64,000 bases of DNA from Candidatus Nitrososphaera evergladensis SR1 (GTDB lineage Archaea > Thermoproteota > Nitrososphaeria > Nitrososphaerales > Nitrososphaeraceae): contig NZ_CP007174.1 of NCBI RefSeq assembly GCF_000730285.1, forward strand, positions 2,666,001 to 2,730,000. The letters run 5' to 3'. The notes beneath the pieces were generated by a model. The model had not been told where the DNA came from. It did no database searches and was given only the letters and a program-made list of their open reading frames with translations. Both the position numbers and the translations under genes were made by a program. This document shows positions 1-64,000 of this stretch, piece by piece; positions within the stretch are counted from its first letter, which is position 1, and every line of letters begins with the position of its first letter.

Positions 1-176
1 CGGAAAGAGAGTTTGGCGTGCTCTACACCACCTGCTTTATGTGCGGAGGCGACACGGTCAAGGTAAACGACACGGTCAAGTGCATCGAATGCGGAGCATG
101 GGAGCCCCGCAAGCTGACAAACGACTATGGCAAAGAGACGCTTCGCCAGATATTCAGGGCGGGCGGCAGCAGGTAG
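1..176 (+). CDS. C-terminal end of a zinc-ribbon protein (partial)
   Basis: The left edge cuts this gene. The frame beginning at base 3 stays open to TAG at 174-176 and gives about 57 residues. It contains two cysteine pairs of knuckle type (CFMCGG, then CIEC about 14 residues on), which suggests a zinc ribbon near the C-terminus. I do not recognise the family. It ends 8 bases before the pheA start and is probably co-transcribed with it. A GTG-started reading in another frame (from 41) runs into pheA but lacks protein-like content. Confidence 0.6.
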   Translation, partial: EREFGVLYTTCFMCGGDTVKVNDTVKCIECGAWEPRKLTNDYGKETLRQIFRAGGSR

Positions 177-184
177 TAGAATTA

Positions 185-1033
185 ATGCCAAGCGTCGCCT
201 TTCAGGGAGAGCGCGGGGCATTTAGTGAGATGGCCGCGCTACAGTATTTCTCCAAGGGCGCTACGCTTGTCCCTTGCAAGTCCTTTGCAGACGCTTTTTC
301 CGAAGCTGAAAAGAAAAAGGTCGACTATGCAGTCATACCGGTTGAAAATTCCATAGAGGGAAGCGTGCCTGAAGTGTATGATTTGCTGATGCAGACCCCG
401 CTAAAGGCAACGGGCGAGGTCTACCACAGGGTGCACCACTGCCTGATTGCCGGAAAAGGCGTCAAGATCAAAGATGTCAGACACGCCTACTCGCACCCGC
501 AGGCGCTGGGCCAGTGCCGGCAGTACCTGCAAAAGAAAAGGATAGAGCCCGTGCCGGCGTACGACACTGCCGGCTCTGTCAAGATGGTAAAGGAGCAGGG
601 CGCCAAGGACGCGGCGGCAATAGCAAGCAGGCGCGCGGCAGAGCTGTACGGCATGGAGATACTGGACGAAGGCATCGAGGACAGAAAGAGCAACTATACC
701 CGCTTTTTGGTGCTTGCGCTGTCAGATAATGATGACAAGAGAGCCAGGAAAAACAACGAGCAACAACAGCAGCAGTACAAGACGTCCATCATATTTTCAG
801 TAAAGCACGTGCCGGGCGCGCTCTTTGGAATCCTCGGCGAGTTTGCGATAAGGAACCTGAATCTTACGAAAATAGAGTCGCGGCCGACAAAAGAAACCCC
901 GTGGGAGTACAACTTTTACGTCGACTTTGAGGGGCACGCAAACGATACGGCGGTAAAGCAGGTGCTAAAGGCGGTAAAGAGCAAGACGTCGTACCTGAAG
1001 ATCATCGGCTCGTACAGAAAAGCCGAATTCTAG
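185..1033 (+). CDS. pheA: Prephenate dehydratase
   Basis: Converts prephenate to phenylpyruvate in cytoplasmic phenylalanine synthesis. The 282-residue protein begins MPSVAFQGERGAFSE, the canonical start of the PDT domain. It has VPVENSIEGSV near residue 55 and the catalytic NYTRF motif near 170. A C-terminal ACT domain (about 200-275) carries the ESRP phenylalanine-binding motif, so feedback inhibition by phenylalanine is expected. The frame is open 48 codons further upstream, but that stretch overlaps the preceding gene and looks non-coding, so ATG 185 is chosen. It is a free-standing PDT without a chorismate mutase domain. Confidence 0.95.
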   Translation: MPSVAFQGERGAFSEMAALQYFSKGATLVPCKSFADAFSEAEKKKVDYAVIPVENSIEGSVPEVYDLLMQTPLKATGEVYHRVHHCLIAGKGVKIKDVRHAYSHPQALGQCRQYLQKKRIEPVPAYDTAGSVKMVKEQGAKDAAAIASRRAAELYGMEILDEGIEDRKSNYTRFLVLALSDNDDKRARKNNEQQQQQYKTSIIFSVKHVPGALFGILGEFAIRNLNLTKIESRPTKETPWEYNFYVDFEGHANDTAVKQVLKAVKSKTSYLKIIGSYRKAEF

Positions 1034-1034
1034 T

Positions 1035-1484
1035 TTAGCGTCCCCGGAAGCGCAGGCTCAAGCCTATTACTATGATGCCGGTCACGACCAGCATGAGCGA
1101 GCCGGAAAACTCCAGCGGGCTGGACTTGGTCTGAGCCGTGCCGGTTATCTGCACGTCTTGATTTCCCGTGTTCTGTATTGCTATCCGGTACTCGCCGGCC
1201 TTGGAAGCGGTGAGCTCGTACGTAAAGTTGGAAAGGTCCTTCTGCGAAGTTACTATGCTTCCGTCAGGGTCCTTTACTTGAATGTCAAACGTAGAACCTT
1301 TTACCTGCATCAATGCGGTGTTGCCTACGTTCATGTCCGGCGACAGCTCGTCTGCAAGGCCCGGCTTGACCGTGCCATCAAGGGACACTGCGACTGCCGT
1401 GTTTGCATAGATGCTTGCGGCAATGCCGATGACAATAAAGGCCGCGCCGGCGCCAAGCATCGCGATAAACGTCTTGGCAGCCAT
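1035..1484 (-). CDS. Two-pass membrane protein with extracellular beta domain
   Basis: 149 residues with a hydrophobic N-terminal segment (about 5-30), a Ser/Thr/Asn-rich polar middle of about 85 residues resembling a small beta-sandwich, and a second membrane helix near 128-143 followed by basic LRFRGR. The topology implies an exposed domain held by two helices. It starts 3 bases after the guaB stop on the same strand, so it is probably the last gene of a folP-guaB transcript. Function unknown. The 3' end abuts pheA convergently. Confidence 0.7.
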   Translation of the reverse strand: MAAKTFIAMLGAGAAFIVIGIAASIYANTAVAVSLDGTVKPGLADELSPDMNVGNTALMQVKGSTFDIQVKDPDGSIVTSQKDLSNFTYELTASKAGEYRIAIQNTGNQDVQITGTAQTKSSPLEFSGSLMLVVTGIIVIGLSLRFRGR

Positions 1485-1487
1485 CCA

Positions 1488-2921
1488 TTACATCACGTCG
1501 ACGTCGTGGGGCTGGCTCTCGATAAAGCCGGCGCCGGTTATCCTAACAAACTCGGCGTTTCTTTGCATCTCTGGAATGGACTTGGCGCCGCAGTAGCTTA
1601 GGCCGGAGCGCAGGCCGCCAGCAAGCTGGCGCACGATCTCGACGACGCTTCCCTTGTACGGCACCATCGCCTCGACTCCCTCCGGGACATAGTCGTTGAG
1701 GTCGTCAGAATCCACGACCTCCGGGCCCTCCTGGCGGTACTTGCGGCCAAGCGACGCCATGTAGGACGCCATGCCGCGGTACATCTTGTACTTTTTGCCG
1801 TTTTTGACAAGCGTCTTGCCGGGGCTCTCGTCGGTGCCTCCAAACATGCTCCCTATCATGGCAGACGATGCGCCAGCCGCCAGCGCCTTTGTGAGGTCGC
1901 CGGACGTGCGGATGCCGCCGTCAGATATGACTGGAATGTCAAATTCCTTTGCAGCCTTGACTGCGTCAATGACCGCAGTGAGTTGCGGAACGCCCGACCC
2001 TGTCACGACCCTCGTGATGCATATCGAGCCAGAGCCGACTCCGACCTTGACTGCGTCGACTCCTGCCTTTATCAGGTCGCGGGCGCCGTCGCCTGTCGCC
2101 ACGTTGCCTGCAATGAGGTCGCAGCTTGGAAAAGCCTTCTTTATCATGTGCACGGTGTTGAGCGCGTTCTCGCTGTGGCCGTGCGCAATGTCTACCACTA
2201 TGGTGTCAGCGCCTGCCTCAAGCAGCGCCTCCGTGCGCTCTAGGTAGTCGCCCTTTACCCCTACCGCCGCGCCGACAAGGAGCCGGCCCTTTCTATCCTT
2301 TGCAGCGTGCGGGTACTCGTCCATCTTCAAAATGTCCTTGCTTGTTATCAGGCCGGCAATCCTGCCCTTGTCGTCTACCAGCGGCAGTTTCTCTATGCGG
2401 TGCTTGTGCAGGATCTCTTTTGCCTGCTCTATGGTGGTGCCGGCCTTGGCAGTTATGACCTGCCGGGTCATGAGCTCTGACACCTTGCGCTTCATGTTTT
2501 TCTCAAACGTGATGTCGCGCCTTGTGATGATGCCGGCAAGTTTCCCCCCGTCTTCTACAAGGAGCCCGGAGACCCCGTACTCGGCCATGTGCTTGTACAG
2601 CTCTGCCACGGTAGTGTTTGCCTTTACGGTGTACGGCTGCTCTATCACCACCGACTCTGACCTCTTCACCTTCAATACCTCGTCTACCTGATCCTCAATC
2701 GTCATGAAGCGGTGGATGATCCCGATGCCTCCCTCACGGGCAAGCGCTATTGCCATGTGGGACTCGGTCACCGTGTCCATGTTGGCCGAAATGAGCGGTA
2801 TGTTGAGGCTGATGTTGCGCGACAGCTTTGTCCTCAGGTCCGTCTGCGACCTTGAAACTATAGGCGAGCGTTTAGGAACGAGAAGAACGTCGTCAAACGT
2901 CAGACCTTCTCTAAAATCCAA
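1488..2921 (-). CDS. guaB: Inosine-5'-monophosphate dehydrogenase
   Basis: Oxidises IMP to XMP with NAD+, the committed step to GMP. The 477 residues have the normal order: N-terminal barrel part with TFDDVLLVP, two CBS domains at about 90-205, then barrel motifs. The catalytic cysteine lies in GSGSICITR near residue 300, and the flap follows ([16 protein letters not shown]). guaA, encoding the next enzyme, lies 6.4 kb away on the opposite strand. Downstream of the folP-like gene (51-base gap), it may be read with it. Confidence 0.97.
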
Positions 2922-2971
2922 GTAATCCCTTGATGTCTAGTCGCCTAGAAGCATTATAAGCGTTACCGGCT

Positions 2972-3838
2972 CTAGCGCCGGAGGAGCTCCAGCATGGTCA
3001 GCGCCTGCACGGTCTCTTTCACGCTGTGCGTCCTCACCAAGCTTGCGCCGTTTATTGCCGCAACCACCTCGCACGCGATAGAGGGGGCCATCCTTTCCTC
3101 TGCTTTTGGCAGGTTGAGAAGGTGGCCTATGAACGACTTTCTTGAAACGGATACGCAGACTGGCGCAAGCGCGGCAAGCCTGTGCAGGCTCGACAACACT
3201 TCGAGGTCGCGGGCGTACCACTGCATTTTGTCGCCGTCGGCTATTTTCGTGAAAAAGGGGTTCCTGCCCTCGGCACGGAAAAAGCCTATCGACGGGTCGA
3301 CTATAATCATCTCTTTTCGGATACCTGCCTTTTTTGCCATAGCGATGCTTTCCTTCAATGCCCGGACCGTGCCTGCAACCCTGCCTGAGGCAGGCGTCCT
3401 GCTGTAGGCCCCGATTATCACGGGCAGGCCGGCCCTGGCGGCGACCTGCGCCATCCTCCGGTCGTACTGCAGCCCCGTGACGTCGTTTATCGCGTCTGCG
3501 CCAAGCTTTACCGCGGCCTCGGCAACCTCTGCTCGTGGCGTGTCGACTGAAATCGGCAGGCTGCACGCGGACTTGGCCGCCTCCATGGCGGTTTTCAGCC
3601 GCCGTACCTCTTCTTCGGCAGGGATTATGGTGTCGAGGTACGGCGCGGTCGACATTGCCCCGATGTCGATGACGTGCGCACCGGCGTCCTGCATTTCCCT
3701 TGCAGTCTGCGCAACCTCGTTAAAGCCGGTCCTGACAGAGCCCGAAAAGAACGACTCGGGGCTTGCGTTGATTATCCCCATCACCTTGACGTGGTTTTTG
3801 CTGCCGCCGACCTCCACTCTGCCAATTTTTACCGCCAA
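2972..3838 (-). CDS. folP: Dihydropteroate synthase-like protein
   Basis: Member of the pterin-binding (DHPS) TIM-barrel family, which joins hydroxymethyl-dihydropterin diphosphate to an arylamine. Seen: GIINASPESFFSGS near residue 22, HVIDIGAMSTAPY, ISVDTPRAEVAEAA, DAINDVTG, and a C-terminal SRKSFIGHLL with RTHSV, matching DHPS motifs in order. 288 residues is normal length. TTG 3838 is taken as start because no ATG fits. MptE, which makes the diphosphate substrate, is encoded about 4 kb to the right, supporting a pterin cofactor role. The exact arylamine acceptor in this lineage cannot be read from sequence. Confidence 0.85.
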   Translation of the reverse strand: MAVKIGRVEVGGSKNHVKVMGIINASPESFFSGSVRTGFNEVAQTAREMQDAGAHVIDIGAMSTAPYLDTIIPAEEEVRRLKTAMEAAKSACSLPISVDTPRAEVAEAAVKLGADAINDVTGLQYDRRMAQVAARAGLPVIIGAYSRTPASGRVAGTVRALKESIAMAKKAGIRKEMIIVDPSIGFFRAEGRNPFFTKIADGDKMQWYARDLEVLSSLHRLAALAPVCVSVSRKSFIGHLLNLPKAEERMAPSIACEVVAAINGASLVRTHSVKETVQALTMLELLRR

Positions 3839-3919
3839 TACGATTCCTTTTGCGCATCACTGTGCTTAAAAAGCTGTGGCAAAAATTTCAAAAACAAGCT
3901 TGACTATGTACGTACTGTC

Positions 3920-4285
3920 ATGGATTTTGCAAAGATTTGCGATCAGGTATTTGCACTTGACGACGACATCAGGTACGCCGGCGTTATTGACGACATGGGC
4001 GCGCTCGTGGCCGGCGGCATGAGAAAGGGCATCGACTCTTTGACAGACCAGTCAAACGAAGAGCTTTATCTTGCGCAGACGGCGCTCCGCAAGTCCATGA
4101 GGCACAGGTTTGACAACACCCTTGGAAGGGCGCGCTTTGCGTATGTCGAGCGGGACAGGGTCTCCATCCTGACGTTCTACATGGACGGCCACACGCTTGT
4201 CGTGACGCTAGAGCCCAACCTTGACTCTCACACGGCGATGGACATTGCCAAGGACACGCTTGACCTTCTCAACGGCGGCAGTTGA
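3920..4285 (+). CDS. Small conserved archaeal protein (DUF6659-like)
   Basis: 121 residues from ATG 3920; the frame is open further upstream but that overlaps the folP start region. Mixed alpha/beta with DIRYAGVIDDMGALVAGG near the N-terminus, which recalls roadblock/profilin-like folds, and a C-terminal strand pair (VSILTFYMDGHTLVVTLEP). I believe this is the thaumarchaeal family annotated DUF6659, by memory only. It is divergent from folP (81-base gap with an AT-rich box near 3862). Its 3' end overlaps the alcohol dehydrogenase gene by 17 bases convergently. Confidence 0.75.
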   Translation: MDFAKICDQVFALDDDIRYAGVIDDMGALVAGGMRKGIDSLTDQSNEELYLAQTALRKSMRHRFDNTLGRARFAYVERDRVSILTFYMDGHTLVVTLEPNLDSHTAMDIAKDTLDLLNGGS

Positions 4286-5309
4286 GCAGGATCTTGCCAG
4301 CGTGCAGGCCCTTTTCCATCCTGTCCTGCGCCTGCCCCGCCTCCTTTAACGGAAACACGGAATCGATGACAGGCTTGATCTTCTTTGCCTGCACGAGCCT
4401 TAGCAGTTCTACAAGCTGCGCCTTTGTCCCCAATAGTGCGCCCGTCATCGCTACCTGCTTGCTGTAAAACATCCGTACGGGGACCGTCGCGTCGTTTCCG
4501 GACGTCATGCCGCAGACTGCCATCCTGCCACCCGGCATTAGAGATGCAATGCTTGTCTGCCAGGTCGCCGCGCCCACGTGGTCGATGACAATGTCCACTC
4601 CTTTGCCACCAAGCCTGGCAAATACCTCGCCGGCGATGTCCTTTGTCTCGCTTCTGTCGATGACGTGGTGGGCGCCAAGCTTTTTGCCAAATTTCGCTTT
4701 TTCAGGCCCCGCCGCTGTCGTGATGATTGTCGAGACGCCCATCGCGCGGGCAAGCTGGATAGTGGCCATGCCGACCCCGCTTGCCGCGCCGTACACAAGG
4801 AGCGATTTTCCCTTTTTCGCACTGTTTGCAGACAGCATGTTCCACGCCGTAAGATACGAGACTGCAAGCGTCGCCGCGGTCTTCAAATCTATTTTCATCT
4901 TGCCAAGCCGGACGACGTTTCGTGCCGGCACCGCCACCTGCGCTGCATACCCGCCGTTATAGTCGCTTGTCCCGCCAATGATTGCAAACTGGCTGCAGAG
5001 GTTTTCCCGCCCTGCTTTGCAGTGCGTGCATTTTCCGCAGCTGGCGCCGGGGTACACCATGACGCGCTCGCCGGCATCAAAACCGGCCGCGCTTTTCTTT
5101 ACGGCGCCTACAATGTCGCAGCCGCATATGTGCGGCAGCCGGATCTTTTTGCCGGTTATCCCCATCCTCGTCCAGATGTCGAGATGATTCACGCCGCAAT
5201 ACTCTACATCGATTACGACCTGCCCCTTTGCCGGCTCGGGTTCCGGGAAATCCTCATACCTCAACATGTCCACCGGCCCGTGCTGGTAAAAGGGCACCGC
5301 CTTCATCAT
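4269..5309 (-). CDS. Zinc-dependent MDR alcohol dehydrogenase
   Basis: 346-residue medium-chain dehydrogenase/reductase. Catalytic zinc ligands are visible in YCGVNHLD (C, near 38), the GCD stretch and GERVMVYPG. A full structural-zinc lobe of four cysteines occurs around residues 92-106 (CGKCTHCKAGRENLC). The NAD(P)-binding GAASGVGMATIQLA follows near 175. Substrate unknown. Its ATG overlaps the valS stop (ATGA), so it is translated from the valS message. The link to ValRS is positional, not obviously metabolic. Confidence 0.9.
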   Translation of the reverse strand: MMKAVPFYQHGPVDMLRYEDFPEPEPAKGQVVIDVEYCGVNHLDIWTRMGITGKKIRLPHICGCDIVGAVKKSAAGFDAGERVMVYPGASCGKCTHCKAGRENLCSQFAIIGGTSDYNGGYAAQVAVPARNVVRLGKMKIDLKTAATLAVSYLTAWNMLSANSAKKGKSLLVYGAASGVGMATIQLARAMGVSTIITTAAGPEKAKFGKKLGAHHVIDRSETKDIAGEVFARLGGKGVDIVIDHVGAATWQTSIASLMPGGRMAVCGMTSGNDATVPVRMFYSKQVAMTGALLGTKAQLVELLRLVQAKKIKPVIDSVFPLKEAGQAQDRMEKGLHAGKILLNCRR

Positions 5310-7666
5310 TTTGAGATCAGGTTGTGCATCGATACGAGGTCGGCTGCAAACGGCTCTAGTTCTTCTGGCACTGCAATTTCAATCGGGTCCTTGAGCGACA
5401 TCGGCTTGCCTGTCCCTTTTGATATTGTCTCTTTCTTTTTGTTCCATACCTGCGAGTTAAAGTCAGTTATCGCTTTGGTGTATTTTGCAAATTCCAGGTC
5501 CTGCTCTTCGATAACAGAAGGCAGCTGCTGGTGGTGTATGCTACTTTTTTCCAGATACATCTTGACCCACAGCTCCTCGGAAATGAACGGAGTCATTGGC
5601 GCAAGCAAGAGCAGGATCGTAGAAAACACCTTGTGAAGTGTATAGAGCGCCGAGGCGTGGCCCTGCTGGCTTGGGTCGTACGCCCTTCCCTTCACCATCT
5701 CGATATAGTGGGCGGCAAAGACGTTCCACGTAAAGTCGCGGATCGCATTTGCAGGCACGAAAAAGTTGTATTCGTCATAGCCGCGCCTGCATTCCTGTAC
5801 GAGCTTGGCAAGCTCGGCAAGTATCCACCTGTCAGATGCTTCTAAATTCGCCGGCTTGTCCTTTACCACGTCAAACGAAGAGAGGAACCTGCCCACGTTC
5901 CACAGCTTTGACAGGAACTTTTGCGAGCTGGCTATGCGCTGCTCCGAGCAGCGAAAGTCGTAGCCGAGGTTGGCCTCGCTTGCCGACCAGAACCGGAATG
6001 TGTCTGCGCCGTACTGCTGGATTATCGGGAACGGGTCGATGACGTTGCCCTTGCTCTTGCTCATTTTTTCTCCCTTTTCGTCGACGCCGTAACCCATTAT
6101 CCACGCGTCGGTCCAGGGCATCTTGCCCGTCAGCTGCACGCAGCGCAGCATCGTGTAGTGGAGCCACGTCCTTATGATGTCCTTGGCCTGCGGCCGGACG
6201 GCCGTCGGGTACGCATAATTAAACAGCTTTTGATCGTTGTTGAATTTTGTCACGTAGAGCGGGCTTATCGACGAGTCCATCCACGTGTCAAACGTCCTGT
6301 CTTCGCCCGTGAATTCCGCGTGGCCGCATTTTGGGCACTTTTCAAAGGGCGGGCTCTCCTTCCAGGGGCGATAGTATCTTCCCGGCTCTGGCAGGAGCGG
6401 CGCCTTGCAAGAGTTGCAGTACCATATTGGTATCTCGGTGCCGTAAAAGCGCCTGCGGGACACCGGCCAGTCGATTGCCACAGAGTCAAGCCAGTTGAGC
6501 AGGATCTGCCGGTGCATCTCGGGGTGGAATTTCAACTGCATCGCCAGTTCGCGCAGCTGCGGCACATATTCAAGCTGCTTGACGTAATAATCGTGCAACG
6601 GGATTATCTCTATAGGGGTCTTGCTTCGCTCACAGAGGGGCGTCCTGTGCATGATGCTTTCTTCCTTTTCCACAAGGTTTGCAGCCTTTAGGTCTTCAAT
6701 CACCTTGGTGCGCGCCTGGTTGACGCGAAGGCCGGCGTACGCGCCTGCCGCTTCTGTCGTTACGCCGTTTTCGTTGAGCGCCACTATCTCCTTCAATCCC
6801 AGTTCCCGGAACACCTGCACGTCGTTCTGGTCGCCATAGCTGCACACCATCACGGCGCCAGAGCCAAACTCTGGTTTTGCAGAGTGGTGCGTCTTTATAG
6901 GCACCTCCCTGTTGAACAAGGGCAGGACGACGCTCTTGCCCTGATAGTCAAGGTAGCGCTCGTCCTCCGGGTTTACAATCACTGCCTGGCACGCAAAGAG
7001 GAGCTCCGGCCTTGTCGACGCGATTACAATCGAATCGCCAGAGCCTGCGACCTGAAACTTCATGTGCACGAGTTTTGTCGGCAGGTCGTCGTAGATTATC
7101 TCGGCGTCTGCAATCGTTGTGCCGCAGTCGGGGCAATAGTTGTTGGGCCTGTTTGCCAGGTACACGAGCCCGCGCTTCCACAGCTCAATAAAGGTGGCCT
7201 GCGTAAGCGCACGGTATTCGTCAGAGTCGGTGCGGTAGTAACGTGCAAAGTCGCCGGAAAGCCCCATGTTCTTCATTATCTGGAGCATCTCTGCTTCGAG
7301 GTCGTCAAGCGCGCCCTTGCACAGGTCGAGGAACTTTTGACGGTCCATCTGGCGCATTCGCACCTTGTACTTTTTCTCGGTGTAGATTTCCACCGGCAGG
7401 CCGTTTCGGTCAATGCCTATTGGAAACAGCACGTTCTTGCCGGACATCCTTGCAGTCCGGGCTATCATGTCTATCTGGGCGTAGTGAGCGGCGGCGCCAA
7501 TGTGCCACGGCTTGCCCGACGGGTACGGGGGCGGCGTGTCAATGACAAACGCCGGTTTATTTGAACTCGTTATCTCAAAGCGGTACGTGTTCTCGTCCTG
7601 CCACTTTTTCAGTATCGCGCTTTCAATCTCGTGGTTCCACGACTTGGTCTCTATCTTGGGTTCCAT
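5306..7666 (-). CDS. valS: Valyl-tRNA synthetase
   Basis: Class Ia synthetase charging tRNA-Val. 786 residues, typical of compact archaeal ValRS. The HIGH box is HIGA at residue 55, and KMSKSKGN is at 534. The CP1 editing domain has STRPELL and GSGAVMVCSYGDQNDV, a pattern characteristic of archaeal ValRS rather than IleRS or LeuRS. FDTWMDSSISPLY precedes KMSKS. Zinc-type CxxC pairs occur in the connective region (YCPDCG; CNSC...CPKCG). The alcohol dehydrogenase gene follows with a 4-base overlap. An ATG start at 7666 fits the N-terminus. Confidence 0.93.
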   Translation of the reverse strand: MEPKIETKSWNHEIESAILKKWQDENTYRFEITSSNKPAFVIDTPPPYPSGKPWHIGAAAHYAQIDMIARTARMSGKNVLFPIGIDRNGLPVEIYTEKKYKVRMRQMDRQKFLDLCKGALDDLEAEMLQIMKNMGLSGDFARYYRTDSDEYRALTQATFIELWKRGLVYLANRPNNYCPDCGTTIADAEIIYDDLPTKLVHMKFQVAGSGDSIVIASTRPELLFACQAVIVNPEDERYLDYQGKSVVLPLFNREVPIKTHHSAKPEFGSGAVMVCSYGDQNDVQVFRELGLKEIVALNENGVTTEAAGAYAGLRVNQARTKVIEDLKAANLVEKEESIMHRTPLCERSKTPIEIIPLHDYYVKQLEYVPQLRELAMQLKFHPEMHRQILLNWLDSVAIDWPVSRRRFYGTEIPIWYCNSCKAPLLPEPGRYYRPWKESPPFEKCPKCGHAEFTGEDRTFDTWMDSSISPLYVTKFNNDQKLFNYAYPTAVRPQAKDIIRTWLHYTMLRCVQLTGKMPWTDAWIMGYGVDEKGEKMSKSKGNVIDPFPIIQQYGADTFRFWSASEANLGYDFRCSEQRIASSQKFLSKLWNVGRFLSSFDVVKDKPANLEASDRWILAELAKLVQECRRGYDEYNFFVPANAIRDFTWNVFAAHYIEMVKGRAYDPSQQGHASALYTLHKVFSTILLLLAPMTPFISEELWVKMYLEKSSIHHQQLPSVIEEQDLEFAKYTKAITDFNSQVWNKKKETISKGTGKPMSLKDPIEIAVPEELEPFAADLVSMHNLISK

Positions 7667-7741
7667 CTTGGTTGGCCGGCCTGCCTAGTGGTGGCGCCCG
7701 ATGCCGTTATTAACGTTAAGGCGGAGTTGGCTAGAAAAAGA

Positions 7742-7753
7742 TATTAATATTAA
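7742..7753 (+). promoter_or_regulatory. TATA box for mptE
   Basis: AT-only tract TATTAATATTAA in GC-rich surroundings, centred about 26 nt before the GTG start at 7773. This matches the spacing for a leaderless archaeal message. Confidence 0.6.
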
Positions 7754-7772
7754 CGTCTGCGCAACCCATTCC

Positions 7773-8480
7773 GTGAAATTCGTCGACTGGTTCCCGTATT
7801 ACCAAGGAATCCGCGCAGAGTTTGGCTACAGCACAGAGAAGGACCAGGAGGCGGCCAGGATGCTTTCTGGCATGATAAAGAGGAAAGCCCTTGAGCCCAA
7901 GGTCTTGCAGAAAAAGATTGCCGGCAAGAGCGTGCTTGTCCTTGGCGCGGGGCCAAGCCTGGCAGAAAACATCAAGATAATCAAAAAGAACAAGGCTTTT
8001 GTGAAAATCGCTGCCGACGGCGCGGTGCAGGAGCTCTTGGAGAACAAGATAAAGCCGGACATCGTGGTGACGGACCTTGACGGCGATTCTGCTTTGCTGC
8101 AAAAGGCGGCCAAGTCGGGCGCGGTGATGGTCGTGCACGCCCACGGCGACAATACCGACATGCTGAAAAAGCTGGTGCCCAAGTTCAAGAAGGTCCTTGG
8201 CACGACGCAGGTGATGCCAGTTGAAAACGTCTACAACTTTGGCGGGTTTACGGACGGCGACAGGTGCGTCTTTATGGCAGAAGAGTTTGGCGCAAAGAAA
8301 ATAGTGATGATGGGCATGGACTTTGGCGGTACAAGCGCGTACAAGGACGTCAAGGACCCGGAGCTCAAAAAGCGCAAGATGCAGGCCGGAAAGCGCCTGC
8401 TAGAGACGCTTGCCAAGCAGTCGCGCTCGCAGCTGTTCCACGCCTCCAAAAAGCCGGTCAAGGGCTTTTCGCCATACTAA
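7773..8480 (+). CDS. mptE: 6-hydroxymethyl-7,8-dihydropterin pyrophosphokinase MptE (DUF115)
   Basis: Expected to transfer diphosphate from ATP to 6-hydroxymethyl-dihydropterin, supplying the substrate of the DHPS-like enzyme at 2972-3838. 235 residues of the DUF115/MptE family: VLVLGAGPSLAENI near 52, IAADGAVQELL, VVTDLDGD near 90, VVHAHGDN, and NFGGFTDGDR. GTG 7773 is chosen as start because the TATA box sits 26 nt upstream and the extra upstream frame is not protein-like. A small membrane-protein gene follows after 9 bases. Confidence 0.85.
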   Translation: MKFVDWFPYYQGIRAEFGYSTEKDQEAARMLSGMIKRKALEPKVLQKKIAGKSVLVLGAGPSLAENIKIIKKNKAFVKIAADGAVQELLENKIKPDIVVTDLDGDSALLQKAAKSGAVMVVHAHGDNTDMLKKLVPKFKKVLGTTQVMPVENVYNFGGFTDGDRCVFMAEEFGAKKIVMMGMDFGGTSAYKDVKDPELKKRKMQAGKRLLETLAKQSRSQLFHASKKPVKGFSPY

Positions 8481-8489
8481 TAACAAGGC

Positions 8490-8654
8490 ATGGTCAGCCA
8501 GAAAAAGGCAATAGGCATCCTAGGCATAGTCTTTGCCGTTGCAGGAGGCGCCGCGTGGTTCTACGGCCAGCACATCCCGGCAGCGATATTGTGGGGCGCC
8601 GCCGTCCTGATAGTGATGAAGCTGAACAAACGGCAGCAGCAGAAAAGGCGGTAA
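8490..8654 (+). CDS. 54-residue membrane protein
   Basis: Short gene (ATG 8490, TAA 8652-8654) with two hydrophobic segments at about 8-25 and 29-43 and a strongly basic tail (KLNKRQQQKRR), so the C-terminus should face the cytoplasm. It starts 9 bases after mptE and is probably co-transcribed. No family recognised; the coding call rests on amphipathy, codon-like composition and tight spacing. Confidence 0.6.
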   Translation: MVSQKKAIGILGIVFAVAGGAAWFYGQHIPAAILWGAAVLIVMKLNKRQQQKRR

Positions 8655-8697
8655 GGCTATTATACCATTTAAGATCAAGAGGGCTTGCTACTACAAT

Positions 8698-9354
8698 ATG
8701 TCCGGCTATTCCGAAGATGACGTGAGGCGTGCAGCCGAGCTCCGAGAGTGGGTCATGAAGCAGATTTCAGACAAGCAGGAGGAGCTGGAAAGGCTTCGGG
8801 CCACGCTTGCCATCATTGACAGCGTTTTAAAGCAGGGCAGTTTCAGGGCCGCAGCGACAATGGCGCCATCATCGTCGACAGCGGCGGCAAGCGAGCCGGC
8901 CAGGCAGACGACGGCACCGGCAAAGCAAGCGGCGACTATGGCTGCGCCACCACCGCCACGGCAGCAGGCAACAGCAGCAGGCTTTGACCCGGGCAAGGAA
9001 GTCAGGCCGCTAAAGAGGGCCAAGGACGACTTGCTCCTTGCAAACGCGGAGGTCACCGCCAACTCGATAACCATAGTGCCGGCACCCGGAATTGACCTGA
9101 GCGTCAACACGCCCCCGTTCCGTTCGTTCTTCCTTGGCAGGATACTTGACGGCATGAAGGGCAAGGACGCCGAGAAGGCGGCGCAGGGCGCGATTTCCGA
9201 GTCCGGCGCCATGAGCTACAAGGTCGACGAAGACTCAGGAGGCGCGATAAAGAAGATAACGATAACAAACTACCGCGACAAGGAGCGCATGACAGAGATA
9301 TTCAACACTGCCGCCTGGGTGTTTACAAGGATGCTGGAAAAAGCTGGACGCTGA
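8698..9354 (+). CDS. Coiled-coil protein with conserved C-terminal alpha/beta domain
   Basis: 218 residues. N-terminal helix rich in E/L/R (about 5-45) looks like a coiled coil. An Ala/Pro/Thr/Gln linker (about 50-95) is disordered. A C-terminal domain (about 100-218) has strands and helices including PFRSFFLGRILDGMKGKDAEKA. It ends 4 bases before guaA, so they share a message. Family not identified with confidence; probably a conserved thaumarchaeal protein. Confidence 0.75.
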   Translation: MSGYSEDDVRRAAELREWVMKQISDKQEELERLRATLAIIDSVLKQGSFRAAATMAPSSSTAAASEPARQTTAPAKQAATMAAPPPPRQQATAAGFDPGKEVRPLKRAKDDLLLANAEVTANSITIVPAPGIDLSVNTPPFRSFFLGRILDGMKGKDAEKAAQGAISESGAMSYKVDEDSGGAIKKITITNYRDKERMTEIFNTAAWVFTRMLEKAGR

Positions 9355-9358
9355 CAAC

Positions 9359-10912
9359 ATGGAAGACAATAACAACAAAATGGACAAGATAGTCGTTCTC
9401 GACTTTGGCTCGCAGTACAGTCACCTGATATGCAGGAGGATAAGGGAGGCCAACGTGTATTGCGAACTCGTGCCGTACAACACGCCGGCAAAGGCGCTGA
9501 AGGAGATGGACCCAAAGGGCATCATATTTTCCGGCGGGCCGGCAAGCGTATACGCCAAGGGCGCGCCCAAGCCGGACAGGCAGATATTTGCAATGGGCAA
9601 GCCCATACTTGGCATCTGCTACGGCCACCAGGTGCTTGTCGACAACTTTGGAGGCAAAGTGAAAAAGGCTGCAAGCAGGGAATACGGGCGCGCAGGGCTA
9701 AAGATAGACGACGATTCTGACCTTTTCAAGAATTTGGATACCAGCATAAACTGCTGGATGAGCCACGGCGACGCGGCGGAAAAGGTGCCGGAAGGGTTCA
9801 AGGTGATAGGCCACACGGAAAACTCGCAGTCTGCTGCAATTGGCAGCCGCGAGAGGAAAATGTACGGCATCCAGTTCCACCCGGAGGTGGTGCACACCGA
9901 GCGGGGCATGCAGATCCTAAAGAACTTTGCGCAGGAGATAAGCGGCGCAAAACCCGAGTGGGACATGCAGAGCTTTATCGACACCACCGTCAAGGAGATA
10001 AGGGAGCAGGTGGGTGAAAAGCGCGTGCTTGCCGCGGTGAGCGGCGGTATTGATTCAACGACGGTTGCGGCGCTCATGCACAGGGCGATTGGGAAGCAGT
10101 TGTCGTGCGTGTTTATCAACCACGGCCTTCTCAGACAGGACGAGGAAAAGGAGGTCGTCAGGCTGTTCAAGGAGCACCTTGGCATCGATCTTATTTATGT
10201 CAACGCTGAAAAGCGCTTTCTGTCAAGGCTGAAAGGCGTCAGCGACCCGGAGAAAAAGCGCAAGATAATCGGCGACCAGTTTGCGAAGGAGTTTGTCGCG
10301 GTTGCAAAAAAGCACGGGCCTTTCCAGTGGCTTGCGCAGGGGACGCTGTACCCGGACGTGATTGAAAGCGGCGTGTCAAAGGGCCCGGCGGCCGTGATAA
10401 AGACGCACCACAACGTCGGCGGCCTGCCAAAGTGGCTGAAGCTGCAGGTAATAGAGCCGCTGCGCTTTCTGTACAAGGACGAAGTGAGGAAGGTTGCAAA
10501 GCTGCTTGAGGTGCCCGACGAACTGCTAAAGAGGCACCCGTTCCCCGGTCCGGGCCTTGCGGTGAGGATAATCGGCGCAATAACCCCTGAAAAGACAAGG
10601 ATTGCCAAACACGCAAGCAAGCTAGTCGAAGACGAGCTAAAGGCGGCAGGCTACTATGACAAGGTGTGGCAGGCTTATGCGGCAGTTGGCGACGACAGGG
10701 CTGTGGGCGTCCTTGGCGACGAGCGGGTGTACGGCCACATAGTCATGGTGCGCGTAGTCGAGTCGATTGACGCCATGACTGCCGACTGGACCCGCCTGCC
10801 GTACGACGTGATAGAGCGCATCAGCAACAGGATCACAAATGAGGTAGAGGGCGCGACATGGGTCACGTACGCAGTGTCAAGCAAGCCGCCGGCGACGATA
10901 GAGCCGCAGTAA
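9359..10912 (+). CDS. guaA: GMP synthase (glutamine-hydrolysing), single chain
   Basis: Makes GMP from XMP, ATP and glutamine. 517 residues with both parts fused. The glutaminase domain has SGGPASVY and the nucleophile Cys87 in GICYGHQ, with IQFHPEV completing the triad. The ATP pyrophosphatase domain has AVSGGIDSTT near 226. The C-terminal dimerisation domain has RLPYDVIERISNRITNEV. Many archaea encode the two halves separately; this lineage has the bacterial-like fused form. Start ATG 9359; ATG 9380 is an alternative only 7 codons in. Confidence 0.97.
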   Translation: MEDNNNKMDKIVVLDFGSQYSHLICRRIREANVYCELVPYNTPAKALKEMDPKGIIFSGGPASVYAKGAPKPDRQIFAMGKPILGICYGHQVLVDNFGGKVKKAASREYGRAGLKIDDDSDLFKNLDTSINCWMSHGDAAEKVPEGFKVIGHTENSQSAAIGSRERKMYGIQFHPEVVHTERGMQILKNFAQEISGAKPEWDMQSFIDTTVKEIREQVGEKRVLAAVSGGIDSTTVAALMHRAIGKQLSCVFINHGLLRQDEEKEVVRLFKEHLGIDLIYVNAEKRFLSRLKGVSDPEKKRKIIGDQFAKEFVAVAKKHGPFQWLAQGTLYPDVIESGVSKGPAAVIKTHHNVGGLPKWLKLQVIEPLRFLYKDEVRKVAKLLEVPDELLKRHPFPGPGLAVRIIGAITPEKTRIAKHASKLVEDELKAAGYYDKVWQAYAAVGDDRAVGVLGDERVYGHIVMVRVVESIDAMTADWTRLPYDVIERISNRITNEVEGATWVTYAVSSKPPATIEPQ

Positions 10913-11060
10913 AAATAGGGACTTTACTTTTCATGCCCAAAAACCTGACGCTTTTGCAAAGGCCAAAGCTGATGGTACATGTACAAAAGTAATGACGAGG
11001 AAGCTCGTTTAATAATAGCTCTGCTTTTGTTGGCTTTTTTCCTCGATATTCAGCGCGCAT

Positions 11061-11070
11061 TTTTTTATAC
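11061..11070 (+). promoter_or_regulatory. TATA box of methyltransferase gene
   Basis: TTTTTTATAC centred about 26 nt before ATG 11093, supporting that start over the upstream in-frame ATG at 11072 that would lie ahead of the expected transcription start. Confidence 0.5.
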
Positions 11071-11092
11071 TATGATGCCATCCCTACACTTC

Positions 11093-11956
11093 ATGAGTGG
11101 CGCGTTTGACTCGCAAAAGTTCAAGTCAGCGCAACGTCAGGGGTGGGATGGCGCTGCAGAGGGCTGGAAAAAGTGGTGGAAGACCATTGAAGAAAGTGCA
11201 CAGGTGGTATCTGACAGACTAGTCGAACTTTCGAGAATTCAGAAAGGTAATCACGTACTGGACATCGCAACAGGCATAGGAGAGCCTGCCGTCACTATCG
11301 CAAGAAAGGTCGGTTCCGGAGGGAAGGTAACTGCAATCGATCTTTCCACGGCGATGCTTGCCATTGCAAGAGAAAGGGCAAAGGAACTTGGGCTGACAAA
11401 CATCATAGAATTTGAAGAGGGCGATGCGGAATCCTTCCGCCTTCCTCCTCAGAGGTTCGATGCTATTGTTTCCAGATTCGGACTGATGTTTCTGCCCGAC
11501 CTTCCTAATGCACTGAAGACCATGAAAGAAGCGCTTGTCCAGGATGGGCGAATAGCTGCGGCAGTCTGGTCAACCCCACAGAGAGTCCCTGCTTTCCTTC
11601 TGCCCCTGGAAATAGTGATGAAGGAGACTGGCACTCCGCCTCCGCCTCCGGGCACGCCAGGGCCTTTCAGCCTGGCAGATATGAACCGTCTCCGTGAAAT
11701 ATTTGGGCAGGAAGGGTTTCAGGACATCCGCACAGAGAGCAATACAATGAATTTCAAGCTGCCCTCCCCCGAGAAGTACGTGGATTTCGTCCGAAGTACA
11801 GCCGCCCCGCTTACGGCCATGATGGCAGGATTGCCCCCTGCAAGACAGCAGGAGATCTGGAATAAAGTAGCAGACGCTTCAAGGAAATACTCCGACCCTG
11901 GTAACGGGAGCGTCAATTTTACAAATGAAGTGATATTCGTGTCGGCCAAACGGTAA
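11093..11956 (+). CDS. Class I SAM-dependent methyltransferase (UbiE/COQ5-like)
   Basis: 287 residues. Motif I VLDIATGIGEPAVTIA near 60, acidic loop AIDLSTAMLAIA, motif II EEGDAESF, and FDAIVSRFGLMFLPD as motif III/IV, the pattern of UbiE-type small-molecule methyltransferases. A Pro-rich loop (TPPPPPGTPGP) precedes the C-terminal region. Substrate unknown; quinone or lipid methylation is possible but unsupported by neighbours. Base composition is lower in GC than guaA, marking the beginning of the accessory stretch. Confidence 0.85.
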   Translation: MSGAFDSQKFKSAQRQGWDGAAEGWKKWWKTIEESAQVVSDRLVELSRIQKGNHVLDIATGIGEPAVTIARKVGSGGKVTAIDLSTAMLAIARERAKELGLTNIIEFEEGDAESFRLPPQRFDAIVSRFGLMFLPDLPNALKTMKEALVQDGRIAAAVWSTPQRVPAFLLPLEIVMKETGTPPPPPGTPGPFSLADMNRLREIFGQEGFQDIRTESNTMNFKLPSPEKYVDFVRSTAAPLTAMMAGLPPARQQEIWNKVADASRKYSDPGNGSVNFTNEVIFVSAKR

Positions 11957-12011
11957 CCTGGCGCTTTAAAAGTAGATGCAACATCTTCAAGAAGAAGAAA
12001 CGGTGGTGCGC

Positions 12012-12275
12012 CTATTGTTGTCTTGATTTCTTTCGCTTCTTCTTGCTTTCTTCATCGGTTCCAAGTAGATGTGATATGAAAAACGCTGCGCGGCTGTTAG
12101 TGGGATTTAGGAAAGTTGGATAGTCGACATTATTGGGATCGGCATAGCCGGCTTCTTTCCATGCCCTTTCTTTATGGAACCTTTGATGTTTTCTCAGGTG
12201 CTCCTTAGAAGGTAATTCTGTCCCACATTCTTTGCACTTGAATGTCTTTTCCTTCACCACCACTACTGCTGCCAC
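12012..12275 (-). CDS. Single C2H2 zinc-finger protein
   Basis: 87 residues with one classical finger, CKECGTELPSKEHLRKHQRF-H (C-x2-C-x12-H-x3-H), at about 14-34, flanked by basic residues and a Lys/Arg-rich tail (KKKRKKSRQQ). Such lone fingers are common in Nitrososphaera-type genomes and are presumed nucleic-acid binding. Start could be ATG 12275 or one of the GTG codons just inside. Convergent with the methyltransferase gene. Confidence 0.75.
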   Translation of the reverse strand: MAAVVVVKEKTFKCKECGTELPSKEHLRKHQRFHKERAWKEAGYADPNNVDYPTFLNPTNSRAAFFISHLLGTDEESKKKRKKSRQQ

Positions 12276-12364
12276 TTCCCTACGGAAAAGATAGTAGTTT
12301 CATCATGCAGATAAAGGCAGCTTTTGCGAGTTATTACACACACACAAGTTTCAGTGGCAAAAGC

Positions 12365-13270
12365 TCATGCTGGTGCTACGTATACCGCCATGGGCTGTTC
12401 AATTATCACGTACCTGTGCGATTCGATGACTCTTTTCAGCTGGCTTGCCAGGGTTATCCCTTCAGCATCGTAAGAACACAGCACCGACATCTTGTCATGG
12501 AGGCGCCTGCCCATCATTCTCTCTGCGTCAAGAAATTCATTTTCAAAACCGTTTCTCAGAAACCAAGAGGCGTCCTCTCCAGCTATCCTTGTCTCCCTTC
12601 CAGACTGGTTTGATTTGTGTATATCCCATATCCACTTGAACATCACGTCCATCGCCTCAGATTTTTCCTTCACCTTTAGGAACTCGTCGTACGTGATGAT
12701 GCTTTGTACTTTTTCGAATTTGCCTGCGGCGCTCTTGCCCTCGGCACCGCAAGAAGAAAGCGAGATAAGAGCCTGAGTGCGGGGCGCGGCCAAGTGATCA
12801 AAAAATTGCGACAGGACTGCATCCTTTGTCGCTTTCCTGTTGTAAATGAAACCTACGTGCTCGTGACCGGCCAAGTTGCCGACAAATCGCATCACTTCCA
12901 CCTCTCTCATCTCGTTTGCTATCTCCTCCAGCGAAAGCCCTGGTTTTTTCGCAAGTGAAAACGGCACGAGTTCATCCTTTATTTCGTCGATGAAGAAATC
13001 GGCGGCGCGTCCAAACATCGCCCTGATCGACCCTTCTACAAGGTCGCACCGGCGGAACAGCTGCTGCTCAGTCCGGTTGTTAATTTTGCAGAGGTTACGG
13101 ATAACCAGCGCGGTGATATGCTCTCCAAGCTTATTGAACACGCTGTAGACCGCATCTGAGACGATCTCCGCGACGATCTCGTCGGTGATTGAGCGGTAGC
13201 CCAGAGCGTCAAGGGTTGCAACTATTGCGGAAGGAGATTGTATGTTAGACAACAGCAGTCGACGACACAT
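12365..13270 (-). CDS. Probable NitrOD5 + MEDS-type sensory protein
   Basis: 301 residues. About residues 35-105 resemble NitrOD5, an output domain described from Nitrososphaera: an AVYSVFNKLG helix, then a helix ending in MFGRAADFFIDEI. The C-terminal third (about 205-295) has WDIHKSNQ, ETRIAGEDASWFLRNG, FLDAERMMGRRLHD and SVLCSYDAEGI, the second half of a MEDS (DcmR-type sensory) domain. It lacks the usual DNA-binding or kinase part, so it is probably a signal-relay or ligand-sensing protein. Both domain names are from memory and need a profile search. Confidence 0.65.
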   Translation of the reverse strand: MCRRLLLSNIQSPSAIVATLDALGYRSITDEIVAEIVSDAVYSVFNKLGEHITALVIRNLCKINNRTEQQLFRRCDLVEGSIRAMFGRAADFFIDEIKDELVPFSLAKKPGLSLEEIANEMREVEVMRFVGNLAGHEHVGFIYNRKATKDAVLSQFFDHLAAPRTQALISLSSCGAEGKSAAGKFEKVQSIITYDEFLKVKEKSEAMDVMFKWIWDIHKSNQSGRETRIAGEDASWFLRNGFENEFLDAERMMGRRLHDKMSVLCSYDAEGITLASQLKRVIESHRYVIIEQPMAVYVAPA

Positions 13271-13646
13271 GCGGTATTATTCCGGCATCATATAAGGGAA
13301 GCTATGTTAGGCTCTGTCAACTCGGCGTCGGTCAGATTGTTTTGGTATGATCTTTCTTTCAGCCGGCGAACAGTTAATGAAGCTGTATCTTGAGGCGGCA
13401 GAGAATATTCTGCTCTCTTCATGGCTCAAGTCGGAAATGATTCATCAAGAGATTCTGTTGGATGGAAGACAAGAAAAATCTTTCATGCTTGTTGGAATCT
13501 TTTGCAGCACATATACCGCCGGCGTGCGGCTGGAGAGTGGAGAAGGGGAGAGAATTGGGATATCTTGTATGCCCGTCCTCTCGGTAGTTTCTTATCAAAT
13601 CTTGTATATCCAATGACCTTGTCTAGATAACAAGAGGTTAACTTGG
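13271..13646. other. 376-base intergenic stretch, no convincing gene
   Basis: Lies between the divergent sensor and nitroreductase genes. Short open frames on both strands (89 residues plus, 64 residues minus) overlap each other and neither shows a domain, signal or neighbour overlap. The GGCTCTGTCAACT motif near 13310 partly recurs near 14181 downstream of the nitroreductase, which might be a relic of a mobile-element end. Confidence 0.35.
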
Positions 13647-14168
13647 GTGGAGTTTGACGAAGTAGTACGGAAGAGAAAAATGATTAGAAAGTATCAGGTT
13701 CGCTCTATTCCGGATAGCATAATCAATAAAATAATTGAAAACGCGCACAGGGCTCCAAGTGCGGGCCACACGCAGGTCCAGGAGTTCATCATCGTAAGAG
13801 ACGCAGAGACAAAAAAGAAGCTCAAGAGGGTGTCTGTAAACCAAGAGCAGGTTGAGGAGGCTCCCCTGCTAATAGTTGTGTGTGCAAACACTTCTCGTTC
13901 TATTGGTCGATACAGGCAACGGGGAAAGGAGTTCTACAGTGTAATGGACGGGGCGTTTGCATCGATACTAATTTTGCTTACTGCGGTAAATGAGGGAATT
14001 GGCGCAGGATTTGTCGGAGCTTTTGAAGATGACAAGGTTTCCGAGATACTTGGCCTCCCCGAATATGTCAGACCCATAGGAATAATCGCGCTAGGGTTTC
14101 CTGATGAAGAGCCGAAAAAGCTGGAAAGGATTGCTAAAGAAAGGCTCATCCATCATGAAAGGTGGTAG
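13647..14168 (+). CDS. Nitroreductase-family FMN oxidoreductase
   Basis: 173 residues from GTG 13647. Family features: an N-terminal RKRKMIRKYQ segment (FMN phosphate contact), HRAPSAGHTQVQEFIIV near 33-49, MDGAFASILILLTAVNEGIGAGFVGAF (central helix) and PIGIIALGFPDEEP near the C-terminus. It should bind FMN and reduce nitro, quinone or similar compounds with NAD(P)H; the substrate is unknown. The length is on the short side of the family but no key segment is missing. Confidence 0.88.
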   Translation: MEFDEVVRKRKMIRKYQVRSIPDSIINKIIENAHRAPSAGHTQVQEFIIVRDAETKKKLKRVSVNQEQVEEAPLLIVVCANTSRSIGRYRQRGKEFYSVMDGAFASILILLTAVNEGIGAGFVGAFEDDKVSEILGLPEYVRPIGIIALGFPDEEPKKLERIAKERLIHHERW

Positions 14169-14182
14169 TGGTAAGCTGGGTA

Positions 14183-14246
14183 CTGTCAACTTGTTGTCGA
14201 CTCACGCTCTGCTGAAAATAAAGTTCAGCTGATGTCAAGTTAACAG
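14183..14246. repeat. Imperfect inverted repeat after nitroreductase
   Basis: CTGTCAACTTG (14183-14193) faces CAAGTTAACAG (14236-14246); ten of eleven positions pair. It may be a transcription-end structure or a miniature mobile-element relic. Confidence 0.4.
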
Positions 14247-14395
14247 AACCAGTTTAAATCATAATTTTGCGGCCATATAAAAAGAGAACCCCCCTCTTTT
14301 GTGCGAGAAAATCCGATTAGGCGGAAGGATGAAAACATGACATCAATAATGCGTAATAGGTACCGCATCGCTATGAATAATGATGTACGGCAGGG

Positions 14396-14734
14396 ATGCT
14401 GGTCAAAGTAAATAGCATCATCAGGAGAAATGAAGGGCAGGAGGAAGGAAAAGAGGAAAACCAATACATCGTAAGAGTCACCAAGCTTGATATCGATGAT
14501 CTCGGCTCGGTGATTCCATTAAGGGAAATAGAGCTGTGGTTGCCTCTTTACGACGAATCTATCGTAAAGACGTTGATGAACAGCCATTATGCTGCTATCT
14601 TTACTGAAGGTTATAACGAGGAGGACGGCAGCACCATAATCCTGGCAAGAGGCTTCACTGAAGAAGAGCTAAATAAAGAAAAGGAGAAAACGATAAAGAA
14701 GGTAAATGAAAAGAGACGCGACCACACAAAATGA
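14396..14734 (+). CDS. Hypothetical 112-residue protein
   Basis: Starts MLVKVNSII, then an acidic charged linker, a beta-rich middle (QYIVRVTKLDIDDL, ELWLPLYDESI, YAAIFTEGYNEEDGSTIILARGF) and a long C-terminal charged helix (EEELNKEKEKTIKKVNEKRRDH). No known family recognised. Composition looks coding and cytoplasmic. Isolated, with its own AT-rich upstream region. Confidence 0.6.
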   Translation: MLVKVNSIIRRNEGQEEGKEENQYIVRVTKLDIDDLGSVIPLREIELWLPLYDESIVKTLMNSHYAAIFTEGYNEEDGSTIILARGFTEEELNKEKEKTIKKVNEKRRDHTK

Positions 14735-14834
14735 CCTTTACAACGAACGAAAGAAGCGCATTGTAACACAGTCCTGAGAACATACTTTACAAACTAGCAG
14801 AAATTCTTTTACGATCTCTTCTCCTTACAAATAC

Positions 14835-15002
14835 ATGAGTGTCCCGGACGACAACTCGATCCCAAGAGAGATAGACCAGCATTTAGCGACGTTTGGAAAG
14901 GAGCCATGGGAAGTCAACTATGACTTGTACGGTTACTGCGCCATCTGTAATTCAAGGGTGGATGAATTCAATTACTGCGGATGCGGAGGCGCGGCGGATT
15001 AG
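14835..15002 (+). CDS. 55-residue zinc-ribbon protein
   Basis: ATG 14835 to TAG 15000-15002. The N-terminal part is polar (MSVPDDNSIPREIDQHLATF). The C-terminal part has CAIC and CGCGG pairs 14 residues apart, a compact zinc ribbon. A longer frame starting at 14893 overlaps it but reads into the 3' end of the minus-strand gene and lacks such motifs. One of about ten tiny zinc proteins in the window. Confidence 0.6.
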   Translation: MSVPDDNSIPREIDQHLATFGKEPWEVNYDLYGYCAICNSRVDEFNYCGCGGAAD

Positions 15003-15051
15003 CCTTGATTCTCTGGCATACACTTTAGGACGACATTTTTTTATGCCCTTT

Positions 15052-15432
15052 CTACGGCGGCGAATATTTCTTTCTACTTTGCGCAAACGACAAACCGTGT
15101 TTGCGCATGGCAATTTTGAGCTGGCCGATCGCCTTTGGCCCCATGCCGTGAAGTTCCAGAATCTCGTCTTCGGTGTGCTTTGCGAGTTGCGCAAGCTTGG
15201 TAATTTTCGCATTGAGAAGGGCGCGAAGGGCAAGAGCAGCAAGGCTATCAGGAAAATCGTTTTGTGACTGTTGTTTCCGGTAGTATCCAGACCAGCACAC
15301 AGGGCATACAGGACAGTCGCAGCTTCTGTAAAACTTGTGCCCGCGGCTGCATGTTTTCAGTTTTCCTTTTGCGGTCCTCGCAGGCTTGCTTCGATCAAGA
15401 TCTCCGGTCCTGCTTTTGCGTCTTTCCGCCAT
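15052..15432 (-). CDS. Zinc-ribbon plus helix-hairpin-helix protein (RNA polymerase alpha-CTD-like)
   Basis: 126 residues. The N-terminal half is basic with a Cys/His cluster (CSRGHKFYRSCDCPVCPVC) that should bind zinc. The C-terminal half (about 62-115) reads ALRALLNAKITKLAQLAKHT then LHGMGPKAIGQLKIAM, the helix-hairpin-helix arrangement of bacterial RNA polymerase alpha-CTD. Probably nucleic-acid binding. Archaeal RNA polymerase has no alpha-CTD, so this is a stand-alone use of the fold. Confidence 0.75.
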   Translation of the reverse strand: MAERRKSRTGDLDRSKPARTAKGKLKTCSRGHKFYRSCDCPVCPVCWSGYYRKQQSQNDFPDSLAALALRALLNAKITKLAQLAKHTEDEILELHGMGPKAIGQLKIAMRKHGLSFAQSRKKYSPP

Positions 15433-15449
15433 CTGCTCGATGATCCCGA

Positions 15450-15914
15450 TTAAACGCTAAAAGGATTTAAAATGATTGGCGACAGGTTGGCGTAATACAA
15501 CAATGCAAAAAACGAAACCAGTAGTATCGAGGAGATAGAAAGCAGGAGCCACAGATTATTCATCCTGTGCCTGTACCTCCGCATCAACAAAAGCGAGATG
15601 ATCCCTATTGCGGCAAGGCCGGCAGATGACGCTCCGACAAACACGACATATGGATATACAGTATCAAAAAAGTGAATCCGGCCGCCAAAAAAGGGCGGGT
15701 CAAGAGACGCATTCTTTTGATAATCTGCATAGTCGTAAACGTAATAGGAATAGAGGTTCACGCTTATCCAGAGGAACAAGGCAGAAGCGATGAACGCGCC
15801 TGCGCTTAATGCAACGAGTTTTTTCGTACCCCCATTTATCCAAGGGATTATTTTTGTTTTGCATACTTTGCATATTTTGCGAGAGTCTTTCCTCTCTTTT
15901 GTGCTAAAAAACAT
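15450..15914 (-). CDS. Three-helix membrane protein with N-terminal CxxC
   Basis: 154 residues. An N-terminal cytoplasmic stretch has CKVCKTK, followed by membrane segments at about 33-55, 88-110 and 121-143 and a polar loop between the first two (YADYQKNASLDPPFF). Tandem with the HhH gene 18 bases downstream, so possibly one transcript. Function unknown. Confidence 0.65.
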   Translation of the reverse strand: MFFSTKERKDSRKICKVCKTKIIPWINGGTKKLVALSAGAFIASALFLWISVNLYSYYVYDYADYQKNASLDPPFFGGRIHFFDTVYPYVVFVGASSAGLAAIGIISLLLMRRYRHRMNNLWLLLSISSILLVSFFALLYYANLSPIILNPFSV

Positions 15915-16028
15915 GCCAGAAATGTACAGAGAGAGATTTTGAATGAGGCAAGGGACCTATGTACCGGTGATCAAAGGCGAGGTCAGCAAACGGCGTTCGC
16001 CCATATTCAAATCAACACGTATATCCTA

Positions 16029-16418
16029 TCAGGACACTGTAATTTCCTTGTTCCTTCCGTCGAGGCATATCCTGTAATTGTCAAGTATGTCCCTGCCCAG
16101 GAGCGCCTTTGCTGGCGTGCCTTCTGGCAGATCGAGGCATCCCACGTGAACGCTTTCGTACAACTGGCCAAAAACCTCGATAGACACTTCATAGTAAGGG
16201 ATATGGATTATTCCTGCTCCAGTTACCGTCTCGTCGCTGCCGGCAAACGAAAGGTTCATGTCATTTGCGATGTACGTGGGTATTATCGTCTTTGATGAAG
16301 CAAAATCAAGGTGGGCATCAACGACAATTTTCTTGTTAGACCCCGCATCAATGATTCCCATACTGACCAGCGGCAAGTTATTCTTGTATTGAATCGTTAA
16401 CGCTTCTTCTGATGTCAT
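16029..16418 (-). CDS. Retropepsin-like aspartic protease fold, altered active site
   Basis: 129 residues matching clan AA aspartic proteases of archaeal retropepsin type: strand-rich start, catalytic-loop position VDAHLDFASSKTIIP near 33-47, flap region TVTGAGIIHIPYYEV, and the diagnostic ALLGRDILDNYRICLDG near the C-terminus. The usual D-[ST]-G-A is replaced by D-F-A-S, so the glycine is lost. It may be inactive, or act as a dimer with altered chemistry. No partner is evident. Confidence 0.7.
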   Translation of the reverse strand: MTSEEALTIQYKNNLPLVSMGIIDAGSNKKIVVDAHLDFASSKTIIPTYIANDMNLSFAGSDETVTGAGIIHIPYYEVSIEVFGQLYESVHVGCLDLPEGTPAKALLGRDILDNYRICLDGRNKEITVS

Positions 16419-16576
16419 GGGTGCTGCATCGTACCATTACATGCGCCCAGCCTAAAAGAGTTAGATATGACTGGCTATAGTTTTTCTCATAAAGAAAGTG
16501 TATGACCTTTTTTAAAAGTTTCATGTCACCAACATTTTGAAAGGTTAAAGTACTGTAACAGCCCTTGTGACATATT

Positions 16577-16798
16577 ATGGTACGCAAATTTGAGGAATGG
16601 TGGAACAGCGTTCCTGCGGATCTTCGACAAAAAGCCCGCGCGGGCGACGAAGGAAACAAGCCGTTGCTGAACCAGGTTAACTATGTCCTTTTGCATCTTC
16701 ACCTGGCAGGCAAGCACGACCAAAAACCATCTCATGAGGAACTCAAGGAATGGTTGCACAGCGGCCAGGTAGACGTGCTCAGAATGGCCAAGAAGTAG
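16577..16798 (+). CDS. 73-residue helical protein
   Basis: Begins MVRKFEEWWNSVPADLRQKA and continues with helices and HEELKEWLHSGQ. It is charged, has no membrane segment and looks coding by amphipathy. The TAG stop lies inside an (AG)n tract at about 16797-16808. Family unknown; the helix-loop pattern could suit DNA or protein binding. Confidence 0.55.
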   Translation: MVRKFEEWWNSVPADLRQKARAGDEGNKPLLNQVNYVLLHLHLAGKHDQKPSHEELKEWLHSGQVDVLRMAKK

Positions 16799-16987
16799 AG
16801 AGAGAGAGCAGCCAGACAGCCATTTGCAAAGGGCGGGCAACTGTCAGATCTGCCAAGCCATACGATCAGGTTAACCAGGACGCCCAGTACTCTATTTTCT
16901 AGGAGGTCCCACCTTTACTTCTATGCGCTAATTCCCACATTCTTATAAGCAGCGATCCTGCAAAGATTCTCTGATGATGACGACGGG

Positions 16988-17680
16988 GTGATAAGGCAAA
17001 GTCTTGTCTTAACTGCCGCAGTTGCAGCAGGACTTATTTTCTTGGCCGTCGCGGGCGCCGCCTCTCTTACGAACGCATCGCAGGAACAGTTTGCACAGCA
17101 ACAACAAGACGCAACTAAATCTCCTACTTCCACAAGTGCGGCGACTACAGTACACGCAGGGTCGGGCGGTCCGGTCGGGCCATTGACCATTTTCTCACCC
17201 AGTCGCGTAGAAATCAAAGTTGGTGAAAAGGTGGTATGGACTAACCCGTCGCTTGTAAGCGAGCCTCATACGGTGACTTTTATGAAAGACAATAGCACCT
17301 TTGCAGATTTTGGATCTCCTTTTATAGTATCCAAGAACACAACTTTTACCCCCGTTTCACCTGGATCAAACGGAGAACCTTTTGTTGTGCCCAATGACAA
17401 TGACACAAACATCGTAGTCACGTTAAACAAGCGCTCCTTCTTTCCCGTCATAATAAATTCCGAAGATAAAACATCGTACTTGGCACCTAACGCGGAATAT
17501 ACCATGGACGGTACTGAAAAATATGTCAACTCTGGATGGATCTGGCCAAAAGATCAGGCTCCACAAGGAGTTCCACCGATAAATCAATTTGCAGTTACAT
17601 TCACTCAAGCTGGAACGTACAACTATGTTTGTCTAGTGCATCCTTGGATGAAGGGTCAGGTTGTAGTTGCAGCAGAATAG
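16988..17680 (+). CDS. Membrane-anchored blue-copper (cupredoxin) protein
   Basis: 230 residues with an N-terminal signal/anchor helix (about 5-28), a Gln/Ser/Thr linker and a plastocyanin-type beta-sandwich. Copper ligands are visible: His in SEPHTVTF (about 97) and Cys/His/Met in YVCLVHPWMKGQV near the C-terminus. A 60-residue insertion between strands is larger than in plant plastocyanin. It is expected on the outer face as an electron carrier, as is usual for ammonia-oxidising archaea. GTG 16988 is the only fitting start; the nearby ATG pair is out of frame. Confidence 0.9.
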   Translation: MIRQSLVLTAAVAAGLIFLAVAGAASLTNASQEQFAQQQQDATKSPTSTSAATTVHAGSGGPVGPLTIFSPSRVEIKVGEKVVWTNPSLVSEPHTVTFMKDNSTFADFGSPFIVSKNTTFTPVSPGSNGEPFVVPNDNDTNIVVTLNKRSFFPVIINSEDKTSYLAPNAEYTMDGTEKYVNSGWIWPKDQAPQGVPPINQFAVTFTQAGTYNYVCLVHPWMKGQVVVAAE

Positions 17681-17895
17681 CAAAAGATACTTCTCCTATT
17701 TTTTTTTGTCATGGCAAAAGAGAGGGAGAACACTCTTTTACACAGAGCCGCGCAGTAAAATCTACGATTAGATAGAAGGAAGTACAATTTGATATTCTCA
17801 TCATAGCAACAAGCATCATATTCTCATTTTGGATTCTCATAATGTGCAAACGTCTTTTGGAGTTATATCAGAGAGACAAGAAAAAGAATCTCACT

Positions 17896-18150
17896 ATGAC
17901 AGCAACAAAATTGAAAGGCAGCAATCTGCTCATAATGTCTGGCATTGTCGCAATCTTGCTTGCGACAGCAACAGCTGTCATCGCACCGGCAATGGCAGAC
18001 AATGGAAATGGCGAAGGCGGCGACAACGATATTGCAGACTGCCAACATGACAAGAACACGCATAAACAAGAAGGAACTGGCTCAGAAGGTGATGCAGAAT
18101 TCCATATAGACCAGCTATTGACAGAGGGTGAAACACCCATCTGCCCATAA
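17896..18150 (+). CDS. Small secreted acidic protein
   Basis: 84 residues from ATG 17896 (an upstream in-frame ATG at 17842 adds 18 charged residues). The signal peptide LLIMSGIVAILLATATAVIAPAMA ends with AMA-D. The mature part is hydrophilic with two cysteines, Asp/Gly/Asn-rich at its start. Follows the cupredoxin gene in the same direction. Function unknown. Confidence 0.6.
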   Translation: MTATKLKGSNLLIMSGIVAILLATATAVIAPAMADNGNGEGGDNDIADCQHDKNTHKQEGTGSEGDAEFHIDQLLTEGETPICP

Positions 18151-18304
18151 GCGGCTAGAGAAGGTCCCACCTTCTCTTTTGATTAGCCTTTCTAGATGTG
18201 TATGTGTGTCATCACATGTCTTTGAAGTTTGAATGTGAAAAATCTGCGCTTCTCATATATCTGAAAGATAACAATAAACTATCGCGGTACCATATTCCCT
18301 TGCA

Positions 18305-18598
18305 ATGGAGCACATAATATTCCACCATAATGGAAAGGAGTATGCAGTCTATGATGCTCTGACGCTTGACGAGATCAAAACGATAATGAAAATGAGCGAC
18401 GAGCGGGACAGAAAGTTAAATCCGCTCAATTCCAAATCAACAAGAAAATATTTTGAAGACACGGACAAGATGGTGGCGGCAATACTGCGAAGGTGTTTTC
18501 GCATGACGGACAGCCAAATTTCAGACATTGAACAGAGCGAACGCCGAAGCCTCGCCAGCGCTTTTATACGATTTCTCAAATCTGCAAATGGTCTCTAG
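18305..18598 (+). CDS. Hypothetical 97-residue protein
   Basis: Starts MEHIIFHHNGKEYAVYDALT, a short beta start, followed by charged helices (TLDEIKTIMKMSDERDRKLN; MVAAILRRCFRMTDSQISDI). The arrangement is vaguely like phage tail-assembly chaperones, but no phage genes are near and I do not assert that. A TATA-like ATATAT lies at about 18256-18261. Confidence 0.55.
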   Translation: MEHIIFHHNGKEYAVYDALTLDEIKTIMKMSDERDRKLNPLNSKSTRKYFEDTDKMVAAILRRCFRMTDSQISDIEQSERRSLASAFIRFLKSANGL

Positions 18599-18754
18599 GA
18601 GCGCCCAATCTAGTCATACACGCAAGTCAGCGCTCAAATGTTAGATAAGTAGCGCAAGTAATCTCTTTCTTACTAACTTTCGTACTCGTTTAGGCCACGT
18701 ATATGTACATCGATATGCCAAGACCTACTACTTCTGACAGTGTGTGTGGAGCTA

Positions 18755-19171
18755 CTATGGACTCTTGCCAAAGCCCTCTGGATACTCAACCTTTTGCTTG
18801 CCTTTGAAGCTGCCTGCAACCTTTTTGCTCAATTCCAGCGCGCGTTTTGATTTCTGCGGATCAGTTGTTTTGAAGAACACCTGCAATGCGCGCAGTTCGC
18901 CTACGACCTTTTTTTCGCCAAGCTCTTTTGCGCGCTCAAATACTATCCGTTCTTGCTCGTCATTTGTACGGTTAAAGAAGCCAGATCCTCCCAGCGCGCC
19001 TTCCTCAAGGGGCGGGACGATTTTCGGCCCACGACCCTTTTTTCCGCGATCACGAGCCTTAAACGTTGAGGGCTTTACCCGCGATTTGCCAACTTTTACA
19101 GTCTTGCCGCCTCGCTTTGCGGTATATGCTTTTCTCGTATGTCCCTTTCGATGGATAGTTAATTTTGCCAT
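18755..19171 (-). CDS. Basic conserved protein
   Basis: 138 residues from ATG 19171 (start chosen at MAKLTIHRKGHTRKAY; 16 upstream residues are dropped). Very basic N-terminal half with KRGGKTVKVGKSRVKPSTF and GKKGRGPKIVPPLEEG, then two helices containing ERIVFERAKELGEKKVVGEL. It looks like a small nucleic-acid-binding protein; it recalls the DUF5771 family, by memory only. Tandem with two further minus-strand genes upstream. Confidence 0.65.
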   Translation of the reverse strand: MAKLTIHRKGHTRKAYTAKRGGKTVKVGKSRVKPSTFKARDRGKKGRGPKIVPPLEEGALGGSGFFNRTNDEQERIVFERAKELGEKKVVGELRALQVFFKTTDPQKSKRALELSKKVAGSFKGKQKVEYPEGFGKSP

Positions 19172-19211
19172 ATACCTATCCAAGTACAGTTTGCAATCAT
19201 GATACAAAAGA

Positions 19212-19442
19212 CTATCCAATATTTGCGTCTTTTTTTCTTGGAAGCTCCAAGCCGATTATACCCATCATAGAATCCCCTATCGGCTCAAATATTCTCCTTA
19301 GAGATTCTTCATCGTAGAATTGAGTGATTTCGCCGAGCTTTGCTTCAATTTTTTTCTGTTCAATTTTCAACAGAACGTATCTTGCAATGAGGGCCTTGAC
19401 TTCATCTGCCTTGTCTTGCTGTATCGGATGTTTTGAGCTCAT
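19212..19442 (-). CDS. 76-residue helical protein
   Basis: Start placed at ATG 19442 (MSSKHPIQQDKADEVKAL); the extra upstream codons lie in a CA-rich tract. The N-terminal half is a long heptad-like helix (LIARYVLLKIEQKKIEAKLG); the C-terminus is mixed. Probably oligomeric. Followed by the basic protein gene after 40 bases. Confidence 0.5.
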   Translation of the reverse strand: MSSKHPIQQDKADEVKALIARYVLLKIEQKKIEAKLGEITQFYDEESLRRIFEPIGDSMMGIIGLELPRKKDANIG

Positions 19443-19482
19443 GCACCATCTCACACACGCATACATACACGTCTCCAGAGCT

Positions 19483-19662
19483 CTATGGCGCGTTCTTTAG
19501 TATGACCACAGAGCCGTACGAAACCTGCAATTCATTAAGCGCATAAATCATCTGTTCCATCGGATCTAGGATCCCGTCTGTATTCTCGCAGATGAAAATA
19601 TTTAATTCCGGCCCTGAAAAAGGCTCTTGCTTTTCAATCAAGGAAGATTCCAATTTGTCCAT
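19483..19662 (-). CDS. 59-residue protein, too short for usual gene calls
   Basis: ATG 19662 to TAG at 19483. Sequence begins MDKLESSLIEKQEPFSGPEL, then a hydrophobic strand NIFICENTDGILDP, a helix MEQMIYALNELQ and a final strand SYGSVVILKNAP. The alternation looks like a real small alpha/beta domain. No family recognised. It heads the run of three small minus-strand genes. Confidence 0.5.
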   Translation of the reverse strand: MDKLESSLIEKQEPFSGPELNIFICENTDGILDPMEQMIYALNELQVSYGSVVILKNAP

Positions 19663-19820
19663 GTTGTCAGCCGGCCTTGTTTCCTAAGAGATGGCATTTA
19701 AATCGTGTCCAGATTCCATGAAATGAGAATGACGATTTGCTAGCTTATGGATGGTGTGCATATGTGTACGTCAAACCACAAAGCCAACGCTACATCATAG
19801 GCGGAGGAAAAGTGCTTGTG

Positions 19821-20303
19821 TCACGCGGCGTCATGGCCGTACGTGGCGCGGCCGCCGTCGTCATTATCATTATTCTTCAATGTGCTTGATCCTGTCTTTT
19901 CGACAAGCTGGCATATTATGCAGTGCGGGTCTGGATTAACCAACTTTGAATCTAATTCATGATGCTTGACGTGATTCTCGTACGGCAAAAAGAACGATTC
20001 TTCAAAGCTGTGGTTCATCTTGTTTCTTCCCAATTCCAAGAATGGCTCGATGTCTGGAAATTCTCCAAACTTTTCCTCATAAGATTTTGCAATTTGTTCT
20101 TTTTGTTTTTTGGTCAAGCTGTCATCATAGGCTATTGCAAGAATGGCTGAAGCTGTCTGCCAGTTCTTTATTCCCAGTTCAATCAATTGTAGCATTTTGA
20201 CAAAATTCCTGTTGGATGATGCCCTGATCTTTTCAAGCTCTTCGCCTATGGGCAGAAAAAAATCCCGCCCGTTGTTTTCATCTTCTTCATCATTGTCAAT
20301 CAT
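19821..20303 (-). CDS. Protein co-transcribed with DtxR regulator
   Basis: 160 residues, helical, acidic at both ends. Contains LPIGEELEKIRASSNRNF, a helix MLQLIELGIKNWQTASAILA, and a C-terminal segment NPDPHCIICQLVEKTG whose H-C-x2-C could bind metal. Its ATG overlaps the end of the DtxR-family gene by 8 bases, so the two are translationally coupled. A role in iron or manganese response is inferred from that alone. Confidence 0.65.
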   Translation of the reverse strand: MIDNDEEDENNGRDFFLPIGEELEKIRASSNRNFVKMLQLIELGIKNWQTASAILAIAYDDSLTKKQKEQIAKSYEEKFGEFPDIEPFLELGRNKMNHSFEESFFLPYENHVKHHELDSKLVNPDPHCIICQLVEKTGSSTLKNNDNDDGGRATYGHDAA

Positions 20304-20754
20304 ACGGGCAACATCTCCCTCGGGGGATGCTGTGGCCGTGCGGGCATTGCCGGGGATGGTTCAAGAGGGTGCACAAGGCCTCGGTGAAAATATCCTTCAT
20401 ATGGTGCTCTATCCCGCAGACCATCTCCTCGTCGACCTCTATCTTTAGTGCATCATTCATGAGCACTTCCAGTAGCCGGGTATTTCTTATCATCTGTTTT
20501 CCAACACGTTCCCCCTCTGGAGTGATCCCTACCTCTTGTGATGTGTATTTCACAAGATTCAAACCGGCCAGCTTTTTGAGCATCTGTATCACGGATGGTT
20601 GCCGCACGTTCAACAGTTTTGCAATGGAACTTACCCTGACCTCTTCTTCCCTTTCAGCAATGTACCAGATTGCTTTCAGGTACATTTCAACGTGCTCCGA
20701 CTCGGCCGTTCCAACATAGAGCTTTTCTTCCGAGCTGTCTTCTTCCCTTGTCAC
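20296..20754 (-). CDS. DtxR/MntR-family metal-dependent repressor
   Basis: 152 residues from GTG 20754. Winged helix (about 15-80: VEMYLKAIWYIAER, VSSIAKLLNVRQPSVIQMLKKL, a recognition-helix pattern) and the dimerisation/metal domain (about 85-150) with MVCGIEHHMKDIFTEAL and NHPRQCPHGHSIPRG. The C, E and H residues match DtxR metal ligands. There is no SH3-like third domain, so it is the short MntR/archaeal form. It is divergent from the ferritin-like gene, and a palindromic operator lies between them. Confidence 0.9.
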   Translation of the reverse strand: MTREEDSSEEKLYVGTAESEHVEMYLKAIWYIAEREEEVRVSSIAKLLNVRQPSVIQMLKKLAGLNLVKYTSQEVGITPEGERVGKQMIRNTRLLEVLMNDALKIEVDEEMVCGIEHHMKDIFTEALCTLLNHPRQCPHGHSIPRGRCCPYD

Positions 20755-20933
20755 AATAACAACAACCTCCTTCTACTACTACCCGGTTCACGCGCATTTG
20801 GCATCTTTTATGCTCAATTCATTTGATGCATTTAGCGTCATGCACGTTTCTCGCATTTGAGAATAAGAAATAATGTGTATTACAACTAACATTCTATTAT
20901 TTTCTTAGCGATGACCATAATATGATAAAATTC

Positions 20934-20949
20934 ATTAGGTATGCCTAAT
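20934..20949. promoter_or_regulatory. Palindromic DtxR-type operator
   Basis: Perfect 6-bp arms ATTAGG and CCTAAT around TATG, i.e. TTAGG-N4-CCTAA, which resembles boxes of DtxR/IdeR/MDR1-type regulators. It ends 13 bases before the TATA box of the ferritin-like gene, in the region shared with the divergent DtxR-family gene. Confidence 0.75.
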
Positions 20950-20962
20950 TTCTTGTATTATT

Positions 20963-20970
20963 CTTAAATA
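20963..20970 (+). promoter_or_regulatory. TATA box of ferritin-like gene
   Basis: CTTAAATA centred 27 nt before ATG 20994, which argues for the shorter start of the ferritin-like protein and a leaderless message. Confidence 0.6.
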
Positions 20971-20993
20971 CACGAAAGATGATCAAAACCAGC

Positions 20994-21488
20994 ATGGGAA
21001 AAAAATCATTAGAAATAGCGGGTCCCGGCGTCGATGGCACTGTTGCAATGCTGCATAAAGCATATGCTTTTGAAATGTCGACCTTTCATTACTTCCAGTA
21101 CGTAGCCAACAACATAGAGGGCTTGGGGGTTTTGCACGAGGACTTTTTTGATGAGAGAGCCGAAGAAGAACTTGGCCATGCTGAAGAAGTTAACGAAAGA
21201 CTGATGGAACTTGGAACCAACCCGACAGACGATCCTGCCAGATGGGAGCAAGAAAGCGGCGTGGGCAAGCTAGAGCCAAAAAGGTACCTTTCCCTTAGAA
21301 GCGCAATTGAAAAGGCACTTGAGTTTGAGAGAGTCGCAATCGGGCTGTACAACGACTTGGCCAACGCCACAAAAGACAAGGATCACGGAACATACCAACT
21401 TGCACTGAAATTGCTGCATGACGAACTGGAAGACGAGCAAACGATGGAAGACATACTGGCAAGGCTCGAGATTCAGGATAGAAGGTAG
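20994..21488 (+). CDS. Ferritin-like diiron protein (DPS-like/bacterioferritin-type)
   Basis: 164 residues forming a four-helix ferritin-like bundle. Helix A has AYAFEMSTFHYFQYV; helix B has ERAEEELGHAEEVNERL with the E-x2-H pair; later helices have EFERVAIGLYNDL and LLHDELEDEQTMEDIL, giving a full diiron ligand set (E, E-x2-H, E, E, E). Expected to oxidise and store iron or detoxify peroxide. ATG 20994 is preferred over 20979 because of the TATA spacing. The DtxR-type operator directly upstream suggests metal-dependent control. Confidence 0.85.
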   Translation: MGKKSLEIAGPGVDGTVAMLHKAYAFEMSTFHYFQYVANNIEGLGVLHEDFFDERAEEELGHAEEVNERLMELGTNPTDDPARWEQESGVGKLEPKRYLSLRSAIEKALEFERVAIGLYNDLANATKDKDHGTYQLALKLLHDELEDEQTMEDILARLEIQDRR

Positions 21489-21518
21489 AAAAAACAAAAG
21501 TATTGAGGGAAGCTGCGG

Positions 21519-21725
21519 CTAACGCAGCAGGCCCTTTCTCCTTCTCTTTACCATAATTGCACTACTGCTTCTTGGCATCACTCTTGCCTTTGTCAGTTTT
21601 GTTCCACACTGGGAACATTGACCTTCAAAAACAGCCCTGTTGTTGGCAAGCCTTGCATATTTTCCGTCAATAATGTCGACGTTTGTTTTGCATTTGGTGC
21701 AGTATGTTTGTTTTGCGGCTATCAT
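21519..21725 (-). CDS. DUF5679 zinc-ribbon protein
   Basis: 68 residues. Begins MIAAKQTYCTKCKTNVDI, then a beta turn and CSQCGTKLTKARVMP: two CxxC knuckles about 25 apart, the DUF5679 pattern, followed by a basic tail (VKRRRKGLLR). Function of the family is unknown; nucleic-acid or ribosome association is plausible. Convergent with the ferritin-like gene. Confidence 0.75.
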   Translation of the reverse strand: MIAAKQTYCTKCKTNVDIIDGKYARLANNRAVFEGQCSQCGTKLTKARVMPRSSSAIMVKRRRKGLLR

Positions 21726-21751
21726 TTTTTGTGCGGCGCCTCGCTAACTCT

Positions 21752-21961
21752 TTAATTGTGACGGCGACGTTTCTTATCTTCTTTGCCTTTCTCTTTTCCT
21801 TTGTATCTGTGGTGATTATCTTCTCCTTCTTCTTTGTTTTTGAATTCGAGTTCGCCTATCTTGAATCCTAATTCCTTTACATGTTTTGTTATTTCTGAAA
21901 CCTTGTTCATGACAGCTGATTCATCGTCCTCGTTGATGTACATCTCTAATTCCACTTTCAT
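21752..21961 (-). CDS. 69-residue charged protein
   Basis: The N-terminal 45 residues form a beta-alpha-beta pattern (VELEMYINEDDESAV, MNKVSEITKHVKELG, KIGELEFKN) and the tail is Lys/Arg/Glu-rich (KGKEKGKEDKKRRRHN). No family recognised. Tandem with the DUF5679 gene, 26 bases upstream of it. Confidence 0.55.
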   Translation of the reverse strand: MKVELEMYINEDDESAVMNKVSEITKHVKELGFKIGELEFKNKEEGEDNHHRYKGKEKGKEDKKRRRHN

Positions 21962-22066
21962 ACAAGGTCAGAATCATTCGCAGCTGGTATTTAATCCGTC
22001 GACAAAATCATCAGATGAAATAAAATCATTATTATGTTGGAAATGGGCTGATCTCGATTCACCATC

Positions 22067-22210
22067 TTAAACCGGCTTGTAGGCCACGCCGCCGGTTCCC
22101 AACAGTTGGCCGTCAAAAATCTCCAAGATCAGCTTAGAAAGAGAAACGCCTTTTCATTCTGCAAATACCGTATACGCGGACCGATACGGCCAGGACTGGC
22201 AACATAAAAC
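22067..22210 (-). pseudogene. C-terminal relic of a gene with a frameshift
   Basis: On the minus strand one frame reads KLILEIFDGQLLGTGGVAYK-PV and stops at 22067. The neighbouring frame just upstream reads SPGRIGPRIRYLQNEKAFLF before stopping. Both look protein-like and join if one base is changed near 22147. No start codon or 5' portion remains. Family not identified. The gap between the 69-residue gene and the secreted-protein gene otherwise holds nothing. Confidence 0.35.
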
Positions 22211-22226
22211 AAAAGAGGATCGCCTG

Positions 22227-22862
22227 TCAGCGCCCTTCCTGTTCTCTTTCGATGTCTGCATCTTCTGCAGGCGTGATGTTTGTTATGCAGACCGCCTTGA
22301 GCGTGCCTCCATCGAACTTTAGGTCCATCGCGAAGGACACGATCTGCTGAGGGCTCGCACCCGGAGCTAACGTGAGAGGGTCTTTTGTCATGGCGCTTGT
22401 CCCCTCAAGCAAGAATGGAATATCGTCAAGAACGACCCTGCTCTCCCTTACTTGTATTTCTCCCGGAGATTCCATTGTAATGTCTACAACCTCAAGATTA
22501 TCCCCACAGCGGCCCGACACATTCTTGTCGAGCTTTACAAAGTGGTTATGCCATACTGGATCGCTGGCGTCCCTTTGCAGTTCGCTGTCAAGAACGCCTG
22601 CGTGGGTGGTGGAGACTATGATTCCTTCGTTGCCTGCGCCTGTCAATATTCCATAACCATAGGCGCTTTGCCCATCCTGCGGAATTATGCCGCTTGTTTC
22701 CAGCCTTGCATCGACCGTGCTTTCATCTACCTGCACTTTTGCGTTTTCCAACGTAAAGTAGTCGCTTACCGCCGAGGCCAGTAGAGGCGACAGCAAAAGC
22801 GATGACGCTAGGCTTGCTCCTGCAAGAGCGAGGTGGTAGTAGTAGTGTTGTTGTATGAACAT
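22227..22862 (-). CDS. Secreted or membrane-anchored beta-rich protein
   Basis: 211 residues from ATG 22862 (ATG 22880 is an alternative start six codons upstream). Signal segment YYYHLALAGASLASSLLLSPLLASAV, then a beta-rich extracellular domain with three cysteines (one pair likely disulfide: SGRCGDNL and LKAVCITN). Similar repeat-free Thaumarchaeota secreted proteins are common; function unknown. The C-terminus is acidic/polar (EDADIEREQEGR). Confidence 0.65.
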   Translation of the reverse strand: MFIQQHYYYHLALAGASLASSLLLSPLLASAVSDYFTLENAKVQVDESTVDARLETSGIIPQDGQSAYGYGILTGAGNEGIIVSTTHAGVLDSELQRDASDPVWHNHFVKLDKNVSGRCGDNLEVVDITMESPGEIQVRESRVVLDDIPFLLEGTSAMTKDPLTLAPGASPQQIVSFAMDLKFDGGTLKAVCITNITPAEDADIEREQEGR

Positions 22863-23062
22863 AGTCACATATACACGCAAAAGCCTGCAAATCTAACGGT
22901 TCTTGCGTTTCTCATTTTCTGAGATGAGAACTGAAAATACATACGCGCATTCCCTTCCGCGGCAAAATAGGAAGAGAGAGAGAGAGGGGACTGTTGTTGT
23001 TTTGACCCATGTACAAGACGGCTCCAAAAAAACATTTTTTATCAAACGCGCACCAGAACTAT

Positions 23063-24016
23063 ATGCATATGTTGTTAAGAGAGGTGGAGAAGGCGGTAGT
23101 CACCTGCCTGGTTGACAACAACGTAGATGTACTATTGCCAAATACCAAAGTGGCACAGCGGCCCTCTCTGGCAGAAAACTGGTACGAGCAGCCGCTAATT
23201 GCAGAACATGGCTTTTCTGCAGCCATAACAGTGGTAGAATCTAGTAATTGGAAAGAACGCAGAATACTGCTTGATTCAGGTCTGGACCCGCTGGCCGCTG
23301 CCTACAATGCAGACGTGCTTGGCTTTGATCTATCCACCTGCGAGCTGGTTATTTCAAGCCACGGGCACATCGACCACGCAGGAGGTTTGCTCAATATCAG
23401 AAGGAAGATGAACGCAGAACAAAAGATCCCCTTGGTCCTTCATAAAGACGCTTTTAGGAACAGGATGGTCAAGTTCCAGGACGGCAGGACAATAAACCTG
23501 CCGGCTCCAAAAAGGTCTCTTTTGGCAGGGGCAGGCTATGAAATCACTGAAAAGCATTCACGAAGCACATGGCTTGACGACAGCATCCTAGTCACGGGAG
23601 AAATAGCGCGAACAAATAACTTTGAGAAAGGTTTTCCAAACCATTATTCCGAAGCAGAGGATGGAGAGATGGAAAATGATCCGTTGATCAAAGATGATCA
23701 GGCCGTTATATTAAATGTCAAAGGCAAGGGACTCGTGGTCATTACAGGCTGTGGACATGCGGGAATAATAAACACCCTGAACTTTGCAAAAGAATTGACT
23801 GGACAGGACACCATCTATGCCGTGATTGGAGGGATGCACCTGACTGGATCACTCTTTGAGCCAGTAATTCCCAAGACAGTAGATGAATTGGAGAAGTTGA
23901 GCCCCACGTTCGTTGTGCCTTGTCATTGCTCTGGCCTGAAAGCCGCAAATGAAATAGCCGCAAAGATGCCTCACGCATTTACGCAAAACAGCGTCGGAAC
24001 CAGCTATGTCTTTTAG
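23063..24016 (+). CDS. Metallo-beta-lactamase-fold hydrolase, COG1237 type
   Basis: 317 residues from ATG 23063. Metal-binding motifs are intact: HGHIDHAGG (HxHxDH) near 96, TGCGHAGI near 230, GGMHLTGS near 257 and CHCSG near 292. The order and the GCGHAGI motif are those of COG1237, a family including an archaeal enzyme annotated as dihydropterin-ribofuranosylaminobenzene phosphate synthase. With folP-like and mptE genes in the same window a pterin role is conceivable, but COG1237 is broad and they are 15 kb apart. An (AG)7 tract lies upstream at about 22973. Confidence 0.82.
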   Translation: MHMLLREVEKAVVTCLVDNNVDVLLPNTKVAQRPSLAENWYEQPLIAEHGFSAAITVVESSNWKERRILLDSGLDPLAAAYNADVLGFDLSTCELVISSHGHIDHAGGLLNIRRKMNAEQKIPLVLHKDAFRNRMVKFQDGRTINLPAPKRSLLAGAGYEITEKHSRSTWLDDSILVTGEIARTNNFEKGFPNHYSEAEDGEMENDPLIKDDQAVILNVKGKGLVVITGCGHAGIINTLNFAKELTGQDTIYAVIGGMHLTGSLFEPVIPKTVDELEKLSPTFVVPCHCSGLKAANEIAAKMPHAFTQNSVGTSYVF

Positions 24017-24161
24017 AAAATATCCTTTGCCCTACTCAATCGAGACTGGAAACAGGCCATCAGCTGCAGAGCATGTGAATCAGGAGCATCGGCCTAGACT
24101 AGACAACCACCACTATACCATAGCCTCTCCCGTGGCCCTCGACAAGGGTTGTTGTTGGTTG

Positions 24162-24180
24162 CGCTGCAGAATTTGCAGCG
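24162..24180. terminator. Hairpin downstream of MBL gene
   Basis: Seven-bp perfect arms CGCTGCA/TGCAGCG around GAATT, 146 bases after the MBL stop. No T-run follows, so transcription-end function is only a guess. Confidence 0.35.
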
Positions 24181-24489
24181 AATGTGTATGTGTACGTATA
24201 TCTCATGCTATGCATACCCGAATATCTTGTTGCAGGCAAGGCTGAGTCTTGCCGATAGTCCTGGATTCACCTAGATGCCAATAGCTTCGTCAGCAGGTGA
24301 TCTCCTTGATGATAAGAGAATTACCTAGAATGTTTCTAAAGGTCAAAACCATTAGAATTATCTGTCCATGTATACTATAACCGGCTGCAGAGCAAGCTTT
24401 AGACTGCTCACCGTATCATCTGTACATCGAGAAGATCTCTGAAAAGTATGCGCTCTAGCATCATCATTCAGAATGCTTATAACCAGTGC

Positions 24490-24519
24490 AAAAAGCCAAA
24501 TTTTTGCAAACGGCTTTTT
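24490..24519. repeat. 8-bp-arm hairpin upstream of three-gene operon
   Basis: AAAAAGCC (24490-24497) and GGCTTTTT (24512-24519) around a 14-base loop. The right arm ends in five T, so read on the plus strand it resembles a terminator insulating the operon that begins 90 bases later. Confidence 0.45.
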
Positions 24520-24546
24520 ATGTGTGTATATATCAATGCCACTAGG

Positions 24547-24568
24547 AAATGGCACATAAAATGGCACA
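24547..24568 (+). repeat. Paired direct repeat upstream of TATA box
   Basis: AAATGGCACA occurs at 24547-24556 and 24559-24568, 12 bases start to start. It lies 6-27 bases upstream of the TATA box, where an archaeal regulator would bind. TGCCA at 24537-24541 is complementary to the TGGCA inside the first copy, giving a partial inverted repeat. Confidence 0.5.
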
Positions 24569-24573
24569 CTTCA

Positions 24574-24580
24574 TTTTATA
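24574..24580 (+). promoter_or_regulatory. TATA box of the NTPase-ABC-M14 operon
   Basis: TTTTATA centred 32 nt before ATG 24609, consistent with a near-leaderless transcript. Confidence 0.55.
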
Positions 24581-24608
24581 GCTGCAAAATCATATTTTTT
24601 TGAGCCTA

Positions 24609-25712
24609 ATGTACTCTCCTCCTCAAAAGGCAATTCTCAATTACGGCAGCCAAACAACAGAGACATCATCGTCGTCGTCTGCATCCGAGATAAAGTGGTC
24701 TTGGGCTTGCAGGATACTTGAAAACGGCAGCAGCTACGGTCTTGACGAAAATGTTTCAAATGTTGCGCCAAAAGCAGGCGACCTTGCGCTTGTAAAAGTA
24801 GATCGAATTGGTTATCACAATTCAATCATAACTGCAAACAACAGAAAATTGCGGATCTACCCCGGCGATCTCCTTGTGGGAGTGTTCGGAAACAGGTATG
24901 CCACCGACGCCCTTGAAGGCGAACTTTTTGGAGTTCAAGACCTCAGCATACTGACTGCAGGAGGCATGATTGGGACTGTAAAATCCCGGCATAAGGAATT
25001 TGGCAGGCCCACCAGCGTTACTTTTGTCGGTTTTCTAAAGAACAAGAAAGGCCTCAAGGTGAATCTTAAGGAACTGGGGTTTCATTTATCGCGCCCAAAA
25101 GGCGCATTGAAGAACATAATCATAATAGTCGGCACAGGAATGAACGCAGGAAAAACGACTGCCGCAAGGATACTCGTAAAAAGCCTCTCGGATCAGGGGT
25201 TGAAGGTGGCAGCCTGCAAACTCACAGGGAGTGTGTCGAACCGGGACCAGGACGAACTAAGATCCGCGTACGCAAGGACTATCATAGATTTCAGCGACTA
25301 TGGGTTCCCGTCTACTTACCTTTGCACCAAAAAAGAGCTGTTTGACCTCTTTGACACCATGGTGGCAGATTTGGAAAAGACAAACCCCGACGTGGTCATA
25401 ATGGAAATCGCGGACGGAATACTGCAAAGAGAAACTGCCATTCTTCTTGCAGAGCAATCCGTAAAAGGCATGATAAAAGGAATAATACTTGCGGCAGACA
25501 GCGCGCCTGCCGCACTTTACGCCGCCGAAAAGATAGAGGAAATGGGCCACAAAGTGATCGCAGTATCGGGCGCGATCACGTCGTCGCCGTTGTTCGTAAA
25601 AGAATTTGAAGAGAACAGCCGCATTCCAGTCTATGCGTCTGTCGATACCGGAAAAGAGCTTGCAGATGCCGTCATGAAGTTCATCGGGGACAGCAGCAAC
25701 TCATCATCATGA
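24609..25712 (+). CDS. P-loop NTPase related to the DUF1611/dethiobiotin-synthetase group
   Basis: 367 residues. The N-terminal 120 residues form a beta-rich domain (DLALVKVDRIGYHNSIITAN; LLVGVFGNRYATDALEGEL). The C-terminal NTPase has Walker A VGTGMNAGKTTAA near 174, KLTGS, DFSDYGFPSTYL, VVIMEIADGILQRETA (Walker-B-like) and VIAVSGAITSSPL. The fold resembles dethiobiotin synthetase/MobB, enzymes that activate a carboxylate or bind nucleotide. Substrate unknown. Its stop overlaps the ABC-transporter start by 4 bases. ATG 24609 is preferred to TTG 24600. Confidence 0.75.
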   Translation: MYSPPQKAILNYGSQTTETSSSSSASEIKWSWACRILENGSSYGLDENVSNVAPKAGDLALVKVDRIGYHNSIITANNRKLRIYPGDLLVGVFGNRYATDALEGELFGVQDLSILTAGGMIGTVKSRHKEFGRPTSVTFVGFLKNKKGLKVNLKELGFHLSRPKGALKNIIIIVGTGMNAGKTTAARILVKSLSDQGLKVAACKLTGSVSNRDQDELRSAYARTIIDFSDYGFPSTYLCTKKELFDLFDTMVADLEKTNPDVVIMEIADGILQRETAILLAEQSVKGMIKGIILAADSAPAALYAAEKIEEMGHKVIAVSGAITSSPLFVKEFEENSRIPVYASVDTGKELADAVMKFIGDSSNSSS

Positions 25713-27631
25713 TGATGGCAAGGATGACGATGACAATATTCAGGCTCCGTCGCCGGCGGGCAGCAACAACAACATCAGTAGAAAACGCGCATCAAAAGGA
25801 GCCGTCAATTTCTGCTGCAAGATATGTATTGACGCACCTGAAAAAGGACAGGCTGAGACTAATCTGGGCGGTATTTTGGTCTGTTGTTTTTGTCATCATA
25901 CCAATGCAGGTGCCCATACTTACAGGAACATTGATCGACGGGATACACCATACAGCGCATCCAAGGATCTATGGCATGATAGATCTTTCATCTTTAACAC
26001 CTCAAGAAACTGTCACCTATGCTGTTATTGGCCTGATGGTTGTCGCGGGTCTGTATGGAACTGCGGCATACTTTCGCACTACTTCTATCGCCAAGGTCAG
26101 CCGGCATTTTGTGTCTGAAATACGAAAGACCTTGATCCAAAAACTAGAGGTACTTTCGCTAGACATTCATTCAAAGTACGGCTCTGGCGAACTCCTCAAC
26201 AGGGCATTGCTTGACACCCAATCCCTAAGGACCTTCATTGAAAGTAGCTTCATCAAGACCGTCGTGAGGGTCGTGCAAATGTCATACCCGATTCTGCTAC
26301 TATTTTTGCTGGATCCTTTTCTTGCCGCAATAGCCTTGTCCGTCCTGCCCGCGCAATGGCTGATAGTGTCAAGGCTGCAAAAAAAGCTGCACAGGACATC
26401 AAGGCGGGCCAAGAAATCAAGAGCCCGTTTGACCACGGTAATAAAGGAAACGCTGGACGGGATAGAGACCGTGCAGACTTCAACTGCAGAGTCAAGGTCG
26501 TTTGAGAAAGTCTCATCCCTTGCTGAAAAAATAGAGTCAAACCAGGTGCAGACTCAAAAGTATGTCGGCATGATAACCGGCGTAGTGTGGGCGTTTACAA
26601 GTTTTGGACTGGCATTAATCTGGTGGCAGGGAGGCCTAAGGGTGCTGGATGGGCACATGACAGTGGGGAACCTGATCCAGTGCAGCGGCCTGTCTTTGTT
26701 CATTTACCAGCCCTACAGGAGCTTTACCAAAGCGATTAATGACTACCAAAAAGGCATAGTTGCAGCAGAAAGAATACAGGAGATCCTAGAAACGCCTTCT
26801 TCAATCCAGGAATCTCCAGACGCCACTCACCTGGATATACAGCATGGCAGCATAGAGTTTAGAAACGTCGCTTTCTCGTATTCGCTTTCTTCTTCAAGCA
26901 ATTCTTCTTCCTCCTCTGCTGCGCCTGTACATCAGGAGGAGCAGCAGCGTTACGATCAAGAAGTACTAAGAGGCATAGATCTAAAGATACCGGCGCATAG
27001 CTTGACCGCAATTGTAGGCAGAAGCGGCTCCGGCAAGAGTACGCTTTTGAAGCTAGTCTCCAGGCTATACGATCCGTCATCGGGCCAGGTCCTGATCGAC
27101 GACCAGGACATAAAAAAGATAAAACTTGATTCTCTTAGGTCGCAAATTGCCGTAGTTCCACAGACGCCATTCATTTTTAGCGGAACTATTTCTGAGAACA
27201 TCAAGCTGGCAAAACCTGATGCCACCGACGAAGAGTTGAGGCAGGCGTGCGAATCAGCCGACTGCTTGCACTTTATCCTAAAACAAAAGAAAGGGTTTGA
27301 AACCCGCCTGGGCCAGGGAGGGATCAGCCTCTCTGGAGGGCAGGCCCAGAGGATCGCGATAGCCAGAGCGCTGATAAGAAGACCGGTGATTTTATTGCTA
27401 GATGAGCCTAGTTCTGCACTTGACTCTGAATCAGAATCTGCAATAATGGCAACACTGTACAATCTCAAGAGCACCATTACGATAATTCTTGTTGGACACC
27501 ACCTAAAAGCAATCAGCAAAGCTGATAGGCTGGTTGTAATGAACGATGGAAAAATAGTGCAGGATGGAACTCACACGGAACTTATTTCCTCTCAGGGACT
27601 TTACAACATGCTTTATGTTGAAAAATCGTGA
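25709..27631 (+). CDS. ABC exporter, fused membrane and ATPase domains
   Basis: 640 residues. About 50-350 is a six-helix exporter-type membrane domain. About 380-640 is the ATPase domain: Walker A GRSGSGKST near 436, Q-loop VPQTPFIFSG, signature ISLSGGQAQR near 540, Walker B ILLLDEP near 563 and H-loop GHH near 600. A Ser/Asn-rich insert (about 393-410) precedes Walker A. Architecture is that of a half-size exporter (MsbA/bacteriocin-export type) working as a homodimer. There is no peptidase C39 domain. Overlaps the NTPase gene by 4 bases, so strictly co-translated. Cargo unknown. Confidence 0.92.
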   Translation: MMMARMTMTIFRLRRRRAATTTSVENAHQKEPSISAARYVLTHLKKDRLRLIWAVFWSVVFVIIPMQVPILTGTLIDGIHHTAHPRIYGMIDLSSLTPQETVTYAVIGLMVVAGLYGTAAYFRTTSIAKVSRHFVSEIRKTLIQKLEVLSLDIHSKYGSGELLNRALLDTQSLRTFIESSFIKTVVRVVQMSYPILLLFLLDPFLAAIALSVLPAQWLIVSRLQKKLHRTSRRAKKSRARLTTVIKETLDGIETVQTSTAESRSFEKVSSLAEKIESNQVQTQKYVGMITGVVWAFTSFGLALIWWQGGLRVLDGHMTVGNLIQCSGLSLFIYQPYRSFTKAINDYQKGIVAAERIQEILETPSSIQESPDATHLDIQHGSIEFRNVAFSYSLSSSSNSSSSSAAPVHQEEQQRYDQEVLRGIDLKIPAHSLTAIVGRSGSGKSTLLKLVSRLYDPSSGQVLIDDQDIKKIKLDSLRSQIAVVPQTPFIFSGTISENIKLAKPDATDEELRQACESADCLHFILKQKKGFETRLGQGGISLSGGQAQRIAIARALIRRPVILLLDEPSSALDSESESAIMATLYNLKSTITIILVGHHLKAISKADRLVVMNDGKIVQDGTHTELISSQGLYNMLYVEKS

Positions 27632-27638
27632 GTGAGTC

Positions 27639-29051
27639 ATGGACCATATCATGCTTGAGCAAGAACACGGTTTTTCCCATCCAGGCAGCTCCTCTGAGAT
27701 AATAGGCTACTCTGAAAAGGGCCGGCCGCTGGTCGTCGGCTACTACTACAATAATGAAGGCAGTCATTTGGATTCAGGCAAAAAAAATCCCAAAGTCAGG
27801 GTCTTTGTCCTGGCGGGACAGCATGGCGACGAGCGGTATGGCAGAAAAGCAGTGGGCAGGCTAGTCAACATTCTTGACGACAACAGCAGCATCTATCAAA
27901 GGGAATTCCAGTCTCTCCAGATAGCCATCCTCCAGGATGCAAATCCAGATGGTGCATCCATGAGGTCCAGGGCTAACGCGTCGGGCATTGACCTGAACAG
28001 GGATCACCAATTCCTGAACGCGGCAGAGACAAGAGCAATGCACTCTTTTATAAGAAAATGGAGGCCGCACCTTGTAATTGATGTTCACAACTACCCTTCA
28101 AAAAGAAAGCATTTGCTGAAGAAAGGGCTGGTGCTTCACCATGACGTATTCGTCGACGTTCCCACAAGCCCGTGCGTCTTTGCGAATCCCTGCATGAACC
28201 AGAAAACACTGGATCAATTTCTGCACGAGATAAGGGCGGATCTGCAGCTTCATGGATTCAGCTGCGAAAGATATTGCATGATAAGGCCATCTGGCAGGGT
28301 CAGACATAGCACGCCGGATGTCATCGACGCACGCAATTTCCTTACTCTCAGATATAATGCCATGACGGTCCTGCTTGAAGGAAGGACCCCCACCCGTAAA
28401 GATGGAGAGCTAAAAAGGGAATTGCTCGTAGCGGCGCAACTTCAAGCCCTCCTGTCCATTCTTGCATGGTCAGTCCGGAACGGGAGCCATCTCCGCAGCA
28501 TTTCCAATTACATTCCCGTCAAAGGGGAAAGGGTGCCTATTCAGTCAAGGTATGCCGCAGCACGCCAGGCGCTCAGGATGAGTTTCAAGACTGTGAAATC
28601 CGATAATATAGAGATTCTTTCATTGCCAAACTATACCCCGTACCTGGAAATTTCAAGGTACGTGGACTTGCCGGCCGCGTACGCTGTTCCAAAGGAAAAC
28701 AAAAAGCTCCTCAATCTTTTGCACCGGCATGGATTTGTGTCCATGTCTCTTGACAGCCCTTGCGCCGAAAGAGCAGCAGTACAGCGTTACTACATACAGT
28801 CTAGAGGCTCAAAACGTGAAAACAAGCCGCAATCAAGAGCTCCTGCCATGGCAGCAATAGTAACAGCTGCTGGGCCGGAGAAAAGGGCGCTTTGTGATGA
28901 CAGTTACGAGATTTTTCCATCAAGCCAACTGGGAGGCCATTCCCTTGCAATCCTACTTGAACCCAAGTCAAAGTACGGTCTTTGCCGGAACAAGCGTTTT
29001 GGTCTTTCCCTTCTCCCAGAGAGCTATTACCCAATTTTGAGGGTCATGTGA
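27639..29051 (+). CDS. M14-type zinc carboxypeptidase/amidohydrolase with C-terminal extension
   Basis: 470 residues. Zinc site: HGDE near 61 and the third ligand in VIDVHNYP near 148; substrate carboxylate site ASGIDLNRDH near 117; catalytic Glu likely in VLLEGRTP near 247. This is the M14/succinylglutamate-desuccinylase group, which cleaves C-terminal amino acids or acyl-amino acid amides. About 160 residues after the catalytic part include YAVPKENKKLLNLLHRHGF, a late M14-associated segment. No signal peptide, so cytoplasmic. It follows the exporter by 7 bases and completes the operon. Confidence 0.82.
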   Translation: MDHIMLEQEHGFSHPGSSSEIIGYSEKGRPLVVGYYYNNEGSHLDSGKKNPKVRVFVLAGQHGDERYGRKAVGRLVNILDDNSSIYQREFQSLQIAILQDANPDGASMRSRANASGIDLNRDHQFLNAAETRAMHSFIRKWRPHLVIDVHNYPSKRKHLLKKGLVLHHDVFVDVPTSPCVFANPCMNQKTLDQFLHEIRADLQLHGFSCERYCMIRPSGRVRHSTPDVIDARNFLTLRYNAMTVLLEGRTPTRKDGELKRELLVAAQLQALLSILAWSVRNGSHLRSISNYIPVKGERVPIQSRYAAARQALRMSFKTVKSDNIEILSLPNYTPYLEISRYVDLPAAYAVPKENKKLLNLLHRHGFVSMSLDSPCAERAAVQRYYIQSRGSKRENKPQSRAPAMAAIVTAAGPEKRALCDDSYEIFPSSQLGGHSLAILLEPKSKYGLCRNKRFGLSLLPESYYPILRVM

Positions 29052-29464
29052 AAAAAGGAGCTAGCGCAACCTTGAGCAGCTGCACACACATATGTGTGTG
29101 CAGTCACTGATTTTTTGGGATACATGTGCGTGTGTGTGGACAAGCCGCCCAGCCCGACTCTCGTCGCGGTATCTTCTTTGGCGGAGCGATTGCCTGTTTT
29201 ATTATTGCTTGTGCAGAAAACACCTAGAGACTTTTCCCGCAACGGCGGTTATCTCTTTAGCATCAGTCTCATTCGTTCGTGGGTCTATCACCACAAAGCC
29301 TAAGATGAGCATTTGCGATTTGATGCATGACCGAGGCGGCAGGGGGCACCACACATTGATGAAGAGTGGCAGACGGGTTATCATTGTTGTTGTACGTGCG
29401 GTTTTGCTTTCAACAAGATTATCGGGACTGGTATTTCCCAGTAGCGCAGCGAGGGGCCACTAAC
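29052..29464. other. 413-base intergenic region
   Basis: Holds a 24-bp perfect palindrome just after the operon (29080-29103), a second TG tract at about 29124-29138, and a weak minus-strand open frame ending at 29202 with protein-like content (GFVVIDPRTNETDAKEITAV, 36 residues from an internal ATG) that could be a relic or a very small gene. No RNA gene seen. Confidence 0.4.
29080..29103. repeat. 24-bp perfect palindrome of CA/TG type
   Basis: CTGCACACACAT runs directly into its exact reverse complement ATGTGTGTGCAG with no spacer. It lies 29 bases after the M14 gene stop. Could act as a transcript-end hairpin, a cruciform or a Z-prone element. Confidence 0.65.
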
Positions 29465-30376
29465 ATGGTCCACATCAGGAAAAACGTCACGATAATTGTT
29501 GTGGCAAGCGCATTGCTGCTAGCGACCGGAGCCATGTTTGTGATACAACAACAAAAGCAGGCTCTGGCAAGGCACACGTCTCCTGACGGACAATCGTCTT
29601 CTTCACCTACACGATGCAACTGCGTAATCTTTAGGGCTGACGACATACAGGACTATTGGAAGCAAGAGCCGCAAGTCGCGCTGCTTGATATTTTCATCAG
29701 CAAATCTGTACCATTATCTGTCGGGCTGGTCATGAACCATTATGGAAGCGACCGCCTCATAGTTGACAAGGTGAGGGAGGGTGGCCCGCTTTTTGAGTAC
29801 GACATACACGGCTGGGACCATGTTGACTATACGACCTTGAGCGCGCAGCAGCAGGAAGAATCGATTAGCCAGGCACAGGCAAAGATAGAGTCAGTCATGG
29901 GCAAAGACGCCAAGGTTTTCTTTGCGCCTTACAACAATTTCGATACAAACACGCTCATTGCCATGAAGCTTGGCGGCCTCAAGATAATCAGCGCCAGCAA
30001 GGCAGACACCAGCCCATATGCTCCGGCCAACGATACTCTTGGGATATTGCACATGCCGCAAAGCATCAACTACGGCTATGCAAACAGCACCTCTGAAAGA
30101 CATGCGTGGCGCACTGTTGCAGAGATGAAAAGCGTGGTTGAGGCAGACATCGAGGTCAGAGGCTGGGCCGTTGTAACGATACACCCGCAGGACTTTGCAA
30201 AGTATGATGATGGAGAAGAAAACGGCGGCAAGATGCTTAACGTCGCAGACGAGCAGAGAGTGGATACATTCAAGACCTTTATCGACCAGCTACGCGCGGA
30301 AGGCAAAACGCTCACAACCTTTGAAGGCGCAGTACGGATCATGGATGGAGATGATGTCCACCCTGATCTACACTAA
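29465..30376 (+). CDS. Membrane-anchored polysaccharide-deacetylase-fold protein
   Basis: 303 residues from ATG 29465; the longer upstream frame is not protein-like. N-terminal anchor helix (ITIIVVASALLLATGAMFV, about 8-26), a polar linker, then a NodB/CE4-type barrel. Motif 1 is IFRADDIQD (two Asp), motif 2 HGWDHVDYT (two His as metal ligands), motif 3 FFAPYNNFDTNT and a late VVTIHPQDF. Expected outside the cell, removing acetyl groups from surface glycans or acting on related sugars. Nitrososphaera-type genomes carry many such proteins. Confidence 0.82.
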   Translation: MVHIRKNVTIIVVASALLLATGAMFVIQQQKQALARHTSPDGQSSSSPTRCNCVIFRADDIQDYWKQEPQVALLDIFISKSVPLSVGLVMNHYGSDRLIVDKVREGGPLFEYDIHGWDHVDYTTLSAQQQEESISQAQAKIESVMGKDAKVFFAPYNNFDTNTLIAMKLGGLKIISASKADTSPYAPANDTLGILHMPQSINYGYANSTSERHAWRTVAEMKSVVEADIEVRGWAVVTIHPQDFAKYDDGEENGGKMLNVADEQRVDTFKTFIDQLRAEGKTLTTFEGAVRIMDGDDVHPDLH

Positions 30377-30493
30377 TTCATTCACATATACATATTGAGG
30401 AAAAAAGAGAGAAAAGAGAGAAAACAACAGTGATCTGGCAGGTAACGATAGACTCGGCCGACGCGCGCCCCCTATCTGTCCTGTCTCCATCTT

Positions 30494-31060
30494 TTAGAGC
30501 TTGTTGCCTGCTTCTTGGACCATTGCCTTCATTTCGCTCTCTGTGTGGTCCGTAGTTGCTGACTGGGACGGCTTGCCGTTGTTGTATGCCTGTATGAACC
30601 ACTGCTTGACCGAGTGGTGCTGTCCCATCTCATCCTGAAGCTGGACAACCCTGTCAAACAACAGTTTGTCCCTGCTCTTCTCTACAAACTGCATGAACGC
30701 CTTTACGTCGCCGGCGGGCATGTCTTTGCACTTGTCGCTTCCGATTGGCTTGCCAGAGTCATCAGTGCACCACCACGCTTTAAACGCGTTAAGGTTGTCT
30801 GCTTCTGATCTGGTAGAGTTGTAGTGCCAGGTATGCTTTTCCAGAAATTTGTAACCGCCATGCACGTGATTGACATATTCCATGTACTTGTTCTGGGCTA
30901 TGCCTTTACTGGCAGCCTGGGCGTTTCCTGCTGGCGCGATTGAGGAAGCCACCACCAATACGCCTGCCAACAAAACAAGGCTTGCGGCCGACAGGGTCAC
31001 TACGGCTGTTTTTTTCTTCTTCTTATTTTTTATAGCATTGCTTCCTGTGCGAAAATTCAT
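30494..31060 (-). CDS. Secreted helical protein
   Basis: 188 residues from ATG 31060 (upstream extension rejected). Lys-rich start, signal helix VVTLSAASLVLLAGVLVVASSI and AQA-A cleavage site. The mature part has a Trp/His-rich region (HVHGGYKFLEKHTWHYNS), two cysteines (WWCTDDSG, DKCKDM) that may pair, and a C-terminal helical region. Function unknown. Convergent with the deacetylase gene. Confidence 0.65.
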   Translation of the reverse strand: MNFRTGSNAIKNKKKKKTAVVTLSAASLVLLAGVLVVASSIAPAGNAQAASKGIAQNKYMEYVNHVHGGYKFLEKHTWHYNSTRSEADNLNAFKAWWCTDDSGKPIGSDKCKDMPAGDVKAFMQFVEKSRDKLLFDRVVQLQDEMGQHHSVKQWFIQAYNNGKPSQSATTDHTESEMKAMVQEAGNKL

Positions 31061-31266
31061 TCTGCCTTCTTCGAGTGTACTGTGCAGGCAGGTATCAAAG
31101 ATTAATGGCCACCAAGACAAGACTTGGGGATTATTTTGCCCTCTAGAGAATTATCTGATGCAAAATTGCATACCTGAAATTTCTAGGCGCGCCCGCGCCA
31201 GGAATAATATAATGATAATAATCATCATCGGCTCCTCCGGCATAGAGGGCGCAGCGTTAGCTGCGG

Positions 31267-32751
31267 TTGCACGGTTTGGACAAATCCTTATTACCTAAAA
31301 ATCATAGAGCAACCAAAGAGAGAGAGAGAGAGAGAGACATACTCTTGGCATCGGCTCTGGCTACAAGTGCCATTGTGATTTGCGGTGTTGTCGTCGCCAT
31401 CGTCCTTTTCCAGATCTATACTGGCGCAGAAAAAAGCAGCGCCGCCACCATCGGCTACAATGGAGTAGAGTATGACGACATGGTGGCCAGAAATGTCTAT
31501 GTCTCTGTAGCAAGAACCACAGAAACAATTCCGGACAGGAACTGCTTTGGCGTCACCAGCAGAAACATGGACGAGTTTCCACATGGCCTTGCCAGGTCAA
31601 TCGCGCAAGCTGATAACAACTATGCAGATGAGAAACAAGAGGTACAAGGCAACCAGCAAAAGACCACGTCCTCTTCAGACGTAGAAGGCGTCAGCAACGA
31701 TCAGGCTATTGCGCTGCTTCAAAAATACCATTTCAATGCGACGGTTGAAACAACGAGGCAGAATTTCCAGCGGATTTCTGACAATGCCTATACGTTTGAA
31801 TGCTACTTTGGCTATGGCGACGGCGGCCAGTACCTGATGAGGGTGTTCTTTGATACCTACTATCCAAGGTACGTCCGGTTCGTGACCGTCAACTTTACGG
31901 CAAGCAACGGCGGCAGTCCTGCAATATCCAGCCCGAATATAGTCGTGTCAAGCGGCGACGTCAACGCGACCGTGCTTTTTGTCAACAAGCTGGGTTCTGC
32001 AGTGCGCCTTGTGTACGAGGACCCGTCGCTGCTGTTGTCGTCATCTAATGGAAAAACAGAGCCGCGCACCTCAGAAAAGACGATACCTGCCGGCAAGATG
32101 TTTCAGGTCAATTATGGAAGATACAGCCCACAGGACAAAGAAGATAATAATAATGATGTCGACAACCCGCACAACAACAGGACATTCACTTACACTGTAG
32201 AGCCGTACGGCATTTCTGGCACAGTATCGTACAGGCCGCACCCAAGCTGCATTGACAGCATATCATCTGCCAAGTCGTATTACGCTCCCGATGGCGCCTT
32301 GCTGAAATTCCCTGCGTACGTGCCTGATGGCTATAGTTTTGCTTGTGGCGTCCATGCAAGCAACTATAGCTTTATTGCCACGTACGCAAACGACCGGCTG
32401 CGAGCAAAGTTCCAGGACCGGGAGGGCGCGTTCAGCGACAAGTTCCTAGTCGACGGCGGAATAAGGATCTCTTACAATAATTTCCTGATCTTCAGCGGAT
32501 GGGATGAAAGCCTGCTTACCTATGACAAGTCAAAAGTTCCAGAGGAATGGGCCAACGTCACAGGCGTTACGATAGACAACATCAATGGCAATCCCGTCAT
32601 CCTCGGCAGCAGGGCGGCCACCAACAGCTACGGACAGGAAGTAGGAGGCAAGATAAATACGCTCCAGATCTTTATGGATACAGAAAAGTACTATATCCAG
32701 AGCAGCCTGCCGCACAACGAATTGCTAAAGATGGCCAAGTCGCTTGGATGA
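31267..32751 (+). CDS. Large membrane-anchored extracellular protein
   Basis: 494 residues from TTG 31267, the best start in frame, although the real start is uncertain. A signal-anchor helix (about 26-48: LLASALATSAIVICGVVVAI) is followed by an extracellular beta-rich region with many Asn-Xaa-Ser/Thr sequons and four cysteines. No enzymatic motif seen. The codons before the anchor are a run of (AG)10, encoding a KERERERD stretch, so its length could vary between cells. A TATA-like AATATAAT lies near 31204. Confidence 0.65.
   Translation: MHGLDKSLLPKNHRATKERERERDILLASALATSAIVICGVVVAIVLFQIYTGAEKSSAATIGYNGVEYDDMVARNVYVSVARTTETIPDRNCFGVTSRNMDEFPHGLARSIAQADNNYADEKQEVQGNQQKTTSSSDVEGVSNDQAIALLQKYHFNATVETTRQNFQRISDNAYTFECYFGYGDGGQYLMRVFFDTYYPRYVRFVTVNFTASNGGSPAISSPNIVVSSGDVNATVLFVNKLGSAVRLVYEDPSLLLSSSNGKTEPRTSEKTIPAGKMFQVNYGRYSPQDKEDNNNDVDNPHNNRTFTYTVEPYGISGTVSYRPHPSCIDSISSAKSYYAPDGALLKFPAYVPDGYSFACGVHASNYSFIATYANDRLRAKFQDREGAFSDKFLVDGGIRISYNNFLIFSGWDESLLTYDKSKVPEEWANVTGVTIDNINGNPVILGSRAATNSYGQEVGGKINTLQIFMDTEKYYIQSSLPHNELLKMAKSLG
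31317..31337 (+). repeat. (AG)10 dinucleotide tract at the 5' end of a surface-protein gene
   Basis: Ten AG units plus one A lie inside codons 17-24 of the gene beginning 31267. A change of one unit would shift the frame if the start is upstream, as proposed. Confidence 0.7.
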
Positions 32752-32832
32752 ATAATAATATGATATTCAAGCTAGCACTCGCATAATAAAAAATACCGTA
32801 AAGGCGCAAGACAGGCTTGCTTTATGCGATAT

Positions 32833-32861
32833 TTGCACACTAGAGATAGGTATGTGTGCAA
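32833..32861. repeat. Inverted repeat TTGCACAC/GTGTGCAA
   Basis: Eight-bp perfect arms at 32833-32840 and 32854-32861 around 13 bases, 82 bases after the surface-protein gene. It uses the same CA/TG arm type as the palindrome at 29080. Confidence 0.5.
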
Positions 32862-32994
32862 CTAATAATGTTCCAGCTGGCGCTATCAGAACCCGACCGA
32901 ATAACATGACAAGATAAAACGAAAAAAATCATTCAAGGATGTTCTTTTGTTTGAAAATCTTAACACTTTAAAGTGATTTTGCATAGTATTCTGT

Positions 32995-33384
32995 ATGTCT
33001 ACACAGGACCTGGCGAATCAACTGGCTCAGCGCGTAGGGATTACTCCGGAACAGGCAAGTACGGCAATCAATCTACTTTCAAAAACACTGTTGCAAAAAG
33101 CCGATCCAAACAAGGCATCAAGCCTCCTGTCAAAGCTTCCATCCAGTATCACGAGCATGTTCTCAGACAGCGAAAAGCAACAGTTCACGACGACCCAGCA
33201 AAGCTTGAGCGGCGAAGAAGTGGTCAACAAGATTAAGACGGATGCCGGGATAAATGATCAGAAAAAAGCCCAGCAGACAACAGAAGAAGCAGTAAAACTG
33301 CTGCAAGAGAAAACAGGAGAAGGCGATCTGCTGGATAATGTCATGGGCAGGTTCAAAAAGATAGATCTCAACCCATTTGACTAG
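32995..33384 (+). CDS. Hypothetical helical protein
   Basis: 129 residues beginning MSTQDLANQLAQRVGITPEQ, followed by repeated amphipathic helices (ASTAINLLSKTLLQKAD; EEAVKLLQEKTG). It recalls DUF937/DUF2267-type small helical proteins, without certainty. Cytoplasmic. Its terminator is probably the hairpin at 33487. Confidence 0.65.
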   Translation: MSTQDLANQLAQRVGITPEQASTAINLLSKTLLQKADPNKASSLLSKLPSSITSMFSDSEKQQFTTTQQSLSGEEVVNKIKTDAGINDQKKAQQTTEEAVKLLQEKTGEGDLLDNVMGRFKKIDLNPFD

Positions 33385-33486
33385 CTGCAACACAATAGTA
33401 GCAGCAAAAGAAACACAACATAACACAATCAGCAGTACACAGATCAACGAGAATTTTATTTGAAAATAAAAAGGAAGAAGGAAGAA

Positions 33487-33508
33487 GCTCTTTTTGAAGA
33501 AAAAGAGC
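33487..33508. terminator. Perfect 9-bp hairpin between convergent genes
   Basis: GCTCTTTTT and AAAAAGAGC flank a GAAG loop. Its position between the plus-strand helical gene (stop 33384) and the minus-strand gene ending at 33573, and its T-run on either strand, fit a bidirectional transcription end. Confidence 0.6.
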
Positions 33509-33572
33509 CTCCGTCACGTTCCTACGTCATCATATGTGGTTTTGTTGCCCCTCTACTGTGTGTGTATGTATA

Positions 33573-34385
33573 TCATTCGTCACAGCTGCTGTCATCGTCA
33601 TCATCATCGTCGTCGTGGGAGTGATGGCCGCCGTGGTCGTCATCGTCATCATCACTGTTGCCGCCACCATTACTGCTTCCTCCACTTTCCTCCATTGCAT
33701 CCTCTATGTCAGAGTTGCCCGCAGGTATTCCTGGAGAGGTGTAAAGTATGTTTCCGTCTCCTGGATCGACGATCACGTGATAGACATTGTGGTTGGCAAC
33801 GTCTACTACTGTAACCGTGTACACTAGGAAGCCCTGTACCACGTCCAGCTGGCTGTCGACTACGGTGCCATTGGTAACTTGAGCAGCTGCTATCTGGGTA
33901 GCATTGCTCTGTGGAACGGCAAGACTGCCTTCGTCAAAGTCGTCTGCGGACATGGTGCTGTTGACGATAATTGTCCCTACTATACCTGAAGTGTCTTCTG
34001 CCCCGGTTGTTGTGGCGTTCTCTTCTGGAGCGGTCATGGTGCTGTTGTTTTCTTCGGGAGCGGTTAGTGTGCTATTGCCTTCAGTAGCTGTGCTATTGTC
34101 TGCTTGACCGGTTATGCCTTCTTGGTCTGTTGCGGTACTATTGTCCATCTGGTCTGTTGCGGTACTGTTGTCTAGTTGATTTGTTTCTGTACTGTTTGTT
34201 GCGGCGGTGCTGTTATTATTTTCTGGAGCTGTCAGCGTGTCGTTGCTATTATTGTCTTCATCCTCATCAGTGGTTGTCTGCGCGAAAGCAGCAAATGGCA
34301 ATGCTGCTATTGATGCCATCGCCAAGACTGCAACCAACAGGACAGGAACTAGCAACTTTTTATTTCCTGTTAGACTTGACATCAT
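33573..34385 (-). CDS. Secreted low-complexity protein with PepSY-like domain and Asp/His tail
   Basis: 270-271 residues from ATG 34385 or 34382. Signal helix (about 8-35) ending AFAQ. A region of about 120 residues is built of repeats such as TNSTETNQLDNSTATDQ and TAPEENNST, heavy in sequons. A beta-alpha domain follows (GFLVYTVTVVDVANHNVYHV; VDPGDGNILYTS), typical of PepSY. The tail is Asp/His-rich (DDDDDDHGGHHSHDD) and likely binds divalent metal. Expected on the cell surface. Confidence 0.75.
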   Translation of the reverse strand: MMSSLTGNKKLLVPVLLVAVLAMASIAALPFAAFAQTTTDEDEDNNSNDTLTAPENNNSTAATNSTETNQLDNSTATDQMDNSTATDQEGITGQADNSTATEGNSTLTAPEENNSTMTAPEENATTTGAEDTSGIVGTIIVNSTMSADDFDEGSLAVPQSNATQIAAAQVTNGTVVDSQLDVVQGFLVYTVTVVDVANHNVYHVIVDPGDGNILYTSPGIPAGNSDIEDAMEESGGSSNGGGNSDDDDDDHGGHHSHDDDDDDDDSSCDE

Positions 34386-34656
34386 TGAGTCCCGACAGCC
34401 ATGATTCTTAAGATTTGAGGAGAAGAAACAGAGGTTCAAGATTATTTGGAATAGTCACAGTAAAAATATCAAGAAGTTGTTTTTATCCTGCAAAGGGCAT
34501 TGTTACCAGAGTCTTTCAGGTTTTTTGTAAAATCCCTTGGGATACTTTTTCTCGTATGCCGCAAGACTGGTTTTTTTCTGCGCCAGTTAATTGCAGTGTG
34601 TACGCACTACCATCTTTTTGATAAAAAATAGGATAGGCGTATGCGCGTAGCTATAT

Positions 34657-35268
34657 TCAGCTACGCCTGCGCCTTTCATCCTCAGTCCGCGACCTTGCCT
34701 CTCTTGATGCCTGTCCAAACGTCTCGGTAAAGTCTGTGGCTATCCTCACCATTTCCCTTGTGTTGTCTCTTGCATGGTTCATGGTAGCCCGGGCTGCTTC
34801 AATGTTTGCAAACATCATGTTGTTGGCCATCCTCGTGGTGGCTATCGTGGCATCTGCAAAGCTGCCCGCCATCCTTGTGTACATGTCTGCCATAGCCTGG
34901 GGCGACATCGGCATTCCCCACCACGACTGCTGCTGTTGTTGTTGCATGTACTGCATCCAGCCCGACTGCATGGTATTGATGGCATGCCTCTGAGAGTCAA
35001 GGTAGCTCTCTGCAATATCCCTTGTCGCATCTATCGTTTGATTTTGATAATCGTTTACAACTTGATTGTACTTTGGAATCTCTTTTCTCGCTTCTTCTAT
35101 CGCCTCCCGGATATTCTGCTTGGTTTCATCGATGGACCGCGCTACTGCTTCCTGCTGTTGCTGAAGCTCTTGCTGCTGCGGATTGGGATTGCTGCCGGCT
35201 CTGCTTCCGCCACCACCCTCTGCGGCTCTTTTTTCTGATTCTTCTTTGTCGTCCTTTCTAGACGCCAT
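34657..35268 (-). CDS. Phasin-like helical protein
   Basis: 203 residues. Charged/Gln-rich N-terminus (QQQELQQQQEAVARSIDETK), then long amphipathic helices (YNQVVNDYQNQTIDATRDIA; MNHARDNTREMVRIATDFTE) separated by a Gln-rich and Met/Pro-rich patch (MQQQQQQSWWGMPMSPQ). Length and helix pattern fit phasins, the proteins coating polyhydroxyalkanoate granules, which Nitrososphaera-type archaea are reported to make. No PHA synthase is present in this window, so the role is an inference. Confidence 0.6.
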   Translation of the reverse strand: MASRKDDKEESEKRAAEGGGGSRAGSNPNPQQQELQQQQEAVARSIDETKQNIREAIEEARKEIPKYNQVVNDYQNQTIDATRDIAESYLDSQRHAINTMQSGWMQYMQQQQQQSWWGMPMSPQAMADMYTRMAGSFADATIATTRMANNMMFANIEAARATMNHARDNTREMVRIATDFTETFGQASREARSRTEDERRRRS

Positions 35269-35415
35269 ATTTTTCTCATTGCATGAACTGCATCATGAAA
35301 CAAAAGGGTTTTGAGAGCACGGCACTGGCGAACCATCATACGCACGCACCGTCATACATCCACAATAACAAATAATAGCATAATACTTTAGCAAGAGTGG
35401 TACTGACCCTCCTGT

Positions 35416-35913
35416 ATGGGCCTTTCGATAACACCTTTCCTAAAGGACGCACTTGCCGATCTGTATTTTCGCCAGACCTGCGACCAGGAAGGCTGGGCGT
35501 ACGTCTCGCCCAAGGATGCCTCGTTCATAGAGAAAAACACACTTGTTTTTGCCAAGGGGCCGCGCAGGATCCAGGTCAGGGTGCACGAGCAGATCGCCCA
35601 GGAGATAAAACAGGCGATGGCTCTTTTTGATTACCTTGCGTGCAAGGTGGGCCAAAAAGAGCACAGCGCCATCGTGGTTGCCAGCCCGCTTGCGCTCTGC
35701 TGGGTAAAGACGAGGGGCGGCAGGAGCTTTACGGACGACCAGCTTGACCAGATGAGCAAGATCCGGCTTCCCCTGGCGGTATTTCGCATCCGGGATGTGC
35801 TTGTGCCGCCTGCCAAGATCGAGACAAAATGGGAAACAAAGAGCGGCAAGGAGTGGCTTGACGAGATTGACGACAAGAGGGAAGAGGCCGAGTCCGACGA
35901 CGACTACCTATAG
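35416..35913 (+). CDS. Hypothetical 165-residue alpha/beta protein
   Basis: Starts MGLSITPFLKDALADLYFRQ. Contains short strands TLVFAKGPRRIQVRV and AIVVASPLALCWVKTR, a helix EIKQAMALFDYLACKV, and an acidic tail. The pattern is loosely like a small nuclease or sequestration domain but no catalytic motif is complete. A TATA-like box lies near 35382. GC-rich and core-like in composition. Followed by the PPOX gene after 71 bases. Confidence 0.65.
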   Translation: MGLSITPFLKDALADLYFRQTCDQEGWAYVSPKDASFIEKNTLVFAKGPRRIQVRVHEQIAQEIKQAMALFDYLACKVGQKEHSAIVVASPLALCWVKTRGGRSFTDDQLDQMSKIRLPLAVFRIRDVLVPPAKIETKWETKSGKEWLDEIDDKREEAESDDDYL

Positions 35914-35984
35914 ATAGATAGACCACGAGCTTGCGGCGATACTGAAAAGATTAATTCCCGCAAAATCCAACCAGAGAGTTGTAT

Positions 35985-36368
35985 ATGGGCCCAGACCTAT
36001 CGCAGTTTGAAGGCCAGCAGTGCATCAACCTTGAAACCTACAAAAAGAGCGGCCAGCCGGTGGCTACCCCGGTGTGGTTTACCATAGATGGCGACAGGCT
36101 GTTTGTCGTTACAAGGAGCGAGACGGGCAAGGTCAAGCGCCTGCGCAACAACGAAGCGGTCAGGATAATGCCGTGCGGGATGCGAGGCGAGCCAAAGGGC
36201 GAGTGGCTGAGCGCAAAGGCGCGGTTTGCCACGCCAGAAGAGACAGAGAAGGCGCTGAAACAGAGGAGCAAGAAATACGGCTTTAAGGTCAAGATCGCCG
36301 GGCTTTTTTCGTCCGGCAGGGGCGACCTCGTGGCAATATCAATAGCGCCAGAAGAAGGAGCACAATAG
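35985..36368 (+). CDS. PPOX-class split-barrel flavin/F420 protein
   Basis: 127 residues from ATG 35985 (TTG 35979 would add two). Typical split beta-barrel of F420-dependent pyridoxamine-oxidase-like proteins: CINLETYKKSGQPVATPVWF near 13-32, DGDRLFVVTRSETGKVKRLR near 36-55, RIMPCGMRGEP near 62, WLSAKARFAT and GRGDLVAISI. Binds F420 or FMN; substrate unknown. TTAATT centred 32 nt upstream serves as TATA box. Confidence 0.88.
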   Translation: MGPDLSQFEGQQCINLETYKKSGQPVATPVWFTIDGDRLFVVTRSETGKVKRLRNNEAVRIMPCGMRGEPKGEWLSAKARFATPEETEKALKQRSKKYGFKVKIAGLFSSGRGDLVAISIAPEEGAQ

Positions 36369-36373
36369 CAGCA

Positions 36374-36688
36374 ATGATCAAGGTAGACATTTCGCGCCTG
36401 TGCATAGAACTAAAGCCGGCGATCCTTGGCGCTTTTTCGGCCGACGACAAGGACATTGTAATAGTACATGAGGACGACATACAGAAGGTCAAGGGAGTTT
36501 TAGAAAAGGCGCTGCCAGCCGACTATGTGGTTGCAGAAAACACGGAGGACCCGGAAGAGCTTGCGGTCCTGAAAAAGGGCGACTTGGAACAGCTCAGCCT
36601 CTACTTTTGCAGCTTTTGCGCGATGGTTTTCAGGTCAGAGACGGAGCGCAACCTGCACCAGAGAGTCCACTATTTCGGGTTCGGCTGA
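36374..36688 (+). CDS. C2H2 zinc-finger protein with N-terminal alpha/beta domain
   Basis: 104 residues, starting 5 bases after the PPOX gene, so probably co-transcribed. About 70 residues of mixed alpha/beta (IVIVHEDDIQKVKGVLEKAL) precede a single C-terminal finger, CSFCAMVFRSETERNLHQRV-H. A DNA- or RNA-contact role is inferred from the finger. Family unknown. Confidence 0.65.
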   Translation: MIKVDISRLCIELKPAILGAFSADDKDIVIVHEDDIQKVKGVLEKALPADYVVAENTEDPEELAVLKKGDLEQLSLYFCSFCAMVFRSETERNLHQRVHYFGFG

Positions 36689-36993
36689 TGACGTATAGCA
36701 GACCCACAATGCAATTTCCAGGAATTTTATGTTACAAGAAATTTTAATTATTGAAATTTGTACTAGAACAAGAAAATTGTAATTTTTACATAAACAGAAT
36801 ATTTTAATACTAAAAACTCTATATTACTATTGCATGAAGATCGTGCCTACAACCATTGCTTGACGATGGCGCTTGGCGGCACACGCACGCATGAAAGAAA
36901 ACAAAACTGCATCAGAAAAAAGGTCTAAAAAGCCGCGACTTTAACGGCATGGGCTGTAACAGGTCGTTGGTGCAGGATCGCCAAGCGCCCCTA
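36689..36993. other. 305-base intergenic region with AT-rich island
   Basis: About 36725-36830 is markedly AT-rich against GC-rich neighbours (e.g. AAATTTTAATTATTGAAATT) and contains several TATA-like and inverted AAATTT motifs. No open frame of substance. It lies between the 3' ends of convergent genes, so it is not a normal promoter position. Confidence 0.4.
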
Positions 36994-37308
36994 TTATCCC
37001 TCTTCTTCTCTTAGCTTTATCTCCTTCACGCCGACATCCATTACCATGTAATAGCGATCTTCGGCAGCTTGTATGATGTCGCCTGCAGCTATCGTTGCGT
37101 GCGGCCGCTTCTCCTTTAGCGGGTGGCCAAACGGCCTGCTTCTGCTTTGCTGGAAGCGCAGCCAGATCTTGCCAATGGTGATGACGTTTTTCAGCTCGTG
37201 CTCCCACACAAGGTCGTAGATGGTTTCAAGGGCCTGCCTGCTGATCCTTGCGCTGGCAAGATCGATGTCGGCAGCCTCCTCTCTGCAAAAGTAGACCCGG
37301 ACCTTCAT
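36994..37308 (-). CDS. Hypothetical 104-residue protein
   Basis: Beta/alpha small protein: MKVRVYFCREEAADIDLASA, a helix RQALETIYDLVWEHELKN, then ITIGKIWLRFQQ, a linker, and YYMVMDVGVKEIKLREEEG. No family recognised. Its ATG overlaps the stop of the upstream minus-strand gene (4 bases), so the two are coupled. Confidence 0.6.
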   Translation of the reverse strand: MKVRVYFCREEAADIDLASARISRQALETIYDLVWEHELKNVITIGKIWLRFQQSRSRPFGHPLKEKRPHATIAAGDIIQAAEDRYYMVMDVGVKEIKLREEEG

Positions 37309-37571
37309 TTCTTTTGTTGCTGCTGCTTCACCTGCGGCGCCTGAAAGTTGCCGATGTCAAAGCCCTTTTCGCGCAGGTATTTCAGCGTCAGCTTGTAGAC
37401 TATTTCGTCGTGGCCTGCCGCTTCAAGCACGCGGAACCACGCCACCTCTCCTGATTGCGCTATTTCGCCCACCAAAACGCCGGTGACGACCCTTGCCTCC
37501 TGGCGGCACTGCTCAAACGTCTTGCCGTTGCGGTAGGTGTGCGTTCGCGAATCGCAGGCATTGTCATCCAT
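37305..37571 (-). CDS. Hypothetical 88-residue protein
   Basis: Starts MDDNACDSRTHTYRNGKTFE. Middle strands EARVVTGVLVGEIAQSGEVA then a helix DEIVYKLTLKYLREKGF; Gln/Lys-rich tail. Coupled to the 104-residue gene by a 4-base overlap, so the pair may form one small complex. No family recognised. Confidence 0.6.
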   Translation of the reverse strand: MDDNACDSRTHTYRNGKTFEQCRQEARVVTGVLVGEIAQSGEVAWFRVLEAAGHDEIVYKLTLKYLREKGFDIGNFQAPQVKQQQQKK

Positions 37572-37615
37572 GCTTGAGCGATCTTTGACAAGAGATTTAA
37601 ACAGTGCATCTGCTA

Positions 37616-38227
37616 ATGCCAGCTGACGTGAACAACAAGGGCAGGGTTATCGCAGGCGTCGCTATCGGGGCGGCAGTCGCCTACTTTGCGATTGCAGTCC
37701 TTGTCCTGCCGGGGGCATACGTTCCGATGATGACGCCTCCAAAGCCAGAGCCGGTGGTAACGGACGTTTCTGTTTCCAATAGCACGATAGAGCTTGGCCA
37801 GAGCTTCGCTCTGCGAGTCAACGCCACGAACCAGGGCGACCACGCCGACAGGCAGATAGTGTCAGTCGCGTTTCCAAACGCCACAAGCACCGACGGCATT
37901 GTGACCGTGCAGGAGGAAAACTTCAAGCAGGGGGCCACCTTCATCGAGACAGGCAGGGATATTGGCTCTGGGTATGCAGGCGTAGCCCAGAAGGTAAAGG
38001 CGCAGTATCCGTCTGTCGAAATATTCAGCAGCCCGTGGCAGAAAGGCGAGTCCTTTGCCATCACGCTGTCTGTCAAGCCACCGCAGGAGGGCAGGTTCGT
38101 GTTTTTCGTAAAGGCAATCGGCTTTCCGCACAACGGCGATCAGGCGCACTGGCCTTCCAGCGGCACGCTTGACCACCAGAACGAGTACGTGAGCGTTTAT
38201 TCTGTATACGTGATGACAAAGGCTTAA
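37616..38227 (+). CDS. Membrane-anchored extracellular beta-sandwich protein
   Basis: 203 residues from ATG 37616. N-terminal anchor helix (GVAIGAAVAYFAIAVLVLPG, about 14-33), then an Ig-like region starting PEPVVTDVSVSNSTIELGQS, with sequons, ending in strands EGRFVFFVKAIGFPH and NEYVSVYSVYVMTK. Same strand and 31 bases ahead of the polytopic gene that follows, so probably one transcript. Possibly a metal-binding partner to it; inference only. Confidence 0.65.
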   Translation: MPADVNNKGRVIAGVAIGAAVAYFAIAVLVLPGAYVPMMTPPKPEPVVTDVSVSNSTIELGQSFALRVNATNQGDHADRQIVSVAFPNATSTDGIVTVQEENFKQGATFIETGRDIGSGYAGVAQKVKAQYPSVEIFSSPWQKGESFAITLSVKPPQEGRFVFFVKAIGFPHNGDQAHWPSSGTLDHQNEYVSVYSVYVMTKA

Positions 38228-38258
38228 AATTGTCGAAGCTGGTGAATATTACGAACGC

Positions 38259-39341
38259 ATGAACTACTTTCAGCGCGGGACGCTCATTTCTGAACCGGCA
38301 CAGAGGCTCTCTACGGGGTACATCATCCTCACGCTTGGAGTCCTCATGGCAATATCCGGAGGCACGTGGGATGTCACGAACCACCTGCTGAACAAGCCGG
38401 AGACGTTCTTTTCGCCTCCCCACGCCGTGCTCTACTCTGGAGCCGGGACGGCGGTGTTTGGCGCCGTGCTTGTGCTGTCGGCATCCCGTGCCGTCAAAAA
38501 AACAGAGTGGCCTGCGAGGCTTGCGATTGCAGGAGTCACGCTCTTGCTGGTGGCCGGCCCGGTAGACTTTTGGTGGCACTCGCTCTTTGGCCTTGACGGA
38601 CTTCTCAGCCCGCCTCACGCCGTGCTTGTAAGCGGCATGGTGACAAGCGGAATCGGCGCCATGATAGGAATCATTTATGCGTGGCCGAGGATTGACAACA
38701 GCAGCAGCAACAGGAGAACGCTTCCAAAGGCGCTCTTGGTGCTTGGCATGCTGCCCGTCTGGCTGGCAGCTGCCGGTTCTATCGACATGTTCTCGCTTCC
38801 ATTCTCCGATACAGGCTTTTTCCACTTTAATCCGCAGCCGTGGGCAGGCGCGATTCTTGCCATGCTCGGCTTTCCGCTGATAACTGCCGCGATCATGGTT
38901 GCGACGTTCAGCCTTGCAGGCAGAAAGTTTGGAGTCGCATCTGCCCTTGCCGGTACGTTCGTGTTTGTCAGCGCGATGACGTCCATAGTTCCCAACGAGG
39001 CTCTGTGGCCCACCATCCCGTTCTATGTGTCCGTCATGGTGCCCCTTGTCGCAGTCGACGCCACACTGTCGCACTGGAGGTCCAAGAGCGCGATATTTGC
39101 GGCAGGCGCAATTGCCGGCCTCGCGTTTTTCGTGCTCTACTATCCGCTGATAACGCACACGTTCAACGAGGTAGTGATGCCTGACAGGGCGGTGTGGGCA
39201 AGCCTCACGGGAATCATCTACTTTGAGATGGTGCAGACGGTGTTTCCTCTTGTTGCAGTGCCGTCCGCGGCCATGGGCATCCTTGGAGCAATAATAGGGC
39301 AGAGGATGGCTACAAGGGCAGAGCTTGCTCTTTTGAAATAA
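38259..39341 (+). CDS. Polytopic membrane protein with duplicated SPPHAV motif
   Basis: 360 residues, about eight to nine membrane helices. Two related blocks: GGTWDVTNHLLNKPETFFSP then PHAVLYSG near 30-60, and FWWHSLFGLDGLLSPPHAVL near 105-125. The His residues in each block (NHL, SPPH; WWHS, SPPH) lie at helix ends and could bind a metal or heme. No family name known to me. Flanked by an extracellular-domain protein and a zinc-type exporter, which hints at metal handling. Confidence 0.7.
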   Translation: MNYFQRGTLISEPAQRLSTGYIILTLGVLMAISGGTWDVTNHLLNKPETFFSPPHAVLYSGAGTAVFGAVLVLSASRAVKKTEWPARLAIAGVTLLLVAGPVDFWWHSLFGLDGLLSPPHAVLVSGMVTSGIGAMIGIIYAWPRIDNSSSNRRTLPKALLVLGMLPVWLAAAGSIDMFSLPFSDTGFFHFNPQPWAGAILAMLGFPLITAAIMVATFSLAGRKFGVASALAGTFVFVSAMTSIVPNEALWPTIPFYVSVMVPLVAVDATLSHWRSKSAIFAAGAIAGLAFFVLYYPLITHTFNEVVMPDRAVWASLTGIIYFEMVQTVFPLVAVPSAAMGILGAIIGQRMATRAELALLK

Positions 39342-39427
39342 TAATAGACAGCACCCTCTATTTCTCAGGGCTGCAGGTACACACGCACGCACGCCCATAC
39401 TGAAAAGAAAAACAGTGAAAATCTGCA

Positions 39428-40396
39428 ATGACACAGGAAGAAAGGAGAAACAAACTGGCACTGGAGCGGATGAAAAAGCTCAAGATAGTGCTTGCCCTGA
39501 CTTCAGGTTACCTCGTTGCAGAGGTTGTTGGAGGTTTTCTCACCAACAGCCTTGCGCTGCTTGCAGATGCGGGCCACATGCTCACCGACGTTGGCGGCCT
39601 TACTCTGGCGCTCTTTGCCGTCAGCTACGCCCGCAGGCCGGCCACCCCGCAGAGGACGTACGGCTTTTACAGGATGGAGATACTTGCTTCTCTGGCAAAC
39701 AGCATAGTCCTGATACTGCTGTCGATATACATCCTGTACGAGGCCTACAGGCGCATTTTTGAGCCTCCGGAAATCCAGAGCCTGTCCATGACCATAGTGG
39801 CCGCAGTTGGCCTTGGAGTGAATTTGGCGGGGCTGCGGCTGATGAGTGGTGGCGGTGGTAGTGATGGCAGTGGTGGGCACGGCCACGACGTGCATGATCA
39901 TCACCACCATTCAAGCGACCAGCACGGCCAAGAAGAAGAAAAAAGCCTGAACATTGAAGGCGCGCGCCTGGAGCTTTTATCGGATACGCTGGGATCTATC
40001 GGCGTAATTGCCGCCGGCGCGGTAATAATGGCAACCGGGTTTTACCTTGCAGACCCCATAGTCAGCATCGGCCTGGCGGTGTTTATCCTCCCAAGGACGT
40101 GGTCTCTGCTCAAAAAGTCAATCCACATCCTGATGGAGGGGGTCCCAAGCAACATATCATACGAAGAAGTGAAAAACGCGATACTTCAGGTGAGGGGGGT
40201 GACCGGAATATTTGACATGCACATATGGACCATAACATCGGGCATCAACGCCCTGTCTGCGCACGTCGTCGTGATAGACACCGGCAGATCGCACGCGATA
40301 TTGCAAGAGATAAACTCGCTCCTTGAAAAGCGCTTCAAGATCACCCACGCCACCATCCAGATAGAAGGGTATCACTCTGAATCAGGCGCGCCTTGA
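39428..40396 (+). CDS. Cation diffusion facilitator (CzcD/ZnT-like)
   Basis: 322 residues. Six membrane helices with the CDF metal site HMLTDVGG (H-x3-D) near 56 and its partner LLSDTLGSIG near 190, a cytoplasmic His-rich loop GGHGHDVHDHHHHSSDQHG near 157-175, and a C-terminal ferredoxin-like domain with GVTGIFDMHIWTITSG. The loop and the H/D sites indicate zinc (or Co/Cd) export in exchange for protons. Placed after the SPPHAV membrane protein on the same strand. Confidence 0.93.
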   Translation: MTQEERRNKLALERMKKLKIVLALTSGYLVAEVVGGFLTNSLALLADAGHMLTDVGGLTLALFAVSYARRPATPQRTYGFYRMEILASLANSIVLILLSIYILYEAYRRIFEPPEIQSLSMTIVAAVGLGVNLAGLRLMSGGGGSDGSGGHGHDVHDHHHHSSDQHGQEEEKSLNIEGARLELLSDTLGSIGVIAAGAVIMATGFYLADPIVSIGLAVFILPRTWSLLKKSIHILMEGVPSNISYEEVKNAILQVRGVTGIFDMHIWTITSGINALSAHVVVIDTGRSHAILQEINSLLEKRFKITHATIQIEGYHSESGAP

Positions 40397-40413
40397 CTTC
40401 TTTGCATGTTCTT

Positions 40414-40614
40414 TTAATCAAACACGTGCAGCCCGCCGACCATCGACATCAACGCCACGACCACGATTATTATCAGCCCTATCACCAGGCCGACTGCAAT
40501 GAGCGACATGTCGTCCATCTGGATCTGGTTCAACAGCATCGAATTCTGCTGTTGTGCGTCAAAAAGCGACTGTATGAATGCCGGGTTTATGACAAAGACA
40601 GGCGCTGCTGGCAT
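40414..40614 (-). CDS. 66-residue single-helix membrane protein
   Basis: ATG 40614. Starts MPAAPVFVINPAFIQSLFDA, a Gln/Asn stretch, then one membrane helix MSLIAVGLVIGLIIIVVVALM and a short tail. A TTAAGTAAAG box is near 40635. Convergent with the CDF gene. Likely a real small membrane protein; role unknown. Confidence 0.55.
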   Translation of the reverse strand: MPAAPVFVINPAFIQSLFDAQQQNSMLLNQIQMDDMSLIAVGLVIGLIIIVVVALMSMVGGLHVFD

Positions 40615-40715
40615 GAAACTTGTAGCCTTGCGCTTTACTTAAGGATTACGTCTTTTGCCGACCTCTGGCATTTTGCTTAAATGCTTGGCAGGAAACTTGC
40701 AAACCGTATACACAT

Positions 40716-41564
40716 ATGAACAATCGTCCGTACAGGGTGCTGCGCTACGGCAATGACAGTACTGCCACCCTGTACCTCAAGGACTGCATCGCAGGCTTTG
40801 GCGATGACGTCAGGGAAGGCTCGGTCGACGTCGTTGTCACCTCGCCCCCGTACAACATCGGAGTCGGCTACAACTCGTACCACGACAGTATGCCCCGCGA
40901 GAAATACCTTGCATGGATTGAAGATGTCGGGGTCGCAGTCAAGAGGGCGCTTGCCGACGACGGCTCGTTCTTTCTAAACATCGGCAACAGGCCAAAGGAC
41001 CAGTGGATCGCATGGGACGTTGCCTCTGTCATGCGCAAGCACTTTGCGCTGCAGAACGTCATAACGTGGGTCAAGTCAATAGCAATAGGCAAGGCAGACG
41101 CAGGCAACTATCCCGGGATTGCCGGCGACATTGCGGTGGGCCACTTCAAGCCCGTCGCCAGCGAGCGCTTCCTCAACGACTGCTACGAGTACATCTTTCA
41201 TTTCACGAAACACGGCGACGCAAAACTGGACAAGCTCGCTGTTGGAATCCCGTACCAGGACAAGAGCAACATAGGCAGGTGGAAAAAAGCAAAACAAGAC
41301 AGGCGCGACAGGGGAAACACGTGGTTCATCCCGTACGAGACGATACAGAGCAGAAAGGACAGGCCGCACCCTGCCACGTTTCCGGTAAAGCTGCCAGAGA
41401 TGTGCATAATGCTCCATGGCCACGCCAGGCTCGTCGCCGACCCCTTCACCGGCATCGGCTCGACCGCGCTTGCCGCAAAAAGACTCGGCATATCGTTTGT
41501 AGGGTTTGAGATAGACAAGAGCTACCTTGACGAGGCAATAGATAGGTTATTGCTTATTTCGTAG
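40716..41564 (+). CDS. Orphan DNA methyltransferase, beta-class, SPPY type
   Basis: 282 residues. Catalytic motif [10 protein letters not shown] near 41 precedes the SAM-binding motif [14 protein letters not shown] near 241, with target-recognition region in between. This order is the beta class, and SPPY favours N4-cytosine methylation, although some N6-adenine enzymes share it. No cognate restriction gene is adjacent; nuclease-like genes lie 2.7 kb or more to the right. The 3' end overlaps cbiT by 11 bases convergently. Confidence 0.9.
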
Positions 41565-42138
41565 CCGAGATCATCATCACCGGGTTTCGCGCAAGCATCA
41601 TCGTGCCCGTCGTAACTTTTCGAGCCTTTGCAATCGTCACCTGCGTCACGTCAACATCTTTTAGGCCCATCTCGCCGACTGCTGCAAGTGCCTGGTACAT
41701 CGTCTCTATCAGTATCGTGTCGATGACAATCCTGCCGCCTTTTTTCAGCCTGTCCATGGCCAGCTGTATCACCTGCCTTGTGTCGCCCCACGTGCCTCCC
41801 ACTATGACGGCGTCGACCTGCGGGAGCGCCGGGAGCACGTCCTGCGCCTTTCCAAGGATTACCTGCGCTTCAGTTCCAAACTTGGCAAGGTTCTTTTTCG
41901 TCAGCTCTATTGCGTTGCTGTCAAAGTCGATTGCATATACTTGCCCTCCTTTTGTCTGCAAGCACAACTCGACAGTGATGCTGCCGCTGCCGCACCCCAC
42001 GTCAATGGCTGAATAGCCTTCCTTGAGCCGGAGCTTGCTTATTGCAAGGGCGCGCACGTCTTCCTTTGTTATCGGGACATCCTCTGTGCGCTCGAAAAGC
42101 TCGTCAGGGATGCCAGGCGTGCGATAAGCCCACAACAC
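41554..42138 (-). CDS. cbiT: Cobalt-precorrin decarboxylating C15-methyltransferase
   Basis: Works in anaerobic cobalamin ring synthesis, methylating C15 and removing a carboxyl group. 194 residues with the CbiT start [23 protein letters not shown] motif [15 protein letters not shown] near 46, [16 protein letters not shown], and [17 protein letters not shown] 42138 is used as start. Other cobalamin genes are not in the window. Confidence 0.9.
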
Positions 42139-42163
42139 GGGCGACGTTACGAAAACCCGCTAT

Positions 42164-42469
42164 TTATTTTAGTATCGAACCTTGGTGCAGCGCGGTGTAG
42201 ACGATGACCATTGCCAGTATGTTCATGAATATGAAAGGCACGATGCCGTCGTAGCCGGCCTTTTTCTGCACTTCCTTTGGCTGGCCCTTTGCAAACATCC
42301 TGCCAATGACTACAGAGATCAGGAAAAACGCGATTGCGATGCCAAGCGCCATCCCGACTGCCGTGCCCTGATCCGTGCCGGGCGCAATCGCAAAACCAGC
42401 TATAGTGCCGGCGATTATGCCCAGTACAATGCGCATGTAGTAAACCCTATCCAACGCCACGTTCGGCAT
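42164..42469 (-). CDS. Three-helix small membrane protein
   Basis: 101 residues with helices at about 13-29, 37-57 and 78-96 and a basic loop (RMFAKGQPKEVQKKAGYDG) between the second and third. The size and topology would fit archaeal EMC6-like proteins, a resemblance I cannot confirm. It lies 25 bases upstream of cbiT on the same strand. Confidence 0.65.
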   Translation of the reverse strand: MPNVALDRVYYMRIVLGIIAGTIAGFAIAPGTDQGTAVGMALGIAIAFFLISVVIGRMFAKGQPKEVQKKAGYDGIVPFIFMNILAMVIVYTALHQGSILK

Positions 42470-42511
42470 TGTGTTTGACTGCGGCCGGTAAAATGCCTTG
42501 CGGCTACTAGC

Positions 42512-42985
42512 CTAACCCCAGCCCATCTTGTGCTTGTAGTAGCTTGCCAACTTGGCGTGCTTCATGCGCTCGCCGGCGTTCTCGGCCTTGTCCATCTTGC
42601 GCAGGTGCGTCCTGAACTGGTAGAGGTCGCACATGCAGACGCCCGTCACCGGCTTGTACTTTACTCTCGACACTTCGTGCTTTTTGTGGCTGGCGTACAT
42701 TATCGCCAGTTTTGGTACGAGCTTGCTTGCGATTATCCCGCCTATGGCGATGTACAGCGCCGGCCCTGTTGCAAACGCGTGATAAGGATTGACGCCGGCC
42801 GACTGGAAATACAAAAGGGGCCCCAGTATAGATGCAAGGACGCCTCCAAAGGTGGCTACCGCAGAAACCCGGGAGAGCCGGTCGTACTGGGCGGTCTCTT
42901 GCTCAAACTGGTCAATCAGCTTTTCGTATTTCTCGTCTAGCTTGGCCTTTTCTTCTTCAGTAGAAAGTGCCGCTGAAATCTCCAT
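42512..42985 (-). CDS. Membrane protein with N-terminal coiled coil
   Basis: 157 residues. Coiled-coil helix at about 8-42 (STEEEKAKLDEKYEKLIDQF), two membrane segments (about 43-62 and 74-92), then a basic cytoplasmic part with CMCDLYQF and Lys-rich helices. No family known. Tandem with the three-helix gene and cbiT. Confidence 0.65.
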   Translation of the reverse strand: MEISAALSTEEEKAKLDEKYEKLIDQFEQETAQYDRLSRVSAVATFGGVLASILGPLLYFQSAGVNPYHAFATGPALYIAIGGIIASKLVPKLAIMYASHKKHEVSRVKYKPVTGVCMCDLYQFRTHLRKMDKAENAGERMKHAKLASYYKHKMGWG

Positions 42986-43294
42986 ATGTGCTCTGTGTGC
43001 GGCAAACTCGCTAATTAAGTTTATTTCAGGGAAGATTTCCAGTTATTTTTCAGTTAGAGATTTCTTCCAAAGCGTATTTTATAATGCAATAACAGGAATA
43101 TGATAATTATTTGATTGTGACGGTCTGAGTACTGCAGCAAAACATCTCACAAATTACAAACTTTGAGGGGTTTAATTGCAAGTGCTTGCACGTGCCAAGT
43201 TGGCCATGATGTAATTCTTGTGTTTTATGATAATATATGGGTATATGATTTATCGTGAGAATATTAATATTTCGTGAAATTTTTTTAACTATTG
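42986..43294. other. 309-base AT-rich divergent promoter region
   Basis: Between minus- and plus-strand genes. Contains TGCAAG-TG-CTTGCA (43177-43190), a 6-bp-arm palindrome suited to a regulator, and the palindromic AATATTAATATT near 43261-43272, which also serves as TATA element about 28 nt ahead of ATG 43295 and is flanked by two CGTGA copies. No gene seen. Confidence 0.5.
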
Positions 43295-43564
43295 ATGGAA
43301 CAAGGCCGTCGCCACTCAAAACAGACGCTGAAATTTTCCGCACAGAGGCTGGACAACATGACGCCAGAACTTTTGGCAAAATCGATGTGGGTGAGCACCG
43401 GCATGGCAATGATATTTTCGCTTCCGCCCCTTGGGTTGTTTATCGGCCTGTACGAGGCTGAAATGCACATTGGCGTTGCGGCAGGCATTGGCTTTGGAGT
43501 CCACTTTGCAACGCTTGCATTCTCTAGGAGAATAGCTGCTGGCCTGTCCAAGCTGTTCGACTGA
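43295..43564 (+). CDS. 89-residue two-helix membrane protein
   Basis: ATG 43295 (a TTG one codon earlier is also open). Polar N-terminus (about 1-35), two membrane helices (about 36-54 and 60-78) and a short basic tail. Function unknown. The 5' region is AT-rich with an AATATTAATATT TATA element. Confidence 0.6.
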   Translation: MEQGRRHSKQTLKFSAQRLDNMTPELLAKSMWVSTGMAMIFSLPPLGLFIGLYEAEMHIGVAAGIGFGVHFATLAFSRRIAAGLSKLFD

Positions 43565-43638
43565 GCTTTAGCACTAGATTTTTTGACACTCACGGTTTAC
43601 TTGTCAGACGAAATTTTTTTCATGAAGAAGGGAAATAA

Positions 43639-43920
43639 TTGAGCAGGATATACGAGATCCACAGATACAGGGGCGACGAGTTCCAGTACGTCGTGGCAAG
43701 AACCAACAAGCATTCTGAGGATTATGTTAAAGCAGACGTGGAAAAGATGAACGCGCTCTTGTCGCCGGAGATGCGGGCGGAGGGCATCAGGTACGTCTTT
43801 GCGCTTGGCACGGTTGACGGCATGAACAAAAAGACGGGCGAGCGGGCGAAAAAGAAGGAGAAGCAGGAGAAGCAACAACAGCAGGATGGCGCGCAGGTGC
43901 AGTTGTCCCCTGCGAACTAA
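43639..43920 (+). CDS. Hypothetical 93-residue protein
   Basis: TTG start at 43639. Beta/alpha start (SRIYEIHRYRGDEFQYVVAR), helix SEDYVKADVEKMNALLSPEM, then a Lys/Gln-rich charged tail (RAKKKEKQEKQQQQDGAQV). Unknown function. It marks the last GC-rich gene before the AT-rich island. Confidence 0.55.
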   Translation: MSRIYEIHRYRGDEFQYVVARTNKHSEDYVKADVEKMNALLSPEMRAEGIRYVFALGTVDGMNKKTGERAKKKEKQEKQQQQDGAQVQLSPAN

Positions 43921-44244
43921 TGATTTGTTACAATTAATTATTAACAAAATAAAGGACTAAGGTAAAAAGGACACTAATCGCGAGTAACCCGAGTAATTTT
44001 GGGGCATTCCCCCTTCACTGAAAACGGAACAGCTGCTTCGAATATTAAAAAAGCAGCATCGAACAGGATAACACCTCATAATCGAAAAGGCTTGCCCCTA
44101 GAGCCAACTTTGCATCCTTACAAGTTGGTGCAAGATGGATGTAGATATGGCGTAAAATATGCTGGTATTGGCGCGGTCTTGTCAAGATACTTGCAACCAT
44201 AGATCCAACAATGCATCCAAGACGACTTCCTGCTTTGGCCTGAC
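43921..44244. other. 324-base left margin of the AT-rich island
   Basis: A 67-residue plus-strand frame (43999-44202) ends in HPYKLVQDGCRYGVKYAGIG and may be a relic, but shows no domain. Short direct repeats CGAGTAA at about 43980 and 43990 and inverted CCAACTT/AAGTTGG near 44102-44127. No tRNA-like structure that could be an attachment site. Confidence 0.35.
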
Positions 44245-45431
44245 CTATGGGACGTAACAGAATGTATGCTTGTCCTTACGTCTAAAGTGTCTTGGATCCT
44301 CTTCTGTTAGCTGTTTTGCTTTCCAAGTGGCGTGCCCTCTTTTCCAATCTTCATCTCCGAAGCCAGAAAATTCTGGTAGCCTCTTAACATGCTTATAGAG
44401 AGATTCTGTTGTGATGCAGCGTCTCTTATCACCTTCGCCCACGATAAACATCCGTACGATTTCCTTCTGGGACAACTTCGACGATTTGCCCCAATTGATT
44501 TCCTCTAAGAGTGGTTTTAACGTGTCCACATAGAGTTTAAGTTTTCTAGATAATTCGTTCAAAAGGCCGTCGTCAAGACTCTTTAGCTGTCCATCCCAGT
44601 CTATTCTTTCGTAAACTTTTGTCCAAGCTCTTCCCCACCTTTCAAACTTTGCATCCGGTAATTCTTTCAAAATCTGCCTAGATTTTCTTTTCATCGCATT
44701 AAGGATGACCAGATTCCTATTCTTGCTGGTTTCAATATGTAATCCGATCTCGATGAAAGGTCTCTTTTTGCCGAACCATGCCTCAAAGTGAATGTTCTCG
44801 TTTCCATATGAATACTGCACAAATTTACCGTTGTAATGCACCTTTGTCCTCGCATTTCCAACCATACCTTTCTGCCGGATTATCTTATCAAGCTCCTGCG
44901 CAGCATCTGCAAGGCTAGAATAGGTCGATGTGATCGGTATTTCCAACTTTTCTGCAGCTTTAAAGAAATCACACTTCGAACGTTCAACTAGAATTATTCC
45001 AATTTTTCTGTCGAGAAAATGTTCATGCGCCCATTCTAAGAAATCTTCTTATCTTCCACATCCTGTTTCCGGAATGCAACGTAGAATGCAACAGGAATTG
45101 TTTTTGACTCTAGCATCCTCGTTATTGTATTTAGAGGAATATTCCATCGTTTTTCATGGAGCACTGCCTCTAGGAAATCCTTGCCATTGCTGGAAATCAG
45201 GGCCGTATATGCTAAGAGTTGTCCGAATGTTCCTCCTATGTTCGTGATACGGCTTGTTATCTTGCACTCCACTATTCTCAGTAGGTTTTCGTCATCGTCA
45301 TAGGAAACCACGTCGAATAAGGAACGCTTAAAGCCAAATTCTAGGACATCAGTTCGAAGACGTCTTGCAACAGGAATGGCGATTTCCTTTTTTTCTCTCG
45401 GAGTGATGCCAATTCGTCTTGTGCTAGCCAT
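44245..45431 (-). pseudogene. PD-(D/E)XK nuclease-like gene split by a one-base frameshift
   Basis: Two adjacent frames form one protein of about 395 residues. Part one (45036-45431, ATG 45431) has KRSLFDVVSYDDDENLLRIV followed by ECKITSRI: the Asp and E-x-K of a PD-(D/E)XK nuclease. It ends QDVEDKKIS at TAG 45036. The -1 frame is open from just before this stop and continues EDFLEWAHEHFLDRKIGIIL into the second part (ending 44245), which has no ATG of its own. One lost A near 45048 (AAA to AA) would restore QDVEDKEDFLEWAHEH. Composition is AT-rich. Restriction/defence origin is an inference. Confidence 0.72.
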
Positions 45432-45494
45432 CCGTGCTTACAGTTTGCTATTAGATGGTTATTATTAAATTTGAAGATATTCAGGTTCTAAAAT

Positions 45495-45719
45495 CTACAG
45501 CATCAAAGATCCATTTTCAGCAATGTCTACTACGTTAGTATGCCATTTCTTATGATATTCTTCCTGTTCCGTATGAATTGGAATAATACGCTTAGCATCT
45601 GAATACTGTATTATCTTTCTTATCTGGTCGCCAGACTCGTGTTCTGAAACATAGCTATGGTTCCAGTCTTTATCCTTGGAAATCAGATTATGGTGAGCAT
45701 AGCCGTGAATAAAGTATTT
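45495..45719 (-). pseudogene. C-terminal relic of a beta-CASP metallo-nuclease
   Basis: No start codon or catalytic half remains. The frame bounded by stops at 45720-45722 and 45495-45497 contains SYVSEHESGDQIRKIIQYSD then AKRIIPIHTEQEEYHKKW. The SxHxS and IPIHTE motifs are the C-terminal signatures of RNase J/beta-CASP metallo-beta-lactamases (here the first Gly of SGHAS is Glu). The relic abuts the start of the plus-strand nuclease-like gene, so the rest was lost at that junction. Confidence 0.6.
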
Positions 45720-45722
45720 CTA

Positions 45723-46952
45723 ATGCCAAAATCAAGTGCATCTGTGGCTCGGGAGTCGTATCAACAACATCTCGAATCGCTTGATTATCTGAAGAAAATC
45801 TTAGATGAAGAATGGATATCGAAGCAGAGTCAAACCAAACCGCCAAAGTTAAACCGAAAACAGATAGACAACATGAGCTTCCTCCGAATTGGAACCCACA
45901 AGCACCCTCTAGTTTTGCTAATTGAAGATGCAGAACGTGATCTTGAATCTATGCTGACAACGAATGCATCACCAACTGAAGCCATCCTGAAAGCCTCAAA
46001 AATAGCAGAATCCCTGAGAATACTAACGGATAACGGAATAGCTAGAGTAGCGGAGAAGATTGAGAGTATCAAAAATGCAACTGATGATACCTATCAGAAA
46101 ACAATCTATGAGATTGAAGTCGGTGCGGCGTACCTGAAAAAGGGCCATAAGGTAGAATTTGTGGCAACTCAACATAAAGCGGGTAAGAGAACATTTGATT
46201 TGCTAGTGGATTGTGCAATCGAACTAGAATGCAAGAAAAAGGATAGAGCATCTAACTCGGGAAAAAGAAACAAAGACTATTGGACGACAATTGCGACAAG
46301 AGCTAACAAGCTAATGACTTATCTTGGCTTGAATTACATGATTATCATTAAGACGCTTCTGAACCTTGAGGAAGAAGATATGGAATTCATATCAAAAAAG
46401 CTTGATGAGCTCATCCGGGCGAAGAAAGAAGGCTCGTTCAGCTATCTTGAAAAGGGTGTTAGTATTTTCTTAACAAGAACTGGTGAAAAAGACCAAGATA
46501 TTGAAGCAACTGAGTTGGAATTCAGAACAAGCGAACCATTAGATTTTACGATTGGTCCAAAGGGTGAATTAATGAAACGGGATGATGGCAAGACCTATTG
46601 GAGAAATACAAGATTCTTTGGATTTAAGACAAGTCACTTGCGAGACCGTGCCGGAAGTGTAATTGACTCTATTGCAGATGCAAGTGGGCAATTTTCAGGG
46701 ACAAGACCCGCAATAATCTACATTGATCTGAATATTTTCATGGCGTCTGATTTAGAAAAAGACCTTCAAGTCATCATTCCAATGATCATGGCAATACTCG
46801 CCAAAACAACAAGCATTGCAGCGGTAGTAATTACCAACGAAGTTCTGACAGAAGATAGGCAGAAAATAACTTTCATCAAACGTATACTTATTAATGAAAA
46901 TGCCAAGCACCGACTACCTGAAAGCTTTGGGATTCCAGAGGATTTACCATAA
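45723..46952 (+). CDS. Nuclease-like protein (PD-(D/E)XK candidate), AT-rich
   Basis: 409 residues from ATG 45723. In-frame ATGs at 45657 and 45690 are rejected because that DNA is the beta-CASP relic. A helical N-terminal region (about 1-125) is followed by YEIEVGAAYLKKGHKVEFVA near 135, KRTFDLLVDCAIELECKKKD near 162 (Asp then E-x-K, a PD-(D/E)XK core), and a long C-terminal half with DGKTYWRNTRFFGFK and PAIIYIDLNIF. It looks intact. Codons favour A/T far more than the ATPase genes next door, suggesting transfer. A defence or mobile-element role is likely but unproven. Confidence 0.65.
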   Translation: MPKSSASVARESYQQHLESLDYLKKILDEEWISKQSQTKPPKLNRKQIDNMSFLRIGTHKHPLVLLIEDAERDLESMLTTNASPTEAILKASKIAESLRILTDNGIARVAEKIESIKNATDDTYQKTIYEIEVGAAYLKKGHKVEFVATQHKAGKRTFDLLVDCAIELECKKKDRASNSGKRNKDYWTTIATRANKLMTYLGLNYMIIIKTLLNLEEEDMEFISKKLDELIRAKKEGSFSYLEKGVSIFLTRTGEKDQDIEATELEFRTSEPLDFTIGPKGELMKRDDGKTYWRNTRFFGFKTSHLRDRAGSVIDSIADASGQFSGTRPAIIYIDLNIFMASDLEKDLQVIIPMIMAILAKTTSIAAVVITNEVLTEDRQKITFIKRILINENAKHRLPESFGIPEDLP

Positions 46953-47018
46953 TGTAATTTGAGACGAAATGAACTCGATGTTGATGACCAAGACATTGTG
47001 ATAAGAAGCGACAATTCA

Positions 47019-47125
47019 AGTTGACCGTGAAATAGCATACGCTTATGGCGGACCCACATCATGACTTAACGGTCAAGTTCTTTGCAAAGGCCTTTCAAGT
47101 TACTAAAACAGAATCTAGCGGTCAA
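47019..47125. repeat. Three CGGTCAA motifs upstream of ATPase subunit C
   Basis: TTGACCGT (47021-47028) and ACGGTCAA (47069-47076) form an 8-bp inverted pair; a third CGGTCAA lies at 47119-47125, about 16 bases before the TATA box. Possible regulator sites for the ATPase C gene. Confidence 0.45.
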
Positions 47126-47140
47126 CCACAACCTAATGAT

Positions 47141-47149
47141 TTTTATAAA
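47141..47149 (+). promoter_or_regulatory. TATA box of ATPase subunit C gene
   Basis: TTTTATAAA centred 33 nt before ATG 47178. Confidence 0.6.
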
Positions 47150-47177
47150 GCGCCAAGGGCATTGAGACTGCGTACAC

Positions 47178-48239
47178 ATGGCTAACAAGGTCAGCATTCC
47201 AAGCAAGATCTTTGGCACCGTCCTTGCCCACAGCATGAGGGGCAAGATGCTTTCAAGGACCGAGCTCCAGACCCTTGCAGAGTCAAGGGACATTGAGGAG
47301 CTCGTAACTAGGATGAAGAACACGATATACCTTGACGCGCTGGCAAAGCTGACCAAGCCGTACACCGCTGAAAAGGTGGAAGGCGCGCTGCGCGAGCACC
47401 TTGTAAACACGCACGCCAAGATGGTCACGCTTTCAAGCGGCGCTGGAGTGCTCAACGCATATTTCGTTAAATACATCACGTGGAACCTGAAGATTATCCT
47501 GAAAGGCAAGGCGCTTGGCAGGACGTACGAAGAGCTGTTGCCAAAAATCAACCTGCGAGCCGAAGAGCTCGTGGGAAGGCGCGACCTCGTAGTCAAGGCG
47601 CTTGTCGCAAAGGACTTTGACGAGGCCGTGGCGTCGCTTCAGGGAAGCGAGTTTGGAGAAGACGCAAGAAAGGCGGCGGTCGTGTACAAGGAGAAGGGCG
47701 ACGTGAGGGCGTTTGACACCTTCCTTGACCACGCATTCTACAAGTCGCTTGACAAGTCGATGTTCGGCGAGTCGCCCCTGCAGGACGTCCAGAAGCTTGT
47801 CACGGTCGACATTGACGCTTACAACGTGCTTGCCGTCCTGAGGGCCAAGTACTGGGGCCTGTCGGCGCAGGAGACAAGCGACCTTGTCGCCATCACGACG
47901 ACCAAGATAAGCAGGGACACGCTCCAAAAGATGATAAACGTGGAAAAAATCCAGGAGGCAATCGGCGAGCTATCAAACACTGCCTACCGCGACCTGATAC
48001 CCAAGAGCGCTGAAAACGACATTGACGCGATAATGCAGCTGGAGGAAGGCTTTGAGCGCGTCTCTGTAAGGAGGATAATGGCGTCGTACAGGACGGTGTT
48101 TACTCTTGGCAACATGCTTGCGACGCTAAAGCTGATGATGCTAGAGATTCGAAACCTTGCAGCTATTGCCGCCGGCGTCGAGCAAAAGATACCCGCCGAC
48201 AGGATAATGGCCAACCTGGCCAAGACTACTGTACAGTAG
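47178..48239 (+). CDS. atpC: A/V-type ATP synthase subunit C
   Basis: Central-stalk funnel subunit linking the rotating shaft to the membrane ring. 353 residues, helical, with an N-terminal signature SIPSKIFGTVLAHSMRGKML, LNAYFVKYITWNLKIILKGK near 94-113, IDAYNVLAVLRAKYWGLS near 213, and a C-terminal VSVRRIMASYRTVFTLGNML. It is the only ATPase gene here on the plus strand; its stop abuts the zinc-ribbon gene stop on the minus strand, so it has separate control from the main operon. Confidence 0.9.
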   Translation: MANKVSIPSKIFGTVLAHSMRGKMLSRTELQTLAESRDIEELVTRMKNTIYLDALAKLTKPYTAEKVEGALREHLVNTHAKMVTLSSGAGVLNAYFVKYITWNLKIILKGKALGRTYEELLPKINLRAEELVGRRDLVVKALVAKDFDEAVASLQGSEFGEDARKAAVVYKEKGDVRAFDTFLDHAFYKSLDKSMFGESPLQDVQKLVTVDIDAYNVLAVLRAKYWGLSAQETSDLVAITTTKISRDTLQKMINVEKIQEAIGELSNTAYRDLIPKSAENDIDAIMQLEEGFERVSVRRIMASYRTVFTLGNMLATLKLMMLEIRNLAAIAAGVEQKIPADRIMANLAKTTVQ

Positions 48240-48509
48240 TCACATCCATCTTTTCAATCCCGATATAACTGCGCGGGACATCTCTTCGGCCTTTTGCGCA
48301 GGGATGCCAAGGTTCTTTGTCATAAAGTCGACTGATCTTTTTATCATGTCCTCAACAGTCAAGTCCGGCATCGTAAACGCGCCGGCCTGGAAGCAGAACT
48401 TGCAGTACTCTTTTGTTGCACTGCCGTTGCCGTCTGTGCCGTAAAACCCGTCGCCAAGGGGTATGCCGCAGCTCTGGCATCTACTTGTAGTAGAAGAAGG
48501 ATCGGACAT
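48240..48509 (-). CDS. Zinc-ribbon protein (Zn_ribbon_2 type)
   Basis: 89 residues with RCQSCGIPLGDGFYGTDG and KEYCKFCFQAGAF, the CxxC...CxxC pattern of the putative zinc-ribbon family PF12674, followed by a helical C-terminus (VEDMIKRSVDFMTKNLG). It lies downstream of the ATPase operon on the same strand, after a 37-base gap. Role unknown. Confidence 0.8.
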   Translation of the reverse strand: MSDPSSTTSRCQSCGIPLGDGFYGTDGNGSATKEYCKFCFQAGAFTMPDLTVEDMIKRSVDFMTKNLGIPAQKAEEMSRAVISGLKRWM

Positions 48510-48546
48510 TATTCTCCTGTAAAAAAGGAAGAGGGGCGTCGTGTAC

Positions 48547-50664
48547 TTATTGCTTCTTCTTGCCGCTGCCGTCTTCTTTCCATACTAGGTTGGAGTAGAG
48601 CATGTTTGGCACGAGCTTCTTGAAGGTGACGCCGTCCGACTTGTACCACTTCGGGAACCACTCGTACAGGTGCAACCTGATGGTCTGGATGTACACTATC
48701 AGGCCTTCGATCATCATGATGCCAATGTTGCCGCCAATCAGGATGGCAAGCCCGCCTCCGTGCTCAAACGAGTTGTTCACGGTGACAAGGAGCGCCGAGT
48801 GCACAAGGAGCATGATGCCGATACGGGAGTACGATATTGTGTTGGCAAGCATCTCGATGGTCCTTACCATCACGGTCTCGACCACGATGCCGACCATGCC
48901 TCCGTGCGGCGACTCTTTGCCTTCTGCCTTCAGGTGCTTTTCTTCCTTCATGCCACCGATGATGGTGATTGCGATGCACGCAAAGATGACAGGCGGAGCG
49001 GCTCTTGCCACCATGCCCACCGTCACCCAGGGAAAGACGTCGCTTATCCATGGGATTGGGCCGTACGTCTTGTTTGACAGGAACATGCCAATGATGTCGT
49101 ACTGGGCCCCGATGGCAGTCAGTATGAGCGAGACTACCGCAAGGTACTGGATGATTGCAGGGATGTCGTGCGTGTATACCATCAGCTTGTTGCCAAGGCG
49201 CCAGTCTGCCCTCAAGCGCAGGCCGAACGCCAGCAGCAGGTGCCCTATTCCTATGGCTACCGACACGGCAAGTATCTTTACCACCTGATCAAACGTCAGT
49301 TCTGCCACGGACAGCAGGCCGATGAACGGGAGCGCGCTGGCAAGGCCGCTAAGCACCGCAAGCTCGCTGAAGTGGAACCCAAACATTTCGCCTGTCCCAA
49401 GGCCTCCAACGGTTGCCGCAAGGCCGCTTGCGGCCACCAGCGTTCCCCACATCTTTAGCCTGCCGTTTCCGCGTATCCGAAACAACATGCCGAGGCCAAA
49501 GAGCAGTATGCCGTGGCCAAAGTCTGCAAACATCAGGCCGTAAAATATCGGCCAGACAAAAGAGATTATCTTGGTAGGGTCCGTCTCGCCGTACCTTGGC
49601 AGGCCCTGCGTCTCGGTGATTAATTCGAAATTCTTGGAATATCCCTTGTTGGAAAGCAGAGTCGGCATCGTGGGCTTGCCGGCATCTTGGAGGTCAATAG
49701 TCACGCCCGTTTCCTCGACCACAGAGACATAGTCGTCGCCGGCAAGTTTCTTGAACTTGCCTTCCATCTCTGCCGGGATATAGCCCTCTATTACTGCAAA
49801 GTTTTTCGTCCCGCCCGGCTTTCGGGTCGTTTCAAGAACGTCCTTTGCCATGCCGGCGGCCTCGCGAAGCGAAAGCACCTTTGTGATTATGGACTCTTTT
49901 AGTTTCACTACCTCCTTGTCCAGCTGCTCCATTCTGGCTTCAAGCTCCTTGACCTTGGCGCTGGCTTCAGAAAACGCGACGTTTGGGTTCTGCGGCATGT
50001 TTGCCGGTATCTGGAGCGGGTTGATGCCAAAGCTGCGCATCACCTTTGCTATCCTCTCGGAATCTTCTGCGGATCCTACTATTGTGAGGGCGGTCTTTTT
50101 CTCGCCCAGGTTTGTAGAGTATACCGCAAGGTCTTCAAGGCTCTTTCTTATCTCGGCCTCGTCGGTTGAATCGATGACGTAAATGCCGGCGTAGAATTTG
50201 GAAAGGGTGCCAAGGCGCGTCAGGTCCATGCTGAGGCTTGACGCGTTCTCGGTGAGCGCCTTCAGGTTTGAATATTCCTCAAGCGACTTTTGCGTCCTGT
50301 TGCGCTCGTCTATTATCTTTCTTGCGCCCTCCAGCTCCTTTGCGGCCCTGTCCTCAAGGTCGGCGATAAAGCCCTGGATGTTGTCGATGTGGTAGTCGGT
50401 CTTGCCCTTTGGCGCGCCCCTGAACATCGTTGCCAGGACGCCGGCCTCCGCAGGGATGCCCAGTGCCTTTATCACCTCGTCGATCTCCTGGTAGAGCTTT
50501 TGCGCCTTTAGCAAAAGGTCGTCGTAGTACGGGTTAAGGTGCTCAGAAGCAGAAGAGCTCGGTATTGGGTGGAACCATTCAAGCTCGGCCAGCTTGCTGA
50601 CGGCAGCTTGTGTTTCCATCCTAGGCAGGATCACGGTTGCCTTTTTCAGCTTGGCTAACCCCAT
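48547..50664 (-). CDS. atpI: A/V-type ATP synthase subunit I (a-subunit)
   Basis: Membrane stator subunit carrying the ion half-channels. 705 residues from ATG 50664 (MGLAKLKKATVILPRMETQA), start supported by a TTTTAAAG box near 50698. The N-terminal half is cytoplasmic coiled coil (KELEARMEQLDKEVVKLKES). The C-terminal half has about eight helices and ends with the conserved ARVRLHLYEWF-like segment, here QTIRLHLYEWFPKWY (key Arg present). Last membrane gene of the operon. Confidence 0.93.
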   Translation of the reverse strand: MGLAKLKKATVILPRMETQAAVSKLAELEWFHPIPSSSASEHLNPYYDDLLLKAQKLYQEIDEVIKALGIPAEAGVLATMFRGAPKGKTDYHIDNIQGFIADLEDRAAKELEGARKIIDERNRTQKSLEEYSNLKALTENASSLSMDLTRLGTLSKFYAGIYVIDSTDEAEIRKSLEDLAVYSTNLGEKKTALTIVGSAEDSERIAKVMRSFGINPLQIPANMPQNPNVAFSEASAKVKELEARMEQLDKEVVKLKESIITKVLSLREAAGMAKDVLETTRKPGGTKNFAVIEGYIPAEMEGKFKKLAGDDYVSVVEETGVTIDLQDAGKPTMPTLLSNKGYSKNFELITETQGLPRYGETDPTKIISFVWPIFYGLMFADFGHGILLFGLGMLFRIRGNGRLKMWGTLVAASGLAATVGGLGTGEMFGFHFSELAVLSGLASALPFIGLLSVAELTFDQVVKILAVSVAIGIGHLLLAFGLRLRADWRLGNKLMVYTHDIPAIIQYLAVVSLILTAIGAQYDIIGMFLSNKTYGPIPWISDVFPWVTVGMVARAAPPVIFACIAITIIGGMKEEKHLKAEGKESPHGGMVGIVVETVMVRTIEMLANTISYSRIGIMLLVHSALLVTVNNSFEHGGGLAILIGGNIGIMMIEGLIVYIQTIRLHLYEWFPKWYKSDGVTFKKLVPNMLYSNLVWKEDGSGKKKQ

Positions 50665-50848
50665 AGTATATTGTTCAGCATGAAGAAAAGACGATCTCTT
50701 TAAAATCCTTTCCCTGAGATGCAATCACGCTCCTTTCATCTCGTTATAGAAGAAGAAAAGTTCCTGGTTTGAAAATGAAAAAAGGAAAGTGTTCCCGCCA
50801 TTTTTTGTCGCTGGCGGTAGCGGCTGCTGTGATGTTATTGTTCCTCTT

Positions 50849-51190
50849 TTACTGGCCGAGGATAATGAACATCATGACTATACCGTAGATGGCGATTGAC
50901 TCGACCATACCCACGATAATGAACACGCTGGACTGCATCTTTGGGTTCTCGCTGATGGCCGCAAGACCTGCCGCGCCCACAAAGCCAAGACCAAAGCCAG
51001 CGCCAAGCGCTGCCAGACCGAATGCTATACCCGCAGCGAGGAACTTGAACGCGCTAGAACTCGTGGCTGCAGCGGCTCCACCTGCTTCCTGTGCATAGGC
51101 AGCCGGGCTTGCAAACGCAATGCCTGCAAACACAACTGCCGCGAGAATTGTCAAAAGTGAAAGTGCGCCTCTTACTTTCAGTTGCATCAT
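50849..51190 (-). CDS. atpK: A/V-type ATP synthase proteolipid subunit K (c-subunit)
   Basis: Rotor-ring subunit. 113 residues: a cleavable-looking signal peptide (LLTILAAVVFAGIAFASPAA), an Ala/Gly linker, then a two-helix hairpin. The ion-carrying carboxylate is the Glu in IIVGMVESIAIYGIV. GFGLGFVGAAGLAAI is the first hairpin helix. Two helices per hairpin indicates the simple c-ring form. About 120 bases separate it from the 42-residue ORF. Confidence 0.93.
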   Translation of the reverse strand: MMQLKVRGALSLLTILAAVVFAGIAFASPAAYAQEAGGAAAATSSSAFKFLAAGIAFGLAALGAGFGLGFVGAAGLAAISENPKMQSSVFIIVGMVESIAIYGIVMMFIILGQ

Positions 51191-51311
51191 TAGGGCTTTG
51201 GCATGAAGAGCCCTATTTAATAGTAACTACATTGTGAGCGTTATAGGTTCTAATCGTGTAAAATTTACACGCGCAAAAACGGTGCAAGAAAATATAGGAA
51301 AAAGGCGCTAG

Positions 51312-51440
51312 CTAGACCTTTGACAGCGCCTTGCGCTTGCTCTGGGCGATCTCTTCCTTTACCTTCTGCTCCATAGAGTCGCGCTCGGACTTTAGCTGCG
51401 CCTTGGCCTTTTCAAAATGATTGGTTATATCATTGCTCAT
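51312..51440 (-). CDS. 42-residue charged helical protein in ATPase operon
   Basis: ATG 51440 overlaps the subunit D stop (4 bases) and TAG is at 51312-51314. Sequence begins MSNDITNHFEKAKAQLKSER and is one charged helix to the end (EQKVKEEIAQSKRKALSKV). Its tight coupling suggests real translation; it might be a shortened peripheral-stalk or central-stalk piece. It is too short for subunit F or typical H. Confidence 0.6.
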   Translation of the reverse strand: MSNDITNHFEKAKAQLKSERDSMEQKVKEEIAQSKRKALSKV

Positions 51441-52099
51441 GCGCTTGTTGTCGCCTCTGCCTCTGCCAGCTTTTTCCTGTCAAGGACTACTTTAACCTTC
51501 TTGATCCGGACAAACTCTTCGCGCTCGCGCTCTTCAAGCGTCGCCTTGATGAAGTAGATGGCATCCTGGTACTGCGGGATGATGATGTATTCCAGCGCGT
51601 TGATGAGTTTTTGCGTGCGTTCCAGCTCTTTTGCAAGGCTGAATATCGCGTTTTCGTACTCGGCGGCCTTGCAGACTGACGGGAGCATGTTCTTTATCAG
51701 TTTCGACGCCTTGTCGACTGACGCGTTCGTTTCTATGAAACCATAAGAGAGGTGCTGGCTTCCTTCGCGCGTTTTCACGGTCAGGGTCGGGATCTTGACG
51801 TCGACGATCCTGCGCACGTTGACGTCGGTCTCCATCACGCTCGGCGTCGAATCAGAGATGGATTCAAGAGTGGTGGTTCCAAGCGTCATGTATGCGTTGT
51901 AGACTGCAGAATAGATCTCGCCAAGCGGTGACCATATGTCTTCCCTTGCCTTGTTGGCTTCCTCTATCATCTCGTCTATCTTTTTCAGGAGCACCTCGCG
52001 CTTGTCGTCAAGGATCTTGTGCACCATCTTGGCTACCTGCATCGAGCGGCGTATCTTGATGAGCTCGATCTTTGTTGCGGTTACCCTTCTTGATGACAT
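51437..52099 (-). CDS. atpD: A/V-type ATP synthase subunit D
   Basis: Central rotor shaft. 220 residues, two long antiparallel coiled-coil helices: start RRVTATKIELIKIRRSMQVA, middle loop with DVNVRRIVDVKIPTLTVKTR, and final TQKLINALEYIIIPQYQDAI plus ERERE segment. Fits the family length. Starts 4 bases after subunit B and overlaps the 42-residue ORF. Confidence 0.93.
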   Translation of the reverse strand: MSSRRVTATKIELIKIRRSMQVAKMVHKILDDKREVLLKKIDEMIEEANKAREDIWSPLGEIYSAVYNAYMTLGTTTLESISDSTPSVMETDVNVRRIVDVKIPTLTVKTREGSQHLSYGFIETNASVDKASKLIKNMLPSVCKAAEYENAIFSLAKELERTQKLINALEYIIIPQYQDAIYFIKATLEEREREEFVRIKKVKVVLDRKKLAEAEATTSA

Positions 52100-52103
52100 A
52101 TTA

Positions 52104-53498
52104 TTACTTGCTGCCCTTGTAGTATGCCTTGATGTACTTTTCCTTGATCTTGGTCAGCTCGGCCTCTGGAAGCGTCGACAGCACTTCCCACGCCCTTGCG
52201 AGCGTCTCGTCGAGGTTCCTGTTCTCGTCTGCGGCCTGCTTTAAGAAGTGGTTCTCAAACATGTCGCCTGCGTCCAGGTACTTTAGGTCGGTTCCTGTGA
52301 GGCCGGCGCGGCCGACGATTTCTGCCAAGGCGCGCACTTCTTGCGCCCTCGAATAGAGGTCGTACATCTGGTTCCCTACCTCAGGGTGGTCTGCGCGTGT
52401 CTTGCCCTCGCCCACTCCGTCCTTCATGAGCCTTGACAGCGATGACAGCACGTTCACCGGCGGGTAGATTCCCTTTCTGAACAGGTCGCGTCCAAGCACT
52501 ATCTGGCCTTCGGTGATGTATCCGGTAAGGTCTGGAATAGGGTGCGTGATGTCGTCTGCCGGCATTGAAAGGATCGGCACCTGCGTGACAGAGCCGTTCT
52601 TGCCCTTTATCCTGCCTGCGCGCTCGTAGTTGTTTGCAAGGTCGGTGTAAAGGTAGCCGGGATAGCCCTTTCTGCCGGGCACTTCTTCCCTTGCCGCGGA
52701 TATTTCGCGCAGCGCCTCTGCATAGTTGGTCATGTCAGTCAGTATAGCAAGCACGTGCATTCCAAGGTCAAACGCGAGGTACTCTGCCACCGTCAATGCC
52801 ACTCTAGGCGTGATGATGCGCTCGATTGCAGGGTCGTCTGCGAGGTTGAGGAACAGAACAGAACGCCTGAGCGCGCCCGACTCTTCGAGGCTGCGCTTAA
52901 AGTATTGCGCCTCAGAGTACTGCACGCCGATTGCTGCAAACACCACAGCGAAATCCTCCTTGGTGCCGACGACTGACGCCTGGCGCGCGATCTGCGCGGC
53001 AAGGATGTTGTGGGGCATGCCAGAGCCAGAGAATATCGGCAGCTTTTGTCCCCTGACGAGCGTGAGCATGCCGTCGATAACTGACACGCCTGTCTGGATG
53101 AACGACGTCGGGTATTCCCGCCTTTCAGGGTTCATGGGCTCGCCGTTGACGTCGAGAAACTTGTCGGCTATTGGCTCCGGGAGGCCGTCGTTTGGCCTGC
53201 CGAGGCCGTCAAACACCCTGCCGAGGAGCTCCTGCGACACGGGCATCTCCATGGTCTTGCCGAGGAACTTGGCCTTGGTGCCAGACACCGTGAGGCCGGT
53301 CGTCCCCTCAAAGACCTGCACTACAGCCTTGCCAAAGCCCACTTCGAGGACCTTGCCAAGCCTGCGCTCGCCTTCCGCCGTCTCGATTTCAACCAGCTCG
53401 TCAAAGGACGCCTTGGTTATGCCGTCGATAACCATCAACGGGCCCTTGATTTCTGCTACTTTGGTATATTCAATTCCGGATGCTGTTGATTCAGGCAA
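52104..53498 (-). CDS. atpB: A/V-type ATP synthase subunit B (non-catalytic)
   Basis: 464 residues, the nucleotide-binding partner of A in the A3B3 head. Family motifs: [17 protein letters not shown] start, [20 protein letters not shown] near 128, [15 protein letters not shown] near 155 (replacing the Walker A of A), [20 protein letters not shown]-like segment, and [13 protein letters not shown] near 350. Its start overlaps the subunit A stop by 8 bases. Confidence 0.95.
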
Positions 53499-55293
53499 CT
53501 ACTTTAACCTCCTCTGTCTTTGCGCCACCCGCGCCCAGTTTGCGGAAGCCCTCGTCAAGCGCCTTGTCAAGGTCTGCCAGCTTGGCAAGCTGGTCTTCTG
53601 GGATGTCAAACTTGGCCTTTAGGAGCTGCGGGATTATCGGCATTGCGCGAATGTCCGCAAGCGGGACTTCGGCCTTTAGCGCCTTTTGCGCTTCCTTGAA
53701 GAACTTGACCATCAGCTTTACCAGCTTTACCTGTTTCTCCGGGCTGCAGTAGGTGTCAACCTTGTCAAACGAGTTCTGCTGTAAGATGCCGATTTTTATC
53801 ATCCTTGCAACTTCAAGCACCAGCTTTTCCTCGTCGGGGAGCGCTTCGGGCCCAAGGAGCCTGACGATTTCCTTCAGGGTGTCTTCTCTCTGCAGGATGT
53901 GGTACGACTCGCCGCGCAGCTCGTACCAGTCGCCTGACACGTTTTCCTTCCACCACTTGGCCACGTCCTCGAGGTATCCCGAGTAGGACTGCATCCAGTT
54001 GATGGACGGGTAGTGACGCGAGTATGCAAGCCTCGTGTCAAGCGCCCAGAAGGTCTTGATGAACCTGATTGTGTGCGTCGTCACCGGCTCGGTAAAGTCT
54101 GCGCCTGAAGGCGACACTGCGCCTACGAGCGTCACAGAGCCTGCGCGGTCTGGCGAGCCAAGGGCGCGTACGCGGCCGGCTCTTTCATAGAACTCGGCAA
54201 GCCTTGACGCAAGGTACGACGGGTAGCCTTCTTCAGCAGGCATCTCTTCGAGGCGGCCCGACATTTCACGGAGCGCCTCCGCCCACCTGCTTGTAGAATC
54301 TGCGACGAGCACGACGTCATAGCCCATGTCGCGGTAGTATTCTGCCATGGTGACTCCAGTGTAGATGGACGCTTCCCTTGCCGCCACGGGCATGTTGCTG
54401 GTGTTGGCGACGAGCACGGTCCTTTCCATGAGCGGCCTGCCGGACCTCGGGTCGATGAGGTGCGGGAACTCGACAAGCACTTCGGTCATCTCGTTTCCGC
54501 GCTCGCCGCAGCCGATGTAGACAACGACCTTCGAGTCGGCCCACTTGGCAATCTGGTGCATGGTCACGGTCTTGCCCGTTCCAAAGCCTCCGGGGATTGC
54601 GCCCGTTCCGCCCTTTGCAATCGGAAAGTAAGTGTCAATGACGCGCTGGCCTGTCACCAGCGGGACCGTCGGGTCGTAGCGCTCTGCATAAGGCCGTGGC
54701 TTGCGCACCGGCCACTTGTGGTACATTTTCAGCTGCGCCTTGTTGCCGTCCTTTTCCGTCGTAGCTATGATGTGCTCGATGTCATAGTCGCCTTCCGGCA
54801 CAATGTCAACCAGTTTTGCGCCCTTGGCGTGGTCCGGCGGGACAAGGATCTTGTTTACTAGAAGCGGCGTTTCTTCGACGGTGCCAAGGATAAATCCCGG
54901 CCCTACTTCGTCGCCCTTTTTCATCACCGGCTTGAAATGATATTTCTTTTTCATGTCAACCGGCGTGGTCTGGATTCCCCTGCCGATGAATGCGCCCGAT
55001 TTGGCCGCAATCTCGTCAAGGGGCCTCTGGATACCGTCGTAGATCTTGCCGATCACGCCCGGCCCTAGGAGCACGGACAACGGCTGGCCTGTTCCGACCA
55101 CCGGCTCGCCCGGCTTTAACCCGGACGTTGACTCGTACACTTGGATGAATGCGACGTCCCCTGTCAGCCTGATGACTTCGCCTATCAGCTTCGAGTCGCC
55201 GACCTCGACTGTCTCGTACATCTTTGCAGCGGACATGCCGTCTGCCTTGACTGCAGGACCGCTAACCCATACAATGCGTCCTTTGGCTACCAT
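53491..55293 (-). CDS. atpA: A/V-type ATP synthase subunit A (catalytic)
   Basis: 600 residues, catalytic head subunit. P-loop GGFGTGKTV near 233, catalytic [16 protein letters not shown] near 255, [20 protein letters not shown] near 330 and [14 protein letters not shown] near 405. The bulge (non-homologous) region near 115-190 is present, as in A/V-type enzymes. Central gene of the E-A-B-D cluster; strong Lys/Glu codon use and GC-rich. Confidence 0.97.
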
Positions 55294-55297
55294 ACTA

Positions 55298-55924
55298 TTA
55301 TTCCTCTCCTGCCTCTCCTCTCAGCATTCGTGCAATATTTTTCCTTATTAAAGGTTTGAGTCGCTCGATCCTCGAGTCAAGCGTGTTGTCAAACGACATG
55401 GTGCCGTCTGCGGATTTCACGCGGACGCCTCCGATTGCGTTTATCGGCTGGTCGGAGACCCTTGCCTTCAGCTTCGGGTTCTTTTTTGACAGGTCTGCGA
55501 CTATTTTTTTCACCTGTTCAGTGTCGTTTTTGTTGCACTCGACAATCACGTCGTCAGAGCCGACCGAGGGGATGGCCTCTTCGACCACCTTGGCCAGGAG
55601 CGCCCTGTAGCTCTCGTCCTTGCTGGACGACGCAAGCCACGCCTTGGCGCGCTCAAACGCCTCGTTGACGTCGGTTTCTATCATGACGAGCTCCTTGTTG
55701 CGCGCCGACAGCCTGCTGGAGCCTACGATCTGGCGCTTTAGGTTCTCGGCCTGCTTTTTTGCAGACTCGATTATCCTTGCGCGCTCGGCGTCAAGCTTGC
55801 CCCTTGACGCCTCGAGGTTCTTCAGGGATTCTTGAAAAGCCGAATCAATTTGCGAGATCAACTCTGTTTCCTTTTGAGATAAAACTTTGTTTATGGTTCG
55901 CTCTAGAGCAGAATTCGAACTCAT
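55298..55924 (-). CDS. atpE: A/V-type ATP synthase subunit E
   Basis: Peripheral-stalk subunit. 208 residues: N-terminal long coiled-coil helix ([20 protein letters not shown], then [20 protein letters not shown]) and C-terminal globular head ([20 protein letters not shown] and [20 protein letters not shown]). First gene of the operon, separated from subunit A by 4 bases. No subunit H or F gene precedes it. Confidence 0.93.
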
Positions 55925-55953
55925 ACTGTGGACTCTGCCCGTTCCTCGTGATT

Positions 55954-56463
55954 TTAACCTTTTGATGCGGACAAGCGGTCCTCAAGGTTCCGGGCAAAAG
56001 CCCTTATGCGCCCAAGGTGGCCCCCGTCCCAGTACACCTTTTGGCAGTCCGTGCACTGCCAGAACCCGTCGTGCCGGGCAAGGACCGTGGCCGGCACCAG
56101 CGCGCCCACCTCTTCCGGCCTTTTCTGTACGAGGGCGCCGTTGCAGGAGGTGCACCTTGACCCTATTCTGGAAAAAAGGTTCGCAGAAATGCCGAGTTTC
56201 TCAAAAATGTGCGCCATGTCGTCAAGGTCGCTTGTTCCGTCCACGAGCACGCCCGGCGCACCCTGCTTCATCATGCGCTTGAACAGCTCCTTGTCGGCCG
56301 TGAGGATCACCCTGCCCTGCTCGGCGGCAAGGCGCAGGATTTCGTTGTCGCTTGTGTCCGGCACGTACAGCGTGTCAAAGCCGAAAATGCGCAGCTTGCG
56401 GGCGACGCTTCCAAGCATGGCGTCCGCAAGGAACTTTATGTCATCTTCTTCTTTTTCGCTCAT
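55954..56463 (-). CDS. Mut7-C RNase-domain protein with zinc ribbon
   Basis: 169 residues from ATG 56463, which overlaps the CBS-protein stop (4 bases); an open upstream frame is dropped. PIN-like Mut7-C domain: DIKFLADAMLGSVARKLRIF, DTLYVPDTSDNEIL, GRVILTADKELF, DGTSDLDDM. A zinc ribbon follows: RCTSCNGALV and WQCTDCQKVYWDGGH. Expected to bind or cleave RNA. Coupled with the CBS gene. Confidence 0.85.
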   Translation of the reverse strand: MSEKEEDDIKFLADAMLGSVARKLRIFGFDTLYVPDTSDNEILRLAAEQGRVILTADKELFKRMMKQGAPGVLVDGTSDLDDMAHIFEKLGISANLFSRIGSRCTSCNGALVQKRPEEVGALVPATVLARHDGFWQCTDCQKVYWDGGHLGRIRAFARNLEDRLSASKG

Positions 56464-57023
56464 GCAGGCTCGGGGGTGGTCGTGGCCTCGCCGCGGCATA
56501 CTTCGCAGATAAAGGTCCCCTCCTCGTCGTACTGCAAAAGGTCGGACCACTCGCCGCACTCGTCGCAATAGCCAGACACCTTGCCTGCCGGCCTTCCAAG
56601 CTCGCCACGGATGATCCCGGCTTTTTCCGACACCACGTCCACAAGGTCGGGGGTCACCGCAATAACGTCAGAAGCAGAAATGATGCCCACCAGGCGATCC
56701 TTGTAGACTACGCCCAGGCGCTTTATCCCGTGCTTGCGCAAGAGGCGCGCGGCCTCCGTAATGCTCTCTTCGCTTTCAATGGAGTGCAGGTCCTGCATCA
56801 CGTCGCTTGCCGTAACGGAGCTTGGCTTGGCGTCCTTTGCAACGGCCTGCGTCACGATGTCATAATCTGTGACCAGCCCCACCGGCTTGTCCTTGTCCAT
56901 TATGATGATGCTGCCTATCTTTTCTGACTTCATCTTTTTTGCAACGTCGCGGACGGTGTCTTTTGGAGATGCGCTAATAACAGGACTGTTCATAATGTCG
57001 CGTACAACCACGCGAGTAGTCAT
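56460..57023 (-). CDS. Two-CBS-domain protein with C-terminal zinc ribbon
   Basis: 187 residues from ATG 57023 (TTG 57068 would add 15). Two CBS units: IMNSPVISASPKDTVRDVAK to GLVTDYDIVT and VMQDLHSIESEESITEAARL to GIISASDVI. They bind adenosyl ligands as an energy sensor. Then GYCDECGEWSDLL and ICEVCRGEA, a zinc ribbon. It is translationally coupled to the Mut7-C nuclease, suggesting nucleotide-dependent control of RNA cleavage (inference). Confidence 0.85.
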   Translation of the reverse strand: MTTRVVVRDIMNSPVISASPKDTVRDVAKKMKSEKIGSIIIMDKDKPVGLVTDYDIVTQAVAKDAKPSSVTASDVMQDLHSIESEESITEAARLLRKHGIKRLGVVYKDRLVGIISASDVIAVTPDLVDVVSEKAGIIRGELGRPAGKVSGYCDECGEWSDLLQYDEEGTFICEVCRGEATTTPEPA

Positions 57024-57085
57024 GTTTGGGTCGGCGTGCTGCCTGACTGGCTTTTTTACCACGTGCAATGTTGTGCACCGGCATT

Positions 57086-59059
57086 TTAATTACTTTTGCT
57101 GCTAGTACTACCTTTGGAGGCAAACGAGATTTTCGACTGGCCTGTTGGAAGGGAGCGCACAAAGTCGTCCAGGCTGATGCGCTTTATCGTCTCTGCAAGT
57201 TCTTCGTTGTCGCCGGCGGCAGCGGACACGAGCGTGGCCTTGGCCTTTTTGGCCGCGTTCATAGGGTCAAGCCCGCCCTGCAAAAGGACTGCGTACACCA
57301 GTGACCTCTTTTTTACCGCCTCTTCCGGCCCACACACCAGCGCCTCCCTTTCGTTTATCAGCTCGATGCCGATTGCAAGGCGGACTTCGACGCCCTTGAC
57401 GTAGCTGCGCTTGCCCTCTATCACGAACGAGCCCTTGGGCAGGAACTGGCCCGTGGGCGCGCCCTTTTTTATCTGGTCCGGAAAAACCCAGTACGCGTCG
57501 GCGCTTGACAGGCCGTCCTTCCAGGCCCTGCTAAACGACACGGTTGCCTGCGCGACCTGTACGAGCGACTGCTCCATCTTGCCTTCCCTTGCCGGCGCAG
57601 CGGCATTTTTCACGATGAAAAACGGCGAGCCGTGCACCTCGGCGTGAAAGACAATGTCGTCTTCTGTCAGGTGCTTGCGCACGAGGGCAGAGTTGGACGA
57701 CGCGTCGCGCCCGCCAATCGCAAGCAGGCCGTCGCTTGTCACAAACCACCTGTAGCGCTCGTACCATTCCTTTGCGGCCTGCTTTTGCACCACCATCTTT
57801 TTGTGGATGGCAGCGGTCTGGCCGCGCAGCCTCTCGATCTGCGCAAGGAGCTTTGAACGTGCCTCCTCTATCGAGGCGTTGCCCCGTTCCATCTCTTTTG
57901 CGCGGGCAAAAAGCATAGAGCTTAGTTTTGCAAGGTTCTGCTGGGCCTCGATGTTTTCGCCTGCTACCTGCACGTATTTTACGCCCTTTTCCGTGACAAG
58001 AGAAGCCGAGTTTGCCGCAAGGACGCCCTTGATCGCGTCGTCGGCGGGGTTTGAATATGAAACTGCCATCAATTCGCCGGCAAGCTTGCGTATTGCCGCC
58101 GCTTTTTGCAACACCTCCTCCTTGGCCTTGTTCTGCTCCGCAAGGTCGTGCTCCAGCACGGCTATCTGCCTGTCGATTTCTATCGTCCTTGAGCTGCGGC
58201 CGATGTCCAGAATCTCGTTGCTGAGCACCTCGTCAAGCGCCTCCATGTAGGTGGGCGCCTTTTTCACCTCCAGTTTTTGGGCTTCCTGCGTGACTATTGG
58301 GAGTGCGTCGACAGGTTTTTCACCTTGCATGATGACCACCGGCTCGTGGTTTCTGCCCGCGCTGATGTCGTCAACAAGCGACTTTATGGTAGAAAATATC
58401 CTGCCCACCTCTTCGTCTGCCAGCTGGCCTGCCTGCCTTGAAGGCTCGATGCCTGCCCTCTTGGCAACCTCCTCCACGAACTTTTTGGGCATCGAAAGCC
58501 CCCTGCCTATCCAGCGCAGAACGTCGAGGTTTTTCGCTTCGTTGCGCAATGCAAGCATCTGCTCAAGCGACAGCGCAAAGACATCAACCCCCCTCTGCGG
58601 AGGAAACGCGTACCTAAGGCCGACTTTGAGCGTGCGGTGGCGCACCTCTATGGGCCGCAGTATGGCAAGCATCTGCATCTTTTCGTCGCATATTATGATG
58701 TTGCCGTCGCCAAAGAACTCGCACACCACCACTCGCGCCTGCCCGTCAAGCCGGCGCAGCCTTAACGTGGCTATGCGCTCGCTTCCGGCCTGCTCCAGCG
58801 ACTCCACGCGGGCCCGCTCCAGCTCCGCAATTGCGGCTCGCTCCAGCGAATTGTCCTCCACGGGCTTGAACTTTAGCTTTGTAATCCAGATGCCCCTTGC
58901 CGACAAAACCAGCATGATGTCTTCCTGCGTGGGGTGGTGCAGGCGCAAAAGGAGCGAGTCTTTGGTCACGGCGTTTACCGCAGAAATGTAATGCCCGGAG
59001 GTCACCCTAGCGCCTATCTCGTTTACAAGGTAGCGCAGTTCGACTCCGGAAAGCTCCAT
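57086..59059 (-). CDS. rqcH: RqcH/NFACT ribosome-rescue protein
   Basis: 657 residues; acts on stalled large ribosomal subunits, recruiting tRNA-Ala and adding C-terminal tails. NFACT-N domain begins MELSGVELRYLVNEIGARVT, HhH region follows (LSLEQMLALRNEAKNLDVLR, MPKKFVEEVAKRAGIEPS), then coiled coil (near 300-420) and NFACT-R with RWFVTSDGLLAIGGRDASSN and DIVFHAEVHGSPFFIVKN. Archaea keep it without the bacterial partner proteins. The start is clear (leading Met then family signature). Confidence 0.95.
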   Translation of the reverse strand: MELSGVELRYLVNEIGARVTSGHYISAVNAVTKDSLLLRLHHPTQEDIMLVLSARGIWITKLKFKPVEDNSLERAAIAELERARVESLEQAGSERIATLRLRRLDGQARVVVCEFFGDGNIIICDEKMQMLAILRPIEVRHRTLKVGLRYAFPPQRGVDVFALSLEQMLALRNEAKNLDVLRWIGRGLSMPKKFVEEVAKRAGIEPSRQAGQLADEEVGRIFSTIKSLVDDISAGRNHEPVVIMQGEKPVDALPIVTQEAQKLEVKKAPTYMEALDEVLSNEILDIGRSSRTIEIDRQIAVLEHDLAEQNKAKEEVLQKAAAIRKLAGELMAVSYSNPADDAIKGVLAANSASLVTEKGVKYVQVAGENIEAQQNLAKLSSMLFARAKEMERGNASIEEARSKLLAQIERLRGQTAAIHKKMVVQKQAAKEWYERYRWFVTSDGLLAIGGRDASSNSALVRKHLTEDDIVFHAEVHGSPFFIVKNAAAPAREGKMEQSLVQVAQATVSFSRAWKDGLSSADAYWVFPDQIKKGAPTGQFLPKGSFVIEGKRSYVKGVEVRLAIGIELINEREALVCGPEEAVKKRSLVYAVLLQGGLDPMNAAKKAKATLVSAAAGDNEELAETIKRISLDDFVRSLPTGQSKISFASKGSTSSKSN

Positions 59060-59169
59060 GCGTGTGTACGCTCAATCGTAAAGCAGGCGAGGCACAATAT
59101 TAGTCCTCGGATGCCACACACACATGCGCCAAGCAAGGCTTAAATTAATTCGGAACGTGGCTTGTCTCT

Positions 59170-59439
59170 GTGTCAGGCGGCAGCAGTAGTGGCAGCGACG
59201 ACAGCGGCAAGAACCCGGCGAACATAATCGGCAGGGTGTACGCAGTGAGCACTCTTCTTGCCGTGATAATCGCGGTGCCGGCGGTGGTGGTTGCCGTAAT
59301 TACGCACTTTGTGTTCCAGACTGACATTGTAGTGACGCTTGCCGCGTCGCTCATCGCGCTTTTCATATCGATGGGGTTTGGCATCAGGCTTGCCAAGCGC
59401 TTTGTGAGGGCGCCTCAAAAAGAAGAAAAAGACGGCTAA
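59170..59439 (+). CDS. 89-residue two-helix membrane protein
   Basis: GTG 59170. Gly/Ser/Asp-rich N-terminus, helices VYAVSTLLAVIIAVPAVVVAV (about 23-43) and IVVTLAASLIALFISMGFGI (about 53-72), and a basic tail. Divergent from rqcH. Role unknown. Confidence 0.6.
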   Translation: MSGGSSSGSDDSGKNPANIIGRVYAVSTLLAVIIAVPAVVVAVITHFVFQTDIVVTLAASLIALFISMGFGIRLAKRFVRAPQKEEKDG

Positions 59440-59470
59440 ATTTATGTACGATGCCGTATTATTTGCTCTC

Positions 59471-60697
59471 ATGATGAACAATAGCAATAGTGGAAATGCC
59501 ACGTTTTTTGTGCGAATAAATGGCGTGCTGCCTGATACCAACAATGGGGCAACAACAGCAGCAGGGGAAGGAAAAGAGGCGCACACCTCGATCTCGGTTT
59601 TTTCAGACGGCTTTCATCTGTTGGTTGACGCCGGCGGCGGGGTGGCTGACAGCGTAAAAAAGGGCGCGTCGGATCTTGGCTACAAAGAGGAGCCGGACGC
59701 AATACTGGTAACGCACGGCAGGCGCGAGCACACAATCGATCTTGCTTCTTTTTCAAAAAGCAAGATATTCTGCACAAGCGAGTGCGCAGGCCAGATTGCG
59801 AAGGAATCGCCGCAGATAGACAAGTCGCGCTTTGCAAACATTGTCCCCGGCCAGCCGTTTGAGGCAGGCCCGTTTTCCATAGTGCCTGTGGCGGCGGACA
59901 ATGCAGGCGACAGCCCGGGTTTTCCCGGCTCTGTCATCTATGTGATTCGCGCCGGCGACAGAAAGGTTATCGCAGGGTGGGACTTTCTCAGCCTGCAAAA
60001 CGCAAGTGCCGACCTTATGTGGAATCCCGACCTTGTAGTGCTTGGTACAGAGACGTACAACGACCACCCTTCTACAGGCATGATTTCAGTTACGCAGGCG
60101 TACCACACGGTCAAGACCTGGAACGCCAAGGACTGCTACGTCCTCCACTACAGCGGCGAAAAAGACAAAGAAGACGCCAAGAACCAGTGGCACAGAGGGC
60201 CGGCTGGACCGCTGCCGCCAGACGAACTGCAAAAGACAATAGATGACTATTTGCGCATGTCAGGTCTGGACGGCAAGATCAGCATCAAAGTTGCGCGGCA
60301 GGCAATGGTATGGAGGCCAGCTGCTACTGTGGCCGCTGAAAGCGTGACAGAAGACGACAACAGCCCGGTAGGAAACAAGATCGAGATCGAGGCGCTTGAG
60401 AAATACGTGTTTGGAATTGAAAAGAGGCCTGACAACAAGCTGATGTTCGTGCTTGAAGACAGCATAAGCAGGCAGGAAAACGAGTTTGTCAACCCAAGAC
60501 GCAAGAGCAGCGATTCGCTGCATGCCGACCCGATAAAGAGCATGATGATGAAGGGACCGGAACTGGACCTGGTGGTGTCCGGCACGACGGTAAAGACGAG
60601 CATCATAAAAGGCAAAAAGCCGATGTTTGCCGGCGACATACGCGTAAGCGAGCGCGACGCAAAAAAGCTGTCAAGGTACATCCAGGAGAACTTTTAG
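59471..60697 (+). CDS. Metallo-beta-lactamase-fold protein with altered metal motif
   Basis: 408 residues from ATG 59471; ATG 59444 would add 9. The frame preserves the fold: FHLLVDAGGGVADS near 48-61, ILVTHGRREHTIDL near 80, KIFCTSECA, VIAGWDFLSL and CYVLHYSGEKD near 230. In place of HxHxDH it has HGRREH: one His becomes Arg and Asp becomes Glu. It may bind one metal or none. The C-terminal 130 residues are an unassigned domain (EYVFGIEKR-like segment, ISRQENEFVNP). A TATA-like AAATTTATG precedes at 59438. Confidence 0.75.
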   Translation: MMNNSNSGNATFFVRINGVLPDTNNGATTAAGEGKEAHTSISVFSDGFHLLVDAGGGVADSVKKGASDLGYKEEPDAILVTHGRREHTIDLASFSKSKIFCTSECAGQIAKESPQIDKSRFANIVPGQPFEAGPFSIVPVAADNAGDSPGFPGSVIYVIRAGDRKVIAGWDFLSLQNASADLMWNPDLVVLGTETYNDHPSTGMISVTQAYHTVKTWNAKDCYVLHYSGEKDKEDAKNQWHRGPAGPLPPDELQKTIDDYLRMSGLDGKISIKVARQAMVWRPAATVAAESVTEDDNSPVGNKIEIEALEKYVFGIEKRPDNKLMFVLEDSISRQENEFVNPRRKSSDSLHADPIKSMMMKGPELDLVVSGTTVKTSIIKGKKPMFAGDIRVSERDAKKLSRYIQENF

Positions 60698-60758
60698 GCT
60701 GGATTTATGGCGGCAGAAAATAAAAGATTACTAGGCGGCAAGCGAATCACCTATAGTT

Positions 60759-61586
60759 TTGTTGTCGTCGTCCAATACCGAGGGAGATAACGAGAAAGCT
60801 TACCTCACGGTCCATGAAGGCTATACGCGCGACATAGGCAGAGGAGTTGCAAGGATCGACCGCGAGTCGATGGATTCCGCAGGCATCGCAGAAGGCGACA
60901 TTATCCAGATAATAGGAAAGCGCAAAACCGTTGCCAGATGCCATGCGCTCTATCCTTCAGACGAGGGAAGAAGGAAGATTATCAGAATCGACGGCGTGAT
61001 ACGGGCAAATAGTGACACAAAAATAGGCGAGACCGTCCGCGTCAGAAAGATAATTGCTCCTAGTGCAAGCAGGGTTGTCGTCAGGCCACGCGAATCGATA
61101 CCGCCCTTAGACGAGCATTATCTAACTGACGCCCTCAACGGAGTGCCGCTTGTGCAAGGCGATAATTTTCTTGTTCCATACTTTGGAGGAAGGCTGGCTT
61201 TTCAAGCAGTCAGTACCGAGCCGCAAGGCGCAATAGTCGTAGACCAACAAACGATATTCTTTATCGCAAACGGAGAGAGCCTGATCAGATTTACCATAAC
61301 AGATCTTGTCAGGCAAGAAGAAAGGGGCCGTTCGTACCTGGTGCTAAAGTTCACCCTGCAAGGCTTTGGAGTTTCAGAGGCAGGAGAATTCCAAAGAAGG
61401 ATTGAGGAGGATTCAGACCTCGCAAAGACTTGCAATAGACACTTGGACGTGATAACAAAAGAGGTTGCAAAAAAGAACGACAACCCATCAACAACAATAG
61501 ACATCGTGACCGAGGCCAATCGCAAGGACATTCTCCGGGAAATCAAATTTGACATAATCAAAAAGATGATGAATCTGGAAAAATAG
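60759..61586 (+). CDS. Stand-alone Cdc48/VAT N-domain protein without AAA domains
   Basis: 275 residues from TTG 60759. About 10-90 reads as the double-psi beta-barrel of Cdc48 (LTVHEGYTRDIGRGVARIDR, GIAEGDIIQIIGKRKTVARC, RIDGVIRANSDTKIGETVRV). About 105-185 reads as the second N-subdomain (YLTDALNGVPLVQGDNFLVP; GAIVVDQQTIFFI). After that come a new alpha region and no Walker motifs. A free N-domain might act as adaptor or competitor for Cdc48. The match is from recognition of the family, not from a search. Confidence 0.72.
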   Translation: MLSSSNTEGDNEKAYLTVHEGYTRDIGRGVARIDRESMDSAGIAEGDIIQIIGKRKTVARCHALYPSDEGRRKIIRIDGVIRANSDTKIGETVRVRKIIAPSASRVVVRPRESIPPLDEHYLTDALNGVPLVQGDNFLVPYFGGRLAFQAVSTEPQGAIVVDQQTIFFIANGESLIRFTITDLVRQEERGRSYLVLKFTLQGFGVSEAGEFQRRIEEDSDLAKTCNRHLDVITKEVAKKNDNPSTTIDIVTEANRKDILREIKFDIIKKMMNLEK

Positions 61587-61621
61587 TCATATAGCTGAAG
61601 GCCGAATTTTCATTTGTAATA

Positions 61622-61900
61622 ATGGCCTTTAGCCTAAAACACGTCGCAATGCAGCTCTGTACGTGCACGTGGATAGAGATCATGACGGGCGCAGGGATAA
61701 CGCTGTACCTGCTGCTTTACATGCAGAACTATACCCTTGCCGCAGTCACGGTTGCGGCGTTTGGCCCGCTCATCGGCTTTCATTTTGCCATCGACAGGAT
61801 AAAGCCGGGCAAGGACGGATGGAAGAAGACTGAAAACAACAGGATAGTAAAGATAAGATCGCTTTCAGGAAGGCAAAGTTATCCCCTGCTTGGCAAGTAA
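61622..61900 (+). CDS. 92-residue two-helix membrane protein
   Basis: ATG 61622. Cys-containing start (LCTCTWIEI), helices MTGAGITLYLLLYMQNYTLAA (about 20-38) and VTVAAFGPLIGFHFAI (about 43-58), then a basic cytoplasmic tail (KDGWKKTENNRIVKIRSL). It begins 35 bases after the Cdc48N-like gene on the same strand. Confidence 0.6.
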   Translation: MAFSLKHVAMQLCTCTWIEIMTGAGITLYLLLYMQNYTLAAVTVAAFGPLIGFHFAIDRIKPGKDGWKKTENNRIVKIRSLSGRQSYPLLGK

Positions 61901-61906
61901 CAGAAG

Positions 61907-62059
61907 TCAGGCCGCAAGAAGCCTCTGGCGTCCTGCTGACTCGATCATCGGATGGCAAGAGTAGCAGCGGCCGCACTTTATACAAGTGTGAGGAGTCCTC
62001 TTGGCGCAAACAGTACAGTACCTGTACGAAAGCTTCAGTACCGGTAGGTATTCGTGCAT
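61907..62059 (-). CDS. 50-residue zinc-ribbon protein
   Basis: ATG 62059. Reads MHEYLPVLKLSYRYCTVCAK, then HTCIKCGRCYSCHPMIESAG. Six cysteines and a histidine form one or two zinc knuckles. The upstream extension is hydrophobic and CA-rich and is rejected. Convergent with the two-helix gene, 6 bases apart. Confidence 0.6.
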   Translation of the reverse strand: MHEYLPVLKLSYRYCTVCAKRTPHTCIKCGRCYSCHPMIESAGRQRLLAA

Positions 62060-62205
62060 ATGTGTATGGCTGCAAAGAACCAAATGTGCAATAAAAAGAG
62101 CAGAGCACCCCGGGGAGAGGGGGAGGGAGAGATTAGAATACCTAATATAGTAAAAATGCTTCAAAGTATCGGACCATTATAGCAAGTATTAGCAAAAAGT
62201 CTCTC

Positions 62206-62769
62206 ATGATGTCCCTGATTGCGGCTGCAATCGTGGTTTCCGTGCTGGGGGTAGCGACTGCCGACACGACGACACGCGATGCGGTGGCAAGAAAAGTCGA
62301 CCTCTCGACCGTAAGGATCACTGAGGTCGGAAAGGACACCTATACAACGAAACTTCTGAGCAACATGAACGCGGCTGCAACGGCCCAGGTACAAAACGTG
62401 GCACAAATTGATACTGCAAATATCGGCAAACAAAGTGCATTCCTGTTTAGCGCCGACTGGATCAAAGCCAACAAGAACGACGAGTCCTTCAAGCAATTCC
62501 TGAAAACAGCGATGGACAAGCGCGGTGTAGTGATGGCCGTGGGAAATAATACGGACATACTCGGCAGTGCGCTAGAAAGCGCCGGCGTGCATGGCGGGTT
62601 TGGGACAGGTGGAGCAGACACCCCGGTTGTCGCATACAAGATAACTGATTATACGGACGTCGCAGGGAACCCAAGACAGTTATACCACGAATATCATTCC
62701 GGCACGCCCGAAGGCTACTACTACGACGATTCAGACATGCAAAAGCTTGCAGAGTGGCTTACCAATTAG
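62206..62769 (+). CDS. Secreted protein of unknown family
   Basis: 187 residues from ATG 62206. Signal peptide MSLIAAAIVVSVLGVATADT, then an alpha/beta region with AFLFSADWIKANKNDESFKQ, KRGVVMAVGNNTDILGSALE and PVVAYKITDYTDVAG, and a Tyr-rich YHEYHSGTPEGYYYDDSD near the end. No catalytic pattern recognised. Upstream AATATAGTAAAAATG may supply TATA. Confidence 0.65.
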   Translation: MMSLIAAAIVVSVLGVATADTTTRDAVARKVDLSTVRITEVGKDTYTTKLLSNMNAAATAQVQNVAQIDTANIGKQSAFLFSADWIKANKNDESFKQFLKTAMDKRGVVMAVGNNTDILGSALESAGVHGGFGTGGADTPVVAYKITDYTDVAGNPRQLYHEYHSGTPEGYYYDDSDMQKLAEWLTN

Positions 62770-62801
62770 AGTTGTACACGCTTTCAGAAAAGCTTGCGGT
62801 C

Positions 62802-63263
62802 TCAGAACACGAGTTCGTCGACAGAGATTACGCGGGCGCAGTAGCGGCATTTCAGCACCAGTTTTTCCTTGTCGATGACGTCTATCTTTGATCTTATTTC
62901 TTCGCCCGAGTTTGTTATGCATTTCAGGTTCGGGCACTTGAAGATGCCAGAGATGGAATCTGGAAGCTGGATCTTGCGCTTTTCCACCAGCTTGTAGTCT
63001 TTGATGATGTTGATGGTCGCCCTCGGCGCGATGAGGGCCAGCTTGTTGGTCTCGCTAGTCTCAAGGTACCGGTTTTCGACCTTGATGATGTCCTTTTTGC
63101 CGTGCTTGCTTGAAGGGACGTTCAGCGCCACGGTCACCACGTTTCCCTCCCTGCCGGTGATCGCAAGGGCTGTGAGAACGAGGAGGGCCTTGCCGCTTTC
63201 TATATGGTCGATGACGGTGCCGTCCTTTATCCTGCGAACAAGAAGCTGGCTTGCCTCGGACAT
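62802..63263 (-). CDS. pyrI: Aspartate carbamoyltransferase regulatory chain
   Basis: Binds CTP/ATP and regulates PyrB. 153 residues from ATG 63263, with a TATA box near 63290. LLVRRIKDGTVIDHIESGKA is the allosteric-domain start, YLETSETNKLALIAPRATIN follows, and the C-terminal zinc domain has FKCPNLKCITNSGEE and LKCRYCARVI (four Cys). pyrB is not next to it here, unlike the common pyrBI order. Confidence 0.93.
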   Translation of the reverse strand: MSEASQLLVRRIKDGTVIDHIESGKALLVLTALAITGREGNVVTVALNVPSSKHGKKDIIKVENRYLETSETNKLALIAPRATINIIKDYKLVEKRKIQLPDSISGIFKCPNLKCITNSGEEIRSKIDVIDKEKLVLKCRYCARVISVDELVF

Positions 63264-63386
63264 ATACGGAGAAGCTCTGGCGGCGGATGATATATCAGCA
63301 TATCGATATGCGCACACACATATACATATGCGATGATTGGAGCAGGCGCGTCAATCCTGTGTGCTTTGGCGCTGCACGCAGACACA

Positions 63387-63722
63387 ATGGCAGCAAAAAG
63401 CAGCATGTTGGAGCACTGCGTAACTTTGAACAGCAAGATTGATTATTCGGACTTGTATAGAAGAATTCCCGTGGGATTGTTTAACCGCTGGAAGCCAAAA
63501 GGCAAGATGTACAGCCTGAAATGTACGCAGTGCGGAGCAGGCTTTCTATCCAGCTACAACCTGGACGCACCTATATGCGGCAAGTGCCTTCAAAAAGCCA
63601 AGTCTCTTGACTCGACTGTTGACCACGAGAAGGTCTGCGTAAAATGCGGCAACTCGGGCGTGATATACGGCAAGGAACTGTGCCACGCCTGCTACTTTGG
63701 CTTTAACAAGCAGCAAGAATAA
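63387..63722 (+). CDS. Zinc-ribbon protein
   Basis: 111 residues from ATG 63387; ATG 63333 (18 residues longer) or 63405 are alternatives. Three knuckle pairs: SLKCTQCGAGFLSSYN, APICGKCLQKAK and VCVKCGNSGVIYGKELC-HAC. Eight cysteines, two zinc sites. Divergent from pyrI (a 120-base region with CA/TG repeats near 63309-63330). Role unknown. Confidence 0.7.
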   Translation: MAAKSSMLEHCVTLNSKIDYSDLYRRIPVGLFNRWKPKGKMYSLKCTQCGAGFLSSYNLDAPICGKCLQKAKSLDSTVDHEKVCVKCGNSGVIYGKELCHACYFGFNKQQE

Positions 63723-63774
63723 CAGTTTACCAAAGGGTCGCCAAAACATTACAGAACGGCATTAATTTTTCAAA

Positions 63775-63859
63775 GGGGAGAGTCGCGGCGCCGGCAACAC
63801 CGGTTTTCGACGCCGCGGAGGGAGAACGGGATGCTCGGGAAAGCTTCCATTCTCTCCCC
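63775..63859 (+). ncRNA. Structured RNA candidate, 85 nt
   Basis: Ends pair over 8 bp: GGGGAGAG (63775-63782) with CTCTCCCC (63852-63859). A nested 7-bp stem CGCGGCG/CGCCGCG (63784-63790, 63811-63817) carries an inner CCGG/CCGG hairpin with a CAACA loop, and a 7-base one-sided bulge TTTTCGA. The 3' part can form GGAA-AGC-TTCC. CCCCTTTT follows, a plausible transcription end. It is not tRNA-like (no T-loop). Unknown class; alternatively only a terminator/attenuator. Confidence 0.5.
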
Positions 63860-63987
63860 TTTTGTTATCTTGCAGCTAGAGCTGGAATTAAGGAGCGCGC
63901 TAGAGTTTGGCAGGTATCACCAGGAAATACCATTTAACGGCATTAAATGTCACTATATGTGCTTTGCCTAAAACGAGGAATTTTACC

Positions 63988-64000
63988 ATGGGCGAGACAA
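63988..64000 (+). CDS. First codons of a gene cut by the right edge
   Basis: ATG at 63988 begins MGET. A TATATG box at about 63954-63959 lies near the distance expected for an archaeal promoter. Only four codons are visible. Confidence 0.35.

Follow-up and report, generated by a model that had tools for sequence, protein, structure and literature searches.

In this study, we found that three adjacent genes, coding for a P-loop NTPase, an ABC exporter and an M14 zinc hydrolase, form a real, rare and co-inherited unit that appears to have spread horizontally. The earlier note on this DNA had read them as a three-gene operon, and the conserved order and co-occurrence of the genes described below, together with trees free of well-supported conflict, uphold it as a real unit. 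Meanwhile, we propose that the unit encodes an acyltransferase-like enzyme (the NTPase), an amide-cleaving partner (M14) and an exporter of the product, a reading to which we give a probability of about 0.45. The three genes (24600-29051) lie on one strand of the window, the 64-kb stretch of DNA that was analysed, and are arranged as follows.

24600-25712, + strand: P-loop NTPase gene, 370 aa; start TTG at 24600 or in-frame ATG at 24609
25709-27631, + strand: MsbA-like type I ABC exporter half-transporter gene, up to 640 aa
27639-29051, + strand: M14 zinc hydrolase gene, 470 aa

The genome of the window is a single contig of 2.95 Mb, and the GC content is unremarkable. Nitrososphaera and Nitrososphaeraceae records are among the nearest named loci homologous to the trio, which places the host within or close to Nitrososphaeraceae. 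The ORF coordinates agree with the tight spacing described before: the NTPase and exporter ORFs share the four bases ATGA (25709-25712), and 7 bases (27632-27638) separate the exporter from the M14 gene. However, the annotated exporter opens with ~32 residues that its relatives do not conserve. Thus, the true exporter start may lie further downstream, which makes the 4-base overlap uncertain. The intergenic gaps in the trio loci of relatives are about 0-13 bp.

A genome scan with the NTPase as query found eight loci, which belong to Nitrososphaera, Nitrosopumilus, Nitrososphaeraceae and Nitrosotalea MAGs, three Thermoplasmata and one Acidobacteriota MAG. The contig of the Nitrosotalea MAG stops within the NTPase gene. 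All seven homologous loci with sufficient flank (three Nitrososphaeria, one Acidobacteriota MAG and three Thermoplasmata) kept the order NTPase-ABC-M14, with identities of about 47-62% for the NTPase, about 40-56% for the exporter and about 35-43% for M14. This order is conserved across phyla far beyond chance. Furthermore, the NTPase and M14 were jointly present in 3 of 61 related genomes and jointly absent in the rest, and the trees of the three genes showed no well-supported conflict. One weak match to the P-loop only was also seen among these 61 genomes. Of 398 genomes sampled from the phylum, just 1 held a close homologue of the NTPase, and thus it is not a housekeeping gene. In addition, a second exporter-M14 pair (84% identical) was found on another contig of the Nitrosopumilus MAG.

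The trio copy of the Acidobacteriota MAG is flanked by bacterial-looking genes, which suggests that the trio passed between domains. Two possible sources were rejected. Thermoplasmatota do not form a broad reservoir (1 of 293 sampled genomes), and a viral origin was dismissed since no relatives were found among the viral contigs searched. The sole 'phage' match, MT835675, has bacterial-looking genes around it. The unit is without a name in the libraries and literature searched. A RiPP cluster was also rejected: no conserved precursor or other short ORF was common to the seven trio loci, in line with the earlier remark that no precursor peptide was obvious.

The three encoded proteins

AlphaFold models of the NTPase and M14 were built from 7-9 sequences and reached pLDDT values of 76 and 84, respectively. 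The NTPase is predicted to consist of a mainly-beta N-terminal domain (residues 31-147) and a C-terminal P-loop domain of the DTB/DUF1611-like type. With this model as query, Foldseek ranked dethiobiotin synthetases first (1e-5), and DUF1611 structures were absent from the top 50 matches. The Pfam search returned just sub-threshold matches to CbiA, DUF1611 and MobB, and the NCBIfam search returned neither a named family nor a match to the DgcN model. By these profiles, the NTPase stands outside every named family. Hydropathy showed no membrane segment in it.

The nearest known group is DUF1611/DgcN (PF07755, NF041892), of which the NTPase is probably a remote relative as judged from profile comparison. 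The DUF1611 score of 21.9 bits is below the Pfam gathering cut-off of 25 bits, and hhalign of the NTPase family against DUF1611 gave a probability of 84% in local and 92% in global mode, with the whole P-loop domain covered. When a full DUF1611 protein was compared with NCBIfam, it hit 'N-acetyltransferase DgcN' with an E-value of 4e-138, a score that falls slightly short of the cut-off. DgcN targets the amino group of glutamate. The N-terminal domain of DUF1611 is Rossmann-like, whereas that of the NTPase is predicted to be beta-rich; the exporter and M14 neighbours also set the NTPase apart from this group. The activity of DgcN, D-glutamate N-acetyltransferase, is named as EC 2.3.1.312 in PMC11747546.

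The NTPase had previously been described as DTB/MobB-like. This holds for the type of P-loop domain, as Pfam and Foldseek indicate, and one member of the NTPase family is annotated as 'dethiobiotin synthase'. However, it does not hold for the identity as DTB or MobB. The scores are far below the cut-offs (17.1 vs 83.3 bits for BioD, TIGR00347; 16.6 vs 76.2 bits for the MobB model), the NTPase has an extra N-terminal domain, and members of the family sit in arginine operons and not in biotin or molybdopterin contexts at the loci examined.

The M14 protein exceeded the cut-off of PF00246 (Peptidase_M14; 45.4 vs 21.6 bits, 1e-11). Its residues H62, E65, H150, N120-R121 and E247 are invariant in the family alignment, so that the HxxE...H zinc ligands and the catalytic Glu are intact. 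The succinylglutamate-desuccinylase part of its former label did not survive: the score against AstE/AspA (PF24827) was 19.8 bits at a cut-off of 25, and M14 carboxypeptidases and the murein tripeptide amidase MpaA were the best matches. The zinc ligands, Asn-Arg pair, catalytic Glu and, by Foldseek, the fold are shared with these enzymes. Nevertheless, M14 is below the MpaA cut-off (31.9 vs 157) and has its own C-terminal region, and its host is an archaeon, in which no peptidoglycan is known to us. According to hydropathy, M14 has no signal peptide or TM segment. Since neither protein has a membrane segment, M14 and the NTPase are probably both cytosolic, and thus the exporter would act last.

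The exporter contains ABC_membrane (PF00664, 9.9e-30) and ABC_tran (PF00005, 2e-33) in one chain, as MsbA-type and other type I exporters do, and its hydrophobic segments are visible in the hydropathy profile. MsbA-type models were the best NCBIfam matches, yet the exporter scored below every equivalog cut-off shown (366 vs 602 bits for MsbA, TIGR02203).

Relatives of the NTPase in bacteria

A profile built from the NTPases of nine trios detected relatives in 81 of the 297 genomes that were sampled from the phylum to which the Acidobacteriota MAG belongs. The tree of 46 family members fell into two starred halves. All of the exporter-associated members, including the window clade, were placed in the exporter-side half. 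The arg half contained the arginine-operon members, two archaeal paralogues adjoining a RimK-type ligase and one Priestia protein, which has a long branch. Members of the two halves are full-length homologues and share Walker A, K207, G210, D216, F231, D233, G235, PST237-239, E269 and DG272-273 (numbering of the window protein). However, the arginine-operon proteins form a separate starred branch (100/99) and adjoin argG/argC, whereas the window NTPase adjoins an exporter. The two types differ at positions 73, 180, 230 and 271 (Y73, C180, S230 and G271 vs H, G/S, D and A), and the window NTPase is just 27-33% identical to its bacterial relatives. Thus, the substrate or the reaction of the exporter side may be different from that of the arg type.

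In Acidobacteriota, the arg-type NTPase genes sit among argH, argR, argG, argC, argD, argF and argB (gene names were read from the sequences, with TIGR01850 confirming argC). The arg-type gene was 9-383 bp from argC in 40 genomes. ArgJ was found in none of these 40 genomes, compared with 10 of the 15 NTPase-negative genomes with argC (Fisher p=1e-7, a value that is too small since the genomes are related and not independent) and 14 of all 19 other argC-containing genomes. Meanwhile, a GNAT synthase (the GNAT part of ArgA) was present in the arg locus of 0/40 arg-type and 10/19 other argC-containing genomes, where the positions were assigned by eye from tables. Four genomes (G448, G765, G898 and G947) have argC and an exporter-type gene without the arg-type gene, and all four kept ArgJ; G891 and G985 have both NTPase types and no ArgJ. 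By genome context, arg-type genes appear to replace ArgA/ArgJ in argC-containing genomes.

Since argB, argC and argD act in a pathway that runs on N-acylated glutamate, the most economical interpretation is that this compound comes from the P-loop protein. From this genome context, the arg-type sister group is probably a new non-orthologous N-acylglutamate synthase. The family would then answer how arginine synthesis starts in many Acidobacteriota that have neither ArgA nor ArgJ. Although a side finding, this probable synthase may matter most. GapMind and the NAGS review (PMC7311316, PMC4490483) do not mention a P-loop enzyme in the excerpts consulted. In four other argC-containing genomes, the NTPase, ArgJ and GNAT enzymes were all absent, which means that other solutions exist.

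Most members of the exporter-side half have an ABC exporter as neighbour, and a hydrolase (M14 or alpha/beta) is frequently present too. For instance, on alphaproteobacterial plasmids of Paracoccus, Sulfitobacter and Tritonibacter, the genes for an alpha/beta hydrolase, an NTPase and an ABC exporter directly follow one another. The NTPase belongs to the same half and is directly followed by the exporter, as in the archaeal trio; however, the hydrolase is upstream and of another type than the downstream M14. In some Acidobacteriota copies, an ABC exporter is directly downstream and a peptidase, labelled M28-like from a reading of its sequence, is near. In the arg half, the NTPase gene of a Priestia megaterium plasmid has genes for phosphonopyruvate-decarboxylase-like subunits on one side and for an L-amino-acid ligase on the other. 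It is part of a phosphonate cluster that also includes PEP mutase, an ornithine carbamoyltransferase, an M20 deacetylase-like enzyme and a LysE exporter. With M14 in archaea, alpha/beta on plasmids, M20 in Priestia and the M28-like enzyme in Acidobacteriota, the family is recurrently paired with an amide- or ester-cleaving hydrolase, as ArgA is with ArgE. Neither the exporters nor the hydrolases of the bacterial sets are orthologues of their archaeal counterparts, so the bacterial and archaeal sets may have been assembled in parallel from promiscuous partners.

Proposed function and alternatives

The existence and conservation of the unit, the family relationships, the intact active sites and the displacement in arginine operons are computational results, whereas acyl transfer, substrate and transport direction are inferred. 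In our proposal, the NTPase would acylate a glutamate-like amino acid or an amine at its amino group, or attach some other carboxylic acid there, and its N-terminal beta domain would probably help to select the substrate. Cytosolic M14 may remove the acyl group, or trim at the C-terminal side, after the N-acyl intermediate has done its work; this role is modelled on that of ArgE acting after ArgA. The MsbA-like exporter would then expel the product. N-acylation of glutamate-like amines is favoured by two separate hints, the arginine-operon context and the relationship to DUF1611/DgcN. The earlier note had suggested that the set could make, trim and export an amino-acid-derived molecule. This idea agrees with the contexts of arginine operons, the phosphonate cluster and the hydrolase/exporter trios.

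More tentatively, the family may be a hitherto unrecognised P-loop superfamily of amino-acid N-acyltransferases. Its arg branch would be a new N-acylglutamate synthase, distinct from both GNAT enzymes and ArgJ, with which many Acidobacteriota begin to make arginine. Its sister branch would have been recruited, in archaea and bacteria, into compact enzyme-hydrolase-exporter operons that produce and secrete an N-acylated amino-acid metabolite, in the present case in an archaeon of the Nitrososphaera type. The arginine-operon sister group is the most useful new fact here, for it makes the NTPase a testable acyltransferase candidate. To our knowledge, few secreted small molecules are known from ammonia-oxidising archaea, and the trio is a compact candidate locus for one.

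Could the genes be three unrelated housekeeping genes brought together by accident? Each comes from a large superfamily, and archaeal and bacterial sets use different kinds of exporter and hydrolase. However, the neighbourhood data refute this extremely improbable reading. The neighbourhood check proposed earlier was run, and the genes do co-occur (7/7 loci; NTPase with M14 in the 61 relatives), with the same order in three phyla at 35-60% identity, so the objection that they rarely co-occur or are housekeeping genes fails. The rarity of the NTPase in the phylum also speaks against an accident. Self-protection is a more serious option, though in our view an unlikely one. Here the NTPase would acylate a toxic amino-acid-like compound, M14 would cleave toxic peptide-like conjugates and the exporter would pump them out, by analogy with microcin C immunity, which combines the acetyltransferase MccE, the exporter MccC and the peptidase MccF. 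The patchy, horizontally spread distribution, the predicted cytosolic location of the NTPase and M14, the similar sets on plasmids of the three alphaproteobacterial genera and the absence of further biosynthetic genes from the archaeal unit are consistent with detoxification. On the other hand, the members in arginine operons and the phosphonate cluster are biosynthetic by context, and the surroundings of the archaeal unit revealed neither a toxin nor linked biosynthetic genes against which it would protect.

Somewhat less likely again, the NTPase may be an ATP-dependent amide or isopeptide ligase that activates a carboxylate in the manner of dethiobiotin synthetase and joins it to an amine without a CoA donor, after which M14 would trim the carboxyl end of the small pseudopeptide before export. 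The top-ranking dethiobiotin synthetases and the intact Walker A would fit, as would the Asn-Arg pair kept by M14, which binds C-terminal carboxylates in carboxypeptidases. NTPase relatives also adjoin ATP-grasp ligases at three loci (L043, L096 and L136), but there the ATP-grasp enzymes are probably the ligases themselves, which leaves the NTPase another step. Furthermore, DgcN, the nearest characterised P-loop relative, is an acetyltransferase.

Sequence elements around the unit

Three elements described earlier (a TATA-like motif, paired repeats and a closing palindrome) are present in the sequence as candidate elements.

24527-24533, + strand: TATATAT, candidate archaeal TATA box
24547-24568, + strand: two exact copies of AAATGGCACA upstream of the NTPase gene, starting at 24547 and 24559, 12 bp apart
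29080-29103, no strand assigned: perfect 24-bp palindrome past the last gene, candidate terminator or binding site

A terminator-like element was predicted at 29079-29104, over the palindrome. This region folded slightly better than its shuffles (z -1.5), 17 of 200 of which were equally good. The region of the upstream hairpin folded no better than shuffles (z -0.56), so the insulation that the earlier note thought possible is unsupported. Exact AAATGGCACA occurs just twice in the whole window and one-mismatch copies are no commoner than chance, and a window-wide regulon was rejected. A shared regulator was rejected as well: the HTH gene and two small membrane genes that adjoin the trio at L005 and L007 have no counterpart near the window trio. 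The closest HTH homologue is encoded elsewhere in the genome of the window.

Genes flanking the trio and a plasmid cluster

Two genes flank the trio of NTPase, ABC exporter and M14 hydrolase genes in the window, and neither was seen adjoining the trio in the other loci.
23009-24016 (window): MBL-fold protein gene, upstream of the trio
29465-30376 (window): polysaccharide-deacetylase-like protein gene, downstream of the trio
80732-97616 (Priestia megaterium plasmid NZ_CP085446.1): locus L136, holding an NTPase family member

Besides this family member, the plasmid locus includes a PEP mutase, decarboxylase subunits, two L-amino-acid ligases, ornithine carbamoyltransferase, an M20 deacetylase-like enzyme and a GntA-like hydroxylase. 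It is likely a phosphonate gene cluster.

Arginine operons of Acidobacteriota

In the Acidobacteriota arginine operons (L099-L101, L103-L105 and L108), a member of the same P-loop family is present, and ArgJ and ArgA, the usual glutamate-acylating enzymes, are missing. We propose this protein as a candidate new N-acylglutamate synthase, and its importance may exceed that of the trio.

Paralogues, probable loss and probable transfer

In an archaeal genome (L043, 6613-9617), a RimK-type ATP-grasp ligase adjoins two convergent NTPase paralogues. The second exporter-M14 pair of one Nitrosopumilus MAG (L140, G449:C51) is 84% identical to the first; it represents either a paralogue or a strain mixture.

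The trio was probably lost from L044, where an NTPase remnant of 51 residues (G348:C15:27185-27337) lies near an HTH gene and two small membrane genes. The same genes flank the trio of L007. An Acidobacteriota MAG contig (L006, CADECP010000024.1) carries an archaeal-type trio inside it, and interdomain transfer is probable. In addition, MT835675.1 (L139), labelled bacteriophage, looks like bacterial DNA; two-component-type and ferritin-like genes adjoin its NTPase and ABC exporter.

Follow-up and report, generated by a model that had tools for sequence, protein, structure and literature searches.

A Cdc48 N-domain protein without an ATPase domain in Candidatus Nitrososphaera evergladensis, and other motorless N-domain proteins of the Nitrososphaerales

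A Cdc48 N-domain joined to a new tail

The window analysed here is a 64-kb stretch of the genome of Candidatus Nitrososphaera evergladensis SR1, an ammonia-oxidising archaeon from soil, whose genome is assembled as one contig of 2.95 Mb. Near its right-hand end, between a gene for a metallo-beta-lactamase-fold (MBL) protein and a gene for a 92-aa protein, lies an open reading frame for a protein of 275 aa (Table 1). TTG is a plausible start for this frame because the first internal methionine falls at residue 38, within the barrel. An A/T-rich element, ataaaagatt, at 60720-60729 (30-39 nt 5' of the start) might be a promoter element.

Table 1. Features in and around the 275-aa open reading frame, in window positions.
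Feature	Position	Strand	Evidence or context
MBL-fold protein, 417 aa	59444..60697	+	Upstream neighbour, 61 bp before the ORF
CTGGA, left copy of a 5-bp direct repeat	60699..60703	+	Edge of the segment missing from G042
AAA-less Cdc48 N-domain protein, 275 aa	60759..61586	+	TTG start, uninterrupted frame, Pfam, tblastn
N1 subdomain, double-psi beta barrel (CDC48_N, residues 16-98)	60804..61052	+	Pfam PF02359, PDB sequence matches
N2 subdomain (CDC48_2, residues 119-169)	61113..61265	+	Pfam PF02933
New C-terminal tail (residues 172-275)	61272..61583	+	No relatives, coding-like codon usage, predicted fold
CTGGA, right copy	61575..61579	+	Within the last ORF codons; sequence shared with G042 starts about here
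92-aa protein	61622..61900	+	Downstream neighbour; G042 orthologue directly after the MBL gene

A preliminary description of this DNA had proposed that the frame encodes both subdomains of a Cdc48/VAT N-domain and no ATPase domain. Pfam bears out the first part, with CDC48_N at 82.6 bits (E 2.4e-23, cut-off 35.1) and CDC48_2 at 43.9 bits (E 1.8e-11, cut-off 22.4). The two subdomains occur in the same order and with the same p97-N/VAT-N fold as in Cdc48, VAT and p97, whereas a new tail, about 100 residues long, takes the place of the D1 and D2 AAA rings of those proteins. Consistent with this, the model for the whole Cdc48 AAA ATPase (TIGR01243) aligns at residues 16-166 only and reaches 101.7 bits, below its cut-off of 802.65; both N-subdomains are present, but the two AAA domains with their Walker A and B motifs are absent. 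Among natural sequences of solved structure, those closest to the protein are the barrel of an archaeal Cdc48 (7dg9, E 9.7e-14) and VAT-N (1cz4, E 1e-12). Identity to the N-domain of the genome's own 733-aa Cdc48, whose gene adjoins the window start on its outer side, is 59-60% (59% over 162 residues by tblastn).

The missing ATPase is not hidden nearby. With the 733-aa Cdc48 as a tblastn query, the other matches across the 64-kb window were all short and not significant (E 1.2-9.9), which confirms that the window holds no Cdc48-like AAA sequence and rules out a frameshifted or split Cdc48 at 60759-61586, the objection that the preliminary description had itself raised. By comparison, in data with one genome per species, a Walker A motif lay in the same ORF at all 80 Cdc48-type loci among the best 80 of 514 confirmed relatives. 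A viral or plasmid origin was also rejected: no relative was found among viral contigs, phages or PHROGs families, and in 15 of 52 plasmid records the matches covered the N-domain at below 60% identity, any named feature being an AAA ATPase.

Structure prediction likewise matched the VAT N-domain. An AlphaFold2 model, built on an alignment of 37 rows comprising the window sequence and related loci, gave block means of pLDDT of 58-87 over residues 11-170 and of 50 or less beyond. The top Foldseek matches were N-domains of p97/Cdc48 (3tiw_A, E 1.2e-7, TM by target 0.70) and VAT-N (1cz4, E 1.6e-7). A structural aligner applied to model residues 11-174 returned p97-N structures at Z 12.9 (3tiw_A; rmsd 3.3 Å, 146 aligned) and Z 13.9 (5e7p_A). 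The N-domain of PEX1 shares the double-psi fold (1wlf; Z 11.7, rmsd 3.2 Å, 145 aligned), but PEX1 carries AAA domains (PMC5070193 and PMC5447069, in the text available), which the 275-aa protein lacks.

The C-terminal part proved as new as the preliminary description had supposed, although somewhat longer, at about 100 rather than 90 residues. None of 69 other genomes of the family held a relative of the tail at E<=0.05, the lowest E among them being 0.0554, and it has no match in PDB sequences, Pfam or NCBIfam. It nevertheless looks coding-like: its codon score is 0.24 in frame, none of the other five frames exceeds -0.039, and a sequence of this composition would run for 100 codons with no stop with a probability of 0.0018. 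Modelled alone, as a single sequence of 108 residues, the tail reached a mean pLDDT of 67.5, which is moderate confidence, with a predicted secondary structure of beta-beta-alpha-(alpha)-beta-beta-alpha. Fold searches with this model gave no confident match, the best being E 0.03 in Foldseek and Z 8.2 in VIA (8fxi_C), followed in VIA by varied proteins at Z 7.7-6.5, including RpoL/Rpb11. Because values of Z 8.2 and below fall inside the noise stated for VIA, we dropped any fold assignment.

Age, selection and the orthologous site in the nearest genome

Between the 275-aa protein and the genome's Cdc48 N-domain, NG86 estimates are dN 0.33 and dS 2.3, the latter saturated, versus dS of 0.28-0.42 for the Cdc48, MBL and NFACT genes compared with those of the nearest genome, G042. 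The gene therefore long predates the split from G042, and with dN at 0.33 under a saturated dS, amino-acid changes are strongly under-represented. This pattern shows the mark of purifying selection, acting through most of the life of the gene. Against 36 Cdc48 N-domains, 68 of the 95 near-invariant columns (>=97% conserved) are kept and 27 are changed; at variable columns, 27 of 65 residues match the consensus and 47 of 65 match some row. The end branch carries 1.06 changes per column, compared with 0-0.03 for the main Cdc48-type rows. A tree grouped the protein with L107, L055 and a 370-aa protein of the same genome (the last two described below), with support of only 82/54 and on long branches. 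GC3 is 0.525 in the 275-aa gene and 0.456 in the 370-aa gene, versus 0.61-0.72 in the neighbours.

G042 has the same gene order (NFACT, TM89, MBL, TM92 and, at a greater distance, PyrI), and its spacing between MBL and TM92 is about 47 bp, as opposed to about 925 bp in the window, where it holds the 275-aa gene. The nearest genome thus lacks the gene at the orthologous site, where one CTGGA copy remains and where the right-hand sequence common to both genomes starts within the final ORF codons. Because G042 still has the 3' end of this old gene, loss there, probably by a deletion between the short repeats, is likelier than a fresh insertion or birth in the lineage of the window. Lateral entry of the gene is possible. 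The MBL neighbour is present in 9 of 18 genomes of the genus and stands in another context in the other genus genomes. In G042, every CDC48_N place that passes the Pfam cut-off is part of an open frame of 724-753 aa; this genome also carries an AAA-less protein below the cut-off (L244).

Motorless N-domain proteins in the same genome and in relatives

We grouped as AAA-less those proteins with CDC48_N above the cut-off, a complete ORF and no AAA sequence nearby, a description that applies in full to the 275-aa protein. Its genome contains seven CDC48_N places: five full Cdc48s in open frames of 733-749 aa, the 275-aa protein, and a protein of 370 aa that has CDC48_N, scores at the cut-off for CDC48_2 and is AAA-less. 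Like the 275-aa protein, this 370-aa protein and L055 (332 aa, from a related genus) carry CDC48_N with no AAA nearby; the tails of these two share homology (1 of 2000 shuffles scored as high) but show none detectable with the tail studied here. A likeness to the latter suggested by eye was rejected when 184 and 1780 of 2000 shuffles scored as high. Compared with six further AAA-less proteins, the tail was matched by 3 of 1000 shuffles for L245 and by 81-916 of 1000 for the others; the L245 result was not counted, as both compared pieces may extend into the end of the N-domain. When a profile built from the tails of the 370-aa protein and L055 was searched against 70 genomes, it found only those two and weak matches (best E 2.9e-4, with four internal stops), and the 370-aa tail alone, searched against 250 genomes of the order, matched besides itself only at E 0.005 or worse. 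At L156:2065-4148, the 370-aa gene and the 324-aa gene after it overlap by four bases, stop on start; the product of the latter has no Pfam match above the cut-off and is a candidate partner of the 370-aa protein.

To survey the order, every CDC48_N place was listed in 40 Nitrososphaerales genomes, a non-random sample picked mainly for completeness. Five of the 40 carried between them seven AAA-less frames that scored above the cut-off and were 173-224 aa long (two each in G026 and G198, one each in G144, G196 and G238), and four of the five are from a different family of the order. Among 70 genomes of the same family, where the AAA-less proteins found are a lower bound, we observed an N-domain with a tail (at least L055), nearly bare N-domains (at least L056, of 173 aa, L099, L101 and L107) and an N1 barrel with a conserved domain of about 128 aa attached to it (at least L057, L102, L103, L105, L108 and L109). 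Further nearly bare N-domains are L242 (159 aa) and L243 (171 aa), and L110 combines the N-domain with a cysteine-containing end. The fetched flanks of the AAA-less family proteins held no AAA sequence. The preliminary description had called for a check of other Thaumarchaeota: a single genome was found to have this exact architecture, and it is AAA-less N-domain proteins as such that recur across the order. They are a small recurrent group, of which the 275-aa protein is a real, intact and uncommon member.

Several candidates were left out of this group. L112 proved to be a frameshifted Cdc48; L104 (155 aa), which lacks the first half of the barrel, is probably a fragment; L100 is interrupted by a stop; and L106, from G026, is split over two frames. 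Short ORFs running off contig ends (in L058, L059, L061-L074 and L113-L116) were omitted. G026 has 11 CDC48_N places in all, and its broken N-domain copies (L106 and G026:C1:2484239-2484495) are signs of gene birth and death. Elsewhere, a shortened Cdc48 at L060:1920-3266 has a 449-aa open frame with the N-domain and apparently one AAA ring. A set of proteins of 346-451 aa from two families of the order joins a divergent CDC48_N-like start to a DUF5643-like C-terminus, both domains being below Pfam cut-offs (L244:2711-3751, L245:1945-3039, L247:2481-3836 and L241:7337-8545).

The domain of about 128 aa also exists as a stand-alone protein, with a match in 199 of 300 genomes of the order; a locus of the source genome, G000:C1:2382664-2383038, is listed with this observation. 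At L158 the stand-alone protein adjoins what we take to be a lysyl-tRNA synthetase. Its fusion to the N1 barrel links a conserved unknown protein to Cdc48.

Possible roles in trans and the neighbouring genes

Our preferred reading, to which we give about even odds, is that this old, intact N-domain paralogue would act, with no ATPase of its own, in trans on Cdc48 or on its clients. The role put forward in the preliminary description, that of an adaptor, competitor or substrate tether controlling a Cdc48-proteasome route, would fit this picture. The precedent for this reading is the N-domain of p97, a docking site for cofactors (PMC5447069, in the text available). The archaeal protein would retain part of the ligand binding of a Cdc48 N-domain, for clients or cofactors, while its tail might provide a second contact, with Cdc48 or another partner. 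It could then bring clients to the hexamer as an adaptor or withhold them as a competitor, and the former is the likelier because the tail has been kept. Domain identity, the N-domain fold, the missing AAA domains, the preferential retention of near-invariant columns, the coding-like tail, purifying selection and recurrence in relatives all support action in trans, and the recurrence suggests that motorless proteins may be separate regulators of Cdc48. Weighing against it are the restriction of the tail (0 of 69 family genomes), the absence of the gene from the G042 site, which makes it dispensable over that distance, and the change at 27 of 95 near-invariant positions. To these are added the lack of an SHP-like motif in a pattern scan of four AAA-less proteins and of any conserved gene neighbourhood tying the 275-aa gene to Cdc48 or the proteasome.

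A free N-domain could alternatively soak up the cofactors or clients of Cdc48 and lower its activity, with no productive delivery. The identity of 59-60% to the main Cdc48 N-domain would allow shared ligands, and the almost bare relatives L056, L242 and L243 fit such a decoy better than a tailed adaptor; the retention of a coding-like tail of about 100 residues, however, would be superfluous to a decoy, and with 27 near-invariant positions changed we consider this rather unlikely. The long end branch and the fusions of the barrel, in relatives, to the domain of about 128 aa (thaumarchaeal) or to the DUF5643-like domain (below the curated cut-off) would suit a barrel re-purposed to bind an unrelated ligand, with no connection to Cdc48. 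We think this unlikely, as near-invariant Cdc48 positions have been preferentially kept (68/95 versus 27/65). That the gene is a truncated, functionless Cdc48 on its way out is highly improbable: although its absence from the G042 site, its patchy distribution and the broken N-domain copy split over two frames (L106) might be read that way, the ORF is intact, dN/dS lies far below 1 with dS saturated, the new tail is coding-like, and several AAA-less relatives are intact.

The reading in which the protein acts in trans has a eukaryotic counterpart in Ufd1, a cofactor that handles modified substrates together with Cdc48 and that, as reportedly described by Park et al. in 2005, is likewise motorless with a Cdc48 N-domain-like fold. 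Ufd1, however, belongs to the UFD1 family, to which the 275-aa protein has no Pfam match at E<=1, and has an SHP box that binds the Cdc48 N-domain, of which we found none here. Because the 275-aa protein is closest to archaeal Cdc48 N-domains, it is likelier, on sequence grounds, to have arisen independently of Ufd1. The origin of Ufd1 may itself be from a Cdc48-type head, which would make the two a possible parallel. Park et al. 2005 appears in the reference list of PMC13356908, and a survey of the Cdc48 family classifies members by their AAA domains, with motorless members undiscussed in the text available (PMC5070193). Our literature search, which covered mostly open papers, in the text accessible, and no preprints, turned up neither an archaeal Cdc48 adaptor nor any study of AAA-less Cdc48 N-domain proteins in archaea. 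Motorless N-domain proteins with differing tails are named candidates for a part in how archaeal Cdc48 chooses its clients. A broader idea, which we hold only tentatively and think doubtful, is that ammonia-oxidising archaea possess a diverse, fast-changing repertoire of motorless Cdc48 N-domain proteins whose tails are interchangeable; these would form a Ufd1-like layer of Cdc48 cofactors, derived from the head of Cdc48 and separate from that of eukaryotes.

Directly upstream of the 275-aa ORF, at 57086-60697, lie the genes for NFACT (Rqc2-like) and the MBL-fold protein. As clues to function, these neighbours and the proximity of L101 described below were set aside as too weak. The MBL neighbour may deserve attention because in Haloferax an aRNase J complex is associated with SAMP1 and Cdc48a (PMC10470531, in the text available). 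In G041 the AAA-less L101 stands near the neighbour that the 275-aa gene has in the window, one gene, or 1.4 kb, from the MBL orthologue (L154:2281-2994 and 4360-5604); this proximity was not seen in G040, G029, G026, G028 or G031.
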